Assembly: GCF_002797675.1 (NCBI RefSeq)
Contig: NZ_PGEX01000001.1
Location: 2,604,001 to 2,668,000, forward strand
Length of the DNA stretch: 64,000 nt
DNA from: Hallerella succinigenes
Lineage (GTDB): Bacteria; Fibrobacterota; Fibrobacteria; Fibrobacterales; Fibrobacteraceae
Direction: 5' to 3'
The notes beneath the pieces were generated by a model. The model did not search any database and was not told where the DNA came from. It saw nothing but the letters and a program-made list of their open reading frames with translations. The position numbers were made by a program, and so were the translations under genes. Of this stretch, positions 1 to 64,000 are shown piece by piece. The stretch's first letter is position 1. Each line of letters begins with the position of its first letter.

Positions 1-78
1 GGGCATATAAACCCTTTCCGAAGCGAATACGCTCATTGTCACTACGGCTACAAACAACAGACTAGTGCGGAACCCCAT
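1..78 (-). CDS. N-terminus of a secreted or envelope protein (cut by window edge)
   Basis: Only the first 26 codons lie in the window. Read on the minus strand from the ATG at 76-78, they give a short polar start (MGFRTS), a hydrophobic core rich in Leu, Val and Phe, and an Ala-Ser step near residue 19. This is the shape of a signal peptide. A GAGG ribosome binding site sits about six bases upstream of the ATG. The rest of the protein is outside the window, so no function can be given. It is the next minus-strand gene after the ABC-F ATPase, about 40 bases away. Confidence 0.55.
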   Translation of the reverse strand, partial: MGFRTSLLFVAVVTMSVFASERVYMP

Positions 79-119
79 ATTAAACCTCACTGATTGGTTA
101 GTTTGTCTAAGAATATAGT

Positions 120-1712
120 TTATTTCTTTTTCTTACGGTTAGCAAACCATTCATCAAAGCTGATAGAACGGTCTAAATATCCGTTAGGAGTCAATTCGAG
201 GATATGATTTGCCAAAGTTTCGGCAAATTCATGGTCTTCGGTACAGAAAATGACCGGCCCTTTGTAAGCGACAAGGCCGTTGTTCAGAGCGGTGATCGAT
301 TCGAGGTCCAGATGGGCGGTTGGTTCGTCGAGCATCAGCATGTTCGAGTTCGAAAGCATCATGCGGCTGAGCATGCAACGCACCTTTTCACCGCCGGAAA
401 GAACCTTTGCCGACTTCAGGGCTTCTTCGCCCGTAAAGAGCATACGGCCGAGGAATCCGCGGATAAAGGTTTCGTCCTGTTCTTTGCTGAATTGACGGAG
501 CCAGTCCACGAGGGAAAGATCTTCGCCAAAGAAGGCGTCATTGTTCTTCGGGAAATAACTCGAAGAAATGGTCGTGCCCCACTTGACCTTGCCGGACTTG
601 ATGTTTTCCGGATCCTGGATCGCTTCGAAGAATGCGGTCTTGAGAGTGCCGTATTCACCGACGAGAGCGACCTTGTCTTCGCCGCCGAGGGAGAAGTTCA
701 AATGTTCGAGCTTGACACCGTCGCCTGCGTCGAGCGTTAAATCCTTGACTTCGAGAACGATCTTACCCGGTTCGCGGTCCATCTTGAAGCTGACCCACGG
801 GAACTTACGGCTCGAAGCCGGCATTTCGTCGACGGTCATCTTGTCAAGGAGCTTTTTACGGCTAGTGGCCTGCTTTGCCTTGGAAGCGTTCGATGCGAAG
901 CGCTGGATGAACGCCTTGAGTTCGGCAATCTTTTCTTCGGCGCGGCGGTTCTGGTCTTTGCGCTGTTTCTGGGCGAGCTGGCTTGCTTCGTACCAGAATT
1001 CGTAGTTGCCACCGTAGATGTTGATCTTGCCGTAGTCGATATCGCAGATGTTCGTGCAGACACGGTTCAAGAAGTGACGGTCGTGCGAAACGACGATCAC
1101 GGTGTTTTCAAAGCGTTCGAGATAATCTTCGAGCCAGTTGACGCATTCGAGGTCCATGTGGTTCGTCGGTTCGTCGAGCAGGAGAATGTCCGGGTTGCCA
1201 AAGAGGGCCTGGGCGAGGAGGACGCGGATCTTTTCGTTCGCGTCGAGTTCCTTCATCAGCTTCGTGTGGGATTCTTCTGGAATGTCGAGGCCCTTGAGGA
1301 GCGTGCCGGCGGAGGATTCCGCTTCATAGCCGCCCATTTCGCCGAACTGGGTTTCAAGTTCGATGGCTTCCATGCCTTCGTCTTCGGTCATTTCCGGCTT
1401 GGCGTAAAGTTCTTCGCGGCGCTTGCCGATCTTGTAAAGTTCCGGGTAGCCCATCATGACCGTGTCGAGAACGGTATGTTCTTCGTAGGCGAAGTGATCC
1501 TGCTTCAAAACAGAAAGACGTTCGTTCGCGTCATGGGTGACGTCTCCCGTGTTCGGTTCGAGTTCTCCGGAAAGGATCTTCAGGAACGTGGACTTTCCGG
1601 CACCGTTTGCGCCGATAATTCCATAGCAATTACCCTTGCGGAAAGAGAGGTTGACATCTTTGAAAAGCACGCGGCTTCCATACTGCAGACTAACATTAGA
1701 AACATTGAGCAT
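120..1712 (-). CDS. ABC-F family ATPase (YbiT/EttA-like translation factor)
   Basis: Soluble protein with two nucleotide-binding domains and no membrane segments, the layout of ABC-F proteins that act on the ribosome rather than transport. The first domain has a full Walker A (GANGAGKS, about residues 34-41), Walker B followed by DEPTNH, and a switch His in VVSHDRHF. Its signature motif is replaced by a DANEKIRV stretch. The second domain has an LSGGEK signature and DEPTAHLD, but a weak Walker A (GEYGTLKT) with only the final Lys-Thr conserved. These deviations resemble the YbiT-type subgroup as I recall it. A linker rich in Lys, Arg and Gln (about residues 265-310) separates the domains. The start is the ATG at 1712 (MLNVSNVSL); a longer frame to 1772 would add 20 residues that do not fit the family. 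It lies 17 bases after the transglutaminase-like gene, so the two are probably co-transcribed. Confidence 0.9.
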   Translation of the reverse strand: MLNVSNVSLQYGSRVLFKDVNLSFRKGNCYGIIGANGAGKSTFLKILSGELEPNTGDVTHDANERLSVLKQDHFAYEEHTVLDTVMMGYPELYKIGKRREELYAKPEMTEDEGMEAIELETQFGEMGGYEAESSAGTLLKGLDIPEESHTKLMKELDANEKIRVLLAQALFGNPDILLLDEPTNHMDLECVNWLEDYLERFENTVIVVSHDRHFLNRVCTNICDIDYGKINIYGGNYEFWYEASQLAQKQRKDQNRRAEEKIAELKAFIQRFASNASKAKQATSRKKLLDKMTVDEMPASSRKFPWVSFKMDREPGKIVLEVKDLTLDAGDGVKLEHLNFSLGGEDKVALVGEYGTLKTAFFEAIQDPENIKSGKVKWGTTISSSYFPKNNDAFFGEDLSLVDWLRQFSKEQDETFIRGFLGRMLFTGEEALKSAKVLSGGEKVRCMLSRMMLSNSNMLMLDEPTAHLDLESITALNNGLVAYKGPVIFCTEDHEFAETLANHILELTPNGYLDRSISFDEWFANRKKKK

Positions 1713-1729
1713 GGCGCCAAAGATAGTAA

Positions 1730-2287
1730 TTATTCCGAAAGACTCATAATACAAGCCTCGCGAATGCGCCACATTTCTTCGGGCGAATAGGGGAGGAACA
1801 TTTCATCAAGCCATTTTTCTATGAACTGCTTGTGGTAAGCGGTTTTTTCCACGGCGACGTTTTCGGGATCCGTAAGTTCTTTGGTGTCGAGAATCGTATT
1901 TTCGAAATCTTCGATGAACTTACCTGGACGCGTGTAATCTTCGAACTTCCCGTTTTCCTTTAAGTAGCAGTGCGCTTCCGGAATGTAGTCCAGGTGAAAG
2001 TGTTCAAGCACATCTTGGACCTTGGGCGTGCTTTCGGCGCTCATTTTGAATGCGGACACCATCAGATGTACGTCGGGAATGGAATTTTCCTTTGCGATGC
2101 AGGCGAGGATCGCGTGTTTTCCGCTGCAGGTTCCGCGCCCTTCCTGGAGAACCAAAGAGAGGTCTTTGGGATTCGAGGTTCTGCCGTAGGGAAGGTTTGC
2201 CACGTAATCCTTGAGCGCTTCCCAGGTGGTAACGCCTTTTTCCTTGGCGAGCTTTGTGAACGGAGCGTTTGCTGTCAGATCGGTCAT
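1730..2287 (-). CDS. Transglutaminase-like cysteine protein, function unknown
   Basis: Predicted soluble 185-residue protein. A transglutaminase-type triad can be read: Cys54 in GRGTCSGKH, His106 in PEAHCYL and Asp117 in EDYTR, in the usual Cys-His-Asp order. There is no signal peptide or membrane segment, so a cytoplasmic role is likely. The substrate is unknown; proteins of this fold include cysteine proteases, amidases and catalytically dead versions. The start is the ATG at 2287 (MTDLTANAPF). The open frame runs on to 2449, but that extension crosses a terminator hairpin and overlaps the end of the preceding gene. The gene follows that terminator and precedes the ABC-F gene by 17 bases. 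Confidence 0.65.
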   Translation of the reverse strand: MTDLTANAPFTKLAKEKGVTTWEALKDYVANLPYGRTSNPKDLSLVLQEGRGTCSGKHAILACIAKENSIPDVHLMVSAFKMSAESTPKVQDVLEHFHLDYIPEAHCYLKENGKFEDYTRPGKFIEDFENTILDTKELTDPENVAVEKTAYHKQFIEKWLDEMFLPYSPEEMWRIREACIMSLSE

Positions 2288-2316
2288 GGAAATCCTTCGA
2301 TTGTTACTTTGTGTGC

Positions 2317-2348
2317 AAAAAGCGGTCCCGCTTGGGACCGCTTTAAGT
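2317..2348 (-). terminator. Rho-independent terminator after the activase-like gene
   Basis: Perfect 9-bp stem (2321-2329 with 2334-2342, loop GCTT). On the minus strand it is followed by a T run, just downstream of the stop codon at 2352. T-rich sequence on both sides makes it potentially bidirectional, but both flanking genes are on the minus strand. It separates the long activase-like gene from the transglutaminase-like gene. Confidence 0.85.
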
Positions 2349-2351
2349 TTT

Positions 2352-5300
2352 TTACTTGGTTGCGGCAGTTTCTGGCTGTACACCGTGCGATTTTTCGAGA
2401 TCGCGTGCGTTGATGATGAGCATCTGCAAGCGGTTTTCGATGTTCGCAAAGCTTGTATCCGGATCGTAGTCGAGAGAGAGCACCTGGATGTGCGGGTATC
2501 TCGCCTTCACAGCCTTGGTGAGTCCTCGGCCGGAAATGTGGTTTGCCAAGCAGGCAAACGGTTGCACAATGATAAAGCTGTTGATGCCGTGCGGAGCGTT
2601 GTAAAGGATTTCGCCCGGAATCAGCCAACCTTCACCGGTGTTGTACGTCGGATCGATGATGTCGCCGACGAGCTTGACGAGTTCGTAGCAGTCTGCGTGA
2701 TGCTCGTAGAGCTTGTAACGCTTGTAATGCTTCTGGATCGTCTTCGCCGCATGCGAGTAGATCTTTGCCGTGATGCCGCCGATGAGCCAGTTTTCGATCG
2801 GCTTTGCTATGAGGCCGCGCTTGAGCTTTTCACGGCGGACAACTTCGTCCACGCGGAAGAAGTCTGTCATGCCCGGCAGGTAAACTTCCATGCCGTTGTT
2901 GATGAGGTATTCTTCGATGTGGCCGTTTGCGCCGGCGTGATAGTTCATGAGAATTTCGCCGAGTAGAGCGACGCGCGGTTTGCGGTAGCTCGTATCGACT
3001 TCAATCTGGTTGAATTCTTCAATCGCTTGGTCGAGCATCCGGAGCGCTTTCTTCGGATAGGCGATATCCTTGTTCGACGTGTATGCGATTTCTTCCATGA
3101 TCTTCGGCATCCACTTATCGTAAACGCGCTGCGTGTCGCCTGCGTGAAATTCATACGGGCGGCTGCGACGGTAGATCGTTTCGATGCAGTCCATCGTGGT
3201 AAGGCCCCAGAGCATGTGCAGCTGGAACGGAAGTCCAAGCTTAAAGCCCGGATGCATATCCTTGGTATCCTTACCGGTCGTGATGATCGGGACGTCTGCG
3301 TATCCCATTTCGTCCAAAGCCTTACGGGCGAGTGTTGCATATTGAACGGCACGGCAGTTTTCGCAGTTTTTGGAAAGGCCGACACAAAGCTCGTCATGCG
3401 GAATTTCCGGGTGCTGCTGAATCCACAGGAGGTTTTCACCGATGTTCACCTGTGCCGGGAAGCAGATGTCGTTATGCACGTATTTTTTGCCGAGAGCGAA
3501 GGCTTCCGGACCGCCGAGCGGGAGCTGTACCGCGTTGTAGCCGAGGGAGCGGAAGTACGCTGTCGCGAGAATGCTGAACGAATAGGAAAGGTTTGGGACG
3601 AGAACTGTGCGCTTCTTCTTGTCGGCTTCGAGGAACTTCGCCGGGTAAAGCGGACCTTCCGTTTTCGGCGGGAACTTAACCTTGCGACGGGCGCGAACCG
3701 TTTCGATAAAGCTCTTGACGCGGATGCCGACCGGGCCGCGGGCGTCACCTTCGTCGAGCTTCAACATCAGAAGTTCCTTCATGGAAACTTCATGCAGCAT
3801 ACGGTTCATTTCATCGGTGAGGACCGAGTCATGACCGCAACCGAAGCTTACGATCTGAACGAGTTCAAGAGACGGATCCTTGCCGGCGAGCATTGCCGCA
3901 CCGAGCATTCGCATGTGGAACGTGTTCTTTACTTCCATACGCGTGTGGTGGTCGAGATCCTGGTCGAACACTCCCGGGAGAGATTCCGTCGTAAGGACAG
4001 GAATGCCCATGCTCGTGAAGTGCTGCGCAATGTTGTGGTTGATGAGCGTATCGGCGTGATACGGACGACCGGCGAGGCAGATGGCGAATTCACCGTTCTT
4101 GCGGACGTCGGAAAGGATCTTTTCGCCTTCTTCTGCAAGAGTGGATCGGAAGGTGTCGAGAGCCTTTTCACCTTCTTCCACAGCCTTCTTGAGGATGCTC
4201 TTCTTGATGCCCCAGAATTCGTGGAAGTAGGCGACGGTCTGCTTTCTACGCTGATCCGTATCGGTCCAGTGGAAGACCGGCTGGATCATCGGAATGCCGT
4301 AGTTGCCTTCCGGATCATCGGAATTGCGGCTGATGTCCGGGTAACCTTGGACAACCGGGCAAACGGCTGTCGCCTTCTTAAACTTTGTGTGATCGCTCGG
4401 CATGGCAACCATCATCGGGAAGAAGATGGAATCGACCTTCTTGTCGACGAGGTCCAGAACGTGGCCGTGGACAAGCTTTGCCGGGAAGCAGATCGTGTCG
4501 CTCGCGATGCTCTGTAGGCCACGTTCAAAGAGCTTGTAATCGCTCTGCTTACTGATGACGACCGTGTAGCCGAGAGAGGTGAAAAATGCCTTCCAGAACG
4601 GCAGGCTCGACCAGAAGTCGAGAACGCGCGGAATACCGATCGTCTTGCCGGTTTGCGGAAGGAGCTTTGCCGGGGCGTAGTCCTTCACCAAAAGCTGGTT
4701 TGTGCGTTTGACCATGTCCGGCACGGCCATCATCTTCTTTGTGATTTCGGCGATGAGCTTTTTTGTTGCCGGATCGTCCGGGTTTGCTGTCACTTCGCCG
4801 CGTTCGCAGCGGTTGCCGGTCACAAAGCTCTGGCCGTCGCTGAAGGTGACGATGGTACGGGAGCAGTGGTTTGTGCAGTATTGGCAGATCATGCCGGGCT
4901 TGTTGTCCCAGCTCAAATTGCGCGCGGCTTCGAGGCCGATGAAGGAAGTTTTGTGGTCCGGATCTTCCTTCTTCTTCTCTTCCATGAATTTTTTGGTGAG
5001 AAGGGCAACGCCGATAGCACCCATTTCGCCCGGGCGTTCCGGACGGATCGGGGTGATGCCCGTCTGCTGCTCGAACGCGCGGAGTACAGCGTCGTTTTTG
5101 AAGGTGCCGCCCTGGACGACGACATGCTTGCCGAGGGTTTCTAGGTTGCGGATACGGATCACCTTCGTGAAAACGTTTTGAATAATCGAGCGGCAGATGC
5201 CGGCAATGATGTCTTCCGGCTGCTTACCGTCACGCTGTTCCGTGATGATGGAACTGTTCATGAACACGGTGCAACGGGAACCGAGCTGCGACGGATTCTT

Positions 5301-6788
5301 GGCGTCGAAGGCGAGCTTCGCAATCATTTCGAGCGGAACGCCGAGGGACTTCGCATAGGTTTCGATGAACGATCCGCATCCCGAGGAGCAGGCTTCGTTC
5401 AGAATGATACCGGTGACGACGCCGTCGTGGACGGAAATCGCCTTCATGTCTTGACCGCCGATGTCGAGAATGAAGGAAACTTCGGGGCAGAGGTGCTGGG
5501 CCGCGTTGGCGTGAGCCACGGTTTCGACCGTATGGTAGTCCGCGTGGACGGCCTTGGCAAAGAGCTGTTCTCCGTAGCCGGTCGTGCCGACGCCCAGAAT
5601 ATTCAGTTTGCAACCGTATTCTTCATAGCGGTCGGCGAGTTCGTTCAAAGCCTTCTTCAACACGGCGAGAGGTTCGCCTTCGTTACTTGCGTAGAAGCCG
5701 TCGATGACCTTTTCTTCTTCGTTTACCAGAACAAACTTTGTAGTCGTCGAACCGGCGTCGATGCCGAGGTATGCGTTGATTTCGGAGCCGGGGAGCGGCT
5801 GCGGGTAGTTCTTGTCGGCGAGCTTGTGCTTCTGCTTAAAGAGCTCGTATTCTGCTTCGTTTTTGAAGAACGGCTCGTTTTTGTCGGTACGGGCGGCGAG
5901 ACGCTTCTCGTTGAAGTGGACGAGCATGTCGAGAGAACCGTCGCGGCGGTAACCGCAGTCCTTGTCACCGAACATGCTGCCGACGGAAAGCGCGGCGCCG
6001 TAGGCGACGAGCACTTCGGAGTGTTCCGGGCGGATCGCCTGTTCGTCCGAGATACCAAGGCGCTCTTTAAAGGCGCGCACAAGCGTCGGGTTAAACGTCA
6101 AAGGTCCGCCTTCGAAAATCACAGGCGGCTTGATTTCCATACCCTGGGCAAGGCCGCCGATCGTCTGCTTTGCAATCGCGTGGAAGCTCGAAAGGGCGAC
6201 GTCTTCCTTGGAAACGCCGTTGTTCAAAAGCGGCTGAATGTCCGTTTTGGCGAACACGCCGCAACGGCCAGAAATTTCATAAACCTTTTTACCACGAGCT
6301 GCGTAGGATTCAAACTGTTCCGTCTTAATGCGGAGGAGTCCTGCGACCTGGTCGATGAAAGCTCCGGTACCGCCAGCACAGACACCGTTCATACGCATGT
6401 CGCTCGCAATGAGTTTGCCCGAACCTTTGTCTTTTTCGAAGAACACGACCTTGGCGTCCTGACCTCCCAGTTCGATGGCGACTCGGGATTCCGGATGGGT
6501 TGTTCTCACGGCGAGAGCGTTCGCCACGACTTCTTGCACAAAGAAGGCGTGCGTCGCTTCGGCAAAGGGCTGACCGCCCGATCCGCAGAAGGCGACACGG
6601 AAGTTCTTATCGGGGAACAAACCGTGGGCTGTAGCCAGCACATCGTGTACTTTCTGCGCCTGCATTGCATTATGGCGCTCGTAAGTAAAGTGAAGCAGTT
6701 TTTCAGTGGCCGGATCTACAACGGCGATTTTGACAGTAGTCGATCCAACGTCGACTCCAACCCACAAATCGTTATTCTGATTGCTCAT
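2352..6788 (-). CDS. Large BadF/BadG/BcrA/BcrD-type activase fused to 2-hydroxyacyl-CoA dehydratase-like region
   Basis: A 1478-residue soluble protein. The N-terminal half contains two ASKHA-fold activase domains: GVDVGSTTVK near residue 10 with GVCAGGTGAF near 137, and GIDAGSTTTK near 343 with NEACSSGCGSF near 465. The GAC/SSGCGS cysteines match those that bridge a [4Fe-4S] cluster in activases of 2-hydroxyglutaryl-CoA dehydratase and benzoyl-CoA reductase. The middle and C-terminal parts look like the DUF2229 and HgdB-like regions (Cys-rich CQYCTNHCSRT near 650, then a CFPAKLVHG-type segment). Known relatives couple ATP hydrolysis to low-potential electron transfer, but for this multidomain class the substrate is not established. 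Start at ATG 6788 with GGGG a few bases upstream. It ends in a strong terminator and appears monocistronic. Confidence 0.85.
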   Translation of the reverse strand: MSNQNNDLWVGVDVGSTTVKIAVVDPATEKLLHFTYERHNAMQAQKVHDVLATAHGLFPDKNFRVAFCGSGGQPFAEATHAFFVQEVVANALAVRTTHPESRVAIELGGQDAKVVFFEKDKGSGKLIASDMRMNGVCAGGTGAFIDQVAGLLRIKTEQFESYAARGKKVYEISGRCGVFAKTDIQPLLNNGVSKEDVALSSFHAIAKQTIGGLAQGMEIKPPVIFEGGPLTFNPTLVRAFKERLGISDEQAIRPEHSEVLVAYGAALSVGSMFGDKDCGYRRDGSLDMLVHFNEKRLAARTDKNEPFFKNEAEYELFKQKHKLADKNYPQPLPGSEINAYLGIDAGSTTTKFVLVNEEEKVIDGFYASNEGEPLAVLKKALNELADRYEEYGCKLNILGVGTTGYGEQLFAKAVHADYHTVETVAHANAAQHLCPEVSFILDIGGQDMKAISVHDGVVTGIILNEACSSGCGSFIETYAKSLGVPLEMIAKLAFDAKNPSQLGSRCTVFMNSSIITEQRDGKQPEDIIAGICRSIIQNVFTKVIRIRNLETLGKHVVVQGGTFKNDAVLRAFEQQTGITPIRPERPGEMGAIGVALLTKKFMEEKKKEDPDHKTSFIGLEAARNLSWDNKPGMICQYCTNHCSRTIVTFSDGQSFVTGNRCERGEVTANPDDPATKKLIAEITKKMMAVPDMVKRTNQLLVKDYAPAKLLPQTGKTIGIPRVLDFWSSLPFWKAFFTSLGYTVVISKQSDYKLFERGLQSIASDTICFPAKLVHGHVLDLVDKKVDSIFFPMMVAMPSDHTKFKKATAVCPVVQGYPDISRNSDDPEGNYGIPMIQPVFHWTDTDQRRKQTVAYFHEFWGIKKSILKKAVEEGEKALDTFRSTLAEEGEKILSDVRKNGEFAICLAGRPYHADTLINHNIAQHFTSMGIPVLTTESLPGVFDQDLDHHTRMEVKNTFHMRMLGAAMLAGKDPSLELVQIVSFGCGHDSVLTDEMNRMLHEVSMKELLMLKLDEGDARGPVGIRVKSFIETVRARRKVKFPPKTEGPLYPAKFLEADKKKRTVLVPNLSYSFSILATAYFRSLGYNAVQLPLGGPEAFALGKKYVHNDICFPAQVNIGENLLWIQQHPEIPHDELCVGLSKNCENCRAVQYATLARKALDEMGYADVPIITTGKDTKDMHPGFKLGLPFQLHMLWGLTTMDCIETIYRRSRPYEFHAGDTQRVYDKWMPKIMEEIAYTSNKDIAYPKKALRMLDQAIEEFNQIEVDTSYRKPRVALLGEILMNYHAGANGHIEEYLINNGMEVYLPGMTDFFRVDEVVRREKLKRGLIAKPIENWLIGGITAKIYSHAAKTIQKHYKRYKLYEHHADCYELVKLVGDIIDPTYNTGEGWLIPGEILYNAPHGINSFIIVQPFACLANHISGRGLTKAVKARYPHIQVLSLDYDPDTSFANIENRLQMLIINARDLEKSHGVQPETAATK

Positions 6789-7007
6789 AGTGCCCCAAAT
6801 TTAGAAAAAAAGGCATGGATTCGAAAGTCAGGCGGTTATATTTGGCGCTTGCATCATTTGATTATTCCGGGCTTGAATAACTCGGGGGCTAGAACTTTGG
6901 CAATGTTTCTAGGAAAAGAGTCTTCCCGATACAAGTCGCGTTGTGCAGGAAAACAGGAACCTTCCGGAGAAAAACGATTGTGTGAGTACGGTGCTCGTGG
7001 CGCACCG

Positions 7008-7880
7008 TTATTCTTTTAAAGCTCGGCGTTCTCTTTTGTATTCCCAAATGAAAAGGATCAAACCCGCAAGGGCCATGAGAAGGCAAAGGGTTTGTCCTCG
7101 GCTCATTCCGATCAAATCGTTGCGACCGAGGAAGTTGTCCGGTCGGCGGAAAAATTCAATGAAGAATCGGAAGATGCCATAGCCCATCAGGTAAAGCGGA
7201 AACATCTGTTTTTTGAAAAGCTTGTAATGGCTGAGCCAGAAGAGGATACCAAAAAGGATGATCCCTTCGAAGACCATTTCGTACAGCTGCGACGGATGGT
7301 GCAACTGAAAATCTCCGGCCGCCGGAAAGATCATGCCGATAGGACTTGTCGTGATTTCGCCGAAAAGTTCACCGTTTACAAAGTTTCCCCAACGTCCCCA
7401 GCTGTAGCCGAGCGGTACCGCGAGAAATCCGAGGTTCAAGGTTCCCCAAACCGGAAGTTTGTTCTTTCGCATCCCGAGAATGCCAAAGAGAATCGCCCCG
7501 ATAAGTCCGCCGTGATACGACATGCCCGAAATCCCGACAAAGTAAAAGCCGTGTTCTGCACTGTAGCGGAAAGGCGTGATGATTTCAAGCGGGTTTGCAA
7601 TGTAATGCGCCGGATTATAAAAGAGTACGTAGCCGAGGCGCGCCCCGATCAGGATTCCTGCGATGACCCAGGTAACAAAGCTGTCCATCTGTTCTTTTTG
7701 AATGCCGATGTTCTCTCGGACATTCGTTTTCCAGATGATCATGTAGCAGGTGAAGAAGGCGAACAGGTACATCAGCCCGTACCAATGCACCGGGAAATTC
7801 AAACCGGGAATCGTGAGTGCGATGCCGTCAAAATGCGTTGGGATAAGATTCCACCATGTCAAATCTGTCGCTTGAGTCAT
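7008..7880 (-). CDS. lgt: Prolipoprotein diacylglyceryl transferase
   Basis: Inner-membrane enzyme that transfers diacylglycerol from phosphatidylglycerol to the lipobox cysteine of prolipoproteins, the first step of lipoprotein maturation. The 290-residue protein has about seven hydrophobic segments. It carries the family signature as GRWGNFVNGELFG and the catalytic-region motif YHGGL. The start is the ATG at 7880, which overlaps the upstream PBP stop codon as ATGA with a purine-rich AGAGAG upstream; an alternative start at 7901 would add seven residues inside that gene. The enzyme fits a genome with many lipoproteins, several of them in this window. It forms a minus-strand operon with the PBP and orn. 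Confidence 0.95.
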   Translation of the reverse strand: MTQATDLTWWNLIPTHFDGIALTIPGLNFPVHWYGLMYLFAFFTCYMIIWKTNVRENIGIQKEQMDSFVTWVIAGILIGARLGYVLFYNPAHYIANPLEIITPFRYSAEHGFYFVGISGMSYHGGLIGAILFGILGMRKNKLPVWGTLNLGFLAVPLGYSWGRWGNFVNGELFGEITTSPIGMIFPAAGDFQLHHPSQLYEMVFEGIILFGILFWLSHYKLFKKQMFPLYLMGYGIFRFFIEFFRRPDNFLGRNDLIGMSRGQTLCLLMALAGLILFIWEYKRERRALKE

Positions 7881-9127
7881 TTCAGTTCTCTCTTTCCCCA
7901 ATAGTTGATGATGAGTGATGCTATCATGGACGAAGCTTGTGTCCGGATTTTGCCGTGGGATTGCATAATGACAAGGACAATCGCCTTGTCGGGATTGGAA
8001 CGGCTCTGGGCGAATCCCATGAACCAGTCGTAGCGGCCTTCGGGGTCACTTCCGTCGAGCGAGCCTGTTTTTCCGCCGATTTCCACGTCGTCATAGATGC
8101 TTCGGGAAATAAATCGCGAGCTCATGTATTTTTTAGACGTGCCTTCGGTCGCGGTCGCATGCAGCGCTGTTCGAAGCCCGAGGTAGGCGTTGTCGCTGAA
8201 TTTTTCGATTCCGAGATGGAGCGGTTTTGTCGGTGCGAAACCCTTGGCCCCGTTTTTTTCCCAGGGAATTTCAAGGGCTTTTCGGGTGACGACGGCGCGC
8301 ATCATGGCTGCTGCCTGCAAGGGGGAAATCGTGGTTTCCTGTGTAAAGCCGCAGGCGACTTCGGCAAGTCCGTAACCTGTATCCGGAGGATTGTAGTTGC
8401 TACGGTTTGGAACGCCTTGCGGATAGTTGCGGTTAAATCCGAATTTGCTCGCCGCTTTTTTTAGACGGCTTGCACCAACGTTCATGCCGATGAGCGCGAT
8501 GGGCGGATTGTAAGATTTGGCAAAGGCGAGATGCAGCGGAACGGTCGGTCCGCGGTAATTTTCGGGGACTTTCAGCTGTCGCTTGTAGAGCGTGTGGGCG
8601 CTGCCGATCATCGGTACTTCCGTGTTGGTCGAATAGCGCTTCGAGTCGAAAGCGGCGGCGACCGTAATCGTCTTGGCGAGGCTTGCGGCGGGGAATGTCG
8701 CGCGGGAAAGGTAATCCGGTGTGCTTTGGATGACGCTGTCCTTGCGTTCTCCCCAGGCGAGGATTTCATTCGTTTTCGCATCCACGACGAGGTAAAGGGC
8801 GTTCCTTGGGTGATAGCGTCTTAAGTAGGTGTCGAGGGTGTGGGCAAGACCTGTATCCTTTTGGGCGTACACGTGGTCGAGGTTGAACGCCTGGAAGTTG
8901 TTTTGTTCTAGATGTTGCGGTTCGAGCGTGTCGGGAAGGATGCGCTGGGGGAGGGAATCTTTGACCGCTTCCGAGTTTTCGGAAATGTCGGTTTTGTAAG
9001 AGTCCGCTTCGTCTTTGTCTCTCAGGGCGCAGCGGATACATTGAACAACGCACAAAAAGGCGAGAACAATCAGAATAACCCGGTTGATACGTCGAATGAG
9101 TGGGGGTAGAGGCTTTTGGGCAAGCAT
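7877..9127 (-). CDS. Penicillin-binding protein, transpeptidase domain only
   Basis: A 416-residue protein with one N-terminal membrane anchor (about residues 14-33) and a periplasmic transpeptidase domain. All three active-site motifs are present and in order: SxxK as Ser149-Leu-Ala-Lys152, SxN as Ser205-Tyr-Asn207, and KTG at 353-355. It should cross-link peptidoglycan peptides or act on related D-Ala substrates. It lacks the large N-terminal pedestal domain of FtsI/PBP2 (those proteins are about 600 residues), so it is a short class B-like PBP. The region between anchor and catalytic domain is charged and low in complexity. It sits five bases after orn and overlaps lgt by four bases, so the three genes are probably one transcript. 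Confidence 0.88.
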   Translation of the reverse strand: MLAQKPLPPLIRRINRVILIVLAFLCVVQCIRCALRDKDEADSYKTDISENSEAVKDSLPQRILPDTLEPQHLEQNNFQAFNLDHVYAQKDTGLAHTLDTYLRRYHPRNALYLVVDAKTNEILAWGERKDSVIQSTPDYLSRATFPAASLAKTITVAAAFDSKRYSTNTEVPMIGSAHTLYKRQLKVPENYRGPTVPLHLAFAKSYNPPIALIGMNVGASRLKKAASKFGFNRNYPQGVPNRSNYNPPDTGYGLAEVACGFTQETTISPLQAAAMMRAVVTRKALEIPWEKNGAKGFAPTKPLHLGIEKFSDNAYLGLRTALHATATEGTSKKYMSSRFISRSIYDDVEIGGKTGSLDGSDPEGRYDWFMGFAQSRSNPDKAIVLVIMQSHGKIRTQASSMIASLIINYWGKRELK

Positions 9128-9132
9128 CTTCT

Positions 9133-9705
9133 CTATTTAACAAGATGGAAAATGGTCTTCTTGTAATATTCAAGCTCTGCGATGCTTTCGCGTATGTCGT
9201 CAAGGGCTTGGTGACGTTCCTGTTTTTCGAATTCGGGCAGGTCCGGGAACCAGCGGAAGGCGAGTTCCTTGATGGAGGATACGTCCACGTTACGGTAGTT
9301 TAGCCAGCTTGAAATCTTCGGCATGTACTTGTACAGAAACCTGCGGTCCTGCGTAATGGAATTTCCGCAAAGGAGGTTGCCGCTGTGGTCCTTGTCGTGG
9401 CCGACGGTGAACTGCTTGATGAAGTCCAAGGTCACTTTTTCGGCGGAGGCGAGGTCGTACTGGGAATGGCGGACTCGCTCCACCAGTCCGCTCTGCGTAT
9501 GATGCCTTGTGTTCCAATCGTCCATGGAACTCAGGACATTTTCCGGCTGGTGGATGGCGATTACGGGGCCTTCGCCCAAAATCTTTAAATTCGGGTCTGT
9601 GACAATCGTTGCGATTTCGAGGATGACGTCATGTTCGGGATTTAGGCCCGACATTTCGAGATCCATCCAAACTAAATTCGGTGCAGTTCTATTTTGAATA
9701 CTCAT
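9133..9705 (-). CDS. orn: Oligoribonuclease
   Basis: DEDDh-family 3'-5' exonuclease that degrades 2-5 nucleotide RNAs, including pGpG from c-di-GMP turnover. The 190-residue length is near the usual 180-200. Exo I is WMDLEMSG with Asp15 and Glu17. Further motifs are GNSITQDRRFL around the exo II Asp and HQALDDIRESI, which supplies the late His and Asp. It is the first gene of the minus-strand orn-PBP-lgt group and is divergent from fabF across an 86-base gap that must hold both promoters. A DHH-type NrnA, which usually does the same job in genomes without Orn, is also present at 19.2-20.1 kb. Confidence 0.95.
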   Translation of the reverse strand: MSIQNRTAPNLVWMDLEMSGLNPEHDVILEIATIVTDPNLKILGEGPVIAIHQPENVLSSMDDWNTRHHTQSGLVERVRHSQYDLASAEKVTLDFIKQFTVGHDKDHSGNLLCGNSITQDRRFLYKYMPKISSWLNYRNVDVSSIKELAFRWFPDLPEFEKQERHQALDDIRESIAELEYYKKTIFHLVK

Positions 9706-9791
9706 TTAATACGAAATTTATAAATTTATGCCGTTATTAATGAAATCCAGCCACCTTTCGGGGTGGATCACCTGAAAACAAAAGGAATAAA

Positions 9792-11027
9792 ATGGAAGAA
9801 GTTGTTGTTACTGGTATGGGCTGCGTTTCGTCGCTCGGTAATGATCCGGATACGCTTTGGGCGAATCTTCTCGCCGGTAAGTGCGGCATCTCGAATATCG
9901 AAAAGATGGATACGTCTGCCTACGAAGTGCATTTTGCTTCGGAAGTAAAGGACTTTGACGATTCCGAAAATTTTAACGCCCGAGACCAGAAGCGCTATTC
10001 TCGTAACATCCGTTATGCGGTCTATGCAGCCTTGAACGCTGTCAAGGATTCTGGTTTGAATCTTGAACAGGTGGACAAGACCCGTGCTGGCGTAATCGTC
10101 GCTTCCGGTATGGGTGGCATGGACATCTATTATGATGGTTCTGCAGCTCTTGCTACAAAGGGCCCGCGTCGCGTGTCTCCGTTTTTCATTCCGATGTCCA
10201 TTACGAACATGGCAACGGGTGAAATCTCCATCCGTCTCGGCTTCATGGGTCCGAATTTTGTGACGACCTCTGCTTGCGCTTCCTCCAACCATGCTTTGAT
10301 CGCCGCTGCAGACCAAATCCGTCTCGGTCGCGCTGACGTAATGATTGCTGGTGGTACCGAAGAAGCGGTGACGCCTGTCGCTCTCGCTGGCTTTGCCAAC
10401 ATGCATGCTCTTTCCCGTCGTAACGACGATCCGGCTCATGCTTCCCGTCCGTTCGACAAGAACCGCGATGGCTTCGTTATCGGCGAAGGTTCTGCTATCA
10501 TGGTTCTCGAAAGCCGCAGCCACGCTGAAAAGCGCGGAGCAAAAATCTTAGCAACAATTGCAGGTGTAGGCCTTTCCGCTGACGCTCACCACATTACCGC
10601 TCCGCGTGAAGACGGCGCAGGTGTGAAGCTCGCTATCGAAGCGGCTCTTCGCGATGCAAAGCTCGAACCGCAGCAAGTCGGCTACATCAACACGCACGGC
10701 ACTTCCACTCCGCTCGGCGATGTGGCAGAATGCGGCGCTATCTATGACGTTTACAAGGGCGACGTGGCCAACCTGAAGATCAACTCTTCGAAGGGGATGA
10801 TCGGTCACATGCTCGGTGCTGCTTCCGCGATCGAAGGCATCATCACCATCAAGTCTCTCATCGACCAGAAGGTGCATGGTTCCATCAACATCGAAGAACA
10901 GGATCCGGCGATTAAGCTCGACGTCTGCAAGGACGGCTCTGTCGATCACAAGTTCGACTATGCGATGTCCAACAGCTTCGGATTTGGCGGTCACAACAGC
11001 GTTGTGATTTTTGGCAAGGCGAAGTAA
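9792..11027 (+). CDS. fabF: 3-oxoacyl-[acyl-carrier-protein] synthase II
   Basis: Condensing enzyme of fatty acid elongation, joining malonyl-ACP to the growing acyl chain. The 411-residue length is normal. The Cys-His-His triad is visible: Cys162 in TTSACASSNHA, His301 in NTHGTSTPLGD and His338 in SSKGMIGHMLG, with Lys333 before it and the C-terminal glycine loop SNSFGFGGHN. An AAAGGA ribosome binding site lies just upstream of the ATG at 9792. No other fab gene adjoins it in the window, so it is probably transcribed alone and ends at the terminator at 11047-11075. It is divergent from orn. Confidence 0.95.
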   Translation: MEEVVVTGMGCVSSLGNDPDTLWANLLAGKCGISNIEKMDTSAYEVHFASEVKDFDDSENFNARDQKRYSRNIRYAVYAALNAVKDSGLNLEQVDKTRAGVIVASGMGGMDIYYDGSAALATKGPRRVSPFFIPMSITNMATGEISIRLGFMGPNFVTTSACASSNHALIAAADQIRLGRADVMIAGGTEEAVTPVALAGFANMHALSRRNDDPAHASRPFDKNRDGFVIGEGSAIMVLESRSHAEKRGAKILATIAGVGLSADAHHITAPREDGAGVKLAIEAALRDAKLEPQQVGYINTHGTSTPLGDVAECGAIYDVYKGDVANLKINSSKGMIGHMLGAASAIEGIITIKSLIDQKVHGSINIEEQDPAIKLDVCKDGSVDHKFDYAMSNSFGFGGHNSVVIFGKAK

Positions 11028-11046
11028 TTCTCGGTTAGGATTATGA

Positions 11047-11075
11047 AAAAGACCCGCGTTGCGGGTCTTTTTTTG
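11047..11075. terminator. Bidirectional terminator between fabF and the DXS-like gene
   Basis: Stem of seven G/C-rich pairs (11051-11057 with 11061-11067, three-base loop). It is extended by an A run on the left and a T run of seven on the right, so it can act in both directions. It lies 20 bases after the fabF stop and 76 bases past the stop of the convergent DXS-like gene. Confidence 0.85.
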
Positions 11076-11103
11076 TTAAGGAGATTGTTTCTGGACAAAG
11101 TCC

Positions 11104-11160
11104 CTCGCAATGACACTCGACAACATGCCACTACGAGGCTCGTTTCATTGTCATTGCGAG
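11104..11160. repeat. Inverted repeat of a probable dispersed palindromic element
   Basis: A 12-bp arm at 11104-11115 (CTCGCAATGACA) is matched by its exact reverse complement at 11149-11160, with 33 bases between. The right arm covers the stop codon of the DXS-like gene. The core CATTGCGAG with nearby GGAGGGTCGTGGCAAT resembles short intergenic palindromic repeats found in many copies in other genomes. The copy number here cannot be judged from one window. Confidence 0.5.
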
Positions 11161-12929
11161 ACCCGGAGGGTCGTGGCAATCTTCTGGGTCATCGCATCGG
11201 TAGTCATCCCGAGGTTTGCGAGGAGTTCCTCGGGGTTGTAGCGGTCGTAGAACTTCTTTTCAAGCCCGTAAACCAGAACCTTCATGGAGCTATCTCCGTA
11301 GAACGCGGCAATCTTTTCGCCAAAGCCGCCCTGCACAATGCCGTCTTCAAGGGTCACCACCAGCTGGTGATTTTCCTTTAACCTTTCCAGGGTTTCGCAG
11401 TCGATGTCGCTTGCAAAGCGCGGGTTCACGAGGGTCGGCTTAAAGCCAAGTTCCTTTTCGACCTGGCGCGACAAAGCTTCGCCGCGCTGGTAAAAATCGC
11501 CAAGAGCCATGATCGCCACCTTGGAGCCTTGTTCTTCCACGCGGAACTTCACTTGTGCGTAATCCTTGTCGGCGGGGCGGTTGTCGTTCACCACGCCATT
11601 CCCCGGAACGAGCACAATCGTCGGGTGGTCGTTCTGGTCAATCGCATATTCCATCATCGCCATGTATTCCGCTTTGTTCGTGGGCGCAAGCACTCGCACA
11701 TTTGGAATATTGCCATAAATGGAATTGATGTAAATGCCGAGGTGCGTCACGTCGGTCATGGTGTTGAATGCGGAGAAGTTTAAAATCACCGCAATCGCGC
11801 TGTTGTTCAGAGCCGTATCTTGCGCCATCTGGTCGTAGGTACGCTGCAAAAAAGTCGCGTTCGTAATTACCACAGGCTTTGCACCGCGCTTGGCTGCACC
11901 CGATGCCATGGCGATCGCCTGTTCTTCGGCAATGCCGCAGTCGGTGTACTGCACGGGTCCGATCATTTGCCGCTTTTCCGGGCCAAGGCCCAATGCCATC
12001 GGCATCGCTGGGGAAATCACGAGCACCTTCGGGTCGCTCTTTGCCTTTTGCACCAGATAGTTGCTTGTGAGGTCTTCATAGCTTTCGCCGCCGCCCCAGT
12101 TTACGGTCGCCTTGCCGGTTGCTCGGTCAAAAGGCGGGTGCCAGTGCCAGGTTTCCTGGTCGGTTTCGGCGGGGGTATAGCCCTTGCCCTTTTGCGTGTG
12201 GATGTGCACCACCACCGGGTGCGAGGAATCTTTTACAGATTCGAAAACGCGCACAAGGCTTGCAATGTCGTTGCCGTTCGGTTCGTACACGTAGTCGAGC
12301 CCGAAAGCCTTGAACAGGTTGTGTTCCGCTTTGCCGTTCGTGTCGCGGAGTTCCTTTAGGTTCTTGTAAATGCCGCCATGGTTTTCGGCAATTGCCATTT
12401 CGTTATCGTTTACAATCACGATCAAATTTGAACCGAGTTCCGAACCTGCGTAATCGAGGCCTTCGAGAGCTTCGCCGCCGCTCAAGGAGCCGTCGCCGAT
12501 GAATGCGATAATGTTTTCTTTGCCGTGTAGCAGGTCGCGGGCGCGAGCAAGTCCCGTGGCAAGCGAAATGGAGGTCGAGGTGTGACCGATGTTAAAAAAG
12601 TCGTGCTCGGATTCATCCGGGTTTGTGTATCCGGAATCTTCGCCAAAACGCGTATCGTCGATGTAACCCGCCTTGCGGCCCGTGAGCATTTTATGGGTGT
12701 AGCTCTGGTGGGAAACGTCAAAGACGAACTTGTCGACGGGAGAGTTAAAAACGTAGTGCAGAGCGATTTCTGCCTCCACGGAGCCTAGGTTTGGACCGCA
12801 GTGTCCGCCGATTTTGGTCAGTCGGTTGAACAGGGCTTCGCGGATGTCGCTAGCGAGGGTTGTCAGGGCTTGCAGATTGAGTTTTTTGACGTCTGCCGGG
12901 GAATGGATTTGGTTTAATACTTGGTACAT
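11151..12929 (-). CDS. 1-deoxy-D-xylulose-5-phosphate synthase-like thiamine-diphosphate enzyme
   Basis: Transketolase-fold protein of about 592 residues. DXS condenses pyruvate and glyceraldehyde 3-phosphate at the entry of the MEP isoprenoid route. Visible family blocks are GHCGPNLGSVEAEIALHYVF, VSHQSYTHKMLTGR, the ThDP-binding IGDGSLSGGEALEGLDYAG with NDNEMAIAEN, and HTQKGKGYTPAE. The C-terminal half has the pyrimidine domain (DCGIAEEQAIAMASGAA). The segment after NDNEMAIAEN is shorter than in E. coli DXS (about 620 residues), so this belongs to a divergent DXS-like branch. The assignment as a true DXS is likely but not certain. I chose the ATG at 12929 (MYQVLNQIHSP); the frame extends to a TTG at 12968. 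An IS630-type element begins about 40 bases upstream of this ATG. Confidence 0.8.
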   Translation of the reverse strand: MYQVLNQIHSPADVKKLNLQALTTLASDIREALFNRLTKIGGHCGPNLGSVEAEIALHYVFNSPVDKFVFDVSHQSYTHKMLTGRKAGYIDDTRFGEDSGYTNPDESEHDFFNIGHTSTSISLATGLARARDLLHGKENIIAFIGDGSLSGGEALEGLDYAGSELGSNLIVIVNDNEMAIAENHGGIYKNLKELRDTNGKAEHNLFKAFGLDYVYEPNGNDIASLVRVFESVKDSSHPVVVHIHTQKGKGYTPAETDQETWHWHPPFDRATGKATVNWGGGESYEDLTSNYLVQKAKSDPKVLVISPAMPMALGLGPEKRQMIGPVQYTDCGIAEEQAIAMASGAAKRGAKPVVITNATFLQRTYDQMAQDTALNNSAIAVILNFSAFNTMTDVTHLGIYINSIYGNIPNVRVLAPTNKAEYMAMMEYAIDQNDHPTIVLVPGNGVVNDNRPADKDYAQVKFRVEEQGSKVAIMALGDFYQRGEALSRQVEKELGFKPTLVNPRFASDIDCETLERLKENHQLVVTLEDGIVQGGFGEKIAAFYGDSSMKVLVYGLEKKFYDRYNPEELLANLGMTTDAMTQKIATTLRVSQ

Positions 12930-12969
12930 GCTATTATAGATTAGGCAGATAAATACTTTACAAAACAAG

Positions 12970-14082
12970 CAAAGTTTACTATATTTGCATCATGGAAAAA
13001 GATGATGCAAGAAAGAATGTCCAGAGCCTTCTCGAAAAACGGAAGACAATCGTAAAAATGAAGAAGGCGGGATTCAAGAAAAGCAAGATCGCAGAGACCT
13101 GCGGCGTGAGCCGCCCCATGGTGGATGCAGTTCTATCGCTTTACGAGAAAGGCGGGATGAATGCGCTCAAGCCGAAGACAAGGGGCCGCAAGGAAAGGGA
13201 AAAAAGGCTCCTTTCCGCCAATCAAGAATCCGAGATACAGAAACTAATCCGGGACAAGCGTCCCGAACAGCTCAAGTTCAAGTTCGCCCTCTGGACCCGC
13301 GAAGCGGTTGCGGAGCTTGTCCGCAGCAAATTTGGAGTGAAGCTGGCCAAGAGAACGGTCGGCGACTACCTCAAAAGATGGAACTTCACCCCGCAAAAAC
13401 CGATTGTCCGCGCGTACGAGCAAAACCCCGAAGCGGTGAAGAAGTGGCTCGAAGAGGAATACCCGAAAATAAAGGCCGATGCGGTATGCGAGAATGCGGA
13501 AATCCACTGGGCGGACGAGACCGCCATCGTGAACACGGATGTCCGTGGCCGCAGCTACGCCCCCTGCGGGCAGACCCCGGTCGTGAAGGCTCCCGGATGC
13601 AGGGAGCGCTTTTCCATGATATCGGCGGTGAACAATCGCGGGAAGTGCCACTGGATGATGATTGACGGGGCGTTCGACGCGACGAAGCTCATCGACTTCA
13701 TGACGGCTCTGGTGAAGGATGTGTATGCAGACGGGAAAGGGAAGAAAGTGTTTCTCGTGATGGACAACCTGAGGGTTCACCACAGCAAGCCGGTAAAGGA
13801 ATGGCTTGAAGCGAACACGGACAAGATAAGCGTATTCTACCTGCCCAGCTACAGTCCCGAGCTGAATCCTGACGAACGTCTTAATGCCGACCTGAAACAC
13901 GAAATATCTTCCAACGCACCGGCTCGGACTCGCGAAAAGCTACGCTCCCATGCGGAATCCCACATGAAAATGGTGAGCAACAGCCCTGAACGAGTAATCA
14001 AGTATTTTGGCGACAAGCATGTCTCTTATGCAGCATGACTATGTAAAAAATATATCCGCCGGAGCAATAATATACGACTTTG
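12970..14082 (+). mobile_element. IS630-family insertion sequence, approximate ends
   Basis: The element carries one transposase gene. Imperfect terminal repeats can be aligned: the left end at 12970-12990 (CAAAGTTTACTATATTTGC) and the reverse complement of 14063-14082 (CAAAGTCGTATATTATTGCT) share CAAAGT, a TATATT core and TTGC. IS630 elements target TA, and TA dinucleotides lie outside both ends, but the exact boundaries are not fixed. The left end lies about 40 bases upstream of the DXS-like start. The right end abuts a truncated AAA-ATPase-like remnant. Confidence 0.55.
12992..14038 (+). CDS. IS630-family DDE transposase
   Basis: A 348-residue transposase. The N-terminal part (residues 15-60) is a helix-turn-helix region (KMKKAGFKKSKIAETCGVS), followed by a winged-helix segment. 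The DDE catalytic core is intact: the first Asp in HWADETAI, the second in VMDNLRVHHS, and the acidic end in YSPELNPDERLNADLK, the typical IS630/Tc1-like pattern. The frame is complete, without stops or shifts, so the element may be active. The start is the ATG at 12992, very close to the left end of the element. Confidence 0.9.
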   Translation: MEKDDARKNVQSLLEKRKTIVKMKKAGFKKSKIAETCGVSRPMVDAVLSLYEKGGMNALKPKTRGRKEREKRLLSANQESEIQKLIRDKRPEQLKFKFALWTREAVAELVRSKFGVKLAKRTVGDYLKRWNFTPQKPIVRAYEQNPEAVKKWLEEEYPKIKADAVCENAEIHWADETAIVNTDVRGRSYAPCGQTPVVKAPGCRERFSMISAVNNRGKCHWMMIDGAFDATKLIDFMTALVKDVYADGKGKKVFLVMDNLRVHHSKPVKEWLEANTDKISVFYLPSYSPELNPDERLNADLKHEISSNAPARTREKLRSHAESHMKMVSNSPERVIKYFGDKHVSYAA

Positions 14083-14108
14083 AGTTAGCTTTAAGGCAAG
14101 ATAAAACG

Positions 14109-14577
14109 CTAAAAAGGAAACAGCTGTAACCGATTTTTGTTTTCTACGCGGGTCATGAGACTCGCAGTGCGCCAATCGAGCTTACAACTTTCGATGATGC
14201 CTTCGTCCACTGCTTCCACGACTGGATTGTAGATTTCAATGCCGTCAATGTTGTAACCATCGTACCAGCGTCTGCATTTCTCGAAATCAATGCTGTGCTC
14301 GTCGCCAAGAGCCTTCGTCTCTTCGGCGGAGAATCCCACGAACTCCGCCAGCCGCCCGAAACCCGCCATGGTGAATTCCTTGAACACGTTCAGTTTGGGC
14401 TGCACCTTGTCGCGCACGACGAGCAGAATCCCGGTGAGGTAGGCAAGGGCTATTGCTGGAGCGAGGTCGGCATTTTTGAGCATGGCAGTCGGAATGATGT
14501 CGTCATCTGTCCGCCTAGAGCGGACTGTTCAAGCTCCTTTGAAAATTTGCATTGTTCGGATTGACGTAGATACCCAT
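14109..14577 (-). pseudogene. Remnant of an AAA-ATPase-like / DUF1703-type protein with internal deletion
   Basis: Two pieces of one family are visible. Reading from the ATG at 14577, the frame gives MGIYVNPNNANFQRSLNSPL and then hits TAG; this is the usual start of AAA-ATPase-like proteins of this family (MGIYLNP..FQ....S..YVDKT). In another frame, 14109-14483 encodes a middle part: IALAYLTGIL, VFKEFTMAGFGRLAEFVGFS, CRRWYDGYNIDGIEIYNP. The Walker A region that should lie between is missing, and the C-terminal nuclease-like domain is absent. The fragment ends 27 bases before the right end of the IS630 element. This is a decayed gene, partly removed by deletion and perhaps cut by the insertion. 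Confidence 0.75.
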
Positions 14578-15020
14578 CCTAACGAACATAATAAAATAGG
14601 AGAGTGAATCTTCCTTGAAGTTTCCCTTTTTATTTCAAGGATGTCGAAAGCAAACGCAAAAAATGCGCCGAATTGTGAGTGGGGCTTGTCGGAAAAATGT
14701 ACCCCATTCCCGACCAGGAAATCAAGATATACATTGAGCGCGTCTTGGAATCCTTCGATGATGCCGCGAAAAAATTGAACTGGGGAACCTGTGGGCTTCA
14801 AAGGCCGGCAATGAATATCGTTGTACAAATTAACACGCTTTTCGTCGGTGAGCATAAAAATATACCCATCTTTTCCGGATGCATACAAGTGCAAGTCCAT
14901 TTTTGGAAATGCGACTCCCTCTAGTATTTCGTAACTCTCATACCGCAGTCTTTTATGTGACAACACGAATGTAGAAAATAGGCGTGGCAATGCTGCACAA
15001 GGTGAAAAAGCGATGGGCAT
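14529..15020 (-). CDS. Uncharacterised open frame, possibly a gene remnant
   Basis: An open frame of 163 codons with an ATG at 15020. The middle part, roughly residues 40-110 (HLYASGKDGYIFMLTDEKRV, then PVQFFRGIIEGFQDALNVYL), has protein-like composition. The tail overlaps the start of the AAA-like remnant in a different frame and is probably read-through. I do not recognise a family. An overlapping plus-strand frame at 14679-14924 is equally unassigned, so coding status is uncertain. The stretch lies between a pseudogene and the divergent DUF2279 gene, a decayed neighbourhood. Confidence 0.3.
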   Translation of the reverse strand: MPIAFSPCAALPRLFSTFVLSHKRLRYESYEILEGVAFPKMDLHLYASGKDGYIFMLTDEKRVNLYNDIHCRPLKPTGSPVQFFRGIIEGFQDALNVYLDFLVGNGVHFSDKPHSQFGAFFAFAFDILEIKRETSRKIHSPILLCSLGWVSTSIRTMQIFKGA

Positions 15021-15048
15021 CGCAATCAGAAATTTCTATCGTTGATGC

Positions 15049-16005
15049 ATGAAAAAAATGCTTTCCATTTTTTTGATTCTGTTCAGCTGCGGGGCCGCTT
15101 TTGCAGAAAGCGCGGATTCTACGGCTGTGTCAGGAGCGCAAGTTTCGGCGGATACGGTCCACTGGCGAGATGTGAATTTTTCGTACCGTGAAGAAGATCC
15201 GGGGATGGATTCCTTGCAGGTTTTTTCTCCGCTCAAGTTCGGTGGCATGGTGGCGTTGACAGCGGCGAGTTACGGTGCGGCTTATGGGCTTGTCTTTGCG
15301 AAGGGTTGGTGGGACGAAGAAGGTTCGCAGTTCCATTTTGAAAATGATTTTGAGTACGCGAAAAATTTAGACAAGCTTGGACATTTTGCAGCGGGCGTTG
15401 CGATTGCGGAAATTTTTTACCAGGGGTATTACTGGTCAGGCCTTACGGAGTTTCAGTCGTACGCTGCCGCCGCGGTTTCGGCGATGCTTACCCATGTAGC
15501 AATTGACGTGAAGGATGGTTATTCTCCAGAATGGGGTTTTAGCATTTTTGACGTGCTTTCGGGAACGCTCGGCGGTCTTTATCCGATGGCAAAACGTTAT
15601 GTGCCGGTTTTCCAGTATTTTGATCTCAAATGGAGCTATTGGGTTAATTCCAAGGCTTATTACCGCCAGAGCGATACGGGAGTCTTTACCGATGACTATT
15701 GTAATGAAACATTTTGGTTTTCGTTGAAGGTTCATAAGTTGCTCCCGAACGGCGCTCGTAAGTATTATCCGTCGTGGCTTGCGATTGCAGCGGGCTTAAG
15801 TATTGATGAAGGCGTTTTCCAGCATAAAAAGGGCAAATATGAAGTTTACATTGCTTTGGATTACGACTTTGAAGCGATTTTTCAACCACATAAACGTTGG
15901 GCGCGTAATCTCGTCCGTTGGATCAATTACTTCAAGCTTCCGGCTCCGACCATTCAGGTTTATCCGGACGTGAAGTTCTATTTGCTGTACCCGATCAAGT
16001 TCTAA
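15049..16005 (+). CDS. DUF2279-family envelope protein
   Basis: A 318-residue exported protein. It starts with a clear signal peptide (MKKMLSIFLILFSCGAAFA, cleavage after AFA). The family core is visible: DKLGHFAAGVAIAEIFY around residue 108, followed by AMLTHVAIDVKDGYSPEWGFSIFDVLSGTLGG. The His, Asp and Gly/Trp positions resemble DUF2279 proteins, whose role is unknown. The rest is rich in aromatic residues and alternating strands, with a C-terminus ending in Phe (YLLYPIKF), so an outer-membrane location is possible. It precedes gmd by 20 bases and may share its transcript. Confidence 0.7.
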   Translation: MKKMLSIFLILFSCGAAFAESADSTAVSGAQVSADTVHWRDVNFSYREEDPGMDSLQVFSPLKFGGMVALTAASYGAAYGLVFAKGWWDEEGSQFHFENDFEYAKNLDKLGHFAAGVAIAEIFYQGYYWSGLTEFQSYAAAAVSAMLTHVAIDVKDGYSPEWGFSIFDVLSGTLGGLYPMAKRYVPVFQYFDLKWSYWVNSKAYYRQSDTGVFTDDYCNETFWFSLKVHKLLPNGARKYYPSWLAIAAGLSIDEGVFQHKKGKYEVYIALDYDFEAIFQPHKRWARNLVRWINYFKLPAPTIQVYPDVKFYLLYPIKF

Positions 16006-16025
16006 GGCGTTGAAGTTTGTATTTT

Positions 16026-17051
16026 ATGGCTATGAAAAACGCACTGATTACAGGAATTACGGGCCAGGACGGCTCTTACTTGGCCGAACTGCTTTTGGAA
16101 AAAGGTTACAAGGTCTACGGCCTTGTTCGCCGCAAGAGCAAGCTGGATTTTAACAATGCGGAACACTTGAAGGGCAAAGTCGAATTCATTTTCGGCGATA
16201 TGACGGATTCCGCATCGCTTCTTCGCGCCATGGAAATTGCAAAGCCGGATGAAATTTACAATCTCGCGGCGCAGTCCTTTGTGACGACTTCTTGGGAAAC
16301 CCCGCTTTCGACTGCCGACATCAACGCGATCGGTGTGACGAAGCTCCTTGAAGCAGTGCGTCTTGTAAAGCCCGAAACCCGCGTCTATCAGGCGAGCACA
16401 AGCGAAATGTTCGGCAAGGTTCAGGCGGTTCCGCAGAACGAAACGACTCCGTTCTATCCGCGAAGCCCGTATGGCGTTTCAAAGCTTTACGGCCATTGGA
16501 TTATCAAGAATTACCGCGAAAGTTATGGCATGTTCGCCTGCTCCGGCATTCTTTTTAACCATGAATCCGAACGTCGCGGTGCAGAATTCGTGACGCGCAA
16601 GATTACGATTTCCGTGGCGAAGATCAAGGCGGGATTGCAGGAATGTGTGGAACTCGGAAACTTGAACGCGAGCCGTGACTGGGGACACTCGGCGGATTAC
16701 GTCCGCGCGATGTGGCTCATGTTGCAGCAAGACGTGGCTGACGATTATGTGGTTGCGTCGGGTGAAACGCACACAGTGCGTGATTTTGTGACGCTTGCAT
16801 TCCGTGCTGCGGGCATGGAACTGGAATTCCACGGCGAAGGCGAAAAGGAATATGCGACGCTCCAGGGAACGGACCGAGTGCTTGTGAAAGTGAATCCGAA
16901 GTTCTTCCGCCCGGCAGAAGTCGACCTGTTGATCGGGGATGCGTCGAAGGCGAAGAAGGTTCTCGGCTGGGAACCGAAGATCTCTTATGCGGACTTGGTG
17001 AAGCGTATGGTCGAAAGCGACATGAAGCTTCTTGCTGAAGGAAAGATTTAA
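16026..17051 (+). CDS. gmd: GDP-mannose 4,6-dehydratase
   Basis: Extended SDR enzyme converting GDP-D-mannose to GDP-4-keto-6-deoxy-D-mannose, with NADP bound. The dinucleotide motif GITGQDGSYL is at the N-terminus, the catalytic Tyr149-x-x-x-Lys153 lies in SPYGVSKLYGHW, and TSEMFG and the FNHESERRGAEFVTRKI block are characteristic of Gmd. The start is ambiguous between ATG 16026 (MAMKNAL) and ATG 16032 (MKNAL). I prefer 16026 because a GAAG lies about ten bases before it. The rmd start overlaps the gmd stop by one base (TAATG), so the two are translationally coupled. Confidence 0.92.
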   Translation: MAMKNALITGITGQDGSYLAELLLEKGYKVYGLVRRKSKLDFNNAEHLKGKVEFIFGDMTDSASLLRAMEIAKPDEIYNLAAQSFVTTSWETPLSTADINAIGVTKLLEAVRLVKPETRVYQASTSEMFGKVQAVPQNETTPFYPRSPYGVSKLYGHWIIKNYRESYGMFACSGILFNHESERRGAEFVTRKITISVAKIKAGLQECVELGNLNASRDWGHSADYVRAMWLMLQQDVADDYVVASGETHTVRDFVTLAFRAAGMELEFHGEGEKEYATLQGTDRVLVKVNPKFFRPAEVDLLIGDASKAKKVLGWEPKISYADLVKRMVESDMKLLAEGKI

Positions 17052-17932
17052 TGCCGCGGACTTTAGTCGTCGGCGCTACGGGATTTGTGGGCGGATATCT
17101 TGTCCGCGAACTTGAAAGCGCTGGGCACAGCGTGGTCCAGGCGAATTTCCCGGAATTCAACCTGCTGAATTTGGAACAGGTCGAAAAGACAGTACGAGAC
17201 GCCGCCCCTGATTACGTGGTGAATCTCGCCGCGGTGAGTTCTGTCGGTCAAAGCTGGAAAGATCCGTTGATGACCGTGGACGTGAATATCAAGGGCTCGC
17301 TCCACTTGCTCGATTCCATTCAGAAATTTGCCCCGAAGGCGAAAACGCTTTTGATCGGCAGTGCGGAAGAATACGCTCCTAAGGATTCTCCGTTAAAAGA
17401 AACGGATGCGCTCGAAGCGAGCAATCCTTACGGCATTACGAAGGTCGCACAGGAAAACTTTGCGAACCTTTACCGCAAAAAGTTCGGAATGCAGATCGTT
17501 TGCACACGCTCATTCAATCACACGGGCGTGGGACAGCTGTTGAGTTTTGCCCTGCCGAGCTTCTGCAAACAGGTCGCGGATATGGATCGGAGCGGTAAGC
17601 CTGGAAAAATTTACGTTGGAAACCTGAGCGCGTTCCGCGATTTTTCGGACGTGGAAGATGTGGTGCACGTTTACCGCATGCTTCTTGAAACGGAAAACGA
17701 TTACACGGTTTACAACGTGGGATCGGGAAAGGCGCATTCCATGCGAGAACTTCTGCAGATGATTATCGACCTTGCAAAGGTCCAGATCGAAGTCGTGCAG
17801 GATCCGGAAAAAATGCGCCCTGTCGATATTCCGTACCTTTGCGCGGATAATTCCCGTGTGCAAAAGTTCTTTCGTGGCACGGACATTCGGGAGACCATTC
17901 GAAAAATGTTCTCCGCTTTCCGCAACGCTTAA
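17051..17932 (+). CDS. rmd: GDP-4-keto-6-deoxy-D-mannose reductase
   Basis: Extended SDR of 293 residues with an NAD(P) motif (GATGFVGGYL) and catalytic Tyr127-x-x-x-Lys131 in NPYGITK. FNHTGVGQ and FRDFSDVEDVV are typical of the Rmd group that reduces the Gmd product to GDP-D-rhamnose. Coupling to gmd gives a complete two-step GDP-rhamnose route for surface polysaccharide. Other reductases acting on the same intermediate (fucose or colitose routes) are less similar in these motifs. The gene ends nine bases from the end of the convergent glycosyltransferase gene. Confidence 0.85.
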   Translation: MPRTLVVGATGFVGGYLVRELESAGHSVVQANFPEFNLLNLEQVEKTVRDAAPDYVVNLAAVSSVGQSWKDPLMTVDVNIKGSLHLLDSIQKFAPKAKTLLIGSAEEYAPKDSPLKETDALEASNPYGITKVAQENFANLYRKKFGMQIVCTRSFNHTGVGQLLSFALPSFCKQVADMDRSGKPGKIYVGNLSAFRDFSDVEDVVHVYRMLLETENDYTVYNVGSGKAHSMRELLQMIIDLAKVQIEVVQDPEKMRPVDIPYLCADNSRVQKFFRGTDIRETIRKMFSAFRNA

Positions 17933-17941
17933 TGCAAAACG

Positions 17942-19051
17942 TTAGGAATTCAGACAGGCTTCGACTGCCTTCTGCATTTTGTCCGTCATCGCGTCCCAGC
18001 TCATGCCGAGGGCGCGTTCTTTTGCATTCGCTTCGAGCTTAGCCAAACGTTCCTTGTCGTGCAGAACGGAGGCTGCCTTTTGGCAGAAGCCTTCCACGTC
18101 ATCGTTTTCGTACAGAAGCCCAGTGACACCGTCGATGACGGAATCCTTGAGGCCCGCGACGTTATTCGAAAGGGAAATGGTGCCGCAGAGGTTTGCTTCG
18201 ATGTTATTGATGCCCCAGCCTTCCTTCAAGGACGGATTGATGAAGAGCGAAGAACGGCTTAAAAGGTTGCGTTTTTCGTCTTCGGAAACGCGACCGAGGA
18301 ATTGTACGGAGTCTTTGACGCCGAGCTGTTCCACCATCTGTTCGAGTTCCGGACGGAAGTCTCCGCTGCCGGCGATCTGCAACTGAATGCCCGGCACGAG
18401 TTCATTCAGGCGCGGCATGGCCGAGATGACGAATTGTGCGTTTTTGTACTTCATCAAGCGGCCGACGTAAGAAATGACAGGCGGATTTGCTTTGGCTTCG
18501 GTCGGGTGGAAATATTCCGTGTCGATGCCCGGTTCCACGACAAACATTTGCTTGTAGCGAATGCCCATATCGTCGATTTCTTCTTTGGTGCTTTCGGAGA
18601 TGGCGAGGAAGTTCTGGTTGCGGTAGAAGAGCGCGACAGCGCGTTCCATTAAGTAAACGTACAGGGCGATAGGGAAGACCGTTTCGCGGAAGATGGACTT
18701 GCGGAAAAAGTGCATCACCATGTGGAGGCTCTTGGTTCCCTTGAGACAAGTCGGTGTGAAGAATGGGATCTTGTTCAAGTTTTCGACAACGAGATCGTAT
18801 TCTTTGCAGTGTTTCTTGACGTAGCTGTGCACGCTGAAGTTGAACAGAAATTTGTTGCCGATGCGGACCGTGCGAACTCCATCGATGAATTCTTCGTTCG
18901 GGAGCCCTTTGACGCGGTGAGAAAGGAATGTGACTTCGTAATCGCGTTCATTCAGCCGCTTAAAAATCTCGTGATGGTAAAGTTCTGCGCCACCCGCTTC
19001 CGGATTTTTGATGTCTCGCCAGTTAATCGCTAAAATTTTCTTCTTTGCCAC
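17942..19051 (-). CDS. Family 4 glycosyltransferase
   Basis: GT-B glycosyltransferase of 369 residues. The N-terminal half has the early RDIKNPEAGGAELYHHEIFKRL block; the C-terminal half has VSYVGRLMKYKN and the donor-binding FINPSLKEGWGINNIEANLCG with the E-x7-E pattern of GT4 enzymes. The donor and acceptor are unknown; the neighbouring gmd-rmd pair suggests GDP-rhamnose as one candidate. The start is a GTG at 19051 with GGAG eight bases upstream. A longer frame reaching 19123 translates an intergenic repeat and is rejected. It is convergent with rmd. Confidence 0.85.
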   Translation of the reverse strand: MAKKKILAINWRDIKNPEAGGAELYHHEIFKRLNERDYEVTFLSHRVKGLPNEEFIDGVRTVRIGNKFLFNFSVHSYVKKHCKEYDLVVENLNKIPFFTPTCLKGTKSLHMVMHFFRKSIFRETVFPIALYVYLMERAVALFYRNQNFLAISESTKEEIDDMGIRYKQMFVVEPGIDTEYFHPTEAKANPPVISYVGRLMKYKNAQFVISAMPRLNELVPGIQLQIAGSGDFRPELEQMVEQLGVKDSVQFLGRVSEDEKRNLLSRSSLFINPSLKEGWGINNIEANLCGTISLSNNVAGLKDSVIDGVTGLLYENDDVEGFCQKAASVLHDKERLAKLEANAKERALGMSWDAMTDKMQKAVEACLNS

Positions 19052-19072
19052 GTAAAACTCCGTTTTATTGAA

Positions 19073-19120
19073 AATTAACAATTCACAATGGAGAATTATC
19101 CATTCACAATGAACAATTGT
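19073..19120. repeat. Short AT-rich intergenic tandem repeat
   Basis: The ten-base unit ATTCACAATG occurs at 19081-19090 and again at 19102-19111, a 21-base period. Related AATTGT/ACAATT half-sites around it make it partly palindromic. It lies between the GTG start of the glycosyltransferase and the end of the NrnA-type gene, and looks like a degenerate dispersed repeat rather than a coding sequence. Confidence 0.5.
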
Positions 19121-19181
19121 CAAAAACTGGGAAAGGAGTTTTACGTCAAAGGTAAAGGTTCCTCGAAGATTGAAGATTGCC

Positions 19182-20126
19182 TTACAGCTCCGCTTCGATC
19201 AGCTTCAAAATTTTGGGAATCACGACGTCTGGATGTTCGCTTGTGCTTGCGCCTGCGGCTTTTGCGTGTCCGCCACCGCCGAAGGTCCCTGCGATCTTGT
19301 TCACGTCTACGATATAGTTCGAGCGCAAGCTGATTTTATACTGACCATTGACCGGATACATGAAAAGAGCCACTTCGGTTTCGCTGACTTCGCGGATCGT
19401 GTCGACGACGGAACCCAGATCCATCGGGGTGACGTCAAAGCGCTGCATGTCTTCTGGGGTGACGTAAGAGTAAACCACTTTGCCGTCCAAGCCGAGCTTG
19501 CACTTTTCCATAGCGAGGCCCGTGATGAGGGTTGCTTTGTAAGATCGTGTGTAATAGGTGTCGTTGATGATTTGTGCGAAGTCGCAGCCTTTGTCGATGA
19601 AGTCACCGACAGCGGTCATGGTGCGCTTGCTCGTACAGCTGAACTTGAAGGCGCCTGTATCGTGGACGATTCCGAGGTACATGCTGTTAGCTGTGTTTTT
19701 GCTTACTTTGTTCGAATCCAGCAGGAAGTAAAGAACTTCGCTTGCGGAACTTGCACTGGGTTCGACGAAATTGACTGTGCATAGGTTCAGCGGATTGCTG
19801 ATATGATGGTCTATGTTGCAGGTGAATTTTGCTTTTTTCAAACATTCTACACCATTTGCACCGCAGCGTTCAAAAGACGGTGTATCCATGAGGAAAGCGA
19901 GATCTACATCGCGGCCATCGTATTCGTGCAAAATTTTGTCGGCACCGTTCAAAAGATTGTAACTCGGCGGGAAAGCTTCGGCAAAAACCTGCGCCTGTAC
20001 ATTCGGGAAATTGTCTGCGATATAATTGTACAGACCGAGGCAAGAACCGATACAGTCACCGTCCGGACGGACATGTCCAAAAATCGCCACGGAACTCGCT
20101 TTCGAAAGTATTTCTTCAATCGTCAT
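19182..20126 (-). CDS. DHH-DHHA1 phosphoesterase, NrnA-type nanoRNase/pAp phosphatase
   Basis: Cytoplasmic metal-dependent phosphoesterase of 314 residues. Motif I is FGHVRPDGDCIGS, the DHH motif is in IDHHISN, a later Asp is in GIVHDTGAFKFS, and the DHHA1 tail carries GTFGGGGHAKAAGA. Members degrade short RNA oligomers and dephosphorylate pAp. The start is the ATG at 20126 (MTIEEILSKA); the frame runs to 20213, but those 29 residues precede the conserved core and the AAAGG-like site fits 20126. It is divergent from ddl across about 160 AT-rich bases. The same genome has Orn at 9.1-9.7 kb. Confidence 0.88.
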   Translation of the reverse strand: MTIEEILSKASSVAIFGHVRPDGDCIGSCLGLYNYIADNFPNVQAQVFAEAFPPSYNLLNGADKILHEYDGRDVDLAFLMDTPSFERCGANGVECLKKAKFTCNIDHHISNPLNLCTVNFVEPSASSASEVLYFLLDSNKVSKNTANSMYLGIVHDTGAFKFSCTSKRTMTAVGDFIDKGCDFAQIINDTYYTRSYKATLITGLAMEKCKLGLDGKVVYSYVTPEDMQRFDVTPMDLGSVVDTIREVSETEVALFMYPVNGQYKISLRSNYIVDVNKIAGTFGGGGHAKAAGASTSEHPDVVIPKILKLIEAEL

Positions 20127-20285
20127 ACAGGTAAACCTTTTTTGGAGGAAAGTTAATAATTCTAAGGGAGGGGTTAATTGAAAATTCCTGCTAAAACTTC
20201 CCATCTTCAGCATACCTCAGCTTTTCGCATTTTTTCTTTTTTATAAATTTCTACTCAAACACATCTCACATCAAGAAGGTTTTTC

Positions 20286-21323
20286 ATGTCTCGCTTGCGC
20301 GTTTTGGTTTTTATGGGCGGTTATTCCACGGAACACGATGTTTCTGTCACCAGTGGTACCGGCGTTATCCGCGCGATGGATCGTACTAAGTACAACATTC
20401 ATCCGGTTTTGATTCAAAAGGACGGAACCTGGATTTGGTCTTCTCGAGAACTTTCTCCGTATCAGAAGGATAACTTTAGCGAGAATTATTTCTACAGCTT
20501 GGAAGGTCCGAGTGCAAGACAGGAAAAGAATCCGGCTCTTTCGGAACTTCCGAGTGCAGACATCGCCTTCCTCGCTTTGCACGGCAAGTGGGGCGAAGAC
20601 GGCCACGTTCAGGCTCTTCTCGAAAACTGGGGCATTCCGTACACGGGTTGCGGCCTTCTTGCTAGTGCTCTCGCCATGGACAAGGTTCTTTGCAAGGCTG
20701 CATACCTTTCTGTTGGCATCGATACGCCTCCGTACCGAGTTCTTTTCCGCGATGATTTCTCGGGCGATAAGCTTGTGGATGCGGCAGACGCTTTGGGCTT
20801 CCCGCTTGTGATCAAGGATCCGGTGGGCGGTTCGAGCATCGGCATGGGCATTGCGAAGGATTTGGACGAAGCCGGTCAGATTGTGAACAATCTCTTCAAG
20901 AATTCGAACCGTCTCCTTTGCGAAAAGTTCATCCAGGGTCAAGAAGCGAGCTGCGGTTATATCGAAGGCGTTGAAACGCCGCTTCCGCCGACCGAAATGC
21001 GCATGACCACCCGTGAATATTTTGACTTCGAAGCGAAGTATAACGGTGAATGCCGCGAAGTGACTCCGGCAGAATTCCCGGAAGAACTCACTAAGCGCAT
21101 CCAGCAACTTTCCAAGAAGGCTCATCTCGCAATCGGTGGCGCTGGCTACAGCCGCACGGACGTTCGCATTGACGCAGACGGCAAGCTCTGGGCTCTCGAA
21201 ACGAATACGCTTCCGGGCATGACGCCGACTTCGATCCTTCCGGCAGAAGCCGCAGCTGTCGGCATTGACTACACTCATCTGATTGATCTGATCATCGACA
21301 CAAGCCTCAAGATTGAGCGTTAA
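20286..21323 (+). CDS. ddl: D-alanine--D-alanine ligase
   Basis: ATP-grasp ligase making the D-Ala-D-Ala dipeptide for peptidoglycan precursors. The 345-residue protein has the N-terminal GGYSTEHDVSVTSG, ALHGKWGEDGHVQ, the ATP-loop region KDPVGGSSIGMG, and the metal-binding end ALETNTLPGMTPTS. An AGAAGG ribosome binding site precedes the ATG at 20286. It heads a plus-strand run: tsaB starts two bases after its stop and rimI overlaps tsaB, so ddl-tsaB-rimI is likely one transcript that continues into the lipoprotein cluster. An AT-rich TATAAA-type box lies in the gap shared with the divergent NrnA gene. Confidence 0.95.
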   Translation: MSRLRVLVFMGGYSTEHDVSVTSGTGVIRAMDRTKYNIHPVLIQKDGTWIWSSRELSPYQKDNFSENYFYSLEGPSARQEKNPALSELPSADIAFLALHGKWGEDGHVQALLENWGIPYTGCGLLASALAMDKVLCKAAYLSVGIDTPPYRVLFRDDFSGDKLVDAADALGFPLVIKDPVGGSSIGMGIAKDLDEAGQIVNNLFKNSNRLLCEKFIQGQEASCGYIEGVETPLPPTEMRMTTREYFDFEAKYNGECREVTPAEFPEELTKRIQQLSKKAHLAIGGAGYSRTDVRIDADGKLWALETNTLPGMTPTSILPAEAAAVGIDYTHLIDLIIDTSLKIER

Positions 21324-21324
21324 A

Positions 21325-21966
21325 ATGGAACTCGATCTCATTCTTGATACATCGCGCAAAGGGATTGCTCTTGGCATCTACGCCGCGGGGAAGCCTGTAT
21401 GTGAACATTTTGAACCGGAATCCCGCGGTGAAAACCTGGGACGGATTCTCGATGCTGCCTTGGAACAGGCGAAGGTGGCTCTTGACGACGTAAAACGCGT
21501 TCTCGTGACGCTCGGTCCGGGATCCTTTACGGGACTTCGCACGGGCATCGCCTTCTGCGAAGGACTTTGCTTTTCGGGAAAACGCTCCTTGTACGGGATT
21601 TCGACTCTGAAGGCGCTGCGCTCTCTTTGCGCAGATGAAAATTCCGTCGTTGTGCTGTATGCGCGTACGGGATTCTTCTACGTGGGAACGCAGACGGAAG
21701 AACTCTTTATTCCGGTCGAAGAAGCGCTTCAAAAGTTTGAAGATTTGAAGATTGCATCTTTTGTCGTGGACCATCGTTCCGCGGAAGAAGAACGGTTGAA
21801 GGCTTTGGTTCAAAAAACGAACGCACAGCTAATCGTTTCGGAGGGAAATGAAATCGCTCCGTTTTGCAAGTTCTTTGCGGAAGTGGAACCGAACATTGTG
21901 CAGAGTGCGAACTACATTCAGCCGTCTTATTACGAACGCCGTGGTGCAGAGGGGGTTATTCGCTAA
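21325..21966 (+). CDS. tsaB: tRNA threonylcarbamoyladenosine biosynthesis protein TsaB
   Basis: ASKHA-fold partner of TsaD and TsaE in forming t6A37 on ANN-decoding tRNAs. The 213-residue protein has the N-terminal LILDTSRKGIALGIY and the diagnostic GPGSFTGLRTGIAFCEGL. The start is the ATG at 21325, one base after the ddl stop; a TTG-initiated extension to 21313 is unlikely. Its stop overlaps the rimI start (TAATG). tsaD and tsaE are not in the window. Confidence 0.92.
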   Translation: MELDLILDTSRKGIALGIYAAGKPVCEHFEPESRGENLGRILDAALEQAKVALDDVKRVLVTLGPGSFTGLRTGIAFCEGLCFSGKRSLYGISTLKALRSLCADENSVVVLYARTGFFYVGTQTEELFIPVEEALQKFEDLKIASFVVDHRSAEEERLKALVQKTNAQLIVSEGNEIAPFCKFFAEVEPNIVQSANYIQPSYYERRGAEGVIR

Positions 21967-22427
21967 TGTCTGAAGTTGCAATGACAGTCCGTGAAATGGA
22001 AGATCGTGACATTCCAGCTGTGCTCGAAATTCAAAATGCGACGCACTTTGAAAACTGGGATGAAAAGACTCTCCAGAAATTCTTGTTGAAAACGTACACG
22101 TTTGCGTTTGTGGCAGAAGCTCCAGATTCGGCTGGGAACTGGAAGCTTGCGGGTTACGCAGTCTTCTCTTTGGCTGCCGATGAAGCGGAACTGCTTGCTA
22201 TTTCGACTGCGCCTGAATTCCTTCGCAAAGGCGTGGCTACGGAAATCTTTGCGGAAGGCGAAGAAGCCCTTGCCGATGCGGGTGCTCGGAACTTTTACCT
22301 CGAAGTCCGTGAGCATAATGAATCTGCTATCGCATTCTATCGCAACCTGGGCTTTGAAAAGAACGGGGAACGCGGAGGTTATTACTCTGACGGGGAAAAT
22401 GCGGTCTTGATGACTCGTCCTCTTTAA
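21966..22427 (+). CDS. rimI: Ribosomal protein S18 alanine N-acetyltransferase-type GNAT
   Basis: A 153-residue GNAT acetyltransferase. It starts with VREMEDRDIPAVLEIQ, has the acetyl-CoA loop as LAISTAPEFLRKGVATEIF, and ends with LEVREHNESAIAFYRNLGFEKNGERGGYY, the RimI pattern in which a Glu and Tyr act in catalysis. The tsaB-rimI order is common in bacteria and supports RimI over other GNAT proteins. The start overlaps the tsaB stop; a longer frame back to 21864 lies inside tsaB and is rejected. Confidence 0.88.
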   Translation: MSEVAMTVREMEDRDIPAVLEIQNATHFENWDEKTLQKFLLKTYTFAFVAEAPDSAGNWKLAGYAVFSLAADEAELLAISTAPEFLRKGVATEIFAEGEEALADAGARNFYLEVREHNESAIAFYRNLGFEKNGERGGYYSDGENAVLMTRPL

Positions 22428-22439
22428 TGCGAGATTTTT

Positions 22440-23294
22440 ATGAGCCGAATTTTTAAGCCGATTTCCGATATCCGAAAAGAGAAGCGCCGTGCGAAGATCG
22501 TGACGCGGACTCGAATCGTTGTTGCTGTCGTTTTGTGCATTCTTCTCTTTTACGTTTTGGTCTCTTACAGCGGCCACTGGCTTGTACGGGATGACTCCTT
22601 TGAACATGTGAACTGGGTCGTTGTCCTGGATGGGCAGAGCGGAGATTTGGAACGCTCGGATTACGCGGCAAAGCTTGTGCGCGAAGGCAAGGCGGATTCC
22701 GTGTTGATTCTTGGACGCCGTGTGTTCCGCGATAAGAACAATGCGGACTTTTATGCCGAAGACATGGAAGAAGTCGGCGGAGTCGATCCGAGCCGCATTT
22801 ACATCTACCGCCACGACGATCCGAGTACGATCGAAGAAGCGGTCTCGGTCATTCCTTGGTTCAAACGTCGCGCTCCGAAGGATACGGTCTTATTGCTTAC
22901 GGCCGCTCCGGCAACACGCCGTGCAGCGTTCCTCTTCAATACGCTTTCCGGTGGACATCCCGCATTCATCACGGTGGATTTGCACGATTGGCGTTACAAT
23001 GCAAAGACCTGGATTTTTGAACGGGAAGCTCGCAAGAACTGGCTCCGCGAATGGGCAGCCATTTTGAATGCAAAATGGGATTTGCTCGGCGTGGATACGC
23101 TTCTTGTTTCGGACCGTCCAGTCCGCTTCCCGGAACGTTGGGAAAACGCAGTCTCTTCAAAGACAAACGTTACCCCTCCTCCTCTTTCTCAGTTGGTTTC
23201 GATCAAAAAGGCGATCGCTTCTCAGGATTCTACCGTTAAGGAAATTCAGGCAGAAGCTCAGCAAGAATCGATGCCATTACCGGATTCCCTCTAA
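22440..23294 (+). CDS. DUF218 (YdcF/ElyC-like) membrane-anchored protein
   Basis: A 284-residue protein with one N-terminal membrane segment (about residues 25-45) after a basic stretch, so most of it is periplasmic. The DUF218 core is visible: VVVLDGQSGDLERSDYAAKLVREGKADSVLILG, then PSTIEEAVSVIPWFKRR and LLLTAAPATRRAAFLF. Relatives affect envelope integrity, but the biochemical role is not established. The C-terminal 50 residues are polar and low in complexity. It begins 12 bases after rimI and is followed 15 bases later by a lipoprotein gene. Confidence 0.8.
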   Translation: MSRIFKPISDIRKEKRRAKIVTRTRIVVAVVLCILLFYVLVSYSGHWLVRDDSFEHVNWVVVLDGQSGDLERSDYAAKLVREGKADSVLILGRRVFRDKNNADFYAEDMEEVGGVDPSRIYIYRHDDPSTIEEAVSVIPWFKRRAPKDTVLLLTAAPATRRAAFLFNTLSGGHPAFITVDLHDWRYNAKTWIFEREARKNWLREWAAILNAKWDLLGVDTLLVSDRPVRFPERWENAVSSKTNVTPPPLSQLVSIKKAIASQDSTVKEIQAEAQQESMPLPDSL

Positions 23295-23309
23295 AAAAAG
23301 GAGCTGCGG

Positions 23310-24461
23310 ATGAAAAAGTTCTTTACAGCGCTTTCTTTGGCTTGTTTTGCAGGCTGTTACAGTCCGGAGCAGTATAAGGCTTCAACCAATCAAAATCAAA
23401 CAGCGACTTCGGATTTCGGTACGCTGTATGAAATCAACGGAGGAAAGCAAATTTGCAATCCTTCCGTGACGCAGGATGAAGAAAACTATCCGGCTTCGAT
23501 GCTTTGGCTCAACTTTTCGGGAACTTTGAACGTGGAAGACGCTCCGGATGGCTATTCGACGACCGGTGCGAAAACGCATGACCGTTTGACCGTTTCCGAT
23601 ACCGCAGGCAAGGTCCTCTGGTATTTGACAAGAGATGAAGTCGAAGGCGTGGACTGTGAATTCCAGGATCCGGAATGGACGACTCATGGCAACTTTATCA
23701 TTACGCTTGCCGCTTCGAACGTAGAAGGTTCTAAGGGTTGCGACGAATTGAACTACGGACTTTTGGTGGTGAGACTTTCCGACAAGAAGACGTTCTTCCT
23801 TGCAGACAGCGGGATGGATGAATCCGCGAATCCGCACCTTTGGATTGGCGAAGAACAGGATGAAGTCGGCGAAGATGACGAACGTGCAGAATTCTTCGGT
23901 ACAAATGAAGTCAAACTCGTGTACATGAATACATCGGGCAAACTTGTGTATGTGGATTATGCGAAGAGTGAAAAGCCGGTGACGCTCAAGGCTCCGAGTG
24001 TAGAAGGCTTGCTCGACGGTCCGATGATTTCTCCGGATGGAAAGTTCATCGTTTATGATGTCTTAGAATCTTCGTATTCCTGGAGCTCTTACGTGCAGGA
24101 ACTTTCTTCGACCTCTTCGCCGGTGGAAATTAAAAAACTCGACGGCATGATTTCGAATCCTGTGTTCCCGCATTGGTGGAAGCTCGGTTCCCGTCTTTTT
24201 GTTGTTTGGACGGAATTTGCTGCAGGAAATGCGTATTTGAATAAGAGCGACTTAACCGATGAAAGCACTTGGACTGGAACGCTTGGCAGAACTGCGATGC
24301 GTGAAGTCACGGTGACCGCAGGCGCTCCGAGCGATGTGGCGGTGGAATGGAACGGAGATGTGCGTGAAATCGCGCCGGTTCCGCTGATCGGGGGACGTTC
24401 TCCGAGTGGACATTTTGTTTCGACGGGAACGAATAACGGTTACATGCTTTATATTCCTTAA
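23310..24461 (+). CDS. Lipoprotein, possible beta-propeller
   Basis: A 383-residue protein with a signal peptide and lipobox ending at Cys16 (MKKFFTALSLACFAGC), so it should be lipid-anchored in the envelope. Later sequence has repeated short strand patterns such as GPMISPDGKFIVYDVLESS, similar to TolB/WD-like propeller blades, but no family can be named. A ribosome binding site (AAGGAG) lies upstream. It is followed 12 bases later by a beta-barrel gene and then by a second lipoprotein. The three look like a co-expressed surface cluster. Confidence 0.7.
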   Translation: MKKFFTALSLACFAGCYSPEQYKASTNQNQTATSDFGTLYEINGGKQICNPSVTQDEENYPASMLWLNFSGTLNVEDAPDGYSTTGAKTHDRLTVSDTAGKVLWYLTRDEVEGVDCEFQDPEWTTHGNFIITLAASNVEGSKGCDELNYGLLVVRLSDKKTFFLADSGMDESANPHLWIGEEQDEVGEDDERAEFFGTNEVKLVYMNTSGKLVYVDYAKSEKPVTLKAPSVEGLLDGPMISPDGKFIVYDVLESSYSWSSYVQELSSTSSPVEIKKLDGMISNPVFPHWWKLGSRLFVVWTEFAAGNAYLNKSDLTDESTWTGTLGRTAMREVTVTAGAPSDVAVEWNGDVREIAPVPLIGGRSPSGHFVSTGTNNGYMLYIP

Positions 24462-24473
24462 GGAGATGGCAAG

Positions 24474-25580
24474 ATGAAAAAATATTGGACACTCGCTCTT
24501 GCCGCTCTTTGCGGTTTTTCGCTTTCGATGCTCGTTCCGGAATCTCCGGCGACGCCATGGGAATCCATTGGCGGTTGCGGTGCTGGCGGTAGCGGTGGCG
24601 GTGCTTCGGATGGCATCAAATGGATCGGTCAGGGTGTGAATGGTGGCCTTGTCGAAACGGAAATCTTTGCCAAGGCTTCGGTCGGGGAAAATTATTCCGG
24701 ATTCACCTTTACGCCGCGATTCTCTTTTAAGCCGACGTGGTCGACTTCGGTCGGGGTGACACTTCCGTTTATGACGCATAGCGGTGAAGTGCAGTACCGC
24801 ACAAACCAGGCTCCGGTAGACCGTACAACGGGCGGCTTTGGCGATATCTCGTTTGATGTTTCACAGATTGTCGGCGGCGGCGGTGCTGCGAACATTTCTC
24901 TTGCGCTCACGATTCCAACGGGCCAGTATGATATCAAGCGTGGAACGGACGCTTCGCAGGAATTCCTCCCGTCGAGCTTCCAGAAGGGCTCGGGCGTTTA
25001 TTCTTTAGCTCTCGGCTGGAATTACACGCGTGATACGGAAAACGGCATGTGGCTTTATTCTTTGACGTATACGCATCCGTTTAACGTGAGCTTTAGCGGT
25101 GAAAACGAATTCAACGATTCGTACTTTAAGGATTACGATACCGATGGCGACGACCGCTTTGAATATCACTTTAAGTGGTATGGTGAAAATGACTTGGGCG
25201 GATATACGCCGCCGAGTGTTTCTGCAAGCCTTGCTTACGCTTACCGCGGTCAGGAAAACTTTGTACATTCCTTTGGAATAACCTTCTCGGCGCCTCTGGG
25301 CGTTGCCTGGATTCCGTCCGAAAAGGTGGGCACGTACGATCCGCGCCCAGACCCGGATCATAAGGCTTGGTCTTTCGCATTCGTTTACGGTCTTGAATTT
25401 TCTCGTGCGGACTATCCGATTTTTCTCGCCTTCTCGCTTCCGCTGCACGACAAGTCGAATGGCGCAGATGCGGATGATGAATACGACGAAAGTGCGATGC
25501 GCAAGTGGGACTTGCCGGACTTTGGCGCGTTCCTCGAAGAATGGACTTTGGCAGTTGGCATCAAGGCTAGCTTCCTCTAA
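24474..25580 (+). CDS. Predicted outer-membrane beta-barrel protein
   Basis: A 368-residue exported protein with an N-terminal signal peptide and a Gly-rich start (GGCGAGGSGGGASDG, about residues 33-47). The rest alternates hydrophobic and polar residues in many strand-like segments ending in aromatic residues (FTFTPRFSFKPTWSTSVGVTLPF), and the last residues are IKASFL. This is the pattern of outer-membrane barrels of the transporter or porin-like type; no specific family is recognised. It sits between two lipoprotein genes with gaps of 12 and 21 bases, which suggests that the proteins work together at the outer membrane. Confidence 0.65.
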   Translation: MKKYWTLALAALCGFSLSMLVPESPATPWESIGGCGAGGSGGGASDGIKWIGQGVNGGLVETEIFAKASVGENYSGFTFTPRFSFKPTWSTSVGVTLPFMTHSGEVQYRTNQAPVDRTTGGFGDISFDVSQIVGGGGAANISLALTIPTGQYDIKRGTDASQEFLPSSFQKGSGVYSLALGWNYTRDTENGMWLYSLTYTHPFNVSFSGENEFNDSYFKDYDTDGDDRFEYHFKWYGENDLGGYTPPSVSASLAYAYRGQENFVHSFGITFSAPLGVAWIPSEKVGTYDPRPDPDHKAWSFAFVYGLEFSRADYPIFLAFSLPLHDKSNGADADDEYDESAMRKWDLPDFGAFLEEWTLAVGIKASFL

Positions 25581-25601
25581 AATTGGACATAGGAGATTAT
25601 T

Positions 25602-26060
25602 ATGAAAAAACGATTTACTCTTTCTCTCGCTCTTTTAGCTGGCGCCTGGATGGTGGGTTGCAGCTCTAGTTCGAGCGCTTCCGATGAAGATTCTTCTTCG
25701 TCCTCCGCTTCTTACAATTCAGAGGATTGCACCCTTTCTGAAAAAGGCGTCAAGATTTTGCTCCCGGCGGGAGATGAAGAATACAAGATCGGTGATTCCA
25801 TTACGATCGTCTTTGTTGCAAACTATGCGAATGCGAACGGTTTCAACGTTCTTTATAAGGCAAATGCGGATGATAAAGGCTCTGAACTTTTTACGGGCTC
25901 TGTAGGCGACGAATCTCCGGATGGCACGGAATGCACCGAAGTCAAGGCTCTCCTAAAGGAAGAACTCACGCCTTCGACGGAAGCTTTCATTCGCGTGGAG
26001 GCTTATAACGCTGCGAAGATTCGCGCCAATTCCAACACTTTCACAGTGAAAGCGAAGTAA
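25602..26060 (+). CDS. Small lipoprotein with poly-serine linker
   Basis: A 152-residue protein. The signal peptide and lipobox end at Cys20 (AWMVGC), followed directly by two serine-rich runs (SSSSSASDEDSSSSSAS), a linker style common in Fibrobacter envelope proteins. The remaining 110 residues look like one small beta-sandwich (GVKILLPAGDEEYKIGDSITIVF at about 48-70). A strong AGGAG site precedes the ATG. Third gene of the lipoprotein-barrel-lipoprotein cluster; the next gene begins one base after its stop. Confidence 0.75.
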   Translation: MKKRFTLSLALLAGAWMVGCSSSSSASDEDSSSSSASYNSEDCTLSEKGVKILLPAGDEEYKIGDSITIVFVANYANANGFNVLYKANADDKGSELFTGSVGDESPDGTECTEVKALLKEELTPSTEAFIRVEAYNAAKIRANSNTFTVKAK

Positions 26061-26061
26061 A

Positions 26062-27099
26062 TTGGACTGTACGATCGCTCTTGTCGGAGCAGGAGGCTTT
26101 GTCGGCTCGCACCTGCTCTGGGCTCTTTTGGAACGGACTCCGTGGAAAATCCTCGCTGTAGATTTGGATTTTCACCGGCTTCAAAATTTGCGGTCGCAGA
26201 AGGATTCCCGGGTGGAATTCCTATTGGCAGATATTGCCGAACCGCAGATAATCCAAATGGTTTCCCAGTGTGAAATCGTGGTGAACCTTGCGGCGATTTG
26301 CACCCCGAGCCGTTACATGAGTGAAGCGCTCGCAGTCATCGAAAGTAACTTTTCGCATCCCGCGGCCCTTGCCGATGCCTGTGCTAAAACGGGCTCCTGG
26401 CTTGTTTATTTTTCGACGTCGGAAGTTTACGGTAAAACCACTTTGGCGACAGAAGTCCTGGACGAAGATGCTTCGGATTTTATCCAAGGTTCGGTCAAGG
26501 CTTCGCGTTGGTCTTATGCGGTAGCAAAGCAACTTTCCGAACGTTACATCGCTGCGATTCCGAACCTGAAGTATTCGGTGGTGCGACCTTTCAATTTTAT
26601 CGGTCCTTGGATGGACTTTATGCCGGGCGTGGATGGCGATGGCATTCCGCGGGTCCTTGCGAATTTTTCGAGTGCCTTGGTGCAAAACGAGCCGATGGTG
26701 CTTGTGAACGGTGGGGAAGCGAGACGCTCCTTTACATCGATCCATGACGCTGTGGACTTTATGTTCTGTCTTTTTGAAAATCGGGAAAAGGCTTACGGCG
26801 AAGCGTTCAACGTGGGCAATGCAAAGAATGAACTTTCGATTCGCGAGCTTGCCGTTTTGATGCGCCGCATTTATGCTCGCATTCTTTCTGTTCCAGAAGA
26901 AAAACTTTCGCCGTTCAAAGAACTTTCGGGCGAAGCTTATTACGGTGAAGGTTATGAAGATTCCCTGCGCCGCATTCCTTCGGTTAAAAAGTCCAAAAGC
27001 TTGCTCGGCTTTGAAGCCAAGATTCCTTTAGAAGAAGCTTTGGAAGAATCGCTTCGTTGGTTCCATGCGCATTATACTTCGGAGTGTAAACGTTCATGA
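26062..27099 (+). CDS. ArnA-dehydrogenase-like NAD-dependent nucleotide-sugar epimerase/decarboxylase
   Basis: Extended SDR of 345 residues. The NAD motif is GAGGFVGSHL near residue 10 and the catalytic Tyr-x-x-x-Lys lies in WSYAVAKQLSERYI. The whole pattern follows the dehydrogenase half of ArnA (UDP-glucuronate oxidative decarboxylase): AAICTPSRYM, TSEVYGK, RPFNFIGPWMD, and EAYYGEGYEDSLRRIPSVKKSKSLLGFE near the C-terminus. The formyltransferase half is absent. The gene must start at the TTG at 26062, because the glycine-rich motif begins within ten residues and the next ATG is far downstream. It follows the lipoprotein stop by one base and overlaps the GT2 gene by four. A UDP-pentose or keto-pentose product is likely, but the substrate is not proven. 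Confidence 0.8.
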   Translation: MDCTIALVGAGGFVGSHLLWALLERTPWKILAVDLDFHRLQNLRSQKDSRVEFLLADIAEPQIIQMVSQCEIVVNLAAICTPSRYMSEALAVIESNFSHPAALADACAKTGSWLVYFSTSEVYGKTTLATEVLDEDASDFIQGSVKASRWSYAVAKQLSERYIAAIPNLKYSVVRPFNFIGPWMDFMPGVDGDGIPRVLANFSSALVQNEPMVLVNGGEARRSFTSIHDAVDFMFCLFENREKAYGEAFNVGNAKNELSIRELAVLMRRIYARILSVPEEKLSPFKELSGEAYYGEGYEDSLRRIPSVKKSKSLLGFEAKIPLEEALEESLRWFHAHYTSECKRS

Positions 27100-27839
27100 C
27101 CCGTGACCTGTTCCTGTTCATTCCGGCTTACAATGTGGAGCGGGAACTTCTGGATTTATTAAAATCCATTCCGTCTTCCGTTTTGCTGCGCACGGCGGAG
27201 CTTTTGATTGTGAACGATGGGAGCGCCGATAAGACCCTCGCCGTCGCCAAAAAGTTTGCCGATGAAGAAATTCGAACGAGCGTTCGCGTCGAAAGCTTTG
27301 CGAAGAACTCAGGTTATGGCGCGGTCATCAAAACGGGCCTTTTGCGCGCCAAGGAACTAGCCGGACTTTTGAACGTAAAATTTGCCGTTTGCTTACACGG
27401 AGACGGTCAATATCCCGCAAAGTCCATTCTACCGATGATCGAAACGCTCGAAGGATCGGACGCGGTCATTTGCCAGGGATCGCGGCATGCCTTGCAAGGT
27501 GGCCCTCGGGAAGGACGCATGCCGCTTTACAAGTTTCTCGGCGGAAAGCTTTTGACCTTTATTGAAAATTGCGTTTTTATGAACAAGCTCTCGGATCGTC
27601 ACAGCGGCTTGATCGCTTACCGAACCTCTTACTTGAAAAAACTCAACTTGAAAAAGCTCAGCGGTTCGTTCGATATCGATCTTGAAATTTTAGCGACCGC
27701 GGATGCGCAAAAGGAAAAACTTTTGGAAATTCCCATTGAAACGCGCTATGCGGGGGAAGTTTCCAATTTGCGCGTGATACCTTACGGTTTCCGTGTGTTG
27801 CGCGTTGCACTTCGCCGTTTGAGAGGCTTTTATGGTTGA
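27096..27839 (+). CDS. Family 2 glycosyltransferase, dolichol-phosphate-mannose-synthase-like
   Basis: A 247-residue GT-A glycosyltransferase. It has FIPAYNVERELLDLL, LIVNDGSADKT, NSGYGAVIKTGL and the metal-binding HGDGQYP, then DRHSGLIAYR. This is the layout of DPM1/ArnC-type enzymes that move a sugar to a polyprenyl phosphate. There is no C-terminal pair of membrane helices as in ArnC, so it is the soluble DPM1-like form. It overlaps the ArnA-like gene by four bases (ATGA) and the following SDR gene by eight, so the three are tightly coupled. A lipid-linked sugar for envelope decoration is the likely product. Confidence 0.82.
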   Translation: MTRDLFLFIPAYNVERELLDLLKSIPSSVLLRTAELLIVNDGSADKTLAVAKKFADEEIRTSVRVESFAKNSGYGAVIKTGLLRAKELAGLLNVKFAVCLHGDGQYPAKSILPMIETLEGSDAVICQGSRHALQGGPREGRMPLYKFLGGKLLTFIENCVFMNKLSDRHSGLIAYRTSYLKKLNLKKLSGSFDIDLEILATADAQKEKLLEIPIETRYAGEVSNLRVIPYGFRVLRVALRRLRGFYG

Positions 27840-28701
27840 TGTCTTGATTACTGGAGGCGCAGGCGTTGTCGGGTCAAGGCTTTGCCAAAAGTTCCTTTCG
27901 ATGGGACTTTCCGTTCGTGTGCTCACGCTTCCGGGGCAAGGCGAAGTGAAGCGCCTTCCGAAAGAAGTGGAAATTTTTTACGCCGATGTGACGGACCCGA
28001 AAACGCTTTCGTATGCGTTCCAGGGTGTGCATACGGTTTGCCACTTGGCAGCGGTGATTCTTGCGAAGGACCGTTCTGCATTTGAACGCATCAATTATCA
28101 GGGAACAAAGAACGTTCTGCTCGCAAGTAAGTCGGCTGGGGTCAAGCGTTTTTTGCTGGTTTCGAGCATTTCGGTAACGTACCCCGTTTTGACGGATTAT
28201 GGCCTGAGCAAATTGCAGTGCGAGACTTTGGTAAAAAATTTTGGAATTCCGTACACGATTGTACGGCCTACTTTGGTCGTGGAAGAAACCGGCGGTGCGG
28301 AATACATGCTCTTTGTGAAGTATTTGAAAAAGACCCCGATCGTCTTTTTGCCGGGCGGAGGAAAGTGCTTAAAACGCCCTGTTCCAACGGAAGATTTGGT
28401 ATCGGGGATTGTAATGGCGGCGACTTCTCCGAAGGCGCTTGGAAAGATTTACGCCTTGGGTGGCTCCAAAGTGCTTTCGATGGCGGAAATGGCTCGAATT
28501 TCGCTTGAACGTGCAGGCATGCATAAAAAAATTCACAACATTCCGCTGTGGATATGCCATATTTTAGCCACTTTAAAACAGATTTTCATCCCGGGAAGCG
28601 TTTCGGCAAAGCAAGCACTTGCAGGATTTTGGTATAATGCATCACCGGAAATTGCAGATGCGGAAAAGGATCTCGGTTATAAGCCAGGGACTCCTTTTTA
28701 A
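27832..28701 (+). CDS. NAD-dependent epimerase/dehydratase family protein
   Basis: Extended SDR of 289 residues. GGAGVVGSRL binds the cofactor, and the catalytic motif appears as DYGLSKLQCE (Tyr-x-x-x-Lys). The middle section (IVRPTLVVEETGGAEYMLFVKYLKK, then PVPTEDLVSGIVMAA) resembles SDRs acting on nucleotide sugars or sugar-lipid intermediates, but the substrate is not clear. It is the last gene of the three-gene sugar cluster and overlaps the GT2 gene by eight bases. Confidence 0.75.
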   Translation: MVDVLITGGAGVVGSRLCQKFLSMGLSVRVLTLPGQGEVKRLPKEVEIFYADVTDPKTLSYAFQGVHTVCHLAAVILAKDRSAFERINYQGTKNVLLASKSAGVKRFLLVSSISVTYPVLTDYGLSKLQCETLVKNFGIPYTIVRPTLVVEETGGAEYMLFVKYLKKTPIVFLPGGGKCLKRPVPTEDLVSGIVMAATSPKALGKIYALGGSKVLSMAEMARISLERAGMHKKIHNIPLWICHILATLKQIFIPGSVSAKQALAGFWYNASPEIADAEKDLGYKPGTPF

Positions 28702-28765
28702 ACATTATTTTTTGAGCAATTCCAAAAAGAAAAGAATAGTTTAAGGAAATAACAAAGAGGTTTTT

Positions 28766-29932
28766 ATGAATTTGAAGAAATTTTCTTCGGTCGCTTTGAC
28801 GTCGGCAGCGCTCCTTTTCACGGCTTGCGGTAGCGATAGTTCAAGCAGTCCGAACCGCGAATCGGATTCTTCATCTTCGACCGGAACATCATCTTCTTCG
28901 GTAGAAAATGAAAAAGCGGCGGAAATCGATGCTCTTGTGAAAGAAACTCCGAACATGCTTTTGACGAAAAAGGGTGATGCGAACATTTGGCTTGTCGCCG
29001 GTTCCACGGGGCTTTATTCTTTGTGGGCAATTGATACTGCATCCTCGTCGACTTCTTACGCCAATGCTTTGACCAAGGGTGATATTACCACGGGAAAACT
29101 TGAATTCAGCAAGCAGGCGGACGGATTCGTTTATTCCAAGGGCGTTGCGCAGGCGGAAGCCTTTATTGAATGGCTGGAAGACGGCATTACGCTTGAGTTC
29201 TCTGTGGAAGACGACGTTTTGATGGTTTCGATCGACGGCGACAAACCTGTGGCTGTGCAAAAGGCAACGCGCAAGGTGACTTCGGGCTATCTTTCCAAGG
29301 CGGATTCTCTCGTCGGAAAGCAGCTCGAATGGAGCAACGGAGATTCTTCTTCGGTCTACCGCTTCTTTAAGAACGGCGAATATGTGCGCCTCGGATTGGA
29401 TGACGAAAAGAATTCTTTTGAAGCGGGCTATTATGATGTGCATCGTCAGGTTCTTTTGATGAAACCGGTGGAACACACGGGAACCGTGAGCGTCCTGACC
29501 GCTTATACGGCAAAGGTCGATGGCGATACTTATGATTTCGACGATGGACTTGCGCTAAAATCTTATAAGGCATCGACGATGAAGGTTTCTTATCCGGATG
29601 TCGAACTTTTGAAAGCAAACGGCTGGGAATCGAAAAGCAACGATACGCTGCTCTGGACTTTAGACTTGCAAGAAGATAATCGATATCTGATTGAAGGCAA
29701 GACCGGTGTCACGGACAACACGCTCAAAATTCGTCGTAAGGGCAATTGGAGCGTTTACGGCGACTATCTGGTGATGACCGTGGATACTTGCCAGGCGGTT
29801 ACTTCTGTGAAATGCCCGACGGAATACGGACAAATCACGACTCTTTCGGAAGGCGGATTCGAATTTGACAACGTGATTGAAGATCTCGAATACGCCGCCC
29901 CAAAGAAATGGACTCCTGTTATTGAGGAATAA
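28766..29932 (+). CDS. Lipoprotein with poly-serine linker, unknown function
   Basis: A 388-residue lipoprotein with a lipobox at Cys21 (LLFTAC) followed by about 25 residues dominated by Ser, Asp and Glu. The mature part contains strand-rich segments with two similar modules (SLVGKQLEWSNGDSSSVYRFFKNGEYVRL and LLWTLDLQEDNRYLIEGKTG), like lipocalin or META-type small barrels, but no family is recognised. An AAAGAGG site precedes the ATG. The stop region overlaps by 14 bases the end of the convergent hrpB gene, so there is no space for a terminator between them. Confidence 0.7.
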   Translation: MNLKKFSSVALTSAALLFTACGSDSSSSPNRESDSSSSTGTSSSSVENEKAAEIDALVKETPNMLLTKKGDANIWLVAGSTGLYSLWAIDTASSSTSYANALTKGDITTGKLEFSKQADGFVYSKGVAQAEAFIEWLEDGITLEFSVEDDVLMVSIDGDKPVAVQKATRKVTSGYLSKADSLVGKQLEWSNGDSSSVYRFFKNGEYVRLGLDDEKNSFEAGYYDVHRQVLLMKPVEHTGTVSVLTAYTAKVDGDTYDFDDGLALKSYKASTMKVSYPDVELLKANGWESKSNDTLLWTLDLQEDNRYLIEGKTGVTDNTLKIRRKGNWSVYGDYLVMTVDTCQAVTSVKCPTEYGQITTLSEGGFEFDNVIEDLEYAAPKKWTPVIEE

Positions 29933-32426
29933 CCGTTTCTGGCCAGGGATGCTTCGGGTACCTTCCCCGAAGCTCTTTTCGTATCTCGGGGTAAGTGTTC
30001 TTCCAGAAGCCCGTTAAATCCCACGTCTTTTGCGCCGTGCGGAAGTTCGGGGCTAGAATGTCGTAGCGGACTTTGATTTTTCCCTGCGCAATCGTATGTT
30101 CTCCACGCATCTGCATCAAGTCTTCGATGCGGGCAGAGATTTCCACGGGAGCGTCTTCCTCGTAATGGTACCGCGCCTTTTTCCCGTTGGGCAGCACAAG
30201 CGTATCCGGGAACATTTTTTCCATCCAACCGATCATGTTTTCGCCGAAGTATTCCTTCATCTTTTTGCGGAAACGTTCTGCGGTCAGATCGCGCATTAAA
30301 AAGACGCCGTCCATAAAATCTTCGACGACAATGTCCATATCGTCTCCGGACCATTCGGGAAGGGAATATTCGGGGAAGTTCGCCGCGGCGAGCTTCATTT
30401 TGCAAAGAAGGATCTTGTTCGCATCGTCCATCCAAAGGTGAGAAAGACCTTCGCGCTTGTGACGTTCCATCCAGGTGCTACCGGTCAGCGCTTGGAGCTT
30501 TTTTAAAATCTGCGGGGAAGCTTCTTGCGGCTGAATTTCCTTGCGGGAAATTTCAGCGCCGTTGGACGTGCGAATTTCAAGACCGATGTAACGTTCTTGG
30601 CCCGAGCGCCAAAGCAGTTCGTAATGAACTTCGGCATTGTCGTTTTGAAGGAACTTGTCAGGCACTGGCACATAAAGGCTTGCATGCATTTCTGACTTTT
30701 GCGCGGAACTGGTGCGCAGTAAATGAAAGACGAGAATCGCGTTCGCTTCTTGGACGCTTGCCGGCGCAATCGGGAACGTGTCCGTCGGCGTCTTGTAAGC
30801 GCTTCCGCTTTGAATGGCGAGCGCCTGGGGAAAAGCTTTCAAAAGGGCTTGGATGGTCGAATCGGAATCGTTCTGGGTGAAACGGGCTGCGTCTTTTTCT
30901 TTGGCGTGGTCTGCAAGGCGTTTGAAGGTGAGGCGCGTTTCTCGGGCGGTCCGGTTTCCCTTGTGCAAAAGGTCTTCGGCAAGCTCTAGCGCATTCTGCG
31001 GAACACGATCCTTGCCCGAAGACTCTTCGCTGTCGAGAATGGAAAAAAGAGCGAGCGTTTGGTTTGAAATCCGGGAGGCTTCGAGGTAAGCCTTTGCCAA
31101 GGCAAGATCATTCAGCGGAACGTCCAAGGCTTTTTCGCCGAGTGCTGTAATGTTCCCATCGGCGAAAACAAAACCGTTTGCAGCAAGCTCTTTCAAAGCC
31201 TTTGCAGAGAACTTTGCGTCCGGTTCGGTGGGCAGGTGCAGGTCGGTGGGTTGCACACGGGCGATCTTTGCAAGAGCGGCACGTTCCAGAAGAATCGGAC
31301 GCAGATCGCTCTTTTGCACTTCGGGAACGATTCCCTTGGGAAAGAAAGTCTCTTCGCGGCTGCTCCACAGTCGAATGCAAACGCCTTTTTGTGTACGGCC
31401 TGCACGACCGGTGCGCTGTACCGCATTCTGCAAACTGATGCGGCTGAGCTTTAACAGATTTTTGTTCTGCAGCGCATTGAATTCCGTGGTGCGTTCAAGG
31501 CCCGAATCGATTACGCCTGTGACGCTCGGAATCGTTAAGCTTGTTTCGGCGATGTTTGTCGAAAGGATTACGCGCGGTGCATCGGTACTTGCAAAAATTT
31601 CTCGTTCGACGGATTTATCTTGCCCTCCGTAGAGCTCGTAAATCGAAAGCTTGCCGTAACCGTAGACTTCGTCCAGGTGACGGTGTACGGTTGAAATTTC
31701 GCCCTTACCCGGTAAAAAGACGAGGGTCGTTCCCCAGACACCGTTTCGTTCCAAAGTGCGCAGTGCCTTTTCCACGTTCTTTGCAAGGGGAGTGCCTGCG
31801 GGGGAGTCCTGGTTCAAAATCTGCACGGGGAATCCCGGACGTCCGACCTTTAAGCAGGGGACCTGTAATATATTTTCGAGTTCTTCGCGGTTCAGCTCTG
31901 CCGAAAGAACAGCGATCTTCGGCACGAACGCTCTGTCTTTTGCGGACTGTTGCATCGCCAAAAAGTAGGCGAGTAAAAGGTCCATTTCGGCACGGCGCTC
32001 GTGGAATTCATCGAAGACAATCCAGTCAAAATGTTCGGGCTTGTGCAGCTCGGACTGGAGAAAATTCCCGTAGGTGGTAAAAAGGATCTGCGTCTTATCG
32101 CTGACGGCGCTTTCAAACCGGATCTTGTAGCCGATGGTAGAACCTTCCGGTGCGCCGGAAAGTTTTGCCAGGTAGCCGGAAAGGCTTGTAGCGGCAAGAC
32201 GTCTCGGTTCAAGGACCGCGACTTTGGCTGTGCCGTTCTTTTCGGAAGCGAGCAGCCATGGGACAAGAGTCGATTTACCGGAACCGGTCGGGGCGGTCAA
32301 AAGAATGTTTTGACCCTTGGCGATTTCGGCGCGGATGGCTTCTGCGCTTTCGTAAAGAGGAAGCGAGTGAAAAGCGGAATTAAGCACGCGGGAAGCGGAG
32401 ATGTTCGGCAGTCGCCTTGTCCGCAT
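29919..32426 (-). CDS. hrpB: ATP-dependent RNA helicase HrpB
   Basis: A DExH-box helicase of up to 835 residues. Motif I is APTGSGKST, motif II is DEFHERR, motif III is SAEL, motif V is STNIAETSLTIPSV and motif VI is QRTGRAGR; the HA2 and HrpB C-terminal domains follow. HrpB is widespread in Gram-negative bacteria, but its cellular role is not firmly known. Two starts are possible: ATG 32426, which overlaps the preceding gene by 47 bases, and GTG 32387, which overlaps it by eight. The protein after the GTG (VLNSAFHSLPLYES) matches the usual HrpB beginning better, so the first 13 residues may not be translated. Neither start has a strong ribosome binding site. Confidence 0.88.
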   Translation of the reverse strand: MRTRRLPNISASRVLNSAFHSLPLYESAEAIRAEIAKGQNILLTAPTGSGKSTLVPWLLASEKNGTAKVAVLEPRRLAATSLSGYLAKLSGAPEGSTIGYKIRFESAVSDKTQILFTTYGNFLQSELHKPEHFDWIVFDEFHERRAEMDLLLAYFLAMQQSAKDRAFVPKIAVLSAELNREELENILQVPCLKVGRPGFPVQILNQDSPAGTPLAKNVEKALRTLERNGVWGTTLVFLPGKGEISTVHRHLDEVYGYGKLSIYELYGGQDKSVEREIFASTDAPRVILSTNIAETSLTIPSVTGVIDSGLERTTEFNALQNKNLLKLSRISLQNAVQRTGRAGRTQKGVCIRLWSSREETFFPKGIVPEVQKSDLRPILLERAALAKIARVQPTDLHLPTEPDAKFSAKALKELAANGFVFADGNITALGEKALDVPLNDLALAKAYLEASRISNQTLALFSILDSEESSGKDRVPQNALELAEDLLHKGNRTARETRLTFKRLADHAKEKDAARFTQNDSDSTIQALLKAFPQALAIQSGSAYKTPTDTFPIAPASVQEANAILVFHLLRTSSAQKSEMHASLYVPVPDKFLQNDNAEVHYELLWRSGQERYIGLEIRTSNGAEISRKEIQPQEASPQILKKLQALTGSTWMERHKREGLSHLWMDDANKILLCKMKLAAANFPEYSLPEWSGDDMDIVVEDFMDGVFLMRDLTAERFRKKMKEYFGENMIGWMEKMFPDTLVLPNGKKARYHYEEDAPVEISARIEDLMQMRGEHTIAQGKIKVRYDILAPNFRTAQKTWDLTGFWKNTYPEIRKELRGRYPKHPWPETVIPQ

Positions 32427-32850
32427 ACGGCCAGTGGCTGTTCTTTGCCTGTCTGTCGAAGAGAAGGTTCTGGAGACGGCGCTGCAGACCCGCTTCTGAC
32501 TTGCAGAAGAAGTAGACGACCTTGTCTTCCTTGGCGATGTAGAAGGAAGCAGCCTTGTACTTTGCCTTGTAGGCGGTACGGAAGGTCATGATGTCTTGCT
32601 TCTTCGGTATCACGCGGCCATTCTTGATTTCGCAGATGACGTCTGCGTCCTTCATCATGGCCTGACCTTTCTGGCGCACAAATTCCAGGTTCGGAGCGGT
32701 GTTTTTCTTGATGGTGTTCAAATCAAAGGCTCCACCACCTTCTTTTATGACGCGACGCACGGCACGGATCACGGCGACAATCGCGACCACGACGAAGATA
32801 ATCAGGATGAGCCACCAGTAATTGGCAAAAAATTCAGCAACTTGGGACAT
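32380..32850 (-). CDS. Small single-pass membrane protein, unknown
   Basis: A 156-residue protein with one strong N-terminal membrane segment (YWWLILIIFVVVAIVAVI, residues 11-28) followed by a basic RAVRRV, which should leave the rest in the cytoplasm. The soluble part (FRTAYKAKYKAASFYIAKEDKVVYFFCKSEAGLQRRLQNLLFD) has mixed alpha/beta character and no recognised motif. It is upstream of hrpB and overlaps it. It is divergent from speA across about 120 bases. Confidence 0.65.
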   Translation of the reverse strand: MSQVAEFFANYWWLILIIFVVVAIVAVIRAVRRVIKEGGGAFDLNTIKKNTAPNLEFVRQKGQAMMKDADVICEIKNGRVIPKKQDIMTFRTAYKAKYKAASFYIAKEDKVVYFFCKSEAGLQRRLQNLLFDRQAKNSHWPYADKATAEHLRFPRA

Positions 32851-32973
32851 ATAGCCTCATCTATGTAAAAACTGTTTTGGAAGATAGAAAAAGAATTCGG
32901 AGCCCTTAAATCGGAGAGTGAAAATTTCTATCGTTTTTGGAAATTTCACAACCTAAAGAGGTACTCAGACGAA

Positions 32974-34872
32974 ATGAAAAATTGGCGTATCGACGATTCC
33001 CGCGATCTTTACAACGTCCGCGGGTGGGGCATCAATTACTTCGACATTAACGAAGAAGGCCACGCAACGGTGAGCCCGCTTCGCGACAAAGGTCCGGCAA
33101 TTGATCTTTATAAGTTGGTGCAGGAACTCGATCTTCGAGACATGCCGGCTCCGGTGCTTGTCCGCTTCCCGGACATCCTCGATATGCGCATTGAAAAAAT
33201 CAATGAGTGCTTCAACAAGTCGATTCAGGAATACGGTTATCACGGTTCTTTTTACGACGTGTTCCCGATCAAGGTGAACCAACAGCGCGCGGTTTTGGAA
33301 GAAGTCGTTCGCCACGGAAAAAAGTTTAACATCGGACTCGAAGCCGGTTCCAAGCCGGAACTTCACGCTGTCCTTGCCAACATGGACAATCCGAATTCGC
33401 TCATCATCTGCAACGGCTACAAGGACGAAGACTTTATTGAACTCGCCCTCCTCGCTCAGAAGATGGGGAAGAATGTGTTTGTCGTCGTCGAAAAGATGAA
33501 CGAACTTCCGATGATCATCGAAATTTCTCGTCGCATCGGAGTCAAGCCGAACATCGGTCTTCGCATTAAGCTCGCTTCGAGCGGTCAGGGCAAGTGGGAA
33601 GAATCCGGTGGATACCACAGCAAGTTCGGCCTTTCGAGTTCGGACCTTCTTTGCGCCATGGAAATCATTCGCAAGGAAAAGATGTGCGACTGCGTGAAGC
33701 TCATCCACTGCCATCTCGGCAGCCAGATTACGAACATTCGCAAGATCAAGGCGGGCCTTCGTGAAATCTCCGAATTTTACGCACAACTGAAGCAGCTCGG
33801 CATGGGCGTCGAATTTGTGGACGTCGGAGGCGGTCTGGGCGTGGACTATGACGGTAGCCGCAGTGCCGCAACCGGTTCTGTGAACTATTCTATCCAGGAA
33901 TACGCAAATGACATTGTGTATTCGATTTATGAAACTTGCGAAAAGTTCAATCTTCCGCATCCGAACGTGATTGCTGAAACGGGCCGCGCCCTTTCTGCGC
34001 ATCATTCCGTACTCGTGTTTAACGTTCTCGAAGCGGCAGGCCCTGCATTCTATGAAGAAGCGGAAATTGAAATCCCGGAAGATGCAGCCGATTGCATCAA
34101 GGATCTTTACAGCATTCTCAAGTGCTTGAACGTAAAGAACCTGCTTGAAAACTGGCACGATGCCATGCAGATTAACGATGATGTTCTTTCCGGATTCCGC
34201 GTGGGAACGGTCGACCTGCAGACGCGCGCCCTTTCGGAACGCTTGTTCTGGAGCGTTGCGCGCAAGGTTTGCGAACTTTCGACGGAACTGCGCCATTCCC
34301 CGGCTGAACTTTCGGAACTTCCGCGTTTGCTTGCCCGCAAGTACTTTTGCAACTTTTCGCTCTTCCAGAGCCTTCCGGACAGCTGGGCGATTGACCAGAT
34401 CTTCCCGATCATGCCGATCCAGCGCTTGAACGAAGCTCCGACGGTGGATGCGACGCTTCAGGATATCACCTGCGACTCCGACGGTAAAATTGACATGTTC
34501 GTGAGCGGGGAAGGCGTCGTGAGAACGCTTCCGGTGCATCCGTTAAAGGCTGGTGAACCGTATTATTTGGCGGTTTACCTCGTCGGTGCTTACCAGGAAA
34601 TCCTCGGTGACTTGCACAACCTTTTTGGCGATACGAATGCTGTGCATGTGGTCTGCGACGGAAACGGCTACCGTATCGATCAGATGATTGACGGCGAATC
34701 CGTGGAAGATGTTCTCGACTACGTGAACTTTAGCGATAAGGCTCTCGTGCGCACCATGGAAAACTGGGTTTCGAGTTCCGTGAAGGAAGGCAAGATTACT
34801 TTGCAGGAAGGCAAGGAATTCTTGAACATTTACCGTTCGGGACTTTATGGCTATACGTACTTGGAAGAGTAG
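32974..34872 (+). CDS. speA: Biosynthetic arginine decarboxylase
   Basis: PLP enzyme of 632 residues converting arginine to agmatine, the first step of putrescine synthesis by the SpeA route. The fold-III PLP lysine is Lys100 in YDVFPIKVNQQ. Further conserved blocks are GLEAGSKPEL, IHCHLGSQITNI, DVGGGLGVDYDGS and AETGRALSAHHSVLVF, and the C-terminal CDGNGYRID. Length and order match SpeA rather than ornithine decarboxylases of about 400 residues. It is transcribed alone and followed by a hairpin at 34898-34922. Confidence 0.95.
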   Translation: MKNWRIDDSRDLYNVRGWGINYFDINEEGHATVSPLRDKGPAIDLYKLVQELDLRDMPAPVLVRFPDILDMRIEKINECFNKSIQEYGYHGSFYDVFPIKVNQQRAVLEEVVRHGKKFNIGLEAGSKPELHAVLANMDNPNSLIICNGYKDEDFIELALLAQKMGKNVFVVVEKMNELPMIIEISRRIGVKPNIGLRIKLASSGQGKWEESGGYHSKFGLSSSDLLCAMEIIRKEKMCDCVKLIHCHLGSQITNIRKIKAGLREISEFYAQLKQLGMGVEFVDVGGGLGVDYDGSRSAATGSVNYSIQEYANDIVYSIYETCEKFNLPHPNVIAETGRALSAHHSVLVFNVLEAAGPAFYEEAEIEIPEDAADCIKDLYSILKCLNVKNLLENWHDAMQINDDVLSGFRVGTVDLQTRALSERLFWSVARKVCELSTELRHSPAELSELPRLLARKYFCNFSLFQSLPDSWAIDQIFPIMPIQRLNEAPTVDATLQDITCDSDGKIDMFVSGEGVVRTLPVHPLKAGEPYYLAVYLVGAYQEILGDLHNLFGDTNAVHVVCDGNGYRIDQMIDGESVEDVLDYVNFSDKALVRTMENWVSSSVKEGKITLQEGKEFLNIYRSGLYGYTYLEE

Positions 34873-34897
34873 GCTTATTCCTTCCACCTGCGATTCG

Positions 34898-34922
34898 ACG
34901 TGAGGGGAGGCTTCCCTCACGT
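34898..34922 (+). terminator. Terminator-like hairpin after speA
   Basis: A nine-base stem (ACGTGAGGG at 34898-34906 with CCCTCACGT at 34914-34922) and a seven-base loop, starting 26 bases after the speA stop. Only a short T stretch follows, so termination strength is uncertain. Confidence 0.6.
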
Positions 34923-34924
34923 TT

Positions 34925-35191
34925 CATCAAAATCATCACCGGCATCCGCAGGTGCGGCAAGTCGGTCGCTCTTTCGCTGATTTGTTTAACTCCATTCGCG
35001 CCCACGACGGTTTTTTCGACTTGACGCACCATCTGGAGAATGTTGTTTACGATGAACTCCTGTATAGGGGATATTCTCTGAGCGTCTATTCAGGAAAGCA
35101 AGAAATGGGTGCGTTTGCCGACATCGACTATTTCACTTGTACCGTCAGGCACATCAAGCTATGGGACTTCTTGGAAATGGACGATTTATAG
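34925..35191 (+). pseudogene. Remnant of a P-loop ATPase (AAA_14/DUF4143-type)
   Basis: The start reads KIITGIRRCGKS, the Walker A opening of the ATP-binding family that ends in DUF4143. It then changes frame within a few codons to a C-terminal piece: THHLENVVYDELLYRGYSLSVYSGK, then FADIDYF. About 300 residues between the P-loop and the C-terminal domain are missing, so this is a deletion remnant. The open frame from GTG 34952 to 35191 is what is left and should not be taken as a gene. Confidence 0.7.
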
Positions 35192-35244
35192 CTTTTCAGC
35201 CGGGCAGCAAATAGGGGAGGCTCCCTATTGACAACTTGTCAATA

Positions 35245-35271
35245 GAATCTCCTTTAAGGAGGTTCTTTTTT
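35245..35271 (+). terminator. Rho-independent terminator
   Basis: An eight-base stem (GAATCTCC at 35245-35252 with GGAGGTTC at 35258-35265, one wobble pair) and a five-base loop, followed by six T. A second small hairpin (CTATTGACA with GTCAATAG) lies just before it. It closes transcription from the ATPase remnant side, ahead of the etf operon. Confidence 0.75.
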
Positions 35272-35599
35272 GGAAGCCTTTTTCTATGTAAGCAACCGAT
35301 TCATCTTAACAAATCTTCCTGGCTTTGACCATTGTGTGACGCATAGGATGGGGTATTTTGGGATTCGAAAAGAGAATTGTCTTGGATTGCGTTTTGCACC
35401 TTCTTGAACACTTTTTCAAAAAGTGAGAAAGTATAGGCGCTGGAGTATGCGTCTAAATGGAGCCTATTGAGAAGGTTTTTGCGATTAAAATGGGAGGTTT
35501 TACATTTTCGAAATCAAAAAAATCGTATTTTTCTTATGTGAATTTTGCCACTTTAGCAAGATTTCTGTTGAACAATCACAATTGAATTGAAAAATAAAT
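35272..35599 (+). other. Long leader region of the etf operon
   Basis: No gene is seen in these 328 bases. The sequence is AT-rich and contains one tight palindrome at 35409-35425 (CACTTTTT, one base, AAAAAGTG). It must contain the promoter of etfB, but I could not pick a convincing -35/-10 pair. The etfB ATG at 35600 has only a weak ribosome binding site. Confidence 0.4.
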
Positions 35600-36481
35600 A
35601 TGAGTCTTAAAATCGTTGTGCTTGCTAAGCAAGTACCTGATACACGAAACGTGGGTCCCGATGCCATGACGGAGCAGGGAACCATCAATCGTGCCGCATT
35701 GCCCGCGGTCTTCAACCCCGAAGACCTGAACGCCTTGGAGCAAGCCCTTCGTTTGAAGGACCAGTTCCCGGGTTCCACCATCTCTGTGCTGACGATGGGT
35801 CTCCCGAAGTCTGCCGAAGTTATCCGCGAAGCTTTGTACCGCGGTGCCGACGAAGGTTTCGTGGTGACGGACCGCCCGCTCGGTGGTGCTGACACTCTCG
35901 CTACGAGCTACACGCTCGCCCAGGCCGTGAAGAAGATTGGCGACTACGACATCATTCTCGGTGGCCGCCAGGCTATCGACGGCGATACCGCACAGGTCGG
36001 TCCGCAGATTGCAGAAAAGCTCGGCCTTACCCAGGTGACCTACGCTGAAGAAATTTTGAGTCTCGACGAAAAGGCCAAGAAGGTCGTGATCCGCCGCCAC
36101 ATCGACGGTGGTGTGGAAACGGTGGAAGCACCGCTCCCGCTGGTCGTGACCGTGAACGGAAGTGCGGCCCCGTGCCGTCCGCGCAACGTAAAGCGCCTCA
36201 TGAAGTTCAAGAACGCGACGGTGGTTGCCGAACGCAAGCCGGAAGACGCCGAAAAGTACGAAGCCCTCATCGCGAAGAAGCCCTACCTGAACATTCCGCA
36301 GTGGGGTGCCGCCGACATCGACGCAGACCCTGCACAGATCGGTAAGGCCGGTTCGCCGACGAACGTGAAGGCCGTCAAGAACATCGTGTTCAAGGCGAAG
36401 GAAAGCCGCACGCTCACCGCAAGCGACGCCGACGTCGAAGGACTTATCAAGGAACTTTTAGACGGGAAGATTATTGGCTAG
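35600..36481 (+). CDS. etfB: Electron transfer flavoprotein, beta subunit
   Basis: A 293-residue ETF small subunit that binds AMP or FAD with EtfA and accepts electrons from acyl-CoA dehydrogenases. Conserved parts are VVLAKQVPDTRN at the start, FNPEDLNALEQALRLKD, LTMGLPKSAEVIREALYRGADEGFVVTDRPLGGADTLATSY and the AMP/FAD-site block GGRQAIDGDTAQVGPQIAEKLGL. It starts an operon with etfA (three bases gap) and an acyl-CoA dehydrogenase (five bases gap). Codon use is strongly biased to GGC, ACC and AAG, unlike the regions on both sides, which points to high expression. Confidence 0.95.
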   Translation: MSLKIVVLAKQVPDTRNVGPDAMTEQGTINRAALPAVFNPEDLNALEQALRLKDQFPGSTISVLTMGLPKSAEVIREALYRGADEGFVVTDRPLGGADTLATSYTLAQAVKKIGDYDIILGGRQAIDGDTAQVGPQIAEKLGLTQVTYAEEILSLDEKAKKVVIRRHIDGGVETVEAPLPLVVTVNGSAAPCRPRNVKRLMKFKNATVVAERKPEDAEKYEALIAKKPYLNIPQWGAADIDADPAQIGKAGSPTNVKAVKNIVFKAKESRTLTASDADVEGLIKELLDGKIIG

Positions 36482-36484
36482 CCT

Positions 36485-37510
36485 ATGAATAACGTATTTG
36501 TATATTGCGAAATTGAGGGCACGACCGTTGTCGATGTTTCCCTCGAACTTTTGTCCAAGGGCCGCAAGCTCGCCAACACGCTCGGCGTTCAGCTCGAATG
36601 CATCTGCGCAGGCAAGGGCCTCGACGGAATTGAAAAGCAGGTGTTCCCCTACGGTGTGGACAAGGTCCATGTGTTTGATGCCGAAGGGCTCTTCCCCTAC
36701 ACCACCAACCCGCACGCATCGCTCGTGGTGAACCTCTTCAAGGAAGAGCAGCCGCAGATTTGCCTGCTCGGTGCAACGGTGATTGGCCGTGACCTCGGCC
36801 CGCGCATTTCCAGCGCCATGCACAGCGGCCTTACCGCCGACTGTACCGAACTCGAAATCGACAGCTTCGAAATGAGCATCGGCGGCGTGAAGAAGTTCTA
36901 CGAAAACCAGCTCTGCCAGATTCGCCCGGCGTTCGGCGGCAACATCGTTGCTACCATCGTGAACCCGGAACACCGCCCGCAGATGGCGACGGTGCGCGAA
37001 GGCGTGATGAAGAAGGAAATCGTGGACCCGAACTACAAGGGCGAAGTCATCCAGCACGACGTGGCCAAGTACGTGCCGGAAACGGAATACGTGGTCAAGG
37101 TGCTCGAACGCCATGTGGAAAAGGCCAAGCACAACCTCAAGGGCGCACCCATCGTGGTCGCCGGTGGTTACGGCATGGGCTCCAAGGAAAACTTCGACAT
37201 GCTGTTCGAACTGGCGAAGGAACTCCACGCCGAAGTGGGCGCAAGCCGTGCCGCTATCGACGCGGGCTTTGCCGATTATGACCGCCAGATTGGCCAGACC
37301 GGCGTGACCGTACGCCCGAAGGTCTATATCGCCTGCGGTATTTCCGGCCAGATTCAGCACCTCGCCGGCATGCAGGATTCAGGAATCATCATCTCTGTGA
37401 ACTCCGACCCCGACGCCCCGATCAACGCGATCGCTGACTACGTGATCAACGGCACCGTCGAAGAGGTCATCCCGAAGATGATCAAGTATTACAAGGCAAA
37501 CAACAAGTAG
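36485..37510 (+). CDS. etfA: Electron transfer flavoprotein, alpha subunit
   Basis: A 341-residue ETF large subunit. The C-terminal FAD domain is clear: PIVVAGGYGMGSKENFDMLFELA, AEVGASRAAIDAGF, QIGQTGVTVRPKVYIACGISGQIQHLAGMQ and SVNSDPDAPINAIADYVINGTVEEVIP. With EtfB it makes the soluble ETF that passes electrons between the dehydrogenase encoded next and another carrier. Whether this pair bifurcates electrons or only relays them cannot be decided from sequence alone. Confidence 0.95.
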   Translation: MNNVFVYCEIEGTTVVDVSLELLSKGRKLANTLGVQLECICAGKGLDGIEKQVFPYGVDKVHVFDAEGLFPYTTNPHASLVVNLFKEEQPQICLLGATVIGRDLGPRISSAMHSGLTADCTELEIDSFEMSIGGVKKFYENQLCQIRPAFGGNIVATIVNPEHRPQMATVREGVMKKEIVDPNYKGEVIQHDVAKYVPETEYVVKVLERHVEKAKHNLKGAPIVVAGGYGMGSKENFDMLFELAKELHAEVGASRAAIDAGFADYDRQIGQTGVTVRPKVYIACGISGQIQHLAGMQDSGIIISVNSDPDAPINAIADYVINGTVEEVIPKMIKYYKANNK

Positions 37511-37515
37511 GCGTT

Positions 37516-39321
37516 ATGGCGAATTTTTACACAGATCATCCAGAGATTAAGTTCAACCTTGAAAGCTCTCCTCTGATGCAGCGCATCGTGGAGCTCAAGG
37601 AAAACGGCTACGCCGACAAGGACAGCTTTGACTACGCGCCGGAAGACTACGCCGACGCGATAGACAGCTACAACCGCGTGCTCGAAGTCGCAGGCGACAT
37701 CACCGCAAACACGGTCTTCCCGAACTCCGAAGACGTGGACGCCGAAGGTCCCCACTGCGAAGACGGCCGCGTGCGTTACGCAAGCAAGACCTACGAAAAC
37801 CTCGAAGCCACCCGCAAGGCTGGCCTCAATGGCGTGACCATGCCGCGCCGCTTCGGCGGCCTGAACTTCCCGATTACCGCCTACACGGCCATCAACGAAA
37901 TGATCGCCTCTGCGGACGCCGGTTTCGAGAACATCTGGTCCCTGCAGGACTGCATCGAGACCTTGTATGAATTCGGCGACGAAGACCAGCGTTCCCGCTT
38001 TATCCCGCGCGTGTGCGCCGGCGAGACGATGTCCATGGACCTGACCGAACCCGATGCCGGTTCCGACCTGCAGCGCGTGATGCTCAAGGCCACCTACAGC
38101 GAAGCTGACAAGTGCTGGTACCTGAACGGCGTGAAGCGCTTCATCACGAACGGCGACAGCGACATCCACCTGGTGCTCGCCCGCTCCGAGGAAGGCACCC
38201 ACGACGGCCGCGGCCTCTCCATGTTCATTTACGACAACCGTGAGCACAAAGCGACTCGTATTAACGAGTCGTGTGTGCGAGAGCGAGGCGAAACCATCGG
38301 TTCTTCTAGCGATGGAGCCGAGCGGTCGCAAAAAGACGGCGGCGTGAACGTGCGCCGCATCGAGAACAAGCTCGGCATCCACGGAAGCCCGACCTGCGAA
38401 CTTGTCTACAAGAACGCGAAGGCGGAACTCTGTGGCCGCCGCAAGTTCGGCCTCATCAAGTACGTGATGGCACTCATGAACGGCGCCCGCCTTGGCATTG
38501 CAGCACAGTCCGTGGGCATCAGCCAGATGGCCTACAACGAAGCTCTCGCCTACGCCAAGGACCGCAAGCAGTTCGGTCAGGCCATCGTGAACTTCCCGGC
38601 CGTCTACGAGATGATTTCCAACATCAAGGCTCGCCTCGACGCAGGCCGCGCACTCCTGTACCAGACAGCCCGCTACGTGGATATCTACAAGGGCCTCGAG
38701 GACATCGAGCGCACCCGCAAGCTCACCGACGAGGAGAAGGCAGAACTCAAGCTCTACCAGAAGCTCGCTTCCGCTTGCACTCCGCTTGCGAAGGGCATGA
38801 ACTCCGAATACGCGAACCTGAACGCCTACGACAGCATCCAGGTTCACGGCGGTTCCGGCTACATGCTCGAATACGCCTGCCAGCGCCTCTACCGCGACGC
38901 TCGTATTACTTCGATTTACGAAGGCACGACGCAGCTCCAGACCGTGGCAGCCCTCCCGCACATCAACACCGGCACCTACAGCCAGATGCTCGAGGAACTG
39001 GAAGCGGGCGAAGTGGCCGCCGAATACGAGAGCCTCAAGGCCCGCGCTAAGGCCATGGACGCGAAGTTCTACGAAGCCGTGGAATATGTGAAGGCGGCTA
39101 ACAACAACGAGTTCACCGACCTCTGCAGCCGCCACCTCTACGAACTCGCCGCCAACTGCGTGATGACCCAGTTGCTCCTCCGCGATGCAACCAAGGCGCC
39201 CGAACTGTTCGAAAAGAGCATGAAGGTGTACCTGAACCTCGCCGAAGCCGAAGTCGCCAAGCACTACAACTTCGTGAAGAGCGTGGATGTGGAAGCGATC
39301 GCGAATTATAAGAAGGCGTAA
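37516..39321 (+). CDS. Acyl-CoA dehydrogenase family protein with an in-frame insertion
   Basis: A 601-residue FAD enzyme, longer than the usual 380-residue members because of a C-terminal extension, as in the large AcdA/FadE-like subgroup. Visible parts are MPRRFGGLNFPITAYTAINEMI, MDLTEPDAGSD for FAD and substrate contact, RIENKLGIHGSPTCELVY, and QVHGGSGYMLEYACQRLYRDARITSIYEGTTQLQ with the catalytic Glu region. It should oxidise an acyl-CoA and give electrons to the EtfAB encoded just upstream. About 33 extra residues (codons 241-273) interrupt the stretch between MFIYD and DGGVNVRRIENKLG and correspond to palindromic DNA; the frame stays open. The substrate cannot be told. Confidence 0.9.
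   Translation: MANFYTDHPEIKFNLESSPLMQRIVELKENGYADKDSFDYAPEDYADAIDSYNRVLEVAGDITANTVFPNSEDVDAEGPHCEDGRVRYASKTYENLEATRKAGLNGVTMPRRFGGLNFPITAYTAINEMIASADAGFENIWSLQDCIETLYEFGDEDQRSRFIPRVCAGETMSMDLTEPDAGSDLQRVMLKATYSEADKCWYLNGVKRFITNGDSDIHLVLARSEEGTHDGRGLSMFIYDNREHKATRINESCVRERGETIGSSSDGAERSQKDGGVNVRRIENKLGIHGSPTCELVYKNAKAELCGRRKFGLIKYVMALMNGARLGIAAQSVGISQMAYNEALAYAKDRKQFGQAIVNFPAVYEMISNIKARLDAGRALLYQTARYVDIYKGLEDIERTRKLTDEEKAELKLYQKLASACTPLAKGMNSEYANLNAYDSIQVHGGSGYMLEYACQRLYRDARITSIYEGTTQLQTVAALPHINTGTYSQMLEELEAGEVAAEYESLKARAKAMDAKFYEAVEYVKAANNNEFTDLCSRHLYELAANCVMTQLLLRDATKAPELFEKSMKVYLNLAEAEVAKHYNFVKSVDVEAIANYKKA
38236..38334 (+). repeat. In-frame palindromic insertion inside the acyl-CoA dehydrogenase gene
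   Basis: Two palindromes lie side by side. The first is an eight-base stem with a four-base loop: CGACTCGT at 38252-38259 and ACGAGTCG at 38264-38271. The second has outer arms TGCGA (38276-38280) and TCGCA (38326-38330) and inner arms CCATCG (38294-38299) and CGATGG (38310-38315). The segment is 99 bases with no stop codon and falls in a normally ungapped part of the protein. It behaves like a palindromic element that can insert into genes while keeping the frame. Confidence 0.65.
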
Positions 39322-39325
39322 GTAG

Positions 39326-39434
39326 TAGTCAGTGGTTAGTGGCTTGTGATTAGTGAATAATCGCGGCTTCGCCGCCTACTGGCGATGTCATTCCCGGCGC
39401 CTGTCCTCGCTTGACGGGGATGACCGGGAATCTC
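39326..39434. repeat. Intergenic repeat block after the etf operon
   Basis: Three repeat-like parts follow one another. First, an AGTGGTTAGTGGCTTGTGATTAGTG stretch of low complexity (39332-39356). Second, a GCGGC-TTC-GCCGC hairpin at 39363-39375. Third, a larger palindrome with arms ATTCCCGG (39390-39397) and CCGGGAAT (39424-39431). The GTCATTCCCGGC core is like dispersed palindromes seen in many genomes. Confidence 0.5.
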
Positions 39435-39447
39435 CCTTTAAAGCAGA

Positions 39448-39478
39448 AAACCTCGGATTTTTCATCCGAGGTTTTTCT
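39448..39478. terminator. Bidirectional terminator between acyl-CoA dehydrogenase and PDZ protein genes
   Basis: An eleven-base stem (AAACCTCGGAT at 39448-39458 with ATCCGAGGTTT at 39464-39474) with a five-base loop, an A run on the left and a T-rich run on the right. It serves both convergent genes. Confidence 0.85.
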
Positions 39479-39500
39479 TTTATTCTAAATTAATTTGGAA

Positions 39501-40292
39501 CTATTTCAGCACAACATTTTTCCCGCTGACAGAACCGTTGTGTTCGATAGTCACCATGTAGCGACCACTCGGAACATTTTCGGAATTCCATTTCAGGGAA
39601 TTGTAGCCGGGCCGTGCATTCTCGCTAACAAGCGTTGCAACCACGGCACCATCGGCATCCATAATGGAGATTACAGCCCTGCCAGCAGATTTCAATTCAA
39701 AGCCAACGGATGTTCGGCTAAGCCCCTTCAATGTTGCAGAAGCATTCTTATTCAAATTAGGTTGCTTTATCTTGGGTGCAAACTCGTCTGCCTTTTCGAC
39801 ATAGATTCCGTTCAGCGATTTAGCGGAAACAGGCGACTCAGATTTTACCAAAGTTCCGTTTTGCAGTACGGCTACAAGTTGTTTGCTACTTTCAGTCGCA
39901 CTGGCGTATGTTTCAAGTTCCTCCGCATTAAATTCGGACTTGTCACCATACCAGGATTCGACACCTTCGCTTTCCAAATCCTTTACCGTAATTTGAGTGC
40001 GGCGAAGAGTTGCCGATAGCGTATCAACGCCACTTACAAAGGTAATCTCAAGCGGCTTGTTCTTTTGACCGCGAAGTTTCGCCTTCGACTCTTCGATAGA
40101 CTTGCCTTTGAGCGATTCTCCATCGACAGCAATGATAACATCATTTGCTTGCAGTTTTGTTTCCGCAGCCGGTGTGCCGGGGATTACCTCTGCAACCTTA
40201 ACGCCGTCGCGTACCTGGTAAATTGACACACCAATGCCACCGAAAGATTCGGAAGCAAGAAGAGGTGCAGTAAATAAAGTTATCGCTATCAC
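39501..40292 (-). CDS. Secreted PDZ-domain protein with C-terminal sorting-type domain; frameshift in signal peptide
   Basis: The open frame starts at a GTG (40292) in the middle of a signal peptide (MIAITLFTAPLLAS). Residues 15-90 form a PDZ domain (GGIGVSIYQVRDGVKVAEVIPGTPAAE, NDVIIAVDGESLKG). The last 70 residues (AGRAVISIMDADGAVVATLVSENARPGYNSLKW, then GRYMVTIEHNGSVSGKNVVLK) match the FlgD-like or type IX-type C-terminal domains that direct proteins to the cell surface. The true start is probably a TTG at 40315-40317, with AGGAG seven bases upstream. It reads MKKTTLK and joins the signal peptide only if one A is removed from the six-A run at 40295-40300. This is either a real frameshift, phase variation, or a sequencing error. 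The gene ends an operon with the gene at 40328-40891. Confidence 0.7.
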   Translation of the reverse strand: MIAITLFTAPLLASESFGGIGVSIYQVRDGVKVAEVIPGTPAAETKLQANDVIIAVDGESLKGKSIEESKAKLRGQKNKPLEITFVSGVDTLSATLRRTQITVKDLESEGVESWYGDKSEFNAEELETYASATESSKQLVAVLQNGTLVKSESPVSAKSLNGIYVEKADEFAPKIKQPNLNKNASATLKGLSRTSVGFELKSAGRAVISIMDADGAVVATLVSENARPGYNSLKWNSENVPSGRYMVTIEHNGSVSGKNVVLK

Positions 40293-40327
40293 AATTTTTT
40301 AAAGTTGTCTTTTTCAAATTTAATCTC

Positions 40328-40891
40328 CTAAAAGTTCAGAATTGCACCAGCTCCGAAGCCAGCGCTTGCAAAATTGATCATGGGGAAAAACATTAATTGA
40401 ACCGAACCCATCTCTTCCTGCCCCTTTTGTAGTTTATATTTATTTAAGGAATCTTGATATTCATCTCGCTTTATCGCATGCTTTTTATGAACATTATATT
40501 TATAAATATTATATACAAGAACAGGAATGCCTACAAGATAAAGGGGAATTGAGATTCCAAGCATAGCGCCACCAGCTATTGCAGTAAAAGTTTCATCTCC
40601 AGCATCACCACTTTTGTGATTAAGTGCATATAATCCGCCTATTAGAAAATAAGTTCCAACTCCAGTAAGTCCGCCACCAACGGCTATACCAGCTATATTT
40701 GGTCCATAAGAAGATTCGCTATTTTCTAAAGAAATTAATTTCGCATAGATATCCACACTATCTATTTCTATAGCAGTATTTTCACTATTCGATTGCAACA
40801 AAGGTTGTTTTAAGCCCTGCGTACCATCTGCAGCATATATAACTGAGACATAAAAAAGAAGTAAGGCGCAAATTCGTTTGCAAATTTTCAT
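40328..40891 (-). CDS. Exported protein with two membrane segments, unknown
   Basis: A 187-residue protein with an N-terminal signal peptide (ICALLLFYVSVIYAADG) and two later hydrophobic, Gly-rich segments (NIAGIAVGGGLTGVGTYFLIGGLYAL and FTAIAGGAMLGISIPLYLVGIPVLVYNIY). A charged helix follows. No family is recognised. Its ATG overlaps the stop of the upstream LEA-like remnant (ATGA) and its stop lies 11 bases from the repaired start of the PDZ gene, so they were one operon. The sequence is clearly more AT-rich than the main chromosome. Confidence 0.6.
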   Translation of the reverse strand: MKICKRICALLLFYVSVIYAADGTQGLKQPLLQSNSENTAIEIDSVDIYAKLISLENSESSYGPNIAGIAVGGGLTGVGTYFLIGGLYALNHKSGDAGDETFTAIAGGAMLGISIPLYLVGIPVLVYNIYKYNVHKKHAIKRDEYQDSLNKYKLQKGQEEMGSVQLMFFPMINFASAGFGAGAILNF

Positions 40892-41544
40892 TTCAAATTT
40901 CTCCTTATTATAAGAATGCCTCCATGCTTAGTTTGTACTCTAAAATTGGTTTTCATTGAACTAATAAGCCTTTGGGGTTTATCACCACAAGCATCCTTTA
41001 TATTAAAGGAAAAGATTTTTCCCGCCGGAATATTTTCACATTCAATTGATCTAAAAAATTCTCTTGGTGGGTGTCCCGTTTTCACGCCATAAAAAAGTTT
41101 CGACTCTCGCCCCCAAAACTCTTTGTTTGAATTAAAAGTCATATTTTCATAGTCACTATATTCGCCTTCAATCCAAAAATATTGTTTTTCTGATTCCAAA
41201 TCCATTTTAATGTTAATTTCTACATTATCTTCTACTTTTCCAATAGAATATGACATTTCAACATTCTTAACAGAAATGTCCAAAAGCTGTTCGGATTTAG
41301 TAACATAACTATTCAACAGAACACCATATTCCTGTTTCCATAATTCTATTTCACCATCTATATTAGAAAAAAATTTCTTAATCGTTGAAGTTATTGAATT
41401 ATTTGTTATCCCCGCAAGCGAAAAAATGGCATCTAAAGTTTTTCCGATACTCATTACCGTAACATACGCATCGTTAAGACTCGACTCGCGCACAATTATC
41501 ACATCCTTAAATGGGATCTCTCCTTTAATTAATCCATTAGATAT
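40888..41544 (-). pseudogene. 3' part of a gene interrupted by an IS4-family element
   Basis: The frame carries about 218 host residues, from SNGLIKGEIPFKDVIIVRESS to the end (GGILIIRRNLK). Mixed strand-helix composition with the pattern of LEA-type or other beta-sandwich domains; no firm family. The open frame continues into the insertion sequence up to 41751, but that part is IS sequence. The IS element sits exactly at 41545. The opposite side of the target (42978-43210) holds the upstream part, in a frame that does not join this one after the IS and one target copy are removed. Another frameshift must exist, or two short genes were involved. Confidence 0.65.
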
Positions 41545-41583
41545 TATTAGTGTCCGGTAAAAAATATAGCCAAAAATAAAAAT

Positions 41584-41623
41584 GGCAGGTTCCTCAGGCG
41601 AAGAACCTGCCCGTTTTGTTTTT
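41584..41623 (+). terminator. Terminator hairpin at the left end of the IS element
   Basis: A nine-base stem (GGCAGGTTC at 41584-41592 with GAACCTGCC at 41603-41611) followed by CGTTTTGTTTTT. It lies between the IS end and the transposase ATG at 41663. Such hairpins protect transposase genes from read-through of outside promoters. Confidence 0.7.
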
Positions 41624-41662
41624 ACCTTGTAATTACCACAAAACAAAGGGAAACAAAACGCT

Positions 41663-42874
41663 ATGGCCAAAAGTACATTTTTTACCGGACAGCCGGTCTT
41701 CGCGCAACTCTGCAAGTATCTCGACAGGGACGAAATCCTCAGAATCAGCACGGAATCCGGCGGAGAACGCTACAGGAAGTCCTTCGACGCATGGACTCAC
41801 CTGCTTTCGATGCTCTATGCGGTCGTGATGCGGTTCGATTCCCTGCGGGAGATAGAGGCGTCTGCGCTGACATTCGTGAGCAGAATGCCGCACCTGCAGA
41901 TGGGCTGCGTGCCCAAGCGGAGTACGCTGGGGGACGCCAACGCGAAGAGAAGCGAGTCCATCTTCGGGGACACCTATTTCAGCCTGCTAAGGGCGCACAG
42001 AAGCCGACTTTTACCGGACAGCCGCCTCAACGGGCTGCCCGGATGGCTGGGACGGCTCAAAATCATCGATTCCACAACGGTGACGCTGTTCTCCAACCTG
42101 GTTTTCAGGGGTGTCGGCAGGGACCCGAAAATTGGAAAGAAGAAAGGCGGCATAAAGGTCCATACAGTCATCAGCGCGAACGAGGGGGTTCCCGGCGACA
42201 TCAAGTTTACTTCCGCGGCCACCCACGACAGCTTCATGCTCAAGCCATGCGACTTTGACGACGGCGACGTGCTCGCCATGGACCGCGCCTACATCGACTA
42301 TGAAAAGCTGGAGGATCTGACGCAGCATGGCGTTACCTACGTGACCAAGATGAAAAGAAACCTGACCTACGAGACGGTCTCGGAGAGCGTCCTGCTCGAC
42401 GATGGCAGGTACCGGAACAGGTCGGTCAGGGACGTCGTGTTCCACAAGGGCGCTACAACGCATAGGGCCCGGATTATCTCGTACACCGAGACCAAGACTT
42501 CGAGGAGAGGGAGCAAGGAGCAGGAGGTCCAGCTGCTGACAAACAGCCACGATCTCGGCGTGGATGAAGTTATCGCCATCTATCAAAGGCGCTGGCAGAT
42601 CGAATCGCTTTTCAAGCAACTTAAGCAGAACTTTCCCCTGCGCTACTTCTCTGGGGTGAGCGAGAACGCCATCAAGACCCAGATCTGGGTAACCCTCATC
42701 GCGAACCTTCTCCTGACCCTTGTGCAGCGCAGCCTTGAACGGCGCTGGAGCTTTTCCGGACTTGCGACAATGATGCGAATAATCCTGATGCTCTACATTG
42801 ACATGTTTGACTTTTTTGAACATCCCACAAGGGACTGGGAACGCATGCTGCAGCATCCACCTTGCCCATCGTAG
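41663..42874 (+). CDS. IS4-family transposase
   Basis: A 403-residue DDE transposase with an N-terminal DUF4372-like segment (TFFTGQPVFAQLCKYLDRDEI, then RYRKSFDAWTHLLSMLYAVV). The catalytic residues are the Asp in KIIDSTTV, the Asp in LAMDRAYIDYE and the Glu in the YREK-type motif YQRRWQIESLFKQLKQ. The frame is intact, so the element may be mobile. AAGGGA upstream of the ATG at 41663 serves as ribosome binding site. Confidence 0.92.
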   Translation: MAKSTFFTGQPVFAQLCKYLDRDEILRISTESGGERYRKSFDAWTHLLSMLYAVVMRFDSLREIEASALTFVSRMPHLQMGCVPKRSTLGDANAKRSESIFGDTYFSLLRAHRSRLLPDSRLNGLPGWLGRLKIIDSTTVTLFSNLVFRGVGRDPKIGKKKGGIKVHTVISANEGVPGDIKFTSAATHDSFMLKPCDFDDGDVLAMDRAYIDYEKLEDLTQHGVTYVTKMKRNLTYETVSESVLLDDGRYRNRSVRDVVFHKGATTHRARIISYTETKTSRRGSKEQEVQLLTNSHDLGVDEVIAIYQRRWQIESLFKQLKQNFPLRYFSGVSENAIKTQIWVTLIANLLLTLVQRSLERRWSFSGLATMMRIILMLYIDMFDFFEHPTRDWERMLQHPPCPS

Positions 42875-42977
42875 CGTCCAAATTTCTAGGGAGGGGGCTT
42901 GCAACGGCAAAGTCAAAGTCTAGACCGCGTAAATTCTGGGGTTTAGACGTTTTGAAAATTTTCTCCGGACACTAATA

Positions 42978-43210
42978 ATTAGATATATATTCGATATTTC
43001 AGATAGAAAATCTGAAGTAATCGTCATATCGTAACCAAAAGCTATCTTATCCTCCCCTTGTATATCAATCCCCATGCTTTTTACTACTAATGTTATATTT
43101 CCCAATCCATCCACGGGAATTTCGTGTTTTCCAGCAAAATATGACATAATAATATTATTTATCGCAACTTCGCCAACACGAGTCTGAATTTTAATAGATG
43201 CAGATGTCAG
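42978..43210 (-). pseudogene. 5' part of the interrupted LEA-like gene
   Basis: Reading from 43210 on the minus strand gives SIKIQTRVGEVAINNIIMSYFAGKHEIPVDGLGNI and on to SEISNIYLI, where the IS is met. This looks like a LEA-type or beta-sandwich repeat (VGEVAINNI, EIPVDGLGNITLVV). No proper start codon is seen before a TAG at 43211-43213; the only ATG is at 43147. So the N-terminus is missing or in another frame. After removal of the IS and one target copy the frame would run into TAA three codons later. The gene was probably already damaged or has further frameshifts. Confidence 0.5.
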
Positions 43211-43464
43211 CTACCCGTTTTTACATCCATTTTGTTCTGCTTCATATCAGCGACCCAACTTTTCGCACTAGTGTACCAAGTGCCAACCAAAGCTCCTAAT
43301 AAAAGCCATAAAGTAATGGGCCAGTCCAAAGCCCTTCTTGTATAAATCGCGAGAACCAGCAGGGCAATAGATACAACTGCAATCATTATCGGGAAATTTT
43401 TACAAAGGGATCGAAAACATTTTCCATCGTCGGGCTCCGGATTACGCGCTTTCTTTTTCCGCAC
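43207..43464 (-). CDS. Small two-helix membrane protein, unknown
   Basis: An 85-residue protein with two hydrophobic segments (IMIAVVSIALLVLAIY and WPITLWLLLGALVGTWY), a basic N-terminus and a charged tail. The start is a GTG at 43464 within the last 23 bases of the methyltransferase gene, which suggests coupled translation; the ribosome binding site is weak. No family is recognised. It lies just before the LEA-like remnant in the same direction. Confidence 0.5.
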   Translation of the reverse strand: MRKKKARNPEPDDGKCFRSLCKNFPIMIAVVSIALLVLAIYTRRALDWPITLWLLLGALVGTWYTSAKSWVADMKQNKMDVKTGS

Positions 43465-44125
43465 GGATGACGCCGAATTTCCCTTGGGAATAAACGCAGT
43501 CCACGATTTTAAAACCGCTCTCTTTCATCCAGTCGATTTCCTGACGAATGGAGCATTCCCTGTCCGCCTTTTTGCGTTCCATCCAACGGCAAAATTCCTT
43601 GTCGGACAATCCGGAGGACTTGACTTGCGTCACCCAGTATTCTTCCGTCTTTCTATTGATTTCGGCGTTTTCCGAAGAGAACTGGTCGTAATTGACAAAA
43701 ACGCCTCCCCGGGAAAGGGATTCAAAAATCATTTTGAAAAGTGCCTTTTTTTGAGCGTGTTCCAAATGGTGAATGGATAGCGCCGAAACGACCAAGTTGG
43801 GCGAACCCGCCGGCAGTTTTTCCGAGTAATCCGCAATTTCGTATTTCACATTCGGCATTCCGGCAAAACGTCTTTTCGCTACATCCAGCATCTCTTCGGC
43901 AAAATCAACAAGGACAAACTCCGATGCAGGAAAATGCGGAAGCCAAAAAGAAGACAAAATTCCCGTTCCACTTCCCAAGTCAAAAATCAAGGCGGGCGCC
44001 CTGTCCAAGGATTTCGCCACGAAATCGGTCGACGCGATATAATAATCATCAAAACACGGGATGAATTTTCGGCGGTTCTCGTCGTATTCCTTGGCAACCA
44101 AGTTAAACTGTTCCCGGACGCCCAT
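43442..44125 (-). CDS. Class I SAM-dependent methyltransferase
   Basis: A 227-residue Rossmann-fold methyltransferase. Motif I is LIFDLGSGTGILSS, the acidic residue ending strand 2 lies in FVLVDFAEEML, motif II is VKYEIADYSEKLP, and ALSIHHLEHAQKKALF follows. This is the UbiE/Methyltransf_25-like pattern used on small molecules. The substrate is unknown. The start is the ATG at 44125 with AGAGGA six bases upstream; an extension to 44221 runs into the adjacent insertion sequence. It is the first gene of the AT-rich operon that continues to the PDZ protein. Confidence 0.8.
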   Translation of the reverse strand: MGVREQFNLVAKEYDENRRKFIPCFDDYYIASTDFVAKSLDRAPALIFDLGSGTGILSSFWLPHFPASEFVLVDFAEEMLDVAKRRFAGMPNVKYEIADYSEKLPAGSPNLVVSALSIHHLEHAQKKALFKMIFESLSRGGVFVNYDQFSSENAEINRKTEEYWVTQVKSSGLSDKEFCRWMERKKADRECSIRQEIDWMKESGFKIVDCVYSQGKFGVIRAEKESA

Positions 44126-44201
44126 TCCAAATCCTCTCTCAAGAAAAACGTTTTTCCCAAACACTAGTGTCACTAAAAATTTAACATAAAAAGAGATTGT
44201 C

Positions 44202-44233
44202 AAAAAGGTCGAGGGATTCATCCTCGACTTTTT
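44202..44233 (-). terminator. Terminator overlapping the transposase stop codon
   Basis: A seven-base stem (GTCGAGG at 44208-44214 with CCTCGAC at 44222-44228) and a loop that contains the stop codon of the transposase. On the minus strand it is followed by CTTTTTGAC. It should shield the methyltransferase operon from IS transcription. Confidence 0.65.
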
Positions 44234-45387
44234 CTTTTTTCAGGATTTTTTACAGTCAGAAGTTCCTGAAGTGGGGCCTTGTCGGTCAGCGAAATTCCTA
44301 AAATCTGAAGAATTTCGTAAAGAGAACGATTCAATTTCATGTCGTGGTGAACAATCGCGACGAGGCAATAGGTGATGATGGCTACATGGATCTGAATCTT
44401 CACGACATTCTCCGACGTGCCCCAGATCTTCTTGATTGTCAGGTGCTGCTTCAGCCACTTGAAGAACAATTCCACCAGCCAACGATTCTTGTAGAGTTCG
44501 GCAACCCGGCTTGCAGATATCTTGTTCGAATTTGTAAGGTACGTGAACATCCTCTTGTCCTCCGCATCATAGCATTCCACTATGCGGAGCGGCTTGTCAT
44601 AGAGTTTCTTCGTCTTGGGTCCCGTCAGGGTTATCTTGCAATCCTTCAGAATGTTGTCAGCAAGATTTTCCTTCGATTCCGCAAATTCGAATAGCATGTT
44701 TGTCTTGGCTCTGACAACAAAGAAACAGCCCATGGAATCAATCCGTGGAAGACGTTCGAAATCATTGTAGGCCCTGTCAAATACGTAATAGGAGCTTGTT
44801 TCGTAGGGGATGAAGTCCATGGCCTTCACGTCGTTCATCTTGGCTTCCGTAATCAACAGGAACGAGGGAACTTGAGTTTCGACATCAAGAAGCGTATGAA
44901 TTTTGACGCCGCCCTTTGTCGAGCGAAACTTCGCCCATTCGAAAAACTCCAGACAGAGATCTATCGTCGTCGAGTCGAATGCATAGACATATCCCCTGAA
45001 CCCGAAAATTTTCTTTGCCCGTTTTTTGCGGGCGAGTTCAATCATGTAATAGGCGAAATCCTCGAAGATGCGGAAACCCCTGTTTTCGTTAGCCTTTGCG
45101 AGATTGCTCCTGGTTACATGACGACCAGCACTGAGATGGTAACATTTTGAACGGTGCGCATCAAAAGCGACAATCAGGGCGCGCAGCTCATCGCAATTGG
45201 ACAGTTGCCCGAACATCAGTGCCAACAGCTGGTTCCAGCAGGTAAAATGCTTGACATAGCGGTCACCGCTGTACTTTTGCACGATTCGGTTAAACTTACT
45301 TCTGTCTAGGAAGGAAACCAGCCGGGAGAAGACGAATAGATCATTAAACATGCCCTCATAGGTATGTTTTCTGCTAGAAAATTTCAA
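44218..45387 (-). CDS. IS4-family transposase (DUF4372 type)
   Basis: A 389-residue transposase. The N-terminal part (FNDLFVFSRLVSFLDRSKFNRIVQKY, then WNQLLALMFGQLSNCDELRAL) is the DUF4372-type domain. Catalytic residues are in YAFDSTTIDLCL, YYVFDRAYNDFE and the YREK-like YKNRWLVELFFKWLKQHL. It belongs to a different IS4 branch than the transposase at 41.7-42.9 kb. The frame is intact. Confidence 0.92.
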   Translation of the reverse strand: MKFSSRKHTYEGMFNDLFVFSRLVSFLDRSKFNRIVQKYSGDRYVKHFTCWNQLLALMFGQLSNCDELRALIVAFDAHRSKCYHLSAGRHVTRSNLAKANENRGFRIFEDFAYYMIELARKKRAKKIFGFRGYVYAFDSTTIDLCLEFFEWAKFRSTKGGVKIHTLLDVETQVPSFLLITEAKMNDVKAMDFIPYETSSYYVFDRAYNDFERLPRIDSMGCFFVVRAKTNMLFEFAESKENLADNILKDCKITLTGPKTKKLYDKPLRIVECYDAEDKRMFTYLTNSNKISASRVAELYKNRWLVELFFKWLKQHLTIKKIWGTSENVVKIQIHVAIITYCLVAIVHHDMKLNRSLYEILQILGISLTDKAPLQELLTVKNPEKRKSRG

Positions 45388-45501
45388 GTCCGTTCGGTTT
45401 CAAAAATCGTCTCTAGCCCTTTATTTATGCGGGTCCTAGGCGATTTGCTTCATTTTTTAGTGGACAGCAGTGAGAAGTTATATTTCCGTTGACATATTGA
45501 A

Positions 45502-45890
45502 TTAGAGTAGTACTCTTGTTCCTATACCAGAAAATCTGGTAAATTTACCTGAGCTTCCAATATATAAGCCGAGCCACATCATGCCTTTTCTTTTTTTCTG
45601 AAAAAGTAGGGCCTGCTAAAAATGTCATTCTGGAGCCATAGGCGATAGAATCCATTTTTAAATAACTTGAAAGACTTGCAATAGCTGTTGGAGAAATCAA
45701 AAGTTGTACATGAAATTTACTCGCCTTTAAAAGTTCCTCAGAAACCTGGGGCGGAAGAATGTAATTACGAATATCAACCAGAAAACATTATTTTGGATGG
45801 TTTAACGAAACGTTTAATTTTCGGCGTGTTTCGTGGATGCTGTGTCGTTCCCGAGTAATTCAATTGTTGCTGCGATGCAGACAAATTCAT
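45502..45890 (-). pseudogene. Possible degraded gene in three frames
   Basis: On the minus strand a frame opens at ATG 45890 after AAAAGG (MNLSASQQQLNYSGTTQ) and stops at 45774. A second frame takes over at once (LVDIRNYILPPQVSEELLKA, then ISPTAIASLSSYLK). A third frame, entered near the T-rich run at 45586-45597, gives KGMMWLGLYIGSSGKF and ends at 45502. The successive frames look like one protein with two frameshifts, but no family is recognised, and part of the DNA is also a dispersed-repeat-like sequence. The 578 bases between the IS and the GNAT gene hold nothing else that I can support. Confidence 0.3.
45623..45654. repeat. Dispersed-repeat-like sequence (GTCATTCTGGAGCC core)
   Basis: The sequence reads TGTCATTCTGGAGCC followed by ATAGGCGATAGAATCCA. 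An AGAATGACATTG fragment lies nearby at 45900-45911 in the opposite sense. The form is like short intergenic repeats that occur many times in some genomes; copy number cannot be tested here. Confidence 0.35.
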
Positions 45891-46044
45891 CCTTTTCGCA
45901 GAATGACATTGCCGCAATTCAGTCGAACTTAATCACTTATCCTCATTGCGTTTGGAAACGGGTTTCAGACGAGTGGGGTAAGTAGACAACATTCAAAGGA
46001 GATTTTTTATGGGGCGAATTTAAGTCGCCAATGTTTTCCTAGCC

Positions 46045-46524
46045 TTACAATTCGTGGTAGTATGGGCAGATGTTTTCGTAATGGCCGTCTTTCATTCGAA
46101 ACCCTTTAGGGATGGTGCCGAGCTGGACAAATCCGAGACGTTCGTACAGGTGGCGCGCATGAGTGTTGCTTTCGACAACGGCATTGAACTGCAAGACTCC
46201 AAATCCGTGCTTTTTAGCCTGTTCAAGGCAGTCCTTCACGAGCATTTCGCCGATATGCTTGCCTCTGGATTCTGAAGAAACCGCATAGCTTGCATTAGAA
46301 ATGTGACCGCAACGGCCCACGTTGTTCGGGTGCAGAATGTACAGGCCGAAAACTTTGCCTTTTTCTTCGGCAACAGCGCAGTAGGTCTGTGCCGCAAAGA
46401 ATTGCTTGCCTGTTTCGGGCGTGAGCGGCTCCTCTTGCGGAAAGGCGATGCCTTCTTCGACGATTTCGTTCCAGATGCGGATCATTGCCGCAAGGTCGGC
46501 TTCATTGTATTGTCTAATATGCAT
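46045..46524 (-). CDS. GNAT family N-acetyltransferase
   Basis: A 159-residue GNAT protein. The start is IRQYNEADLAAMIRIWNEIV, acetyl-CoA binding is at SYAVSSESRGKHIGEMLV, and the end has NAVVESNTHARHLYERLGFVQLGTIPKGF. The pattern is like phosphinothricin/YhhY-type acetyltransferases, but the substrate is not known. It stands alone between the degraded region and the UvrA-like gene, 36 bases from the latter. Confidence 0.85.
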   Translation of the reverse strand: MHIRQYNEADLAAMIRIWNEIVEEGIAFPQEEPLTPETGKQFFAAQTYCAVAEEKGKVFGLYILHPNNVGRCGHISNASYAVSSESRGKHIGEMLVKDCLEQAKKHGFGVLQFNAVVESNTHARHLYERLGFVQLGTIPKGFRMKDGHYENICPYYHEL

Positions 46525-46560
46525 GACAGAAATTTAAAATATAATGCTTTCGGTTTTCGA

Positions 46561-48903
46561 CTATTTCGATTTCCGCTCGAGTAGGCATGTGTATTCCGCA
46601 GCGCGAATGAAATCTTCTTGATGCTCGATTGCAATGACGGTATGACCGTTTTTGCAAAGCTCTTGGATGAGAGCGATCATGCGGTCGATGTCGTTCTTGT
46701 GCAGGCCGCGGGCCGGTTCGTCGAACAAAAAGAGCGTGTTCGGGAACTTCGCACGGGAAAGCGCGAGCGAAAGCTTCAACCGGGCCGCTTCACCGCCGGA
46801 AAGATGCGTTGTCGGCTGACCGAGCCGCAGGTAACCGAGGCCCGTGCGCACAAGAGGCTGTAAACGGTCCGAGAACTTGTGCGCAAATCCGAAAATCGCA
46901 GACGCCCGTTCCACGGTCAAGTCTAGCACGTCCGCATACGAGAGCGTTTTAAAACGGATTTCTAGAATTTCATCGCGAAAACGTTTGCCTTGGCAGACCG
47001 GGCATTCGGATTCTTCATATCCCGAAGGATCGCGCAGAATTCCTTCGCCCTTGCAGGTTTCGCAACGTCCGCCCGGAATTGTTGTGCTGAATTTGGATGC
47101 GGTAAAGCCTTTGACTTTGCTTTCGGGGAGTCCCGCAAACAGCTCGCGCAAGAGCGGTGCAATGCCTATGGCGCTCGCGATGGAACTGCGCCGGTTGCGG
47201 AAAAATCCACGGGTGCTGAGCAATGAAATATTTTGAATGCCGAGCTTTTTAAAATCGCCCTTAGCAAATCGCGGTTGGATATTTTCAAAGAGGACAGTGC
47301 TTTTTCCGCTGCCGCTTTCGCCCGAGATCACGCTAAAATGCCCGACGGGAAATTTGGCGCTCACCGGTTGCATATCGTACTTGGCGAATTTTTGCACGGT
47401 GATGTGTTCCGCATCGGGAATCGCGGGCTTCTTTTCGGCTTTCTTGGCTTTTAAGATGTCGCGGAGCCAAGCGCCTGTCGGCGAATCCTTTTTCGCCATC
47501 AGTTCTTGTGGGGTACCCTGGAAAAGAATTTCTCCGCCGAGTTCTCCTGCGCCAGGGCCCATTTCAATTACTTTGTCCGCTTTTTCAATCAGAATCGGAT
47601 TGTGTTCAATCAAAACGAGCGTGTTTCCGCGGTCTCGGATTTCTTCAAAAATCTCCCAGAGCTTTTCGACATCGGTCTTGTAAAGGCCGCTCGCCGGTTC
47701 GTCGAGGCAAACGCACATTCCATCCAGATGTCCGGTCGCGAGGGGCGAAAGACGCAAACGTCCGAGTTCACCGCCCGAAAGGGTGCTGCCGATACGGCCC
47801 GCGCCGAGGTAGCCGAGCCCGACTTTGTTCACGGCGTGGATGCGGGCGTAAAGCATGTCGGCGGTGCTCTTTAAATGTTCGGGCAAGCGTCCGTTAAAGA
47901 GCTTGGGAAGGAGCGTGTCGAGAGTCGCAAAGGAGGATTCGAGAATGTCTTGCCAGGAAGTTTCGCCGACAGTCGAAGCAAGGATTTCTTTTTTGAGGCG
48001 CAGGCCGTGGCATTCGGGGCAAACGTCCGGGTCGCGATCTTCCGTTTCGCTGTAGATTTCTCCGTCGCCGTTGCAGCTCGGGCAGCGGAACTTGGGAGAA
48101 TGTGGTGTAAAGTTGCCTGGTTCGAGCGGTGCGGCGGTCGTGTTGTGTTCTTCGCAGAACGGGATTGTGCTAAAGGTGGTGCGCGTTCCGCCGTTGTCTA
48201 ATATGACTTTTGTATGCGAAAAACGGAGCGTCGCATCGACCGCTTCGGCGATGCGGGTACGGACGCCTTCGCGGATGATGACGCGGTCCAAAATGACGAA
48301 CAGTTCCTTGGGCTTTGACTTGCGTTCTGCGGGGGTCAAGTCGCCGAGGGAAAGACTCTTGCCGTCCGCAAGGACGCGTGCATAGCCTTGGGAAAGGAGC
48401 GTTGCCGACAGCGCATCGAGCGTCAAATCTAGAACGTCGATCGGGGCGAGGAACTGCAGACGGCTTCCCTGGGGGAGGTTACAGATTTTGACGATGATGC
48501 TTTCACGGGAATCGCACTGCATCGGCTTTCCGCAGACAGGGCATGCGGGGCGGGCGAGAGCCGCCCATAAAATGCGCAGGGGAAATTCACATTCCGAAAG
48601 GGAAAGCGGACTCGATTTGGAAGGAGCGTCCCCACGGGAAGCGGCAATGGCGATGCTCGGGCGCAAGCCTTCTGCATTGTCCAAGGGAATGCTCGTTCTG
48701 CCGCCTAAAATTTTTAATGCGAAGGGGCTGAGCGTTTCCAGGTAACGCCTGCGGCTTTCTCCATGCAGAACGTCCATGACGAGCGTGGACTTTCCGCAGC
48801 CCGAAGGACCGCAGACGACAGTAATTTTCCCGAGTGGAAAATCCGCGTTCAGGTTGCGGAGGTTTCGAAGGTGTGCGCCGCGAAGGGAAATGTTCTGGTC
48901 CAT
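46561..48903 (-). CDS. UvrA-like ABC ATPase (short UvrA paralogue)
   Basis: A 780-residue relative of UvrA. Two ABC ATPase modules are present: Walker A GPSGCGKST near residue 32 and GESGSGKST near 530, and signature LSGGE twice (LSGGELGRLRLSP and LSGGEAARLKLSL). Two zinc-type Cys pairs are visible (CPSCNGDGEIY to CPEC, and CETCKGEGIL to CPVCQGKRF). True UvrA has about 940 residues and an extra insertion domain for UvrB binding; here the protein is shorter, as in UvrA2/DrrC-type paralogues linked to drug tolerance or DNA damage. No uvrB is near. The start is the ATG at 48903, eight bases after the preceding barrel gene. Confidence 0.88.
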   Translation of the reverse strand: MDQNISLRGAHLRNLRNLNADFPLGKITVVCGPSGCGKSTLVMDVLHGESRRRYLETLSPFALKILGGRTSIPLDNAEGLRPSIAIAASRGDAPSKSSPLSLSECEFPLRILWAALARPACPVCGKPMQCDSRESIIVKICNLPQGSRLQFLAPIDVLDLTLDALSATLLSQGYARVLADGKSLSLGDLTPAERKSKPKELFVILDRVIIREGVRTRIAEAVDATLRFSHTKVILDNGGTRTTFSTIPFCEEHNTTAAPLEPGNFTPHSPKFRCPSCNGDGEIYSETEDRDPDVCPECHGLRLKKEILASTVGETSWQDILESSFATLDTLLPKLFNGRLPEHLKSTADMLYARIHAVNKVGLGYLGAGRIGSTLSGGELGRLRLSPLATGHLDGMCVCLDEPASGLYKTDVEKLWEIFEEIRDRGNTLVLIEHNPILIEKADKVIEMGPGAGELGGEILFQGTPQELMAKKDSPTGAWLRDILKAKKAEKKPAIPDAEHITVQKFAKYDMQPVSAKFPVGHFSVISGESGSGKSTVLFENIQPRFAKGDFKKLGIQNISLLSTRGFFRNRRSSIASAIGIAPLLRELFAGLPESKVKGFTASKFSTTIPGGRCETCKGEGILRDPSGYEESECPVCQGKRFRDEILEIRFKTLSYADVLDLTVERASAIFGFAHKFSDRLQPLVRTGLGYLRLGQPTTHLSGGEAARLKLSLALSRAKFPNTLFLFDEPARGLHKNDIDRMIALIQELCKNGHTVIAIEHQEDFIRAAEYTCLLERKSK

Positions 48904-48911
48904 TTCAGACC

Positions 48912-49505
48912 TCAGTTTTCGCCCCAGTTGATGAAGATAGCGCCGAACGGAGTGTTGAAATCACCGTTGTCAAAGCCGTCTTCGGAAATGCCGAGGAAGA
49001 GCCTGTAACCGCCGCCGATACCGAATTCGAGTGCCGGGGTGATCTGGTAATTAAAATGCAAAGCGGCGTCGGCGACAAAGAAGCCGTCTTTCGCCTTGGA
49101 ATTTTCGGTTCCTTGAGTCTGGATGCTGCTAAAGCCTGCGCCAGCGGTCACCGGAATCGAAATGGAGAAATTGCCAAACGAAACGGGTTTGAGTTCAGCG
49201 AGAACGCCGAGCGAATTATAGTCCACTGCGATGTTTTTGCCGTTTTCCTTGGTGTTCACATCGTTTGCGACGGTCGCCGCATAAAGACCCAAACGAAAGT
49301 TCGGGTTTAAGACAACGCCCCCGTGGATTGAAAAGTACAGGGATCCGTCTTCGACGAGCAAAATGTTGTTCGCTTCAAAACCGACAAAAGCTTTGAGGGA
49401 ATGGTCGGAAGCGACCGCGTCCGTATCGGTCAGAGTGCTGATTTCGGCAAGAGCCGGGGACGCAAAGCAGGCGAGTGTGATAAAAATCCAAAAAAGTTTT
49501 TTCAT
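48912..49505 (-). CDS. Small exported beta-barrel-like protein, unknown
   Basis: A 197-residue protein with a clear signal peptide (MKKLFWIFITLACFASPALAE). The rest alternates strands with glycine turns (VGFEANNILLVEDGSLYFSIHGGVVLNPNF, then PALEFGIGGGYRLFLGI), as in small outer-membrane barrels, and it ends in IFINWGEN. No family is recognised. Its ATG overlaps the yihY stop (ATGA), so the two genes are coupled. Confidence 0.7.
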   Translation of the reverse strand: MKKLFWIFITLACFASPALAEISTLTDTDAVASDHSLKAFVGFEANNILLVEDGSLYFSIHGGVVLNPNFRLGLYAATVANDVNTKENGKNIAVDYNSLGVLAELKPVSFGNFSISIPVTAGAGFSSIQTQGTENSKAKDGFFVADAALHFNYQITPALEFGIGGGYRLFLGISEDGFDNGDFNTPFGAIFINWGEN

Positions 49506-50437
49506 AATTTACCTTCTTGCCGTACCCAGTTCCATTTTTTGGCTCCGGATTTAGGCCAGCCATAAATAGTCCACACGATGCAGTTCCCGTAGAGCATGAT
49601 CGCCCAGAATCCAAAGGCGAATAAAAGAACGAGCGGAATAAAGGCGAGGGAACCGTAAAAAAGCGACATGCGGCCGACGATGCCCTGCTGCAACATAATT
49701 AGAATGATCAGGTAAATGCAGGTGCAGACCCAGATGCCGATGCTCACGAGAAGCGATGGCAAAAAGAGCTTCTTATAAGAATAATGTCCCTTACGGTAGG
49801 GAAGGAGGAAAATGGCAAAAAAGATTAGCGCGATGAAAATCACATCGATCGCCACAATCCAGAATGCGCTCATGATTTGCGGAACGGTTTCGATGGTCAA
49901 AAAGCTCACATTGCTTGCGATTTCAAAAAGTCCGCCCTTGATATGGTTCACAAACATCGCAAAAAAGGCAAGACCGAGAGCCGCGAGAAGCAAAAGAGGC
50001 GTATAGGCGACAAACTGTTTTAAAAAAGGTCGGGAAGTTTGGTTTTCCCAGACCACGTTCATGTTGATTTCCAGGTTCCCAATCGCAAAAATGTAGGTGA
50101 TGAAGAGGGAAATCGAACCGACAAGTCCTAAGGTTCTCAAATGGATATGTTCCGTATTCTCGAGGAGCGGCATAATGTCGTCGAGCGGAAGTCCGAGTGA
50201 GAAGAATTGGTCAAGGATCGGCAGGTACGTGTTGAAGAACGAGCCTAAACCGAGGGAAAGCGAAATCGCCGTTAAAAGGATAAAGAAGGGGATTACCGCA
50301 AGAAAGGACGTGTACGTCATGGCTGCCGCGCGGATCGTCCCGTGGTGGAACAGGAATGCTTTTGTCGAAATGATCAGCACACGAAGTGGGATAGGCCAGT
50401 TTCGGGTGAGGCGATCAATAAATTGTTCAAAATCCAT
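49502..50437 (-). CDS. YihY/BrkB-family inner-membrane protein
   Basis: A 311-residue protein with about six membrane helices. The family start is seen as AAAMTYTSFLAVIPFFILLTAISL. The helix VLLFAFGFWAIMLYGNCIVWTIYG near the end is also typical. Its function is not settled; some members were wrongly named RNase BN. It is divergent from the lipoprotein gene at 50.5 kb and heads the yihY-barrel-uvrA-like group. Confidence 0.9.
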   Translation of the reverse strand: MDFEQFIDRLTRNWPIPLRVLIISTKAFLFHHGTIRAAAMTYTSFLAVIPFFILLTAISLSLGLGSFFNTYLPILDQFFSLGLPLDDIMPLLENTEHIHLRTLGLVGSISLFITYIFAIGNLEINMNVVWENQTSRPFLKQFVAYTPLLLLAALGLAFFAMFVNHIKGGLFEIASNVSFLTIETVPQIMSAFWIVAIDVIFIALIFFAIFLLPYRKGHYSYKKLFLPSLLVSIGIWVCTCIYLIILIMLQQGIVGRMSLFYGSLAFIPLVLLFAFGFWAIMLYGNCIVWTIYGWPKSGAKKWNWVRQEGKL

Positions 50438-50499
50438 TTCGACAAGTCCTGAATGCGTGTGTAAAAACTAAAAATAGTAAAGATTATTATACTTGTTAT

Positions 50500-51396
50500 G
50501 TGAAAATTGGCGTTCTCGGCAGCGTTTTACTTTGTTTGTGCTTCATTTCCTGCGGCGGGGAATGGATTGCAGGGGATTCTTCGAAGGTTTCCTGCAATCT
50601 TTCTGAAGTGCCGTTCCGTTCTGCACAAAAAATTTCCCTTTCGTCGGACGGGGAAACCCTTTACATTTTGGACCGTTACAACGACGTGTATGCGTATACG
50701 CGGAACGATGCGCGGACATGCGCCTTTGAACTCTCGCGGACTTCGGAAAATCCCGATGGCGAAATTCCGGTGAATATGGCGCAGGACATTGCGAAGGTCG
50801 GTTCCTGGCTGTATTATTACGACGGGATTTCTGTTTTGCGCTATGACGATGAAGATTGGATGTGCGATGTTTCGCTGAATGCGATGGCGCTGACCGCTTC
50901 GTATATTTATTACGCGCCTTCTGCGGGACTTGCGCAGTTGAAAATGAATTCGACGGGTTGCGTCAAGACTGGAATTTCTTATTCGGCTACGCGTGTGATG
51001 GCGCTTGATGTGATGTCGGATTGGATTGTGGCAGTGGAAACTTCGGGAGCGCTTACAGACTCGCCAGAGCGTGTCTCGATTTATGATGCGGATGGCGGCG
51101 TCAGGACGCGTGCGGCTTTGTCGGCGAGCGATACAAATAATTCTTTACATTTCTGTTCGGCGACCCGTGTGCGCTTTGGGGCAACCTTTTTTGCCCTGTT
51201 GGATGCGGAATGTGGTTATCTCGGCGTGTTCAATTTGTCGGGAGGGTTGCAATATCGAATGGATTTGACGGAAATCGGGGTGCGGAATGCGGTCGATATC
51301 GACATAATCCAGGATGATCTTTACATTTTGACGTCTAGTACAGTCAATCCTTTGATTTATTTAGATCTGGCTTCTTACGCTTTTGGCGAAGAATAA
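50500..51396 (+). CDS. Lipoprotein, possible beta-propeller
   Basis: A 298-residue lipoprotein. The lipobox ends at Cys18 (LCFISC). Repeated blade-like strands follow (AQKISLSSDGETLYILDRYNDVYAYTRN, then VMALDVMSDWIVAVETSG), which suggests a six-to-seven-blade propeller, without a named family. The start is a GTG at 50500; an ATG two bases earlier is out of frame and closed by TGA at once. No strong ribosome binding site is present. A TATTAT box ends only ten bases before the GTG. It precedes the lipid-kinase gene by 17 bases. Confidence 0.65.
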   Translation: MKIGVLGSVLLCLCFISCGGEWIAGDSSKVSCNLSEVPFRSAQKISLSSDGETLYILDRYNDVYAYTRNDARTCAFELSRTSENPDGEIPVNMAQDIAKVGSWLYYYDGISVLRYDDEDWMCDVSLNAMALTASYIYYAPSAGLAQLKMNSTGCVKTGISYSATRVMALDVMSDWIVAVETSGALTDSPERVSIYDADGGVRTRAALSASDTNNSLHFCSATRVRFGATFFALLDAECGYLGVFNLSGGLQYRMDLTEIGVRNAVDIDIIQDDLYILTSSTVNPLIYLDLASYAFGEE

Positions 51397-51413
51397 TTAT
51401 AAATTGAGAGAGT

Positions 51414-52400
51414 ATGTACAAGTTCAGCTTTTTAGTGAATCCGATAAGTGGAGGTGGCCAAGGTAAGGTCATCCTCAACTTTGTACCGGAAATCATGCAG
51501 TCCATGGGATTTGAAGATTCCGAATGGACGGCTGAACTGACCAGTGGAAAGCGTTTGCGGGAGCAGATCCGTGAAACGGCGGAAAAGACGGAAACCCTGA
51601 TCGCGGTAGGCGGTGACGGGACGATGTCGACGATGCTCTCGGTGATGCTCGAATCGGGCTTTGCACAAAAAGTGCGCATAGGTCTGATTCCGCTTGGAAC
51701 GGGTAACGATCTTGCCCGCGTATTGAACCTTTACGAAACCTTCGTGAACAAGGGCCTTCTCTTTTTGGTGCGCAGGCTTGTGCAGGCAAGGCATCGCCCG
51801 TTCGACATTTGGAAGGTAAACGGTCAATATGTGCTCGCGAATTATTTTTCGAGCGGCATCGACGCACGAATCGCACATGATTTTAATGCGGACCGAGCCT
51901 CGGGTAAAATTTCGAGTCATTCGGTTGTCGCAAACAAGATGCACTATGTGGATCGCTTTTTTGCGGACCGCAAGCATTGCCTTGGAAAGGCGCATCTCAA
52001 AGTTTTGGATCAGAAAGGAAGGTGGATTGAAGAAGATGTTTCCGGCTACCGCACCGTGATAGTCGGAAACATTCCGAGCTTTGCTTCGGGCGCAAATCCC
52101 TTTGACGGTAGCGATATGGCGGACGGCCTTTTGGAAGTCGTTCCCGTGCCGAATATGATGTCTTTCTTTGGCGCGCTTGCGCTTGGAAGCGTTCCTTTGG
52201 TGGGGAAGATTTACAAACGTTCATTCCTCAAAACGATCCATGCAAAAGAAGTCGTTCTCCAGACTTCGGAAGAGGAATTCCACCAGCTGGACGGTGACGA
52301 TTTAACGCGTCGTGCTGGCTCGGAAATCCATATTGAATACGGCTGTCGAGTTCAAATGCTCACGCTTGAACAGGGCCTTTCTTTTCCAGAGACGAATTGA
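51414..52400 (+). CDS. Diacylglycerol-kinase-family lipid kinase (DagK/YegS-like)
   Basis: A 328-residue kinase. The catalytic domain has VNPISGGGQGK, the ATP-loop AVGGDGTMSTML and LIPLGTGNDLARVL; the second domain has ANYFSSGIDARIAH and FDGSDMADGLLEVV. Members phosphorylate diacylglycerol or other lipids; the exact substrate is unknown. It precedes lpxD, with almost no gap, which fits a role in envelope lipid metabolism. Confidence 0.88.
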   Translation: MYKFSFLVNPISGGGQGKVILNFVPEIMQSMGFEDSEWTAELTSGKRLREQIRETAEKTETLIAVGGDGTMSTMLSVMLESGFAQKVRIGLIPLGTGNDLARVLNLYETFVNKGLLFLVRRLVQARHRPFDIWKVNGQYVLANYFSSGIDARIAHDFNADRASGKISSHSVVANKMHYVDRFFADRKHCLGKAHLKVLDQKGRWIEEDVSGYRTVIVGNIPSFASGANPFDGSDMADGLLEVVPVPNMMSFFGALALGSVPLVGKIYKRSFLKTIHAKEVVLQTSEEEFHQLDGDDLTRRAGSEIHIEYGCRVQMLTLEQGLSFPETN

Positions 52401-52402
52401 AA

Positions 52403-53359
52403 ATGAAACAGACTTGTGTTGAAGATTTGGCCGTATTTTTGAACGGCTCCGTGGAATATATCCAGTCTAAAGATAATTTTAAAATTACGGGATTTGCCCC
52501 GGTGCTGCATGCGGCAAAATATCAGGTTTCTTTCTTTACAGGCAAGGCTTTGATGGGTGAACTTCGTGATTCGCATGCGGGCCTCGTTTTGGTGCCGCAG
52601 GAGTTTGCTGGTTCCCCAACGGTCGGCGCGCTTTTACGCGTCAAAAATCCGTATGCGGCGATGGTGAAGATTATCGAAAAATTCCATCATCCGGAATTTT
52701 CGGAAGGCTTTGTGGCGAGCTCTGCAAAGGTGCACCCTTCTGCGGTCGTGGAAGGCTCGCTCGGCGAAGATGCGGTCGTTGGCCCGAACTGTGTGGTGAT
52801 GCGTGGCGCAGAAATCGGCGACGGTTGTGTACTGCAGGCAAATGTGACCGTTTATTCGAATGTGAAAGTGGGCAAGGATTGCCAGTTTCAGGCGGGCTCC
52901 GTGGTGGGTTCGCGCGGTTTTGGCTTTTATTTTGATGATGCCGGTGTACGCAAGATGGTGCCTCATGTGAGCGGCGTGCGTATCGGAAATCGTTGTGAAT
53001 TTGGGGCGAATAGCGTGGTGGCGGCGGGATTTTTGGCCCCGACGACCATCGGAGATGATTGCCATTTTGATTCTTTTGTACAGATAGGTCATAATTGCAC
53101 GGTCGGAAATCGCGTCTATATGGCTTCGCAGTCTGGACTCGGCGGAACGACCGTGGTGGAAGACGATTGTGAATTTGCTGGCGGTGCGCAGATCGCTGGG
53201 CATTTGTCGATCGGCAAGGGCGCGGTCATTGCGGCGAAGGCCGGGGTGACAAAGAGCGTTCCTGCCGGCGCTGTGTATGCGGGATTCCCTTCGGAACCGA
53301 TCGAAAAATGGCGGAAAGGCGTTGTCGCTCTTCGCCGGCTTGCCGATGGCAAGCGCTAA
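52403..53359 (+). CDS. lpxD: UDP-3-O-acylglucosamine N-acyltransferase
   Basis: Left-handed beta-helix acyltransferase of lipid A synthesis, adding an acyl chain from acyl-ACP to UDP-3-O-acylglucosamine. The N-terminal uridine-binding domain is followed by many hexapeptide repeats (VHPSAVVEGSLGEDAVVG onwards) and the catalytic His in FDSFVQIGHNCTVGN. The 318-residue length is slightly shorter than E. coli LpxD (341). The start is the ATG at 52403, three bases after the kinase stop; a TTG at 52397 would add two residues. Its presence shows that the cell makes lipid A. The gene ends in a hairpin at 53363. Confidence 0.92.
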   Translation: MKQTCVEDLAVFLNGSVEYIQSKDNFKITGFAPVLHAAKYQVSFFTGKALMGELRDSHAGLVLVPQEFAGSPTVGALLRVKNPYAAMVKIIEKFHHPEFSEGFVASSAKVHPSAVVEGSLGEDAVVGPNCVVMRGAEIGDGCVLQANVTVYSNVKVGKDCQFQAGSVVGSRGFGFYFDDAGVRKMVPHVSGVRIGNRCEFGANSVVAAGFLAPTTIGDDCHFDSFVQIGHNCTVGNRVYMASQSGLGGTTVVEDDCEFAGGAQIAGHLSIGKGAVIAAKAGVTKSVPAGAVYAGFPSEPIEKWRKGVVALRRLADGKR

Positions 53360-53362
53360 AAA

Positions 53363-53384
53363 GAGGAGTACTTGCGTACTCCTC
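53363..53384 (+). terminator. Hairpin after lpxD
   Basis: A nine-base perfect stem (GAGGAGTAC at 53363-53371 with GTACTCCTC at 53376-53384), loop TTGC, four bases after the stop. No long T run follows, so intrinsic termination may be partial. Confidence 0.55.
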
Positions 53385-53509
53385 CCCGGATTGAATTTGT
53401 TTTGTCGTTTTCGGATGTTCAGGTGAATGATCATCTCCCCAAACTCAACCCATGCGCAAATTACTTATTGTCGAAAAGGCTTTCAACGATAGGGACGGAT
53501 AGAAAAGTT

Positions 53510-53536
53510 TTTGCGTATTCTAACGGAATACGCAAA
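53510..53536. other. Perfect 11-bp hairpin upstream of the tRNA
   Basis: TTTGCGTATTC at 53510-53520 pairs fully with GAATACGCAAA at 53526-53536, around a five-base loop. It lies about ten bases before the presumed tRNA promoter. It may be a second terminator of the lpxD transcript or a binding site. Confidence 0.5.
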
Positions 53537-53544
53537 GTCACACC

Positions 53545-53572
53545 TTGAAAAGTCCAGAATTTTCTATATTTA
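53545..53572 (+). promoter_or_regulatory. Probable sigma-70-type promoter of the tRNA gene
   Basis: TTGAAA at 53545-53550 and TATTTA at 53567-53572, separated by 16 bases, about ten bases ahead of the tRNA. The -10 is imperfect; TATATT at 53565 is an alternative with a too-short spacer. Confidence 0.4.
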
Positions 53573-53582
53573 AGCACAAGTT

Positions 53583-53655
53583 GCCCTCATAGCTCAAATG
53601 GATAGAGCACGCCCCTCCTAAGGGTGAGATCTACGTTCGATTCGCAGTGGGGGTA
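53583..53655 (+). tRNA. tRNA-Arg (anticodon CCU)
   Basis: A 73-base cloverleaf. Acceptor GCCCTCA (53583-53589) pairs with TGGGGGT (53648-53654), with two G-U pairs. D stem GCTC/GAGC; anticodon stem CGCCC/GGGTG with loop CTCCTAA (53615-53621), anticodon CCT for AGG; T stem CTACG/CGCAG has one A-C mismatch; T loop TTCGATT. No CCA is encoded and an eight-T run follows after one C. The wobble pairs and mismatch make it weaker than a typical tRNA, but the anticodon loop and T loop are intact. Confidence 0.85.
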
Positions 53656-53673
53656 CTTTTTTTTAAGGGGCCT

Positions 53674-55155
53674 ATGAAACGCCTAACCGTTTTATTCACC
53701 GCGATATTCTTTGTGATGCTGCTTTTGCCGGTATCGTGGGAATTGGCTCACTCTTTTCGGAGCGGGGAAGCTTTTCTGCCGCTCGATATCTTCCGGGATG
53801 TGGCTAGCCCATTTGTGCGGGAAGCGGTTTTAAAGCGGGAAGCAGACTCGCTGAACGTGGGAATGAAACAGATTTTTGCCCTTGCGAAATCGGAAGATTC
53901 GACTTTAGCGGAAAAGATTTCGGATTTAGACGGGGTCGCACAGAACTTGAAGCGTACCCTGATGGACGTCAACGCTTACCTGCCTATAGATTCGACGGAT
54001 TCCGCGGTGGATCAAATTTCCAAATTTCAGAAAATGCTGGCGGGTTTGGAATCCGATGTTTCGTTGAACGATAGCCTTTTGAAAATGGTGGCGGATATTC
54101 AGAACACCTATGCGTCTTTTTCGCTTTCCCGAGTGGCGAAGGCTTGGTGGAATCACGGCATTTTGAGCGGAAAGTATTTGCGAGCCTATGAAGACCGCAT
54201 GGAAAAGGAAAATTCCTTTGTCAAAATGATGCGCCCCTTTTACCAGACTTTTGCATGGAAGGTGCTTAAGGATCCGGGAGAAAAGGCGGTTTATGCGGAC
54301 TCGAACTTTTTGTACTACCGCCAGGATGTAGACTTTTTGGTGAAGCCCGCACCGTGGACTCTCGACAGCTTAGACAATCCGATTGAAGCCGTTCTGGATT
54401 TTAAGGCGGAACTGGAAAAGCGTGGTGTGGAACTGCTTGTGGTCGTCGTCCCGGGCAAGCCTTCGATTTACCCGGAATTTTTGAACCCGACGATGTTCTC
54501 CTTGTACGAAAAAAAATTTTCACTTGGACGTCGTTTTGTCGATACGCTTCAGACGCTTGGCGTGCAAATGGTGAACCTTTACCCGGTTCTAAAAAAAGCG
54601 AAGGAAAAAGATCGCGAAGGCGATTTCCTTTACCTGTATACGGATACGCATTGGACGCCGCGTGGAGCGCGAATCGCAGCAGAAGCGGTCGCGAAAAAGG
54701 TGAAGAAAATGCCCGTGGCGAAAACGTTTCCGAAACTTTCGCTCACGGATTCGCTCGTGACCGCCGTGCGCACGGGAGATATTGCGACGATGGCGGATCT
54801 CGAAAACGCTTATCCGAATCAGACGGTGGAAGCGCATCAGGTGAAGAATGCAAAAACAGGCGCACCTCTCCGCAGCGATTTTCGTAACTCCAAGATTTTG
54901 ATCTTGGGCGACAGCTATTCGCGCATCTATGAAACGGACGCGCCGATGTCTGCCGGTTGGATTTCTCAATTCGCAAATGAAATGCAGACCCCGGTGGCAA
55001 GTATTATTTCGGATGGTGGCGCAAGTACGCTTGTCCGTGAAAAGCTTGCCCGTCGTTCGGGTGTTCTCAAAAACAAAAAACTTTTGATTTGGGAATTTGT
55101 GGAGCGTGATCTGCGCTTTGGTGCAGGAGGCTGGAAAAAAGTGAGGTTTGACTGA
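53674..55155 (+). CDS. AlgJ/AlgX-like SGNH-type O-acetyltransferase-related protein
   Basis: A 493-residue protein with an N-terminal membrane anchor (residues 4-24), so the rest should be periplasmic. The C-terminal half has the AlgX/AlgJ features: VVVVPGKPSIYPEF, the Asp-x-His motif in YTDTHWTPRGARIAAEAV, and the nucleophile Ser in ILILGDSYSRIY. Such proteins O-acetylate exported polysaccharides together with an MBOAT membrane protein, which is not seen in the window. The N-terminal 200 residues are helical and specific to this protein. The start is the ATG at 53674 with AAGGGG just before it; the frame reaches back to 53647 inside the tRNA, so that part is rejected. It is coupled to hemL (TGATG). 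Confidence 0.78.
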   Translation: MKRLTVLFTAIFFVMLLLPVSWELAHSFRSGEAFLPLDIFRDVASPFVREAVLKREADSLNVGMKQIFALAKSEDSTLAEKISDLDGVAQNLKRTLMDVNAYLPIDSTDSAVDQISKFQKMLAGLESDVSLNDSLLKMVADIQNTYASFSLSRVAKAWWNHGILSGKYLRAYEDRMEKENSFVKMMRPFYQTFAWKVLKDPGEKAVYADSNFLYYRQDVDFLVKPAPWTLDSLDNPIEAVLDFKAELEKRGVELLVVVVPGKPSIYPEFLNPTMFSLYEKKFSLGRRFVDTLQTLGVQMVNLYPVLKKAKEKDREGDFLYLYTDTHWTPRGARIAAEAVAKKVKKMPVAKTFPKLSLTDSLVTAVRTGDIATMADLENAYPNQTVEAHQVKNAKTGAPLRSDFRNSKILILGDSYSRIYETDAPMSAGWISQFANEMQTPVASIISDGGASTLVREKLARRSGVLKNKKLLIWEFVERDLRFGAGGWKKVRFD

Positions 55156-56432
55156 TGTCTGAAAATTCTTGGTGGAATCGTGCTTTAAAAGTTTTGCCGG
55201 GTGGCGTGGATTCTCCGGTGCGCGCCTTTGGCGGCGTAGGAGGTCAACCCGTTTTTGTGAAGCGTGCGGACGGTCCATACCTGTTTGCTGACGACGGAAC
55301 ACAGTATGTGGACTTTATCGGCTCCTGGGGCCCGATGATTTTGGGACATAATCCGCCTGAAGTCACCGAAGCTTTACACGAACAGCTGAGCCGTGGCCTG
55401 AGCTTTGGCATGGGCACGGACATTGAAGTCGAACTCGCGGAACTCATTCTTTCGAAAATTCCGGGCATGGAAAAGCTGCGTCTGGTGAATTCCGGAACGG
55501 AAGCGACGATGAGCGCGATCCGTGTGGCGCGTGGCGCGACCGGTCGAAACAAGATTATCAAGTTCCGCGGCTGCTACCACGGTCATGGAGATTCTTTTTT
55601 GATTCAAGCGGGCTCTGGCGCTTTGACGCACGGCGCTCCGAGTTCCTTGGGCGTGACTCCGGGCGTTGCTCAGGATACCCTGATCGCGGATTACAATCAT
55701 TTGGAACAGGTCGAGGCTTTGTTTGCAGCCCATGCAAATGAAATTGCGGCGGTGATTGTAGAACCGGTCGCCGGCAACATGGGATGCGTACCTCCGAAGG
55801 CCGGCTTCCTCGAAGGCTTGCGTGACATTTGCACCAAGAACGGTTCTGTGCTGATCTTTGATGAAGTGATGACGGGATTCCGTGTTTCGGATGGCGGTGC
55901 CGCTAAGCGTTTTGGCGTTCACCCAGATATGATTACCCTCGGCAAAATCGTCGGCGGTGGAATGCCTCTTGCCGCTTATTCGGGCAAGGAATCTTTGATG
56001 CAGAACGTGAGCCCGCTCGGCAAGGTTTACCAGGCGGGAACGCTTTCAGGTAACCCGATGGCAGTGACCGCAGGCCTTGCACAGCTCAAACTTCTGTACA
56101 AATTAAATCCTTGGGAAGACTTGGAACAGAAAGGAGTGAAACTCGAAACGGGTCTTCGCAAGGCTGCAGAAGATGTCGGCACCACGGTGCAGATCAACCG
56201 CGTCGGTTCGATGTTCACCGTATTCTTCTCGAAGGCTCCGGTCATCGATACGGAAACGGCTCTTGCCGCAGACACAAAGCGCTTTGCGACATTCTTCCAC
56301 GAAATGCTCAACTTGGGAATTTTCTTTCCGCCGTCCCAATTCGAAACGACCTTCATTGGTGCCCGTCATTCCGACGAAATTTTAGACAAGACTCTCGCCG
56401 CAGCGAAAATTGCATTTGAAAAGGTAAAGTGA
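55155..56432 (+). CDS. hemL: Glutamate-1-semialdehyde 2,1-aminomutase
   Basis: PLP enzyme making 5-aminolevulinate by the C5 route of tetrapyrrole synthesis. The 425-residue length is standard. Conserved parts are LPGGVDSPVRAFGGVGG, VNSGTEATMSAIRVARGATGR, CYHGHGDSFL, FDEVMTGFRV, and the PLP lysine Lys264 in TLGKIVGGGMP. It overlaps the AlgJ/X-like stop by one base and the pmbA start by one, so expression is coupled although the functions are unrelated. Confidence 0.95.
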   Translation: MSENSWWNRALKVLPGGVDSPVRAFGGVGGQPVFVKRADGPYLFADDGTQYVDFIGSWGPMILGHNPPEVTEALHEQLSRGLSFGMGTDIEVELAELILSKIPGMEKLRLVNSGTEATMSAIRVARGATGRNKIIKFRGCYHGHGDSFLIQAGSGALTHGAPSSLGVTPGVAQDTLIADYNHLEQVEALFAAHANEIAAVIVEPVAGNMGCVPPKAGFLEGLRDICTKNGSVLIFDEVMTGFRVSDGGAAKRFGVHPDMITLGKIVGGGMPLAAYSGKESLMQNVSPLGKVYQAGTLSGNPMAVTAGLAQLKLLYKLNPWEDLEQKGVKLETGLRKAAEDVGTTVQINRVGSMFTVFFSKAPVIDTETALAADTKRFATFFHEMLNLGIFFPPSQFETTFIGARHSDEILDKTLAAAKIAFEKVK

Positions 56433-57760
56433 TGAATATTTCTGAAGCCGTCCAGTTCCTCGCAGAAGAAGCGAAAAAGTCCGCCACTGCATTTGACATT
56501 ATCGGTGGACATTCCAAATCCGAAGGCGTTTCCGTTTTTCAGGGAAGGCTTCAGAATACTGAAATTTCGGAATCGGTCGGCGTCGGTATTCGCGCTTTCC
56601 AAGGTGTAAAACCGGGATACGCTTACACGGAACGTTTGACGGAAGATGCTCTTCGCCAGACCGTGAAAGACGCCTTGTTGCACACGCAGTTCACCAAGGA
56701 TCTTCCGATTGAATTGCCGCATCCGGAAAATCATCCGTTGCGTAAAATCGAATACAATCCGGATTTGAAAAATGTTTCGCTCGCTCAGATGGCGGAACTT
56801 TCAATCGACATTGAAAAACGTTGCTTTGCCCTTTCGAAAGATGTGAAGAACGTGCCGTATCTCGGTTGCCAAAAGAATGAATCCCTGACGGTCTTTGCGA
56901 ATTCGAACGGCGTTTACTTTGAACGTCGCGATAATGGCATTGGAGCGGGCGCCGGGGTTGTCGCAGAACGCGGCGATTCGAAAAAGCTCGGCGGCTTCGA
57001 TCAAGACAAGATGAAGTTCGAAGAGCTTTCTGCAGAAACGATTGCAAAGAAATCTGTGGAACGCGCTCTCGAACTTTTGGAGCCGAAGAAGATAGAGACC
57101 GGTAAGATGCCGGTGATTCTTTCGGAACGCGTCGCGGGCCAGATCCTTAGCATGTACGCTTCTTCCTTTGTGGCGGAAATGGTGCAAAAGGGACAATCCC
57201 GTTTGCAGGGTAAGCTCGGTCAAAAGATTGCCGGGGCGAACCTCACGATTCTTTGCGATCCGACCCGTGAAGACCTTCCGGGAGTCAAGACTTACGACTC
57301 CGAAGGGACTTATGCGGACAAGGTGACCGTGGTGAAGAACGGCGTTCTTTCGGAATTCCTGTACAATTTGGAAACAGCCCATGTCGAAGGCCGAAAGAGC
57401 AACGGCTGCGCTTTGCGTTCTTACGAAGGCAAGGTCGGTTCGGGATTCTCGAACCTGGTCGTTTTGCCGGGTGAGCATACGACGGCAGAGCTTTTGAAGC
57501 TATTCCCGAAGAGCCTGCTCGTGGTGCGCCTGGAAGGCAATTCCGGTTGCAGTGCAATCAGCGGAGAAATGAGTATCGGTGTGCAGGGCATGTATGCGGA
57601 AAATGGTCAGATTCTGCATCCGGTGGAAGGCGCGACCTTGAGTGCCAATTTCATCGATTTACTCGGTACTTTGGTCGCGGTCGGTAAAGATTATCCGGAA
57701 TCCTATACGAGTCGTCAAGTTCCGGCGCTGGCTTTCCCGGAGATTGCGGTTTCCAACTAA
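56432..57760 (+). CDS. pmbA: TldE/PmbA-family metalloprotease-like protein
   Basis: A 442-residue protein. The PmbA pattern is seen in GRLQNTEISESVGVGIRAF, the middle block NSNGVYFERRDNGIGAGAGVVAERGDSKK, and the end NSGCSAISGEMSIGVQGMYAENGQILHPVEGATLSANFIDLL. In E. coli PmbA (TldE) pairs with TldD, which holds the zinc site, to process peptides such as microcin precursors. TldD is not in the window. The start is the ATG at 56432 inside the hemL stop (TGATG). A 100-base gap separates it from the efflux operon. Confidence 0.9.
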   Translation: MNISEAVQFLAEEAKKSATAFDIIGGHSKSEGVSVFQGRLQNTEISESVGVGIRAFQGVKPGYAYTERLTEDALRQTVKDALLHTQFTKDLPIELPHPENHPLRKIEYNPDLKNVSLAQMAELSIDIEKRCFALSKDVKNVPYLGCQKNESLTVFANSNGVYFERRDNGIGAGAGVVAERGDSKKLGGFDQDKMKFEELSAETIAKKSVERALELLEPKKIETGKMPVILSERVAGQILSMYASSFVAEMVQKGQSRLQGKLGQKIAGANLTILCDPTREDLPGVKTYDSEGTYADKVTVVKNGVLSEFLYNLETAHVEGRKSNGCALRSYEGKVGSGFSNLVVLPGEHTTAELLKLFPKSLLVVRLEGNSGCSAISGEMSIGVQGMYAENGQILHPVEGATLSANFIDLLGTLVAVGKDYPESYTSRQVPALAFPEIAVSN

Positions 57761-57860
57761 AGTTTTGTCATGTTTTTGTAAAGAACGAAACTTTTTCTCC
57801 CTTTGCTGCAACCGAATGTTTGCTTTCATCATCTAAAGGGGGAGTAAACGGTAGGTAAAT

Positions 57861-58952
57861 ATGAAGATTTATTCCGCGCTTGCAGCAATTTTCCTCGGCT
57901 GTTTTTGGATTGCAGCCTGTTCTTCGGAATTCTCGAGTTCCGCTTCTCAGAAGAAAGCTTCTTCTGCAAATGGTAAAACGCGCATGTTGCGCGTTTCCGG
58001 CTACATCGCCGTTCCCGATTCGACGTCTGGAACTTATACGGCCAACGGTGAACTTGTCGCCAAGGCGCAGGTCGATTTGAAAGCGGAAGCGTCTGGAAAG
58101 CTCGTGAAGCTGTATGCGAAGGACGGGCAGAAGGTTTCCAAGGGAACGCTCCTTGCAAAACTCGATGACGCAGAACTCCAGGCGAATTTGAAAAGCGCAA
58201 AAACCGCTTTGGATCTCGCCGAGAAAAAAGCGGCCCGCACCAAGACCCTTTATGGAAAGGACGGTGCGACGGCAGAAGAGCTTGAATCCGCAGAAAGTGC
58301 GGTGGAATCGGCAAAGGCTTCGAAGGAGCTGATCGAAGCTCAGCTTCAAAAGACCGAGGTGCGCGCTCCGTTTGCAGGAACGCTCGGCGTTGTGGAAGTT
58401 TCGGAAGGCGCCTGGATGACTTCCGGGGCGCAGATTGCGACGCTCACGAATACGAGCGAACTCAAGGTAGAATTTGAACTGCCGCAGCGTTTTTCCCGCT
58501 ATGCAAATATGGGAGATAAAGTCGTTTTGATCGACACGGAACAGGGAATTAAAGCCGATGCCAAGATCTGCTTTTTGGATGCGACGATGTCGAATACGAG
58601 CCGTACCCGTAAGGCACGTGCGCTCTTGAAGAATGCGAATGGCAAATTTTTGCCGGGAACCTATGTACGTGTGAAGCTCGACTTTGGCCAGGGCGAACTC
58701 GTGGGAATTCCTGTGCCTTCCGAAGCGGTGACGCTCGATGCGAATGGCGCTTACGTTTTTGTGGTTAAAGATGGCAAGGCGAAAAAGGTGGATGTCCAGA
58801 CCGGTTTAAGAACCCCGATTACGGTCGATGTGGTACAGGGCCTTTCTGCGGGCGATACTGTGGTGGCTTCGGGCCTTATGAATGTGCGTGACGGCATGGG
58901 CATCGAAATCAAGGAATTTTCGAACAACATGAGCTACGGGGTGAATGAATGA
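57861..58952 (+). CDS. RND efflux periplasmic adaptor (membrane fusion protein), lipoprotein
   Basis: A 363-residue adaptor with a lipobox ending at Cys20 (FWIAAC), so lipid-anchored in the periplasm. The lipoyl half-motifs (GELVAKAQVDLKAEASGKLVKLYAKDGQKVSKGTLLAKLDD and KTEVRAPFAGTLGVVEVSEGAWM) flank a coiled-coil hairpin (about residues 108-165, rich in Ala, Glu and Lys). A beta-barrel and membrane-proximal domain follow. It links the inner-membrane pump to the outer-membrane channel. Its stop overlaps the start of the pump gene (ATGA). The channel domain is fused to that pump, so this two-gene operon has all three parts of a tripartite pump. Confidence 0.92.
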   Translation: MKIYSALAAIFLGCFWIAACSSEFSSSASQKKASSANGKTRMLRVSGYIAVPDSTSGTYTANGELVAKAQVDLKAEASGKLVKLYAKDGQKVSKGTLLAKLDDAELQANLKSAKTALDLAEKKAARTKTLYGKDGATAEELESAESAVESAKASKELIEAQLQKTEVRAPFAGTLGVVEVSEGAWMTSGAQIATLTNTSELKVEFELPQRFSRYANMGDKVVLIDTEQGIKADAKICFLDATMSNTSRTRKARALLKNANGKFLPGTYVRVKLDFGQGELVGIPVPSEAVTLDANGAYVFVVKDGKAKKVDVQTGLRTPITVDVVQGLSAGDTVVASGLMNVRDGMGIEIKEFSNNMSYGVNE

Positions 58953-61900
58953 GTTTTTCTACGCTTTCCATTCGTCGCCCGGTTCTGGTGACTGTGCTCT
59001 CTTTGGGCATTATCCTTATCGGTGCTTTTGGCGCTTCGAATCTCGGCATTCGAGAATACCCGAACGTGGATTCTCCGATTATCACGGTCCGTACCACTTA
59101 TACGGGCGCAAATGCTGCGGTTGTGGAAACGGAAGTCACCGAAATCATCGAAGCGTCGGTGAACAGCGCTTCGGGCATTAAGTCGCTGACGTCGACGAGT
59201 TCCGATGGACGCTCTTCGATTCGTGCAGAATTTGAAGTGGGGACGGACCTTGAAGCGGCGGCGAACGATATCCGTGACCGCGTTTCACGTGTGCAGCGAA
59301 AGCTCCCGGACGGTGCCGATGCGCCTGTCGTTTATAAATCCGATTCGGATTCCGATCCGATCTTGATTGCGAGCCTTCTTTCGGATACCCGTGATGCGAT
59401 GGAACTTTCGGAACTTGCGACGAACGTGGTGAAGGAACGTTTGCAAACGATTCCCGGCGTTTCGGAAGTGAACCTTTGGGGGGCGAAAACGCCGGTGGTG
59501 CGCCTTTGGCTTGATCCACTGCGCATGAAGGCGATGGGCGTAACCGCTTCGGATGTTTCATCCGCGCTTTCGGTGGAAAACGAAGAACTTCCGGCGGGCA
59601 AAATTGAAGGCCAGACGATGGATCTTTCGATTCGCACGCTTGGTCGTTTGAACAGCCCTTCGGATTTTAATTCGATTCCGGTGAAGATCGCTGCGGACGG
59701 TTCCATTGTGAAACTTTCCGATGTGGCGCAGGTCCATTACGAGCCGATGGATACACGAACCGGTTTTAAGCGTAACGGCAAGAACGTGATTTCGGTGGCG
59801 GTGATTGCACAGCCCGGTTCGAACCATGTGGCGATTGCCGATGAATTTTACAAGCGTGTGGAAGCGCTTCGCCGTGATTTGCCATCGGATATTCAGATTT
59901 TGAGCGGGCTTGATACTTCGGTGAATATTCGTTCTTCGATTCAAGAAGTGATCGAGACTATTTTCATTTCCTTTTTGCTCGTGATTGCGGTGATTTTTCT
60001 CTTTTTGCGAGAAGCGCGGACGACGCTCATTCCAATGGTCGTGATTCCCGTTTCGATTGTGGGAAGCTTCTTTGTGCTTTATCTGTTTGACTTTTCGATC
60101 AATGTGCTGACTCTTCTTGCGATGGTGCTTGCGATTGGCCTTGTGGTAGATGATGCGATTGTGATCGTGGAAAACATTTACCAGAAGATTGAACGCAATA
60201 TGTCGCCGAAGGCGGCTGCGGTAGCGGGCATTCGGGAAATCTTTTTTGCGGTGATTGCGACGTCCGTGGTGTTGATGGCGGTGTTCGTGCCGATGCTTGC
60301 CTTGGGCGGAACGACAGGGCTTCTCTTTCGCGAATTCGTGGCGGTGATGATCGGGACAGTCGTGATTTCGACTTTCTGCGCATTGACGCTCACGCCGATG
60401 CTTTGCTCGAAGATTTTGCGTGTGCAGAATAAGGGTGTTCTCTACAATGCGACCGAGCCTTTCTTTGAATGGCTGAACGAAATTTACAATAAGCTGTTGA
60501 ACGCATTCCTCCGCGTCCGTGGACTGATCTTTGTGATTATCGGAGCGTTGATGGTGGCAGCCTACTTCTGCTTCACGAACCTTTCTACCGAAATGGCTCC
60601 GCAGGAAGACAGCAACATGTTCATGGTGAACATCTCTGCGCCGGAAGGAACGGGCCTTGGTCAGACGAAAAAAATGTCCGAAGCTTTTGTCGAAGAAATG
60701 ACGAGCCTTATGGATTCGACGGAATACGAAGAAATTCAGGCGGGCGCAAGGTCGGGCGGAAGCTCCATGATCCGTGTGACGTTAAACCGCGACAAATCCA
60801 AGCGTCGCTCGCAAAGCGAAATCGCAAGACAGGTTCAGATTTTGGGCGCGAACTATCCGGATTTGCGCGTGATGGTCTTTGAACCGCAGAGCATTAGCAC
60901 GAGCCGCGGTGGCTTACCGGTGCAGTTTGTATTGCAGGCGGGTGAAATCGAAGTGCTTCGCGAACTGCTTCCGAAGTTCACAGCCGAAGCGGAAAAAAGT
61001 CCAGTATTTAGCGTGGTCAATGCGGATCTCAAATTCACCAAGCCGGAACTTCACGTGGAAATCAATCGCGACAAGGCGCATGACCAGGGCGTTTCCGTCG
61101 ATGACATTGCATCTACAATCGCTCTCACAATGGGCGACCAGACCTATGGCGAATTTTACAAGGAAGGCCGTCAGTATGATATCATCGGAGCTGTGCCATA
61201 TCAGTACCGCGCATCTCCGATGCATTTGGATGAACTCAGCGTTCGCAACGGTTCCGGTGAAATGGTTTCGGTTTCGAACTTTATCACTTATAAAGAAAAG
61301 TCCGCATCGCCTTCGCTACCGCGGTATAACCGCTTCAGTGCGGCGACGATTTCGGCGGGTCTAATGCCCGGGAAAACGGTGGGTGACGGCGTGGAAGAAA
61401 TGCGCCGCATTGCGAAAACTGTGATTCCGGATTCGCTGAATATCCAGACGGAACTCACCGGGACTTCGAAGGAATATGAAGAAAGTTCTTCAGGACTTTA
61501 CGTTGTCTTTTTGTTCGCGCTTGCCTGCATATTTCTTGTGCTTGCGGGACAGTTTGAAAGTTACCGCGCTCCGTTCGTCACCTTTTTTACGGTGCCGCTT
61601 GCGATTGCGGGGGCTGTCATTTCGCTGTACTTCTTTGGACAGACCTTGAACATTTTTAGTGAAATCGCTTTGATTCTGTTGCTTGGCCTCGTGACGAAAA
61701 ACGGAATCTTGATCGTTGAATTTGCAAACCAGATCGCCGAGCGTACGGGCTGCTCTCGTCTTGCTGCGGCCAAGAAAGCGGCTCGTTTGCGCTTCCGTCC
61801 GATTCTCATGACGAGCCTTTCGACGGTTCTCGGCGCACTTCCGCTGATCTTGACGGGAACGCCAAGCCGCATTGCGATGGGCGTAACGATTGTGTGCGGC

Positions 61901-63355
61901 TTAACTTTTGCGACGTTCCTGACGCTCTTTGTGGTGCCTGCAGCGTATACCTTCTTTGCGAGCATACCTGAACGCAGTGCCAAAGTGGACCCGGATGCGA
62001 ATGCGGACCCGAATACGGGCGTAAAGCTTGCTTCGATGCTCTTGCCGATGATTTTTGCAGGAGTCCTTCTCCTTCCGCAAACGTCAAATGCGGCGGTGCT
62101 TTCTCCCGAAGAAGCGGTGCAAACGGCAATTGAAAAGAATGCTTCCGCATTGATCTATGAAGAGAATGTAAAAAGTGCAGAAGCGAATGTAAAAAGTTCG
62201 CGCAAGGGACTTTTGCCGACCGTAGACCTTTCGCTTTCGCGTTATTACAGCTACGGCGATGCGTATTCCAAAACACAGGCGGGTGTGACGTCGGATATCG
62301 ATGGCGATTTAGGTCATAGCGATGCTTTCCAGATAGCGGTCAATTATACGGTCTTTGACGGCTTTAACGATATTGCTTCGTACAAGGCAAGCAAGGCGCA
62401 GGTGGAAAGTTCCAAGGCGGCGTTACGTGCCGCGCGGGAATCCTTGGCGGCAAATGTGCTTACCGCATACTTTAGCGCGGTGAATGCGAAGTCGGCACTT
62501 GTCCTTGCGGATTCGAACCTTTCTGTTTCGAGAGAGCGCTGCGAACTCGCCAAGAACAAGTATGAAGCGGGCTCGATGACGCGTCTTGATTTTCTTTCTG
62601 CGCAAATGGACTTTTCAAGCGACAGCTCCAAGTACCTTTCGCTCGAATCAAGCCTTTCTTCTGCCATCCGAACCTTGGATGAATTCTTGGGAGGTGGCGT
62701 CATTCACAGCGGAAACGATCTGCCGGATTCGATCGCCGTCGAACGGAAACCTTTTTGGACGTCGGAAGAAGGCCTCGCCCGTGCCAAGGAACGTGCCTTG
62801 GAAAACAATGCGGACCTTGCGGCCGCCAAGGCGCAGATGAACTATGCGCAGGTGAACCGCCAAGGTTCGAATTCGAATCTTTATCCGAAGCTCAATTTGC
62901 ACGGTTCTTGGAATGCGACTGCCAGCGAATCGGATAAGTCAAATCCAGAAAAAGCGAACAGCCAGTATTTTAAGGTCGGTGCCGCTTTGACGTGGAACCT
63001 GTTCAACGGTCTTGCGGACAATGCGGCATCGGAATCGGCGAAAATCGCGGAACGGTCTGCGGAACTGCAGGTCGAAAATGTACGCCTGAACGTAGAAACG
63101 CTAGTGTCGAATGCAGTCGAAGCTCATCTCCGTTCTTTAGACGCTCTGCAGGTTGCTGAAGGTAATGCGGAACTCGCCGCGGAAATGTTGAAGCTTGGCG
63201 AAGAACGCTTAAAGACGGGAAGCATCACGAACTTTGAATTCCGTGAAACGCAGAGCCAGTGGAGATCTGCACGTGAAGCGCTCCTTTCGGCCCGAATCGC
63301 CACCCGGACGGCGGAAATCCAGGTAAAGCTTTTGACGGGCGATATTCTGAAGTAG
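58949..63355 (+). CDS. RND efflux pump fused to a TolC-family outer-membrane channel
   Basis: A 1468-residue polypeptide in one open frame. Residues 1 to about 1010 form a complete HAE-1-like RND permease: the start RRPVLVTVLSLGIILIGAFG, periplasmic domains, TM4 proton-relay Asp401-Asp402 in GLVVDDAIVIVENI, and the TM10 Lys in GLVTKNGILIVEF. Residues from about 1050 to the end are a TolC-type factor (LSPEEAVQTAIEKNASALIYEENVKSAEA, then NYTVFDGFND, and a second repeat with LTWNLFNGLADN). Between them, residues 1025-1049 read as a signal peptide: VKLASMLLPMIFAGVLLLPQ, then TSNAA, with Ser-x-Ala before a possible cleavage after Ala1048. A 12-helix pump ends in the cytoplasm, so this segment would carry the TolC part across the membrane and may then be cut. 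Separate translation from an internal ATG at 62036 is possible, but no ribosome binding site is seen. Confidence 0.92.
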   Translation: MSFSTLSIRRPVLVTVLSLGIILIGAFGASNLGIREYPNVDSPIITVRTTYTGANAAVVETEVTEIIEASVNSASGIKSLTSTSSDGRSSIRAEFEVGTDLEAAANDIRDRVSRVQRKLPDGADAPVVYKSDSDSDPILIASLLSDTRDAMELSELATNVVKERLQTIPGVSEVNLWGAKTPVVRLWLDPLRMKAMGVTASDVSSALSVENEELPAGKIEGQTMDLSIRTLGRLNSPSDFNSIPVKIAADGSIVKLSDVAQVHYEPMDTRTGFKRNGKNVISVAVIAQPGSNHVAIADEFYKRVEALRRDLPSDIQILSGLDTSVNIRSSIQEVIETIFISFLLVIAVIFLFLREARTTLIPMVVIPVSIVGSFFVLYLFDFSINVLTLLAMVLAIGLVVDDAIVIVENIYQKIERNMSPKAAAVAGIREIFFAVIATSVVLMAVFVPMLALGGTTGLLFREFVAVMIGTVVISTFCALTLTPMLCSKILRVQNKGVLYNATEPFFEWLNEIYNKLLNAFLRVRGLIFVIIGALMVAAYFCFTNLSTEMAPQEDSNMFMVNISAPEGTGLGQTKKMSEAFVEEMTSLMDSTEYEEIQAGARSGGSSMIRVTLNRDKSKRRSQSEIARQVQILGANYPDLRVMVFEPQSISTSRGGLPVQFVLQAGEIEVLRELLPKFTAEAEKSPVFSVVNADLKFTKPELHVEINRDKAHDQGVSVDDIASTIALTMGDQTYGEFYKEGRQYDIIGAVPYQYRASPMHLDELSVRNGSGEMVSVSNFITYKEKSASPSLPRYNRFSAATISAGLMPGKTVGDGVEEMRRIAKTVIPDSLNIQTELTGTSKEYEESSSGLYVVFLFALACIFLVLAGQFESYRAPFVTFFTVPLAIAGAVISLYFFGQTLNIFSEIALILLLGLVTKNGILIVEFANQIAERTGCSRLAAAKKAARLRFRPILMTSLSTVLGALPLILTGTPSRIAMGVTIVCGLTFATFLTLFVVPAAYTFFASIPERSAKVDPDANADPNTGVKLASMLLPMIFAGVLLLPQTSNAAVLSPEEAVQTAIEKNASALIYEENVKSAEANVKSSRKGLLPTVDLSLSRYYSYGDAYSKTQAGVTSDIDGDLGHSDAFQIAVNYTVFDGFNDIASYKASKAQVESSKAALRAARESLAANVLTAYFSAVNAKSALVLADSNLSVSRERCELAKNKYEAGSMTRLDFLSAQMDFSSDSSKYLSLESSLSSAIRTLDEFLGGGVIHSGNDLPDSIAVERKPFWTSEEGLARAKERALENNADLAAAKAQMNYAQVNRQGSNSNLYPKLNLHGSWNATASESDKSNPEKANSQYFKVGAALTWNLFNGLADNAASESAKIAERSAELQVENVRLNVETLVSNAVEAHLRSLDALQVAEGNAELAAEMLKLGEERLKTGSITNFEFRETQSQWRSAREALLSARIATRTAEIQVKLLTGDILK

Positions 63356-63430
63356 AATCCAGCAGTCTCTGGCTGATAATTTCAAGTTTTTTTTACATCC
63401 CACCGAGCAAGAATAATCTAATTCATAGAT

Positions 63431-64000
63431 ATGAATAAAATTCTGTGTTTGGTGGTATGTTTGACCGCTTTCCTTTTTGCCGAAGAAAAGCTCCCGATTT
63501 ATAAAACGGATGACCCCTCTTCCAAAATTATAGGCTACCTGACCGTTTCGGATGAGGTGGAAGAACTTACGATTCCGCCGAAAAAGAAGAAGGTGGTGAA
63601 GTACGTGAAGCAGCGCAATTCTAAAAAGAAAAAACGCGTGGTGAAGTACGAGGAACTTCCACCGGGACCTCCGCCGGAGTATATTCCGGTGAAGACTCGC
63701 TTTGCCAAAAAAGGCTATGTACGCCGTGCGGATCTCGCCCGCATGAAGGAGCGTGCAACGGACTTGAGCGGAATCTATTCTTCGCCGACGGGAAGCGTTA
63801 TTCTTTCCAAATCGCCAAATTCTCCGGGGCGGTTCAATATTGTCATTCAGAACGGACATGGAAGATTCCGTGCTGCGATTTCCATGGGGAACGTGCAGGC
63901 GATGAATCAGTTTGGGCATACACGCTTCAACTATGCGGAACCGGGCTGCGTCGTGGATGTGGACTTGTTTGAACGTAAAGTGCGCGTGGCGCAAAAGGGC
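63431..64000 (+). CDS. Secreted basic protein, C-terminus outside window
   Basis: An open frame of 190 codons from the ATG at 63431 to the window edge, without a stop. The start is a short signal peptide (MNKILCLVVCLTAFLFAEE). Next comes an SH3-like part (PIYKTDDPSSKIIGYLTVSDEVEEL), then a Lys-rich stretch (PPKKKKVVKYVKQRNSKKKK) and a Pro-rich piece (ELPPGPPPEY). The region from about residue 116 (GIYSSPTGSVILSK onwards) is strand-rich. No family is recognised. It begins 75 bases after the RND-TolC gene; a T-rich stretch between them follows only a weak hairpin. Confidence 0.6.
   Translation, partial: MNKILCLVVCLTAFLFAEEKLPIYKTDDPSSKIIGYLTVSDEVEELTIPPKKKKVVKYVKQRNSKKKKRVVKYEELPPGPPPEYIPVKTRFAKKGYVRRADLARMKERATDLSGIYSSPTGSVILSKSPNSPGRFNIVIQNGHGRFRAAISMGNVQAMNQFGHTRFNYAEPGCVVDVDLFERKVRVAQKG

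Follow-up and report, generated by a model that had tools for sequence, protein, structure and literature searches.

In the tripartite efflux systems AcrAB-TolC and MexAB-OprM, the adaptor gene lies in front, and the pump and the channel are separate products, each with its own start. In assembled pumps, a long distance separates the N-terminus of the TolC-family channel from the inner membrane. Few descriptions exist of bacterial polyproteins whose subunits go to two different membranes. The cytochrome b/c1 precursor encoded by fbcH of Bradyrhizobium combines a polytopic membrane protein and an exported protein in one chain, which is cut at an internal signal sequence. In the Streptomyces Rieske protein, an internal signal peptide behind the membrane segments exports the C-terminal domain (PMC13186574). 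A literature search for natural fusions of an RND pump with an outer-membrane factor (OMF) found no paper.

The window analysed here, which is the whole stretch of 64,000 nucleotides, comes from Hallerella succinigenes, a gut-dwelling relative of Fibrobacter intestinalis. It shares with AcrAB-TolC and MexAB-OprM the domains, the catalytic residues and the adaptor gene in front; however, the pump and the channel are encoded in one chain.

Pump and channel in one reading frame

The open reading frame at 58949–63355 of the forward strand starts with ATG and encodes 1468 amino acids without an internal stop, its stop codon being called at 63353–63355 (+). The single uninterrupted frame described in the sequence-only reading was therefore found again. 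Directly 5′ of it, and overlapping it by 4 nt (ATGA), lies the gene of a periplasmic adaptor (RND_mfp; 57861–58952, +), which scored 240.9 bits with TIGR01730 against a cut-off of 94.9 and whose product carries a lipobox-like GCFWIAAC at the N-terminus.

Residues 1–1003 (58949–61957, +) form the RND permease half, as determined from profile matches and residue alignment. This half can be aligned end to end with AcrB/MexB and matches ACR_tran over its full length (residues 4–1003, E 2e-269). The proton-relay residues that had been named from the letters are in place, namely the Asp pair D401 and D402 in TM4 and the Lys K917 in TM10. The permease reached 703 bits with the HAE-1 profile TIGR00915 (cut-off 940) and 336 bits with the CzcA profile TIGR00914 (cut-off 701); it agrees with the class proposed earlier and is named HAE-1-like because both scores are under the curated NCBIfam cut-offs.

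Residues 1049–1468 (62093–63352, +) form the OMF half. Pfam gave two OEP stretches, the best one starting at residue 1053 (E 2e-58), and the AlphaFold model of residues 1001–1468 has the TolC topology, with TolC and OprJ/OprM-type channels as the top PDB matches (E 5e-16 and up). The two OEP repeats and the predicted TolC fold bear out the claim of a full TolC-like factor, which is missed when the gene is annotated as a mere RND permease. The OMF has no signal peptide at the N-terminus of a gene product of its own; the putative signal peptide is internal.

In the complete home genome (3.13 Mb), the fusion gene is the sole close HAE-type RND gene, and the other RND and OMF genes found are one distant RND gene (26% identity) and three OMF genes. 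The genome also encodes a signal peptidase of family S26. At 63431–64000 (+), the window contains a secreted-looking protein without a Pfam match, which is also present 3′ of the fusion gene in the other genomes of the genus g1.

Anatomy of the junction

The order between TM12 and the OMF is a drifting hydrophilic linker, a hydrophobic run and a c-region ending in small-x-Ala. On the basis of the alignment and dN/dS, the variable linker comprises residues 1004–1024 (61958–62020, +) and would be cytoplasmic if the topology is canonical. The signal-peptide-like segment, delimited using the alignment, a cleavage matrix and AlphaFold, comprises residues 1025–1048 (62021–62092, +) and reads VKLASMLLPMIFAGVLLLPQTSNA↓A, where the arrow marks the predicted cut by signal peptidase I after Ala1048. 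It consists of the n-region VK, a hydrophobic core and the c-region PQTSNA, so that the hydrophobic run closes in Ser-Asn-Ala, in accordance with the Ser-x-Ala site previously noticed within residues 1025–1049.

When the 12 fusions of the Fibrobacteraceae are aligned, Ala1048 at position −1 is invariant in all of them, and it is the sole invariant residue between Ala1004 and Leu1051. Residues 1005–1050 otherwise vary freely, and the hydrophobic run is always ahead of Ala1048. In 11 of the 12, position −3 is occupied by A, V or S, and the remaining fusion (L010) has AAA↓E instead, one residue later. The n-region of the window gene is weak, with a single Lys (1026) behind the acidic linker; a Lys is located nearby in the alignment in most relatives.

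The dN/dS values of the two halves (0.03–0.05 and 0.05–0.09) indicate strong purifying selection on both, and those at the linker (0.10–0.47) and the join (about 0.2–0.46) are relaxed, still constrained. The genes of the genus differ by many synonymous changes, yet the frame and both halves have been kept. In the AlphaFold model, a low-confidence helix spans residues 1023–1039, and the confidence rises from <50 to >80 just past residue 1048, where the TolC fold begins; the first helix of the OMF starts about 4 residues past the predicted cut site.

A small cleavage matrix, which was home-made from E. coli signal peptides and is noisy, ranked SNA↓A first of 1448 positions in the window protein and the junction site first in just 4 of the 12 relatives. 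The simple AxA rule also matches inside several membrane segments of the RND half, which means that the presence of the motif alone is unspecific. Both were dropped as stand-alone evidence for this lack of specificity.

Distribution and history in the Fibrobacteraceae

The single frame is carried by 12 genomes of five Fibrobacteraceae genera, consisting of six g1, two g10, one g8, one g3 and two g5 genomes, with one of the two g5 fusions cut by a contig end. The set comprises a complete genome as well as the isolate F. intestinalis ATCC 43854 (L037, which matches the g1 genome G010).

In the RND trees, the fused genes do not form one clade, and forcing them together was rejected (p 8e-7). Unfused genes from the F. 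succinogenes-like g2, from g4 and from one g5 genome (G020) are nested among the fused ones. The g2 pumps stop after DASKMA and the G020 pump after DASKMT, which is where the fused junction starts; in g3, g5, g8 and g10, this junction begins with the same letters (DASKMAGFLLP, DATKMAGFLLP). In the g2 genomes and G020, no OMF was found 3′ of the pump and no orthologue elsewhere in the genome. A move of the OMF to another site was rejected, the best other OMFs being merely about 25% identical. A tblastn search for OMF remnants in g2 found none. In G020 (L079), however, the pump stop is directly followed by a decayed, frame-broken stretch left over from the signal peptide and the first OMF residues, and this locus is a fusion caught while being lost.

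The truncations in g2 and G020 end at the identical codon position. Behind a highly variable linker, the g2 pumps (L018–L035, L081–L083) keep an invariant C-terminal tail, DASKMA; this tail is either a fossil of the junction or a functional tail.

Among more distant Fibrobacterota, separate adaptor, pump and channel genes are present in G011, which belongs to the family, and in f3 and f10. In the order-level outgroup f2 (L087), the pump is unfused and no OMF adjoins it; a long open frame at this locus was rejected as a fusion because it is a GC-rich open frame.

As far as can be read from these sequences, one ancestral fusion, after which the OMF was lost at least twice, is the simplest account and the best reading, and a single loss for g2 and g4 together was not rejected (p 0.18). 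Separate fusions in the g3/g5 and g1/g8/g10 lineages would fit the unfused pump of the closest outgroup, family f2, without a neighbouring OMF; the parsimony counts are close, and the placement of G003 is not settled by the tree. Such separate events are nevertheless improbable, given that the fused OMFs are 41–93% identical to that of the window, compared with about 25% for any other OMF in the family, and share the junction, while the unfused g2 and G020 pumps end in its DASKM and G020 retains its OMF remnant. A single fusion with later losses also bears on the purpose that the sequence-only reading had attached to the fusion, a fixed 1:1 stoichiometry of pump and channel, which is unsupported because the family discarded the OMF half at least twice.

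Fusions in Bacteroidota

The sequence-only reading suspected CzcA-type RND-TolC fusions in Bacteroidetes and proposed a search for single-chain proteins with a comparison of their junctions. The search, seeded with a Winogradskyella CzcA-TolC fusion and applied to a sample of 99 Bacteroidota genomes, found CzcA-OMF fusions with a signal-peptide junction in at least 30 of them. The 30 loci that were read across the join are stop-free; all have the hydrophobic run, and 29 have a small-x-A/S↓Q site. Two HAE-1-type fusions were also found in the 99 genomes, in G244 (L119, ISA↓Q) and G160 (L127, lipobox LLGSC), for which NCBIfam and Pfam agree on an HAE-1/AcrB-type permease with an OMF. The suggestion that the window gene is special because of its HAE-1 class is not tenable in view of these two fusions and the common CzcA-OMF type.

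The fusion in L127 (2854–7416, +) comprises 1521 amino acids, with an HAE-1 pump, a NodT-type channel and a lipobox at the join, and represents a signal peptidase II version. Common ancestry of the Fibrobacteraceae fusion and L119 is unsupported by the RND tree, in which L119 lies outside the Fibrobacteraceae clade. Long open frames in G165, G207, G183 and G242 were rejected as fusions, since each consists of two same-frame genes split by a stop. In L123 (G165) and L120 (G207), the pump and channel are in the same frame and are parted by a single stop and a few residues, which is a plausible intermediate towards fusion.

RND-OMF fusions that carry a signal peptide at the join are widespread in public Bacteroidota genomes. 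The Fibrobacteraceae fusion is an HAE-1-like variant that originated separately, and its history of fusion and loss can be read from the sequences. The design is genuine and instructive; having arisen repeatedly in Bacteroidota, it is not unique.

Probable processing of the fusion product

The join between the pump and the channel resembles a functional export signal, and the exported chain is therefore probably split into two proteins. The product is likely to be a pump-channel polyprotein that is exported by Sec via segment 13 and cut by signal peptidase I after Ala1048. In the ancestor of this clade within the Fibrobacteraceae, the pump and channel genes at the end of an adaptor-pump-channel operon would have become one frame, in which the signal peptide of the channel was kept at the join. 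The 12-segment RND pump would be translated first; the retained signal peptide, whose start lies in the cytoplasm, would then insert as a 13th segment (N-in/C-out), and the OMF chain would pass through Sec to the periplasm. After cleavage, the OMF would fold, trimerise and enter the outer membrane, the pump would retain the spent helix at its C-terminus, and the adaptor, pump and channel would assemble as an ordinary tripartite efflux complex, which may serve drug efflux. A transcriptome study of F. succinogenes UWB7 reports that efflux genes, which may or may not include the orthologue of this pump, are induced beside rumen fungi (PMC8406330).

Of the earlier proposal of a 13th segment and signal peptidase I, the retained signal peptide is upheld by comparison, and the cleavage appears very likely from the constant Ala at −1, the Bacteroidota sites and the lack of a conserved internal start. 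Production of the OMF mostly by internal initiation inside the pump gene, with the fused product being minor, is unlikely. Candidate starts exist as ATGs at residues 1030 and 1034 of the window gene, as ATGs at the homologous SKM/TKM in g8, g10, g3 and L015, and as a GTG upstream of the hydrophobic core in L011. However, their positions are not conserved, L009 and L017 lack any type of start codon 5′ of the core, most candidates would give a signal peptide without a positive charge, and several Bacteroidota fusions also have no ATG at the join. None of the candidates has an SD motif, which is weak evidence in a genome that seldom uses them (8 of 32 long ORFs). The separately initiated TolC considered in the sequence-only reading is disfavoured on these grounds, the argument from SD motifs being subject to their rarity.

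An uncleaved protein of 13 segments, in which the junction helix is a permanent anchor tethering the channel to the pump, is very unlikely. The hydrophobicity of the junction would suffice for a signal anchor, but such an anchor has no need for an invariant Ala at −1. What argues most strongly for a cut in the cell is that fusions of separate origin keep a cleavable signal, in one case a lipobox. Moreover, judging from the predicted model, a tether of about 4 residues between the cut site and the first OMF helix would be too short to bridge the distance between the inner membrane and the place where the TolC N-terminus is known to lie, which favours cleavage.

The sister-genera pumps that end at the junction might raise the suspicion of a decaying pseudogene, or of two normal genes that an error in sequencing or assembly has joined, but the OMF is absent altogether there and is not a second gene, and a frameshift or other error at about 61.9–62.1 kb, which was looked for in relatives, is ruled out by the complete frame in 12 independent genomes and by the purifying selection on both halves.

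Comparison with known systems

One bacterial family offers a natural series of an unfused operon, a fused gene and a truncated gene with a remnant, and independent fusions occur elsewhere. We lean slightly towards the view that, in Fibrobacterota and Bacteroidota, internally processed pump-channel polyproteins, cut by signal peptidase I or II, evolved several times as a general route to tripartite efflux pumps, none of these polyproteins having been characterised yet, and that they can revert by truncation at the junction.

The CusA/CzcA-type RND-TolC chains of Bacteroidota (about 1440–1520 amino acids) resemble the window protein in that the RND half precedes the OMF and a signal peptide lies at the join. 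They differ in the heavy-metal class of the permease, in an n-region that is mostly more Lys-rich, in the A↓Q style of cleavage and in their separate origin. The fusions of G244 and G160 combine an AcrB-class permease with an OMF, as in the window, although that of G160 differs in its NodT-type OMF and its signal peptidase II junction. The fbcH precursor differs from the RND-OMF fusion in that it belongs to a respiratory complex and consists of unrelated proteins. The Streptomyces Rieske protein shares the internal signal peptide with the fusion described here, whereas it is an unrelated protein and its export is Tat-dependent (PMC13186574).
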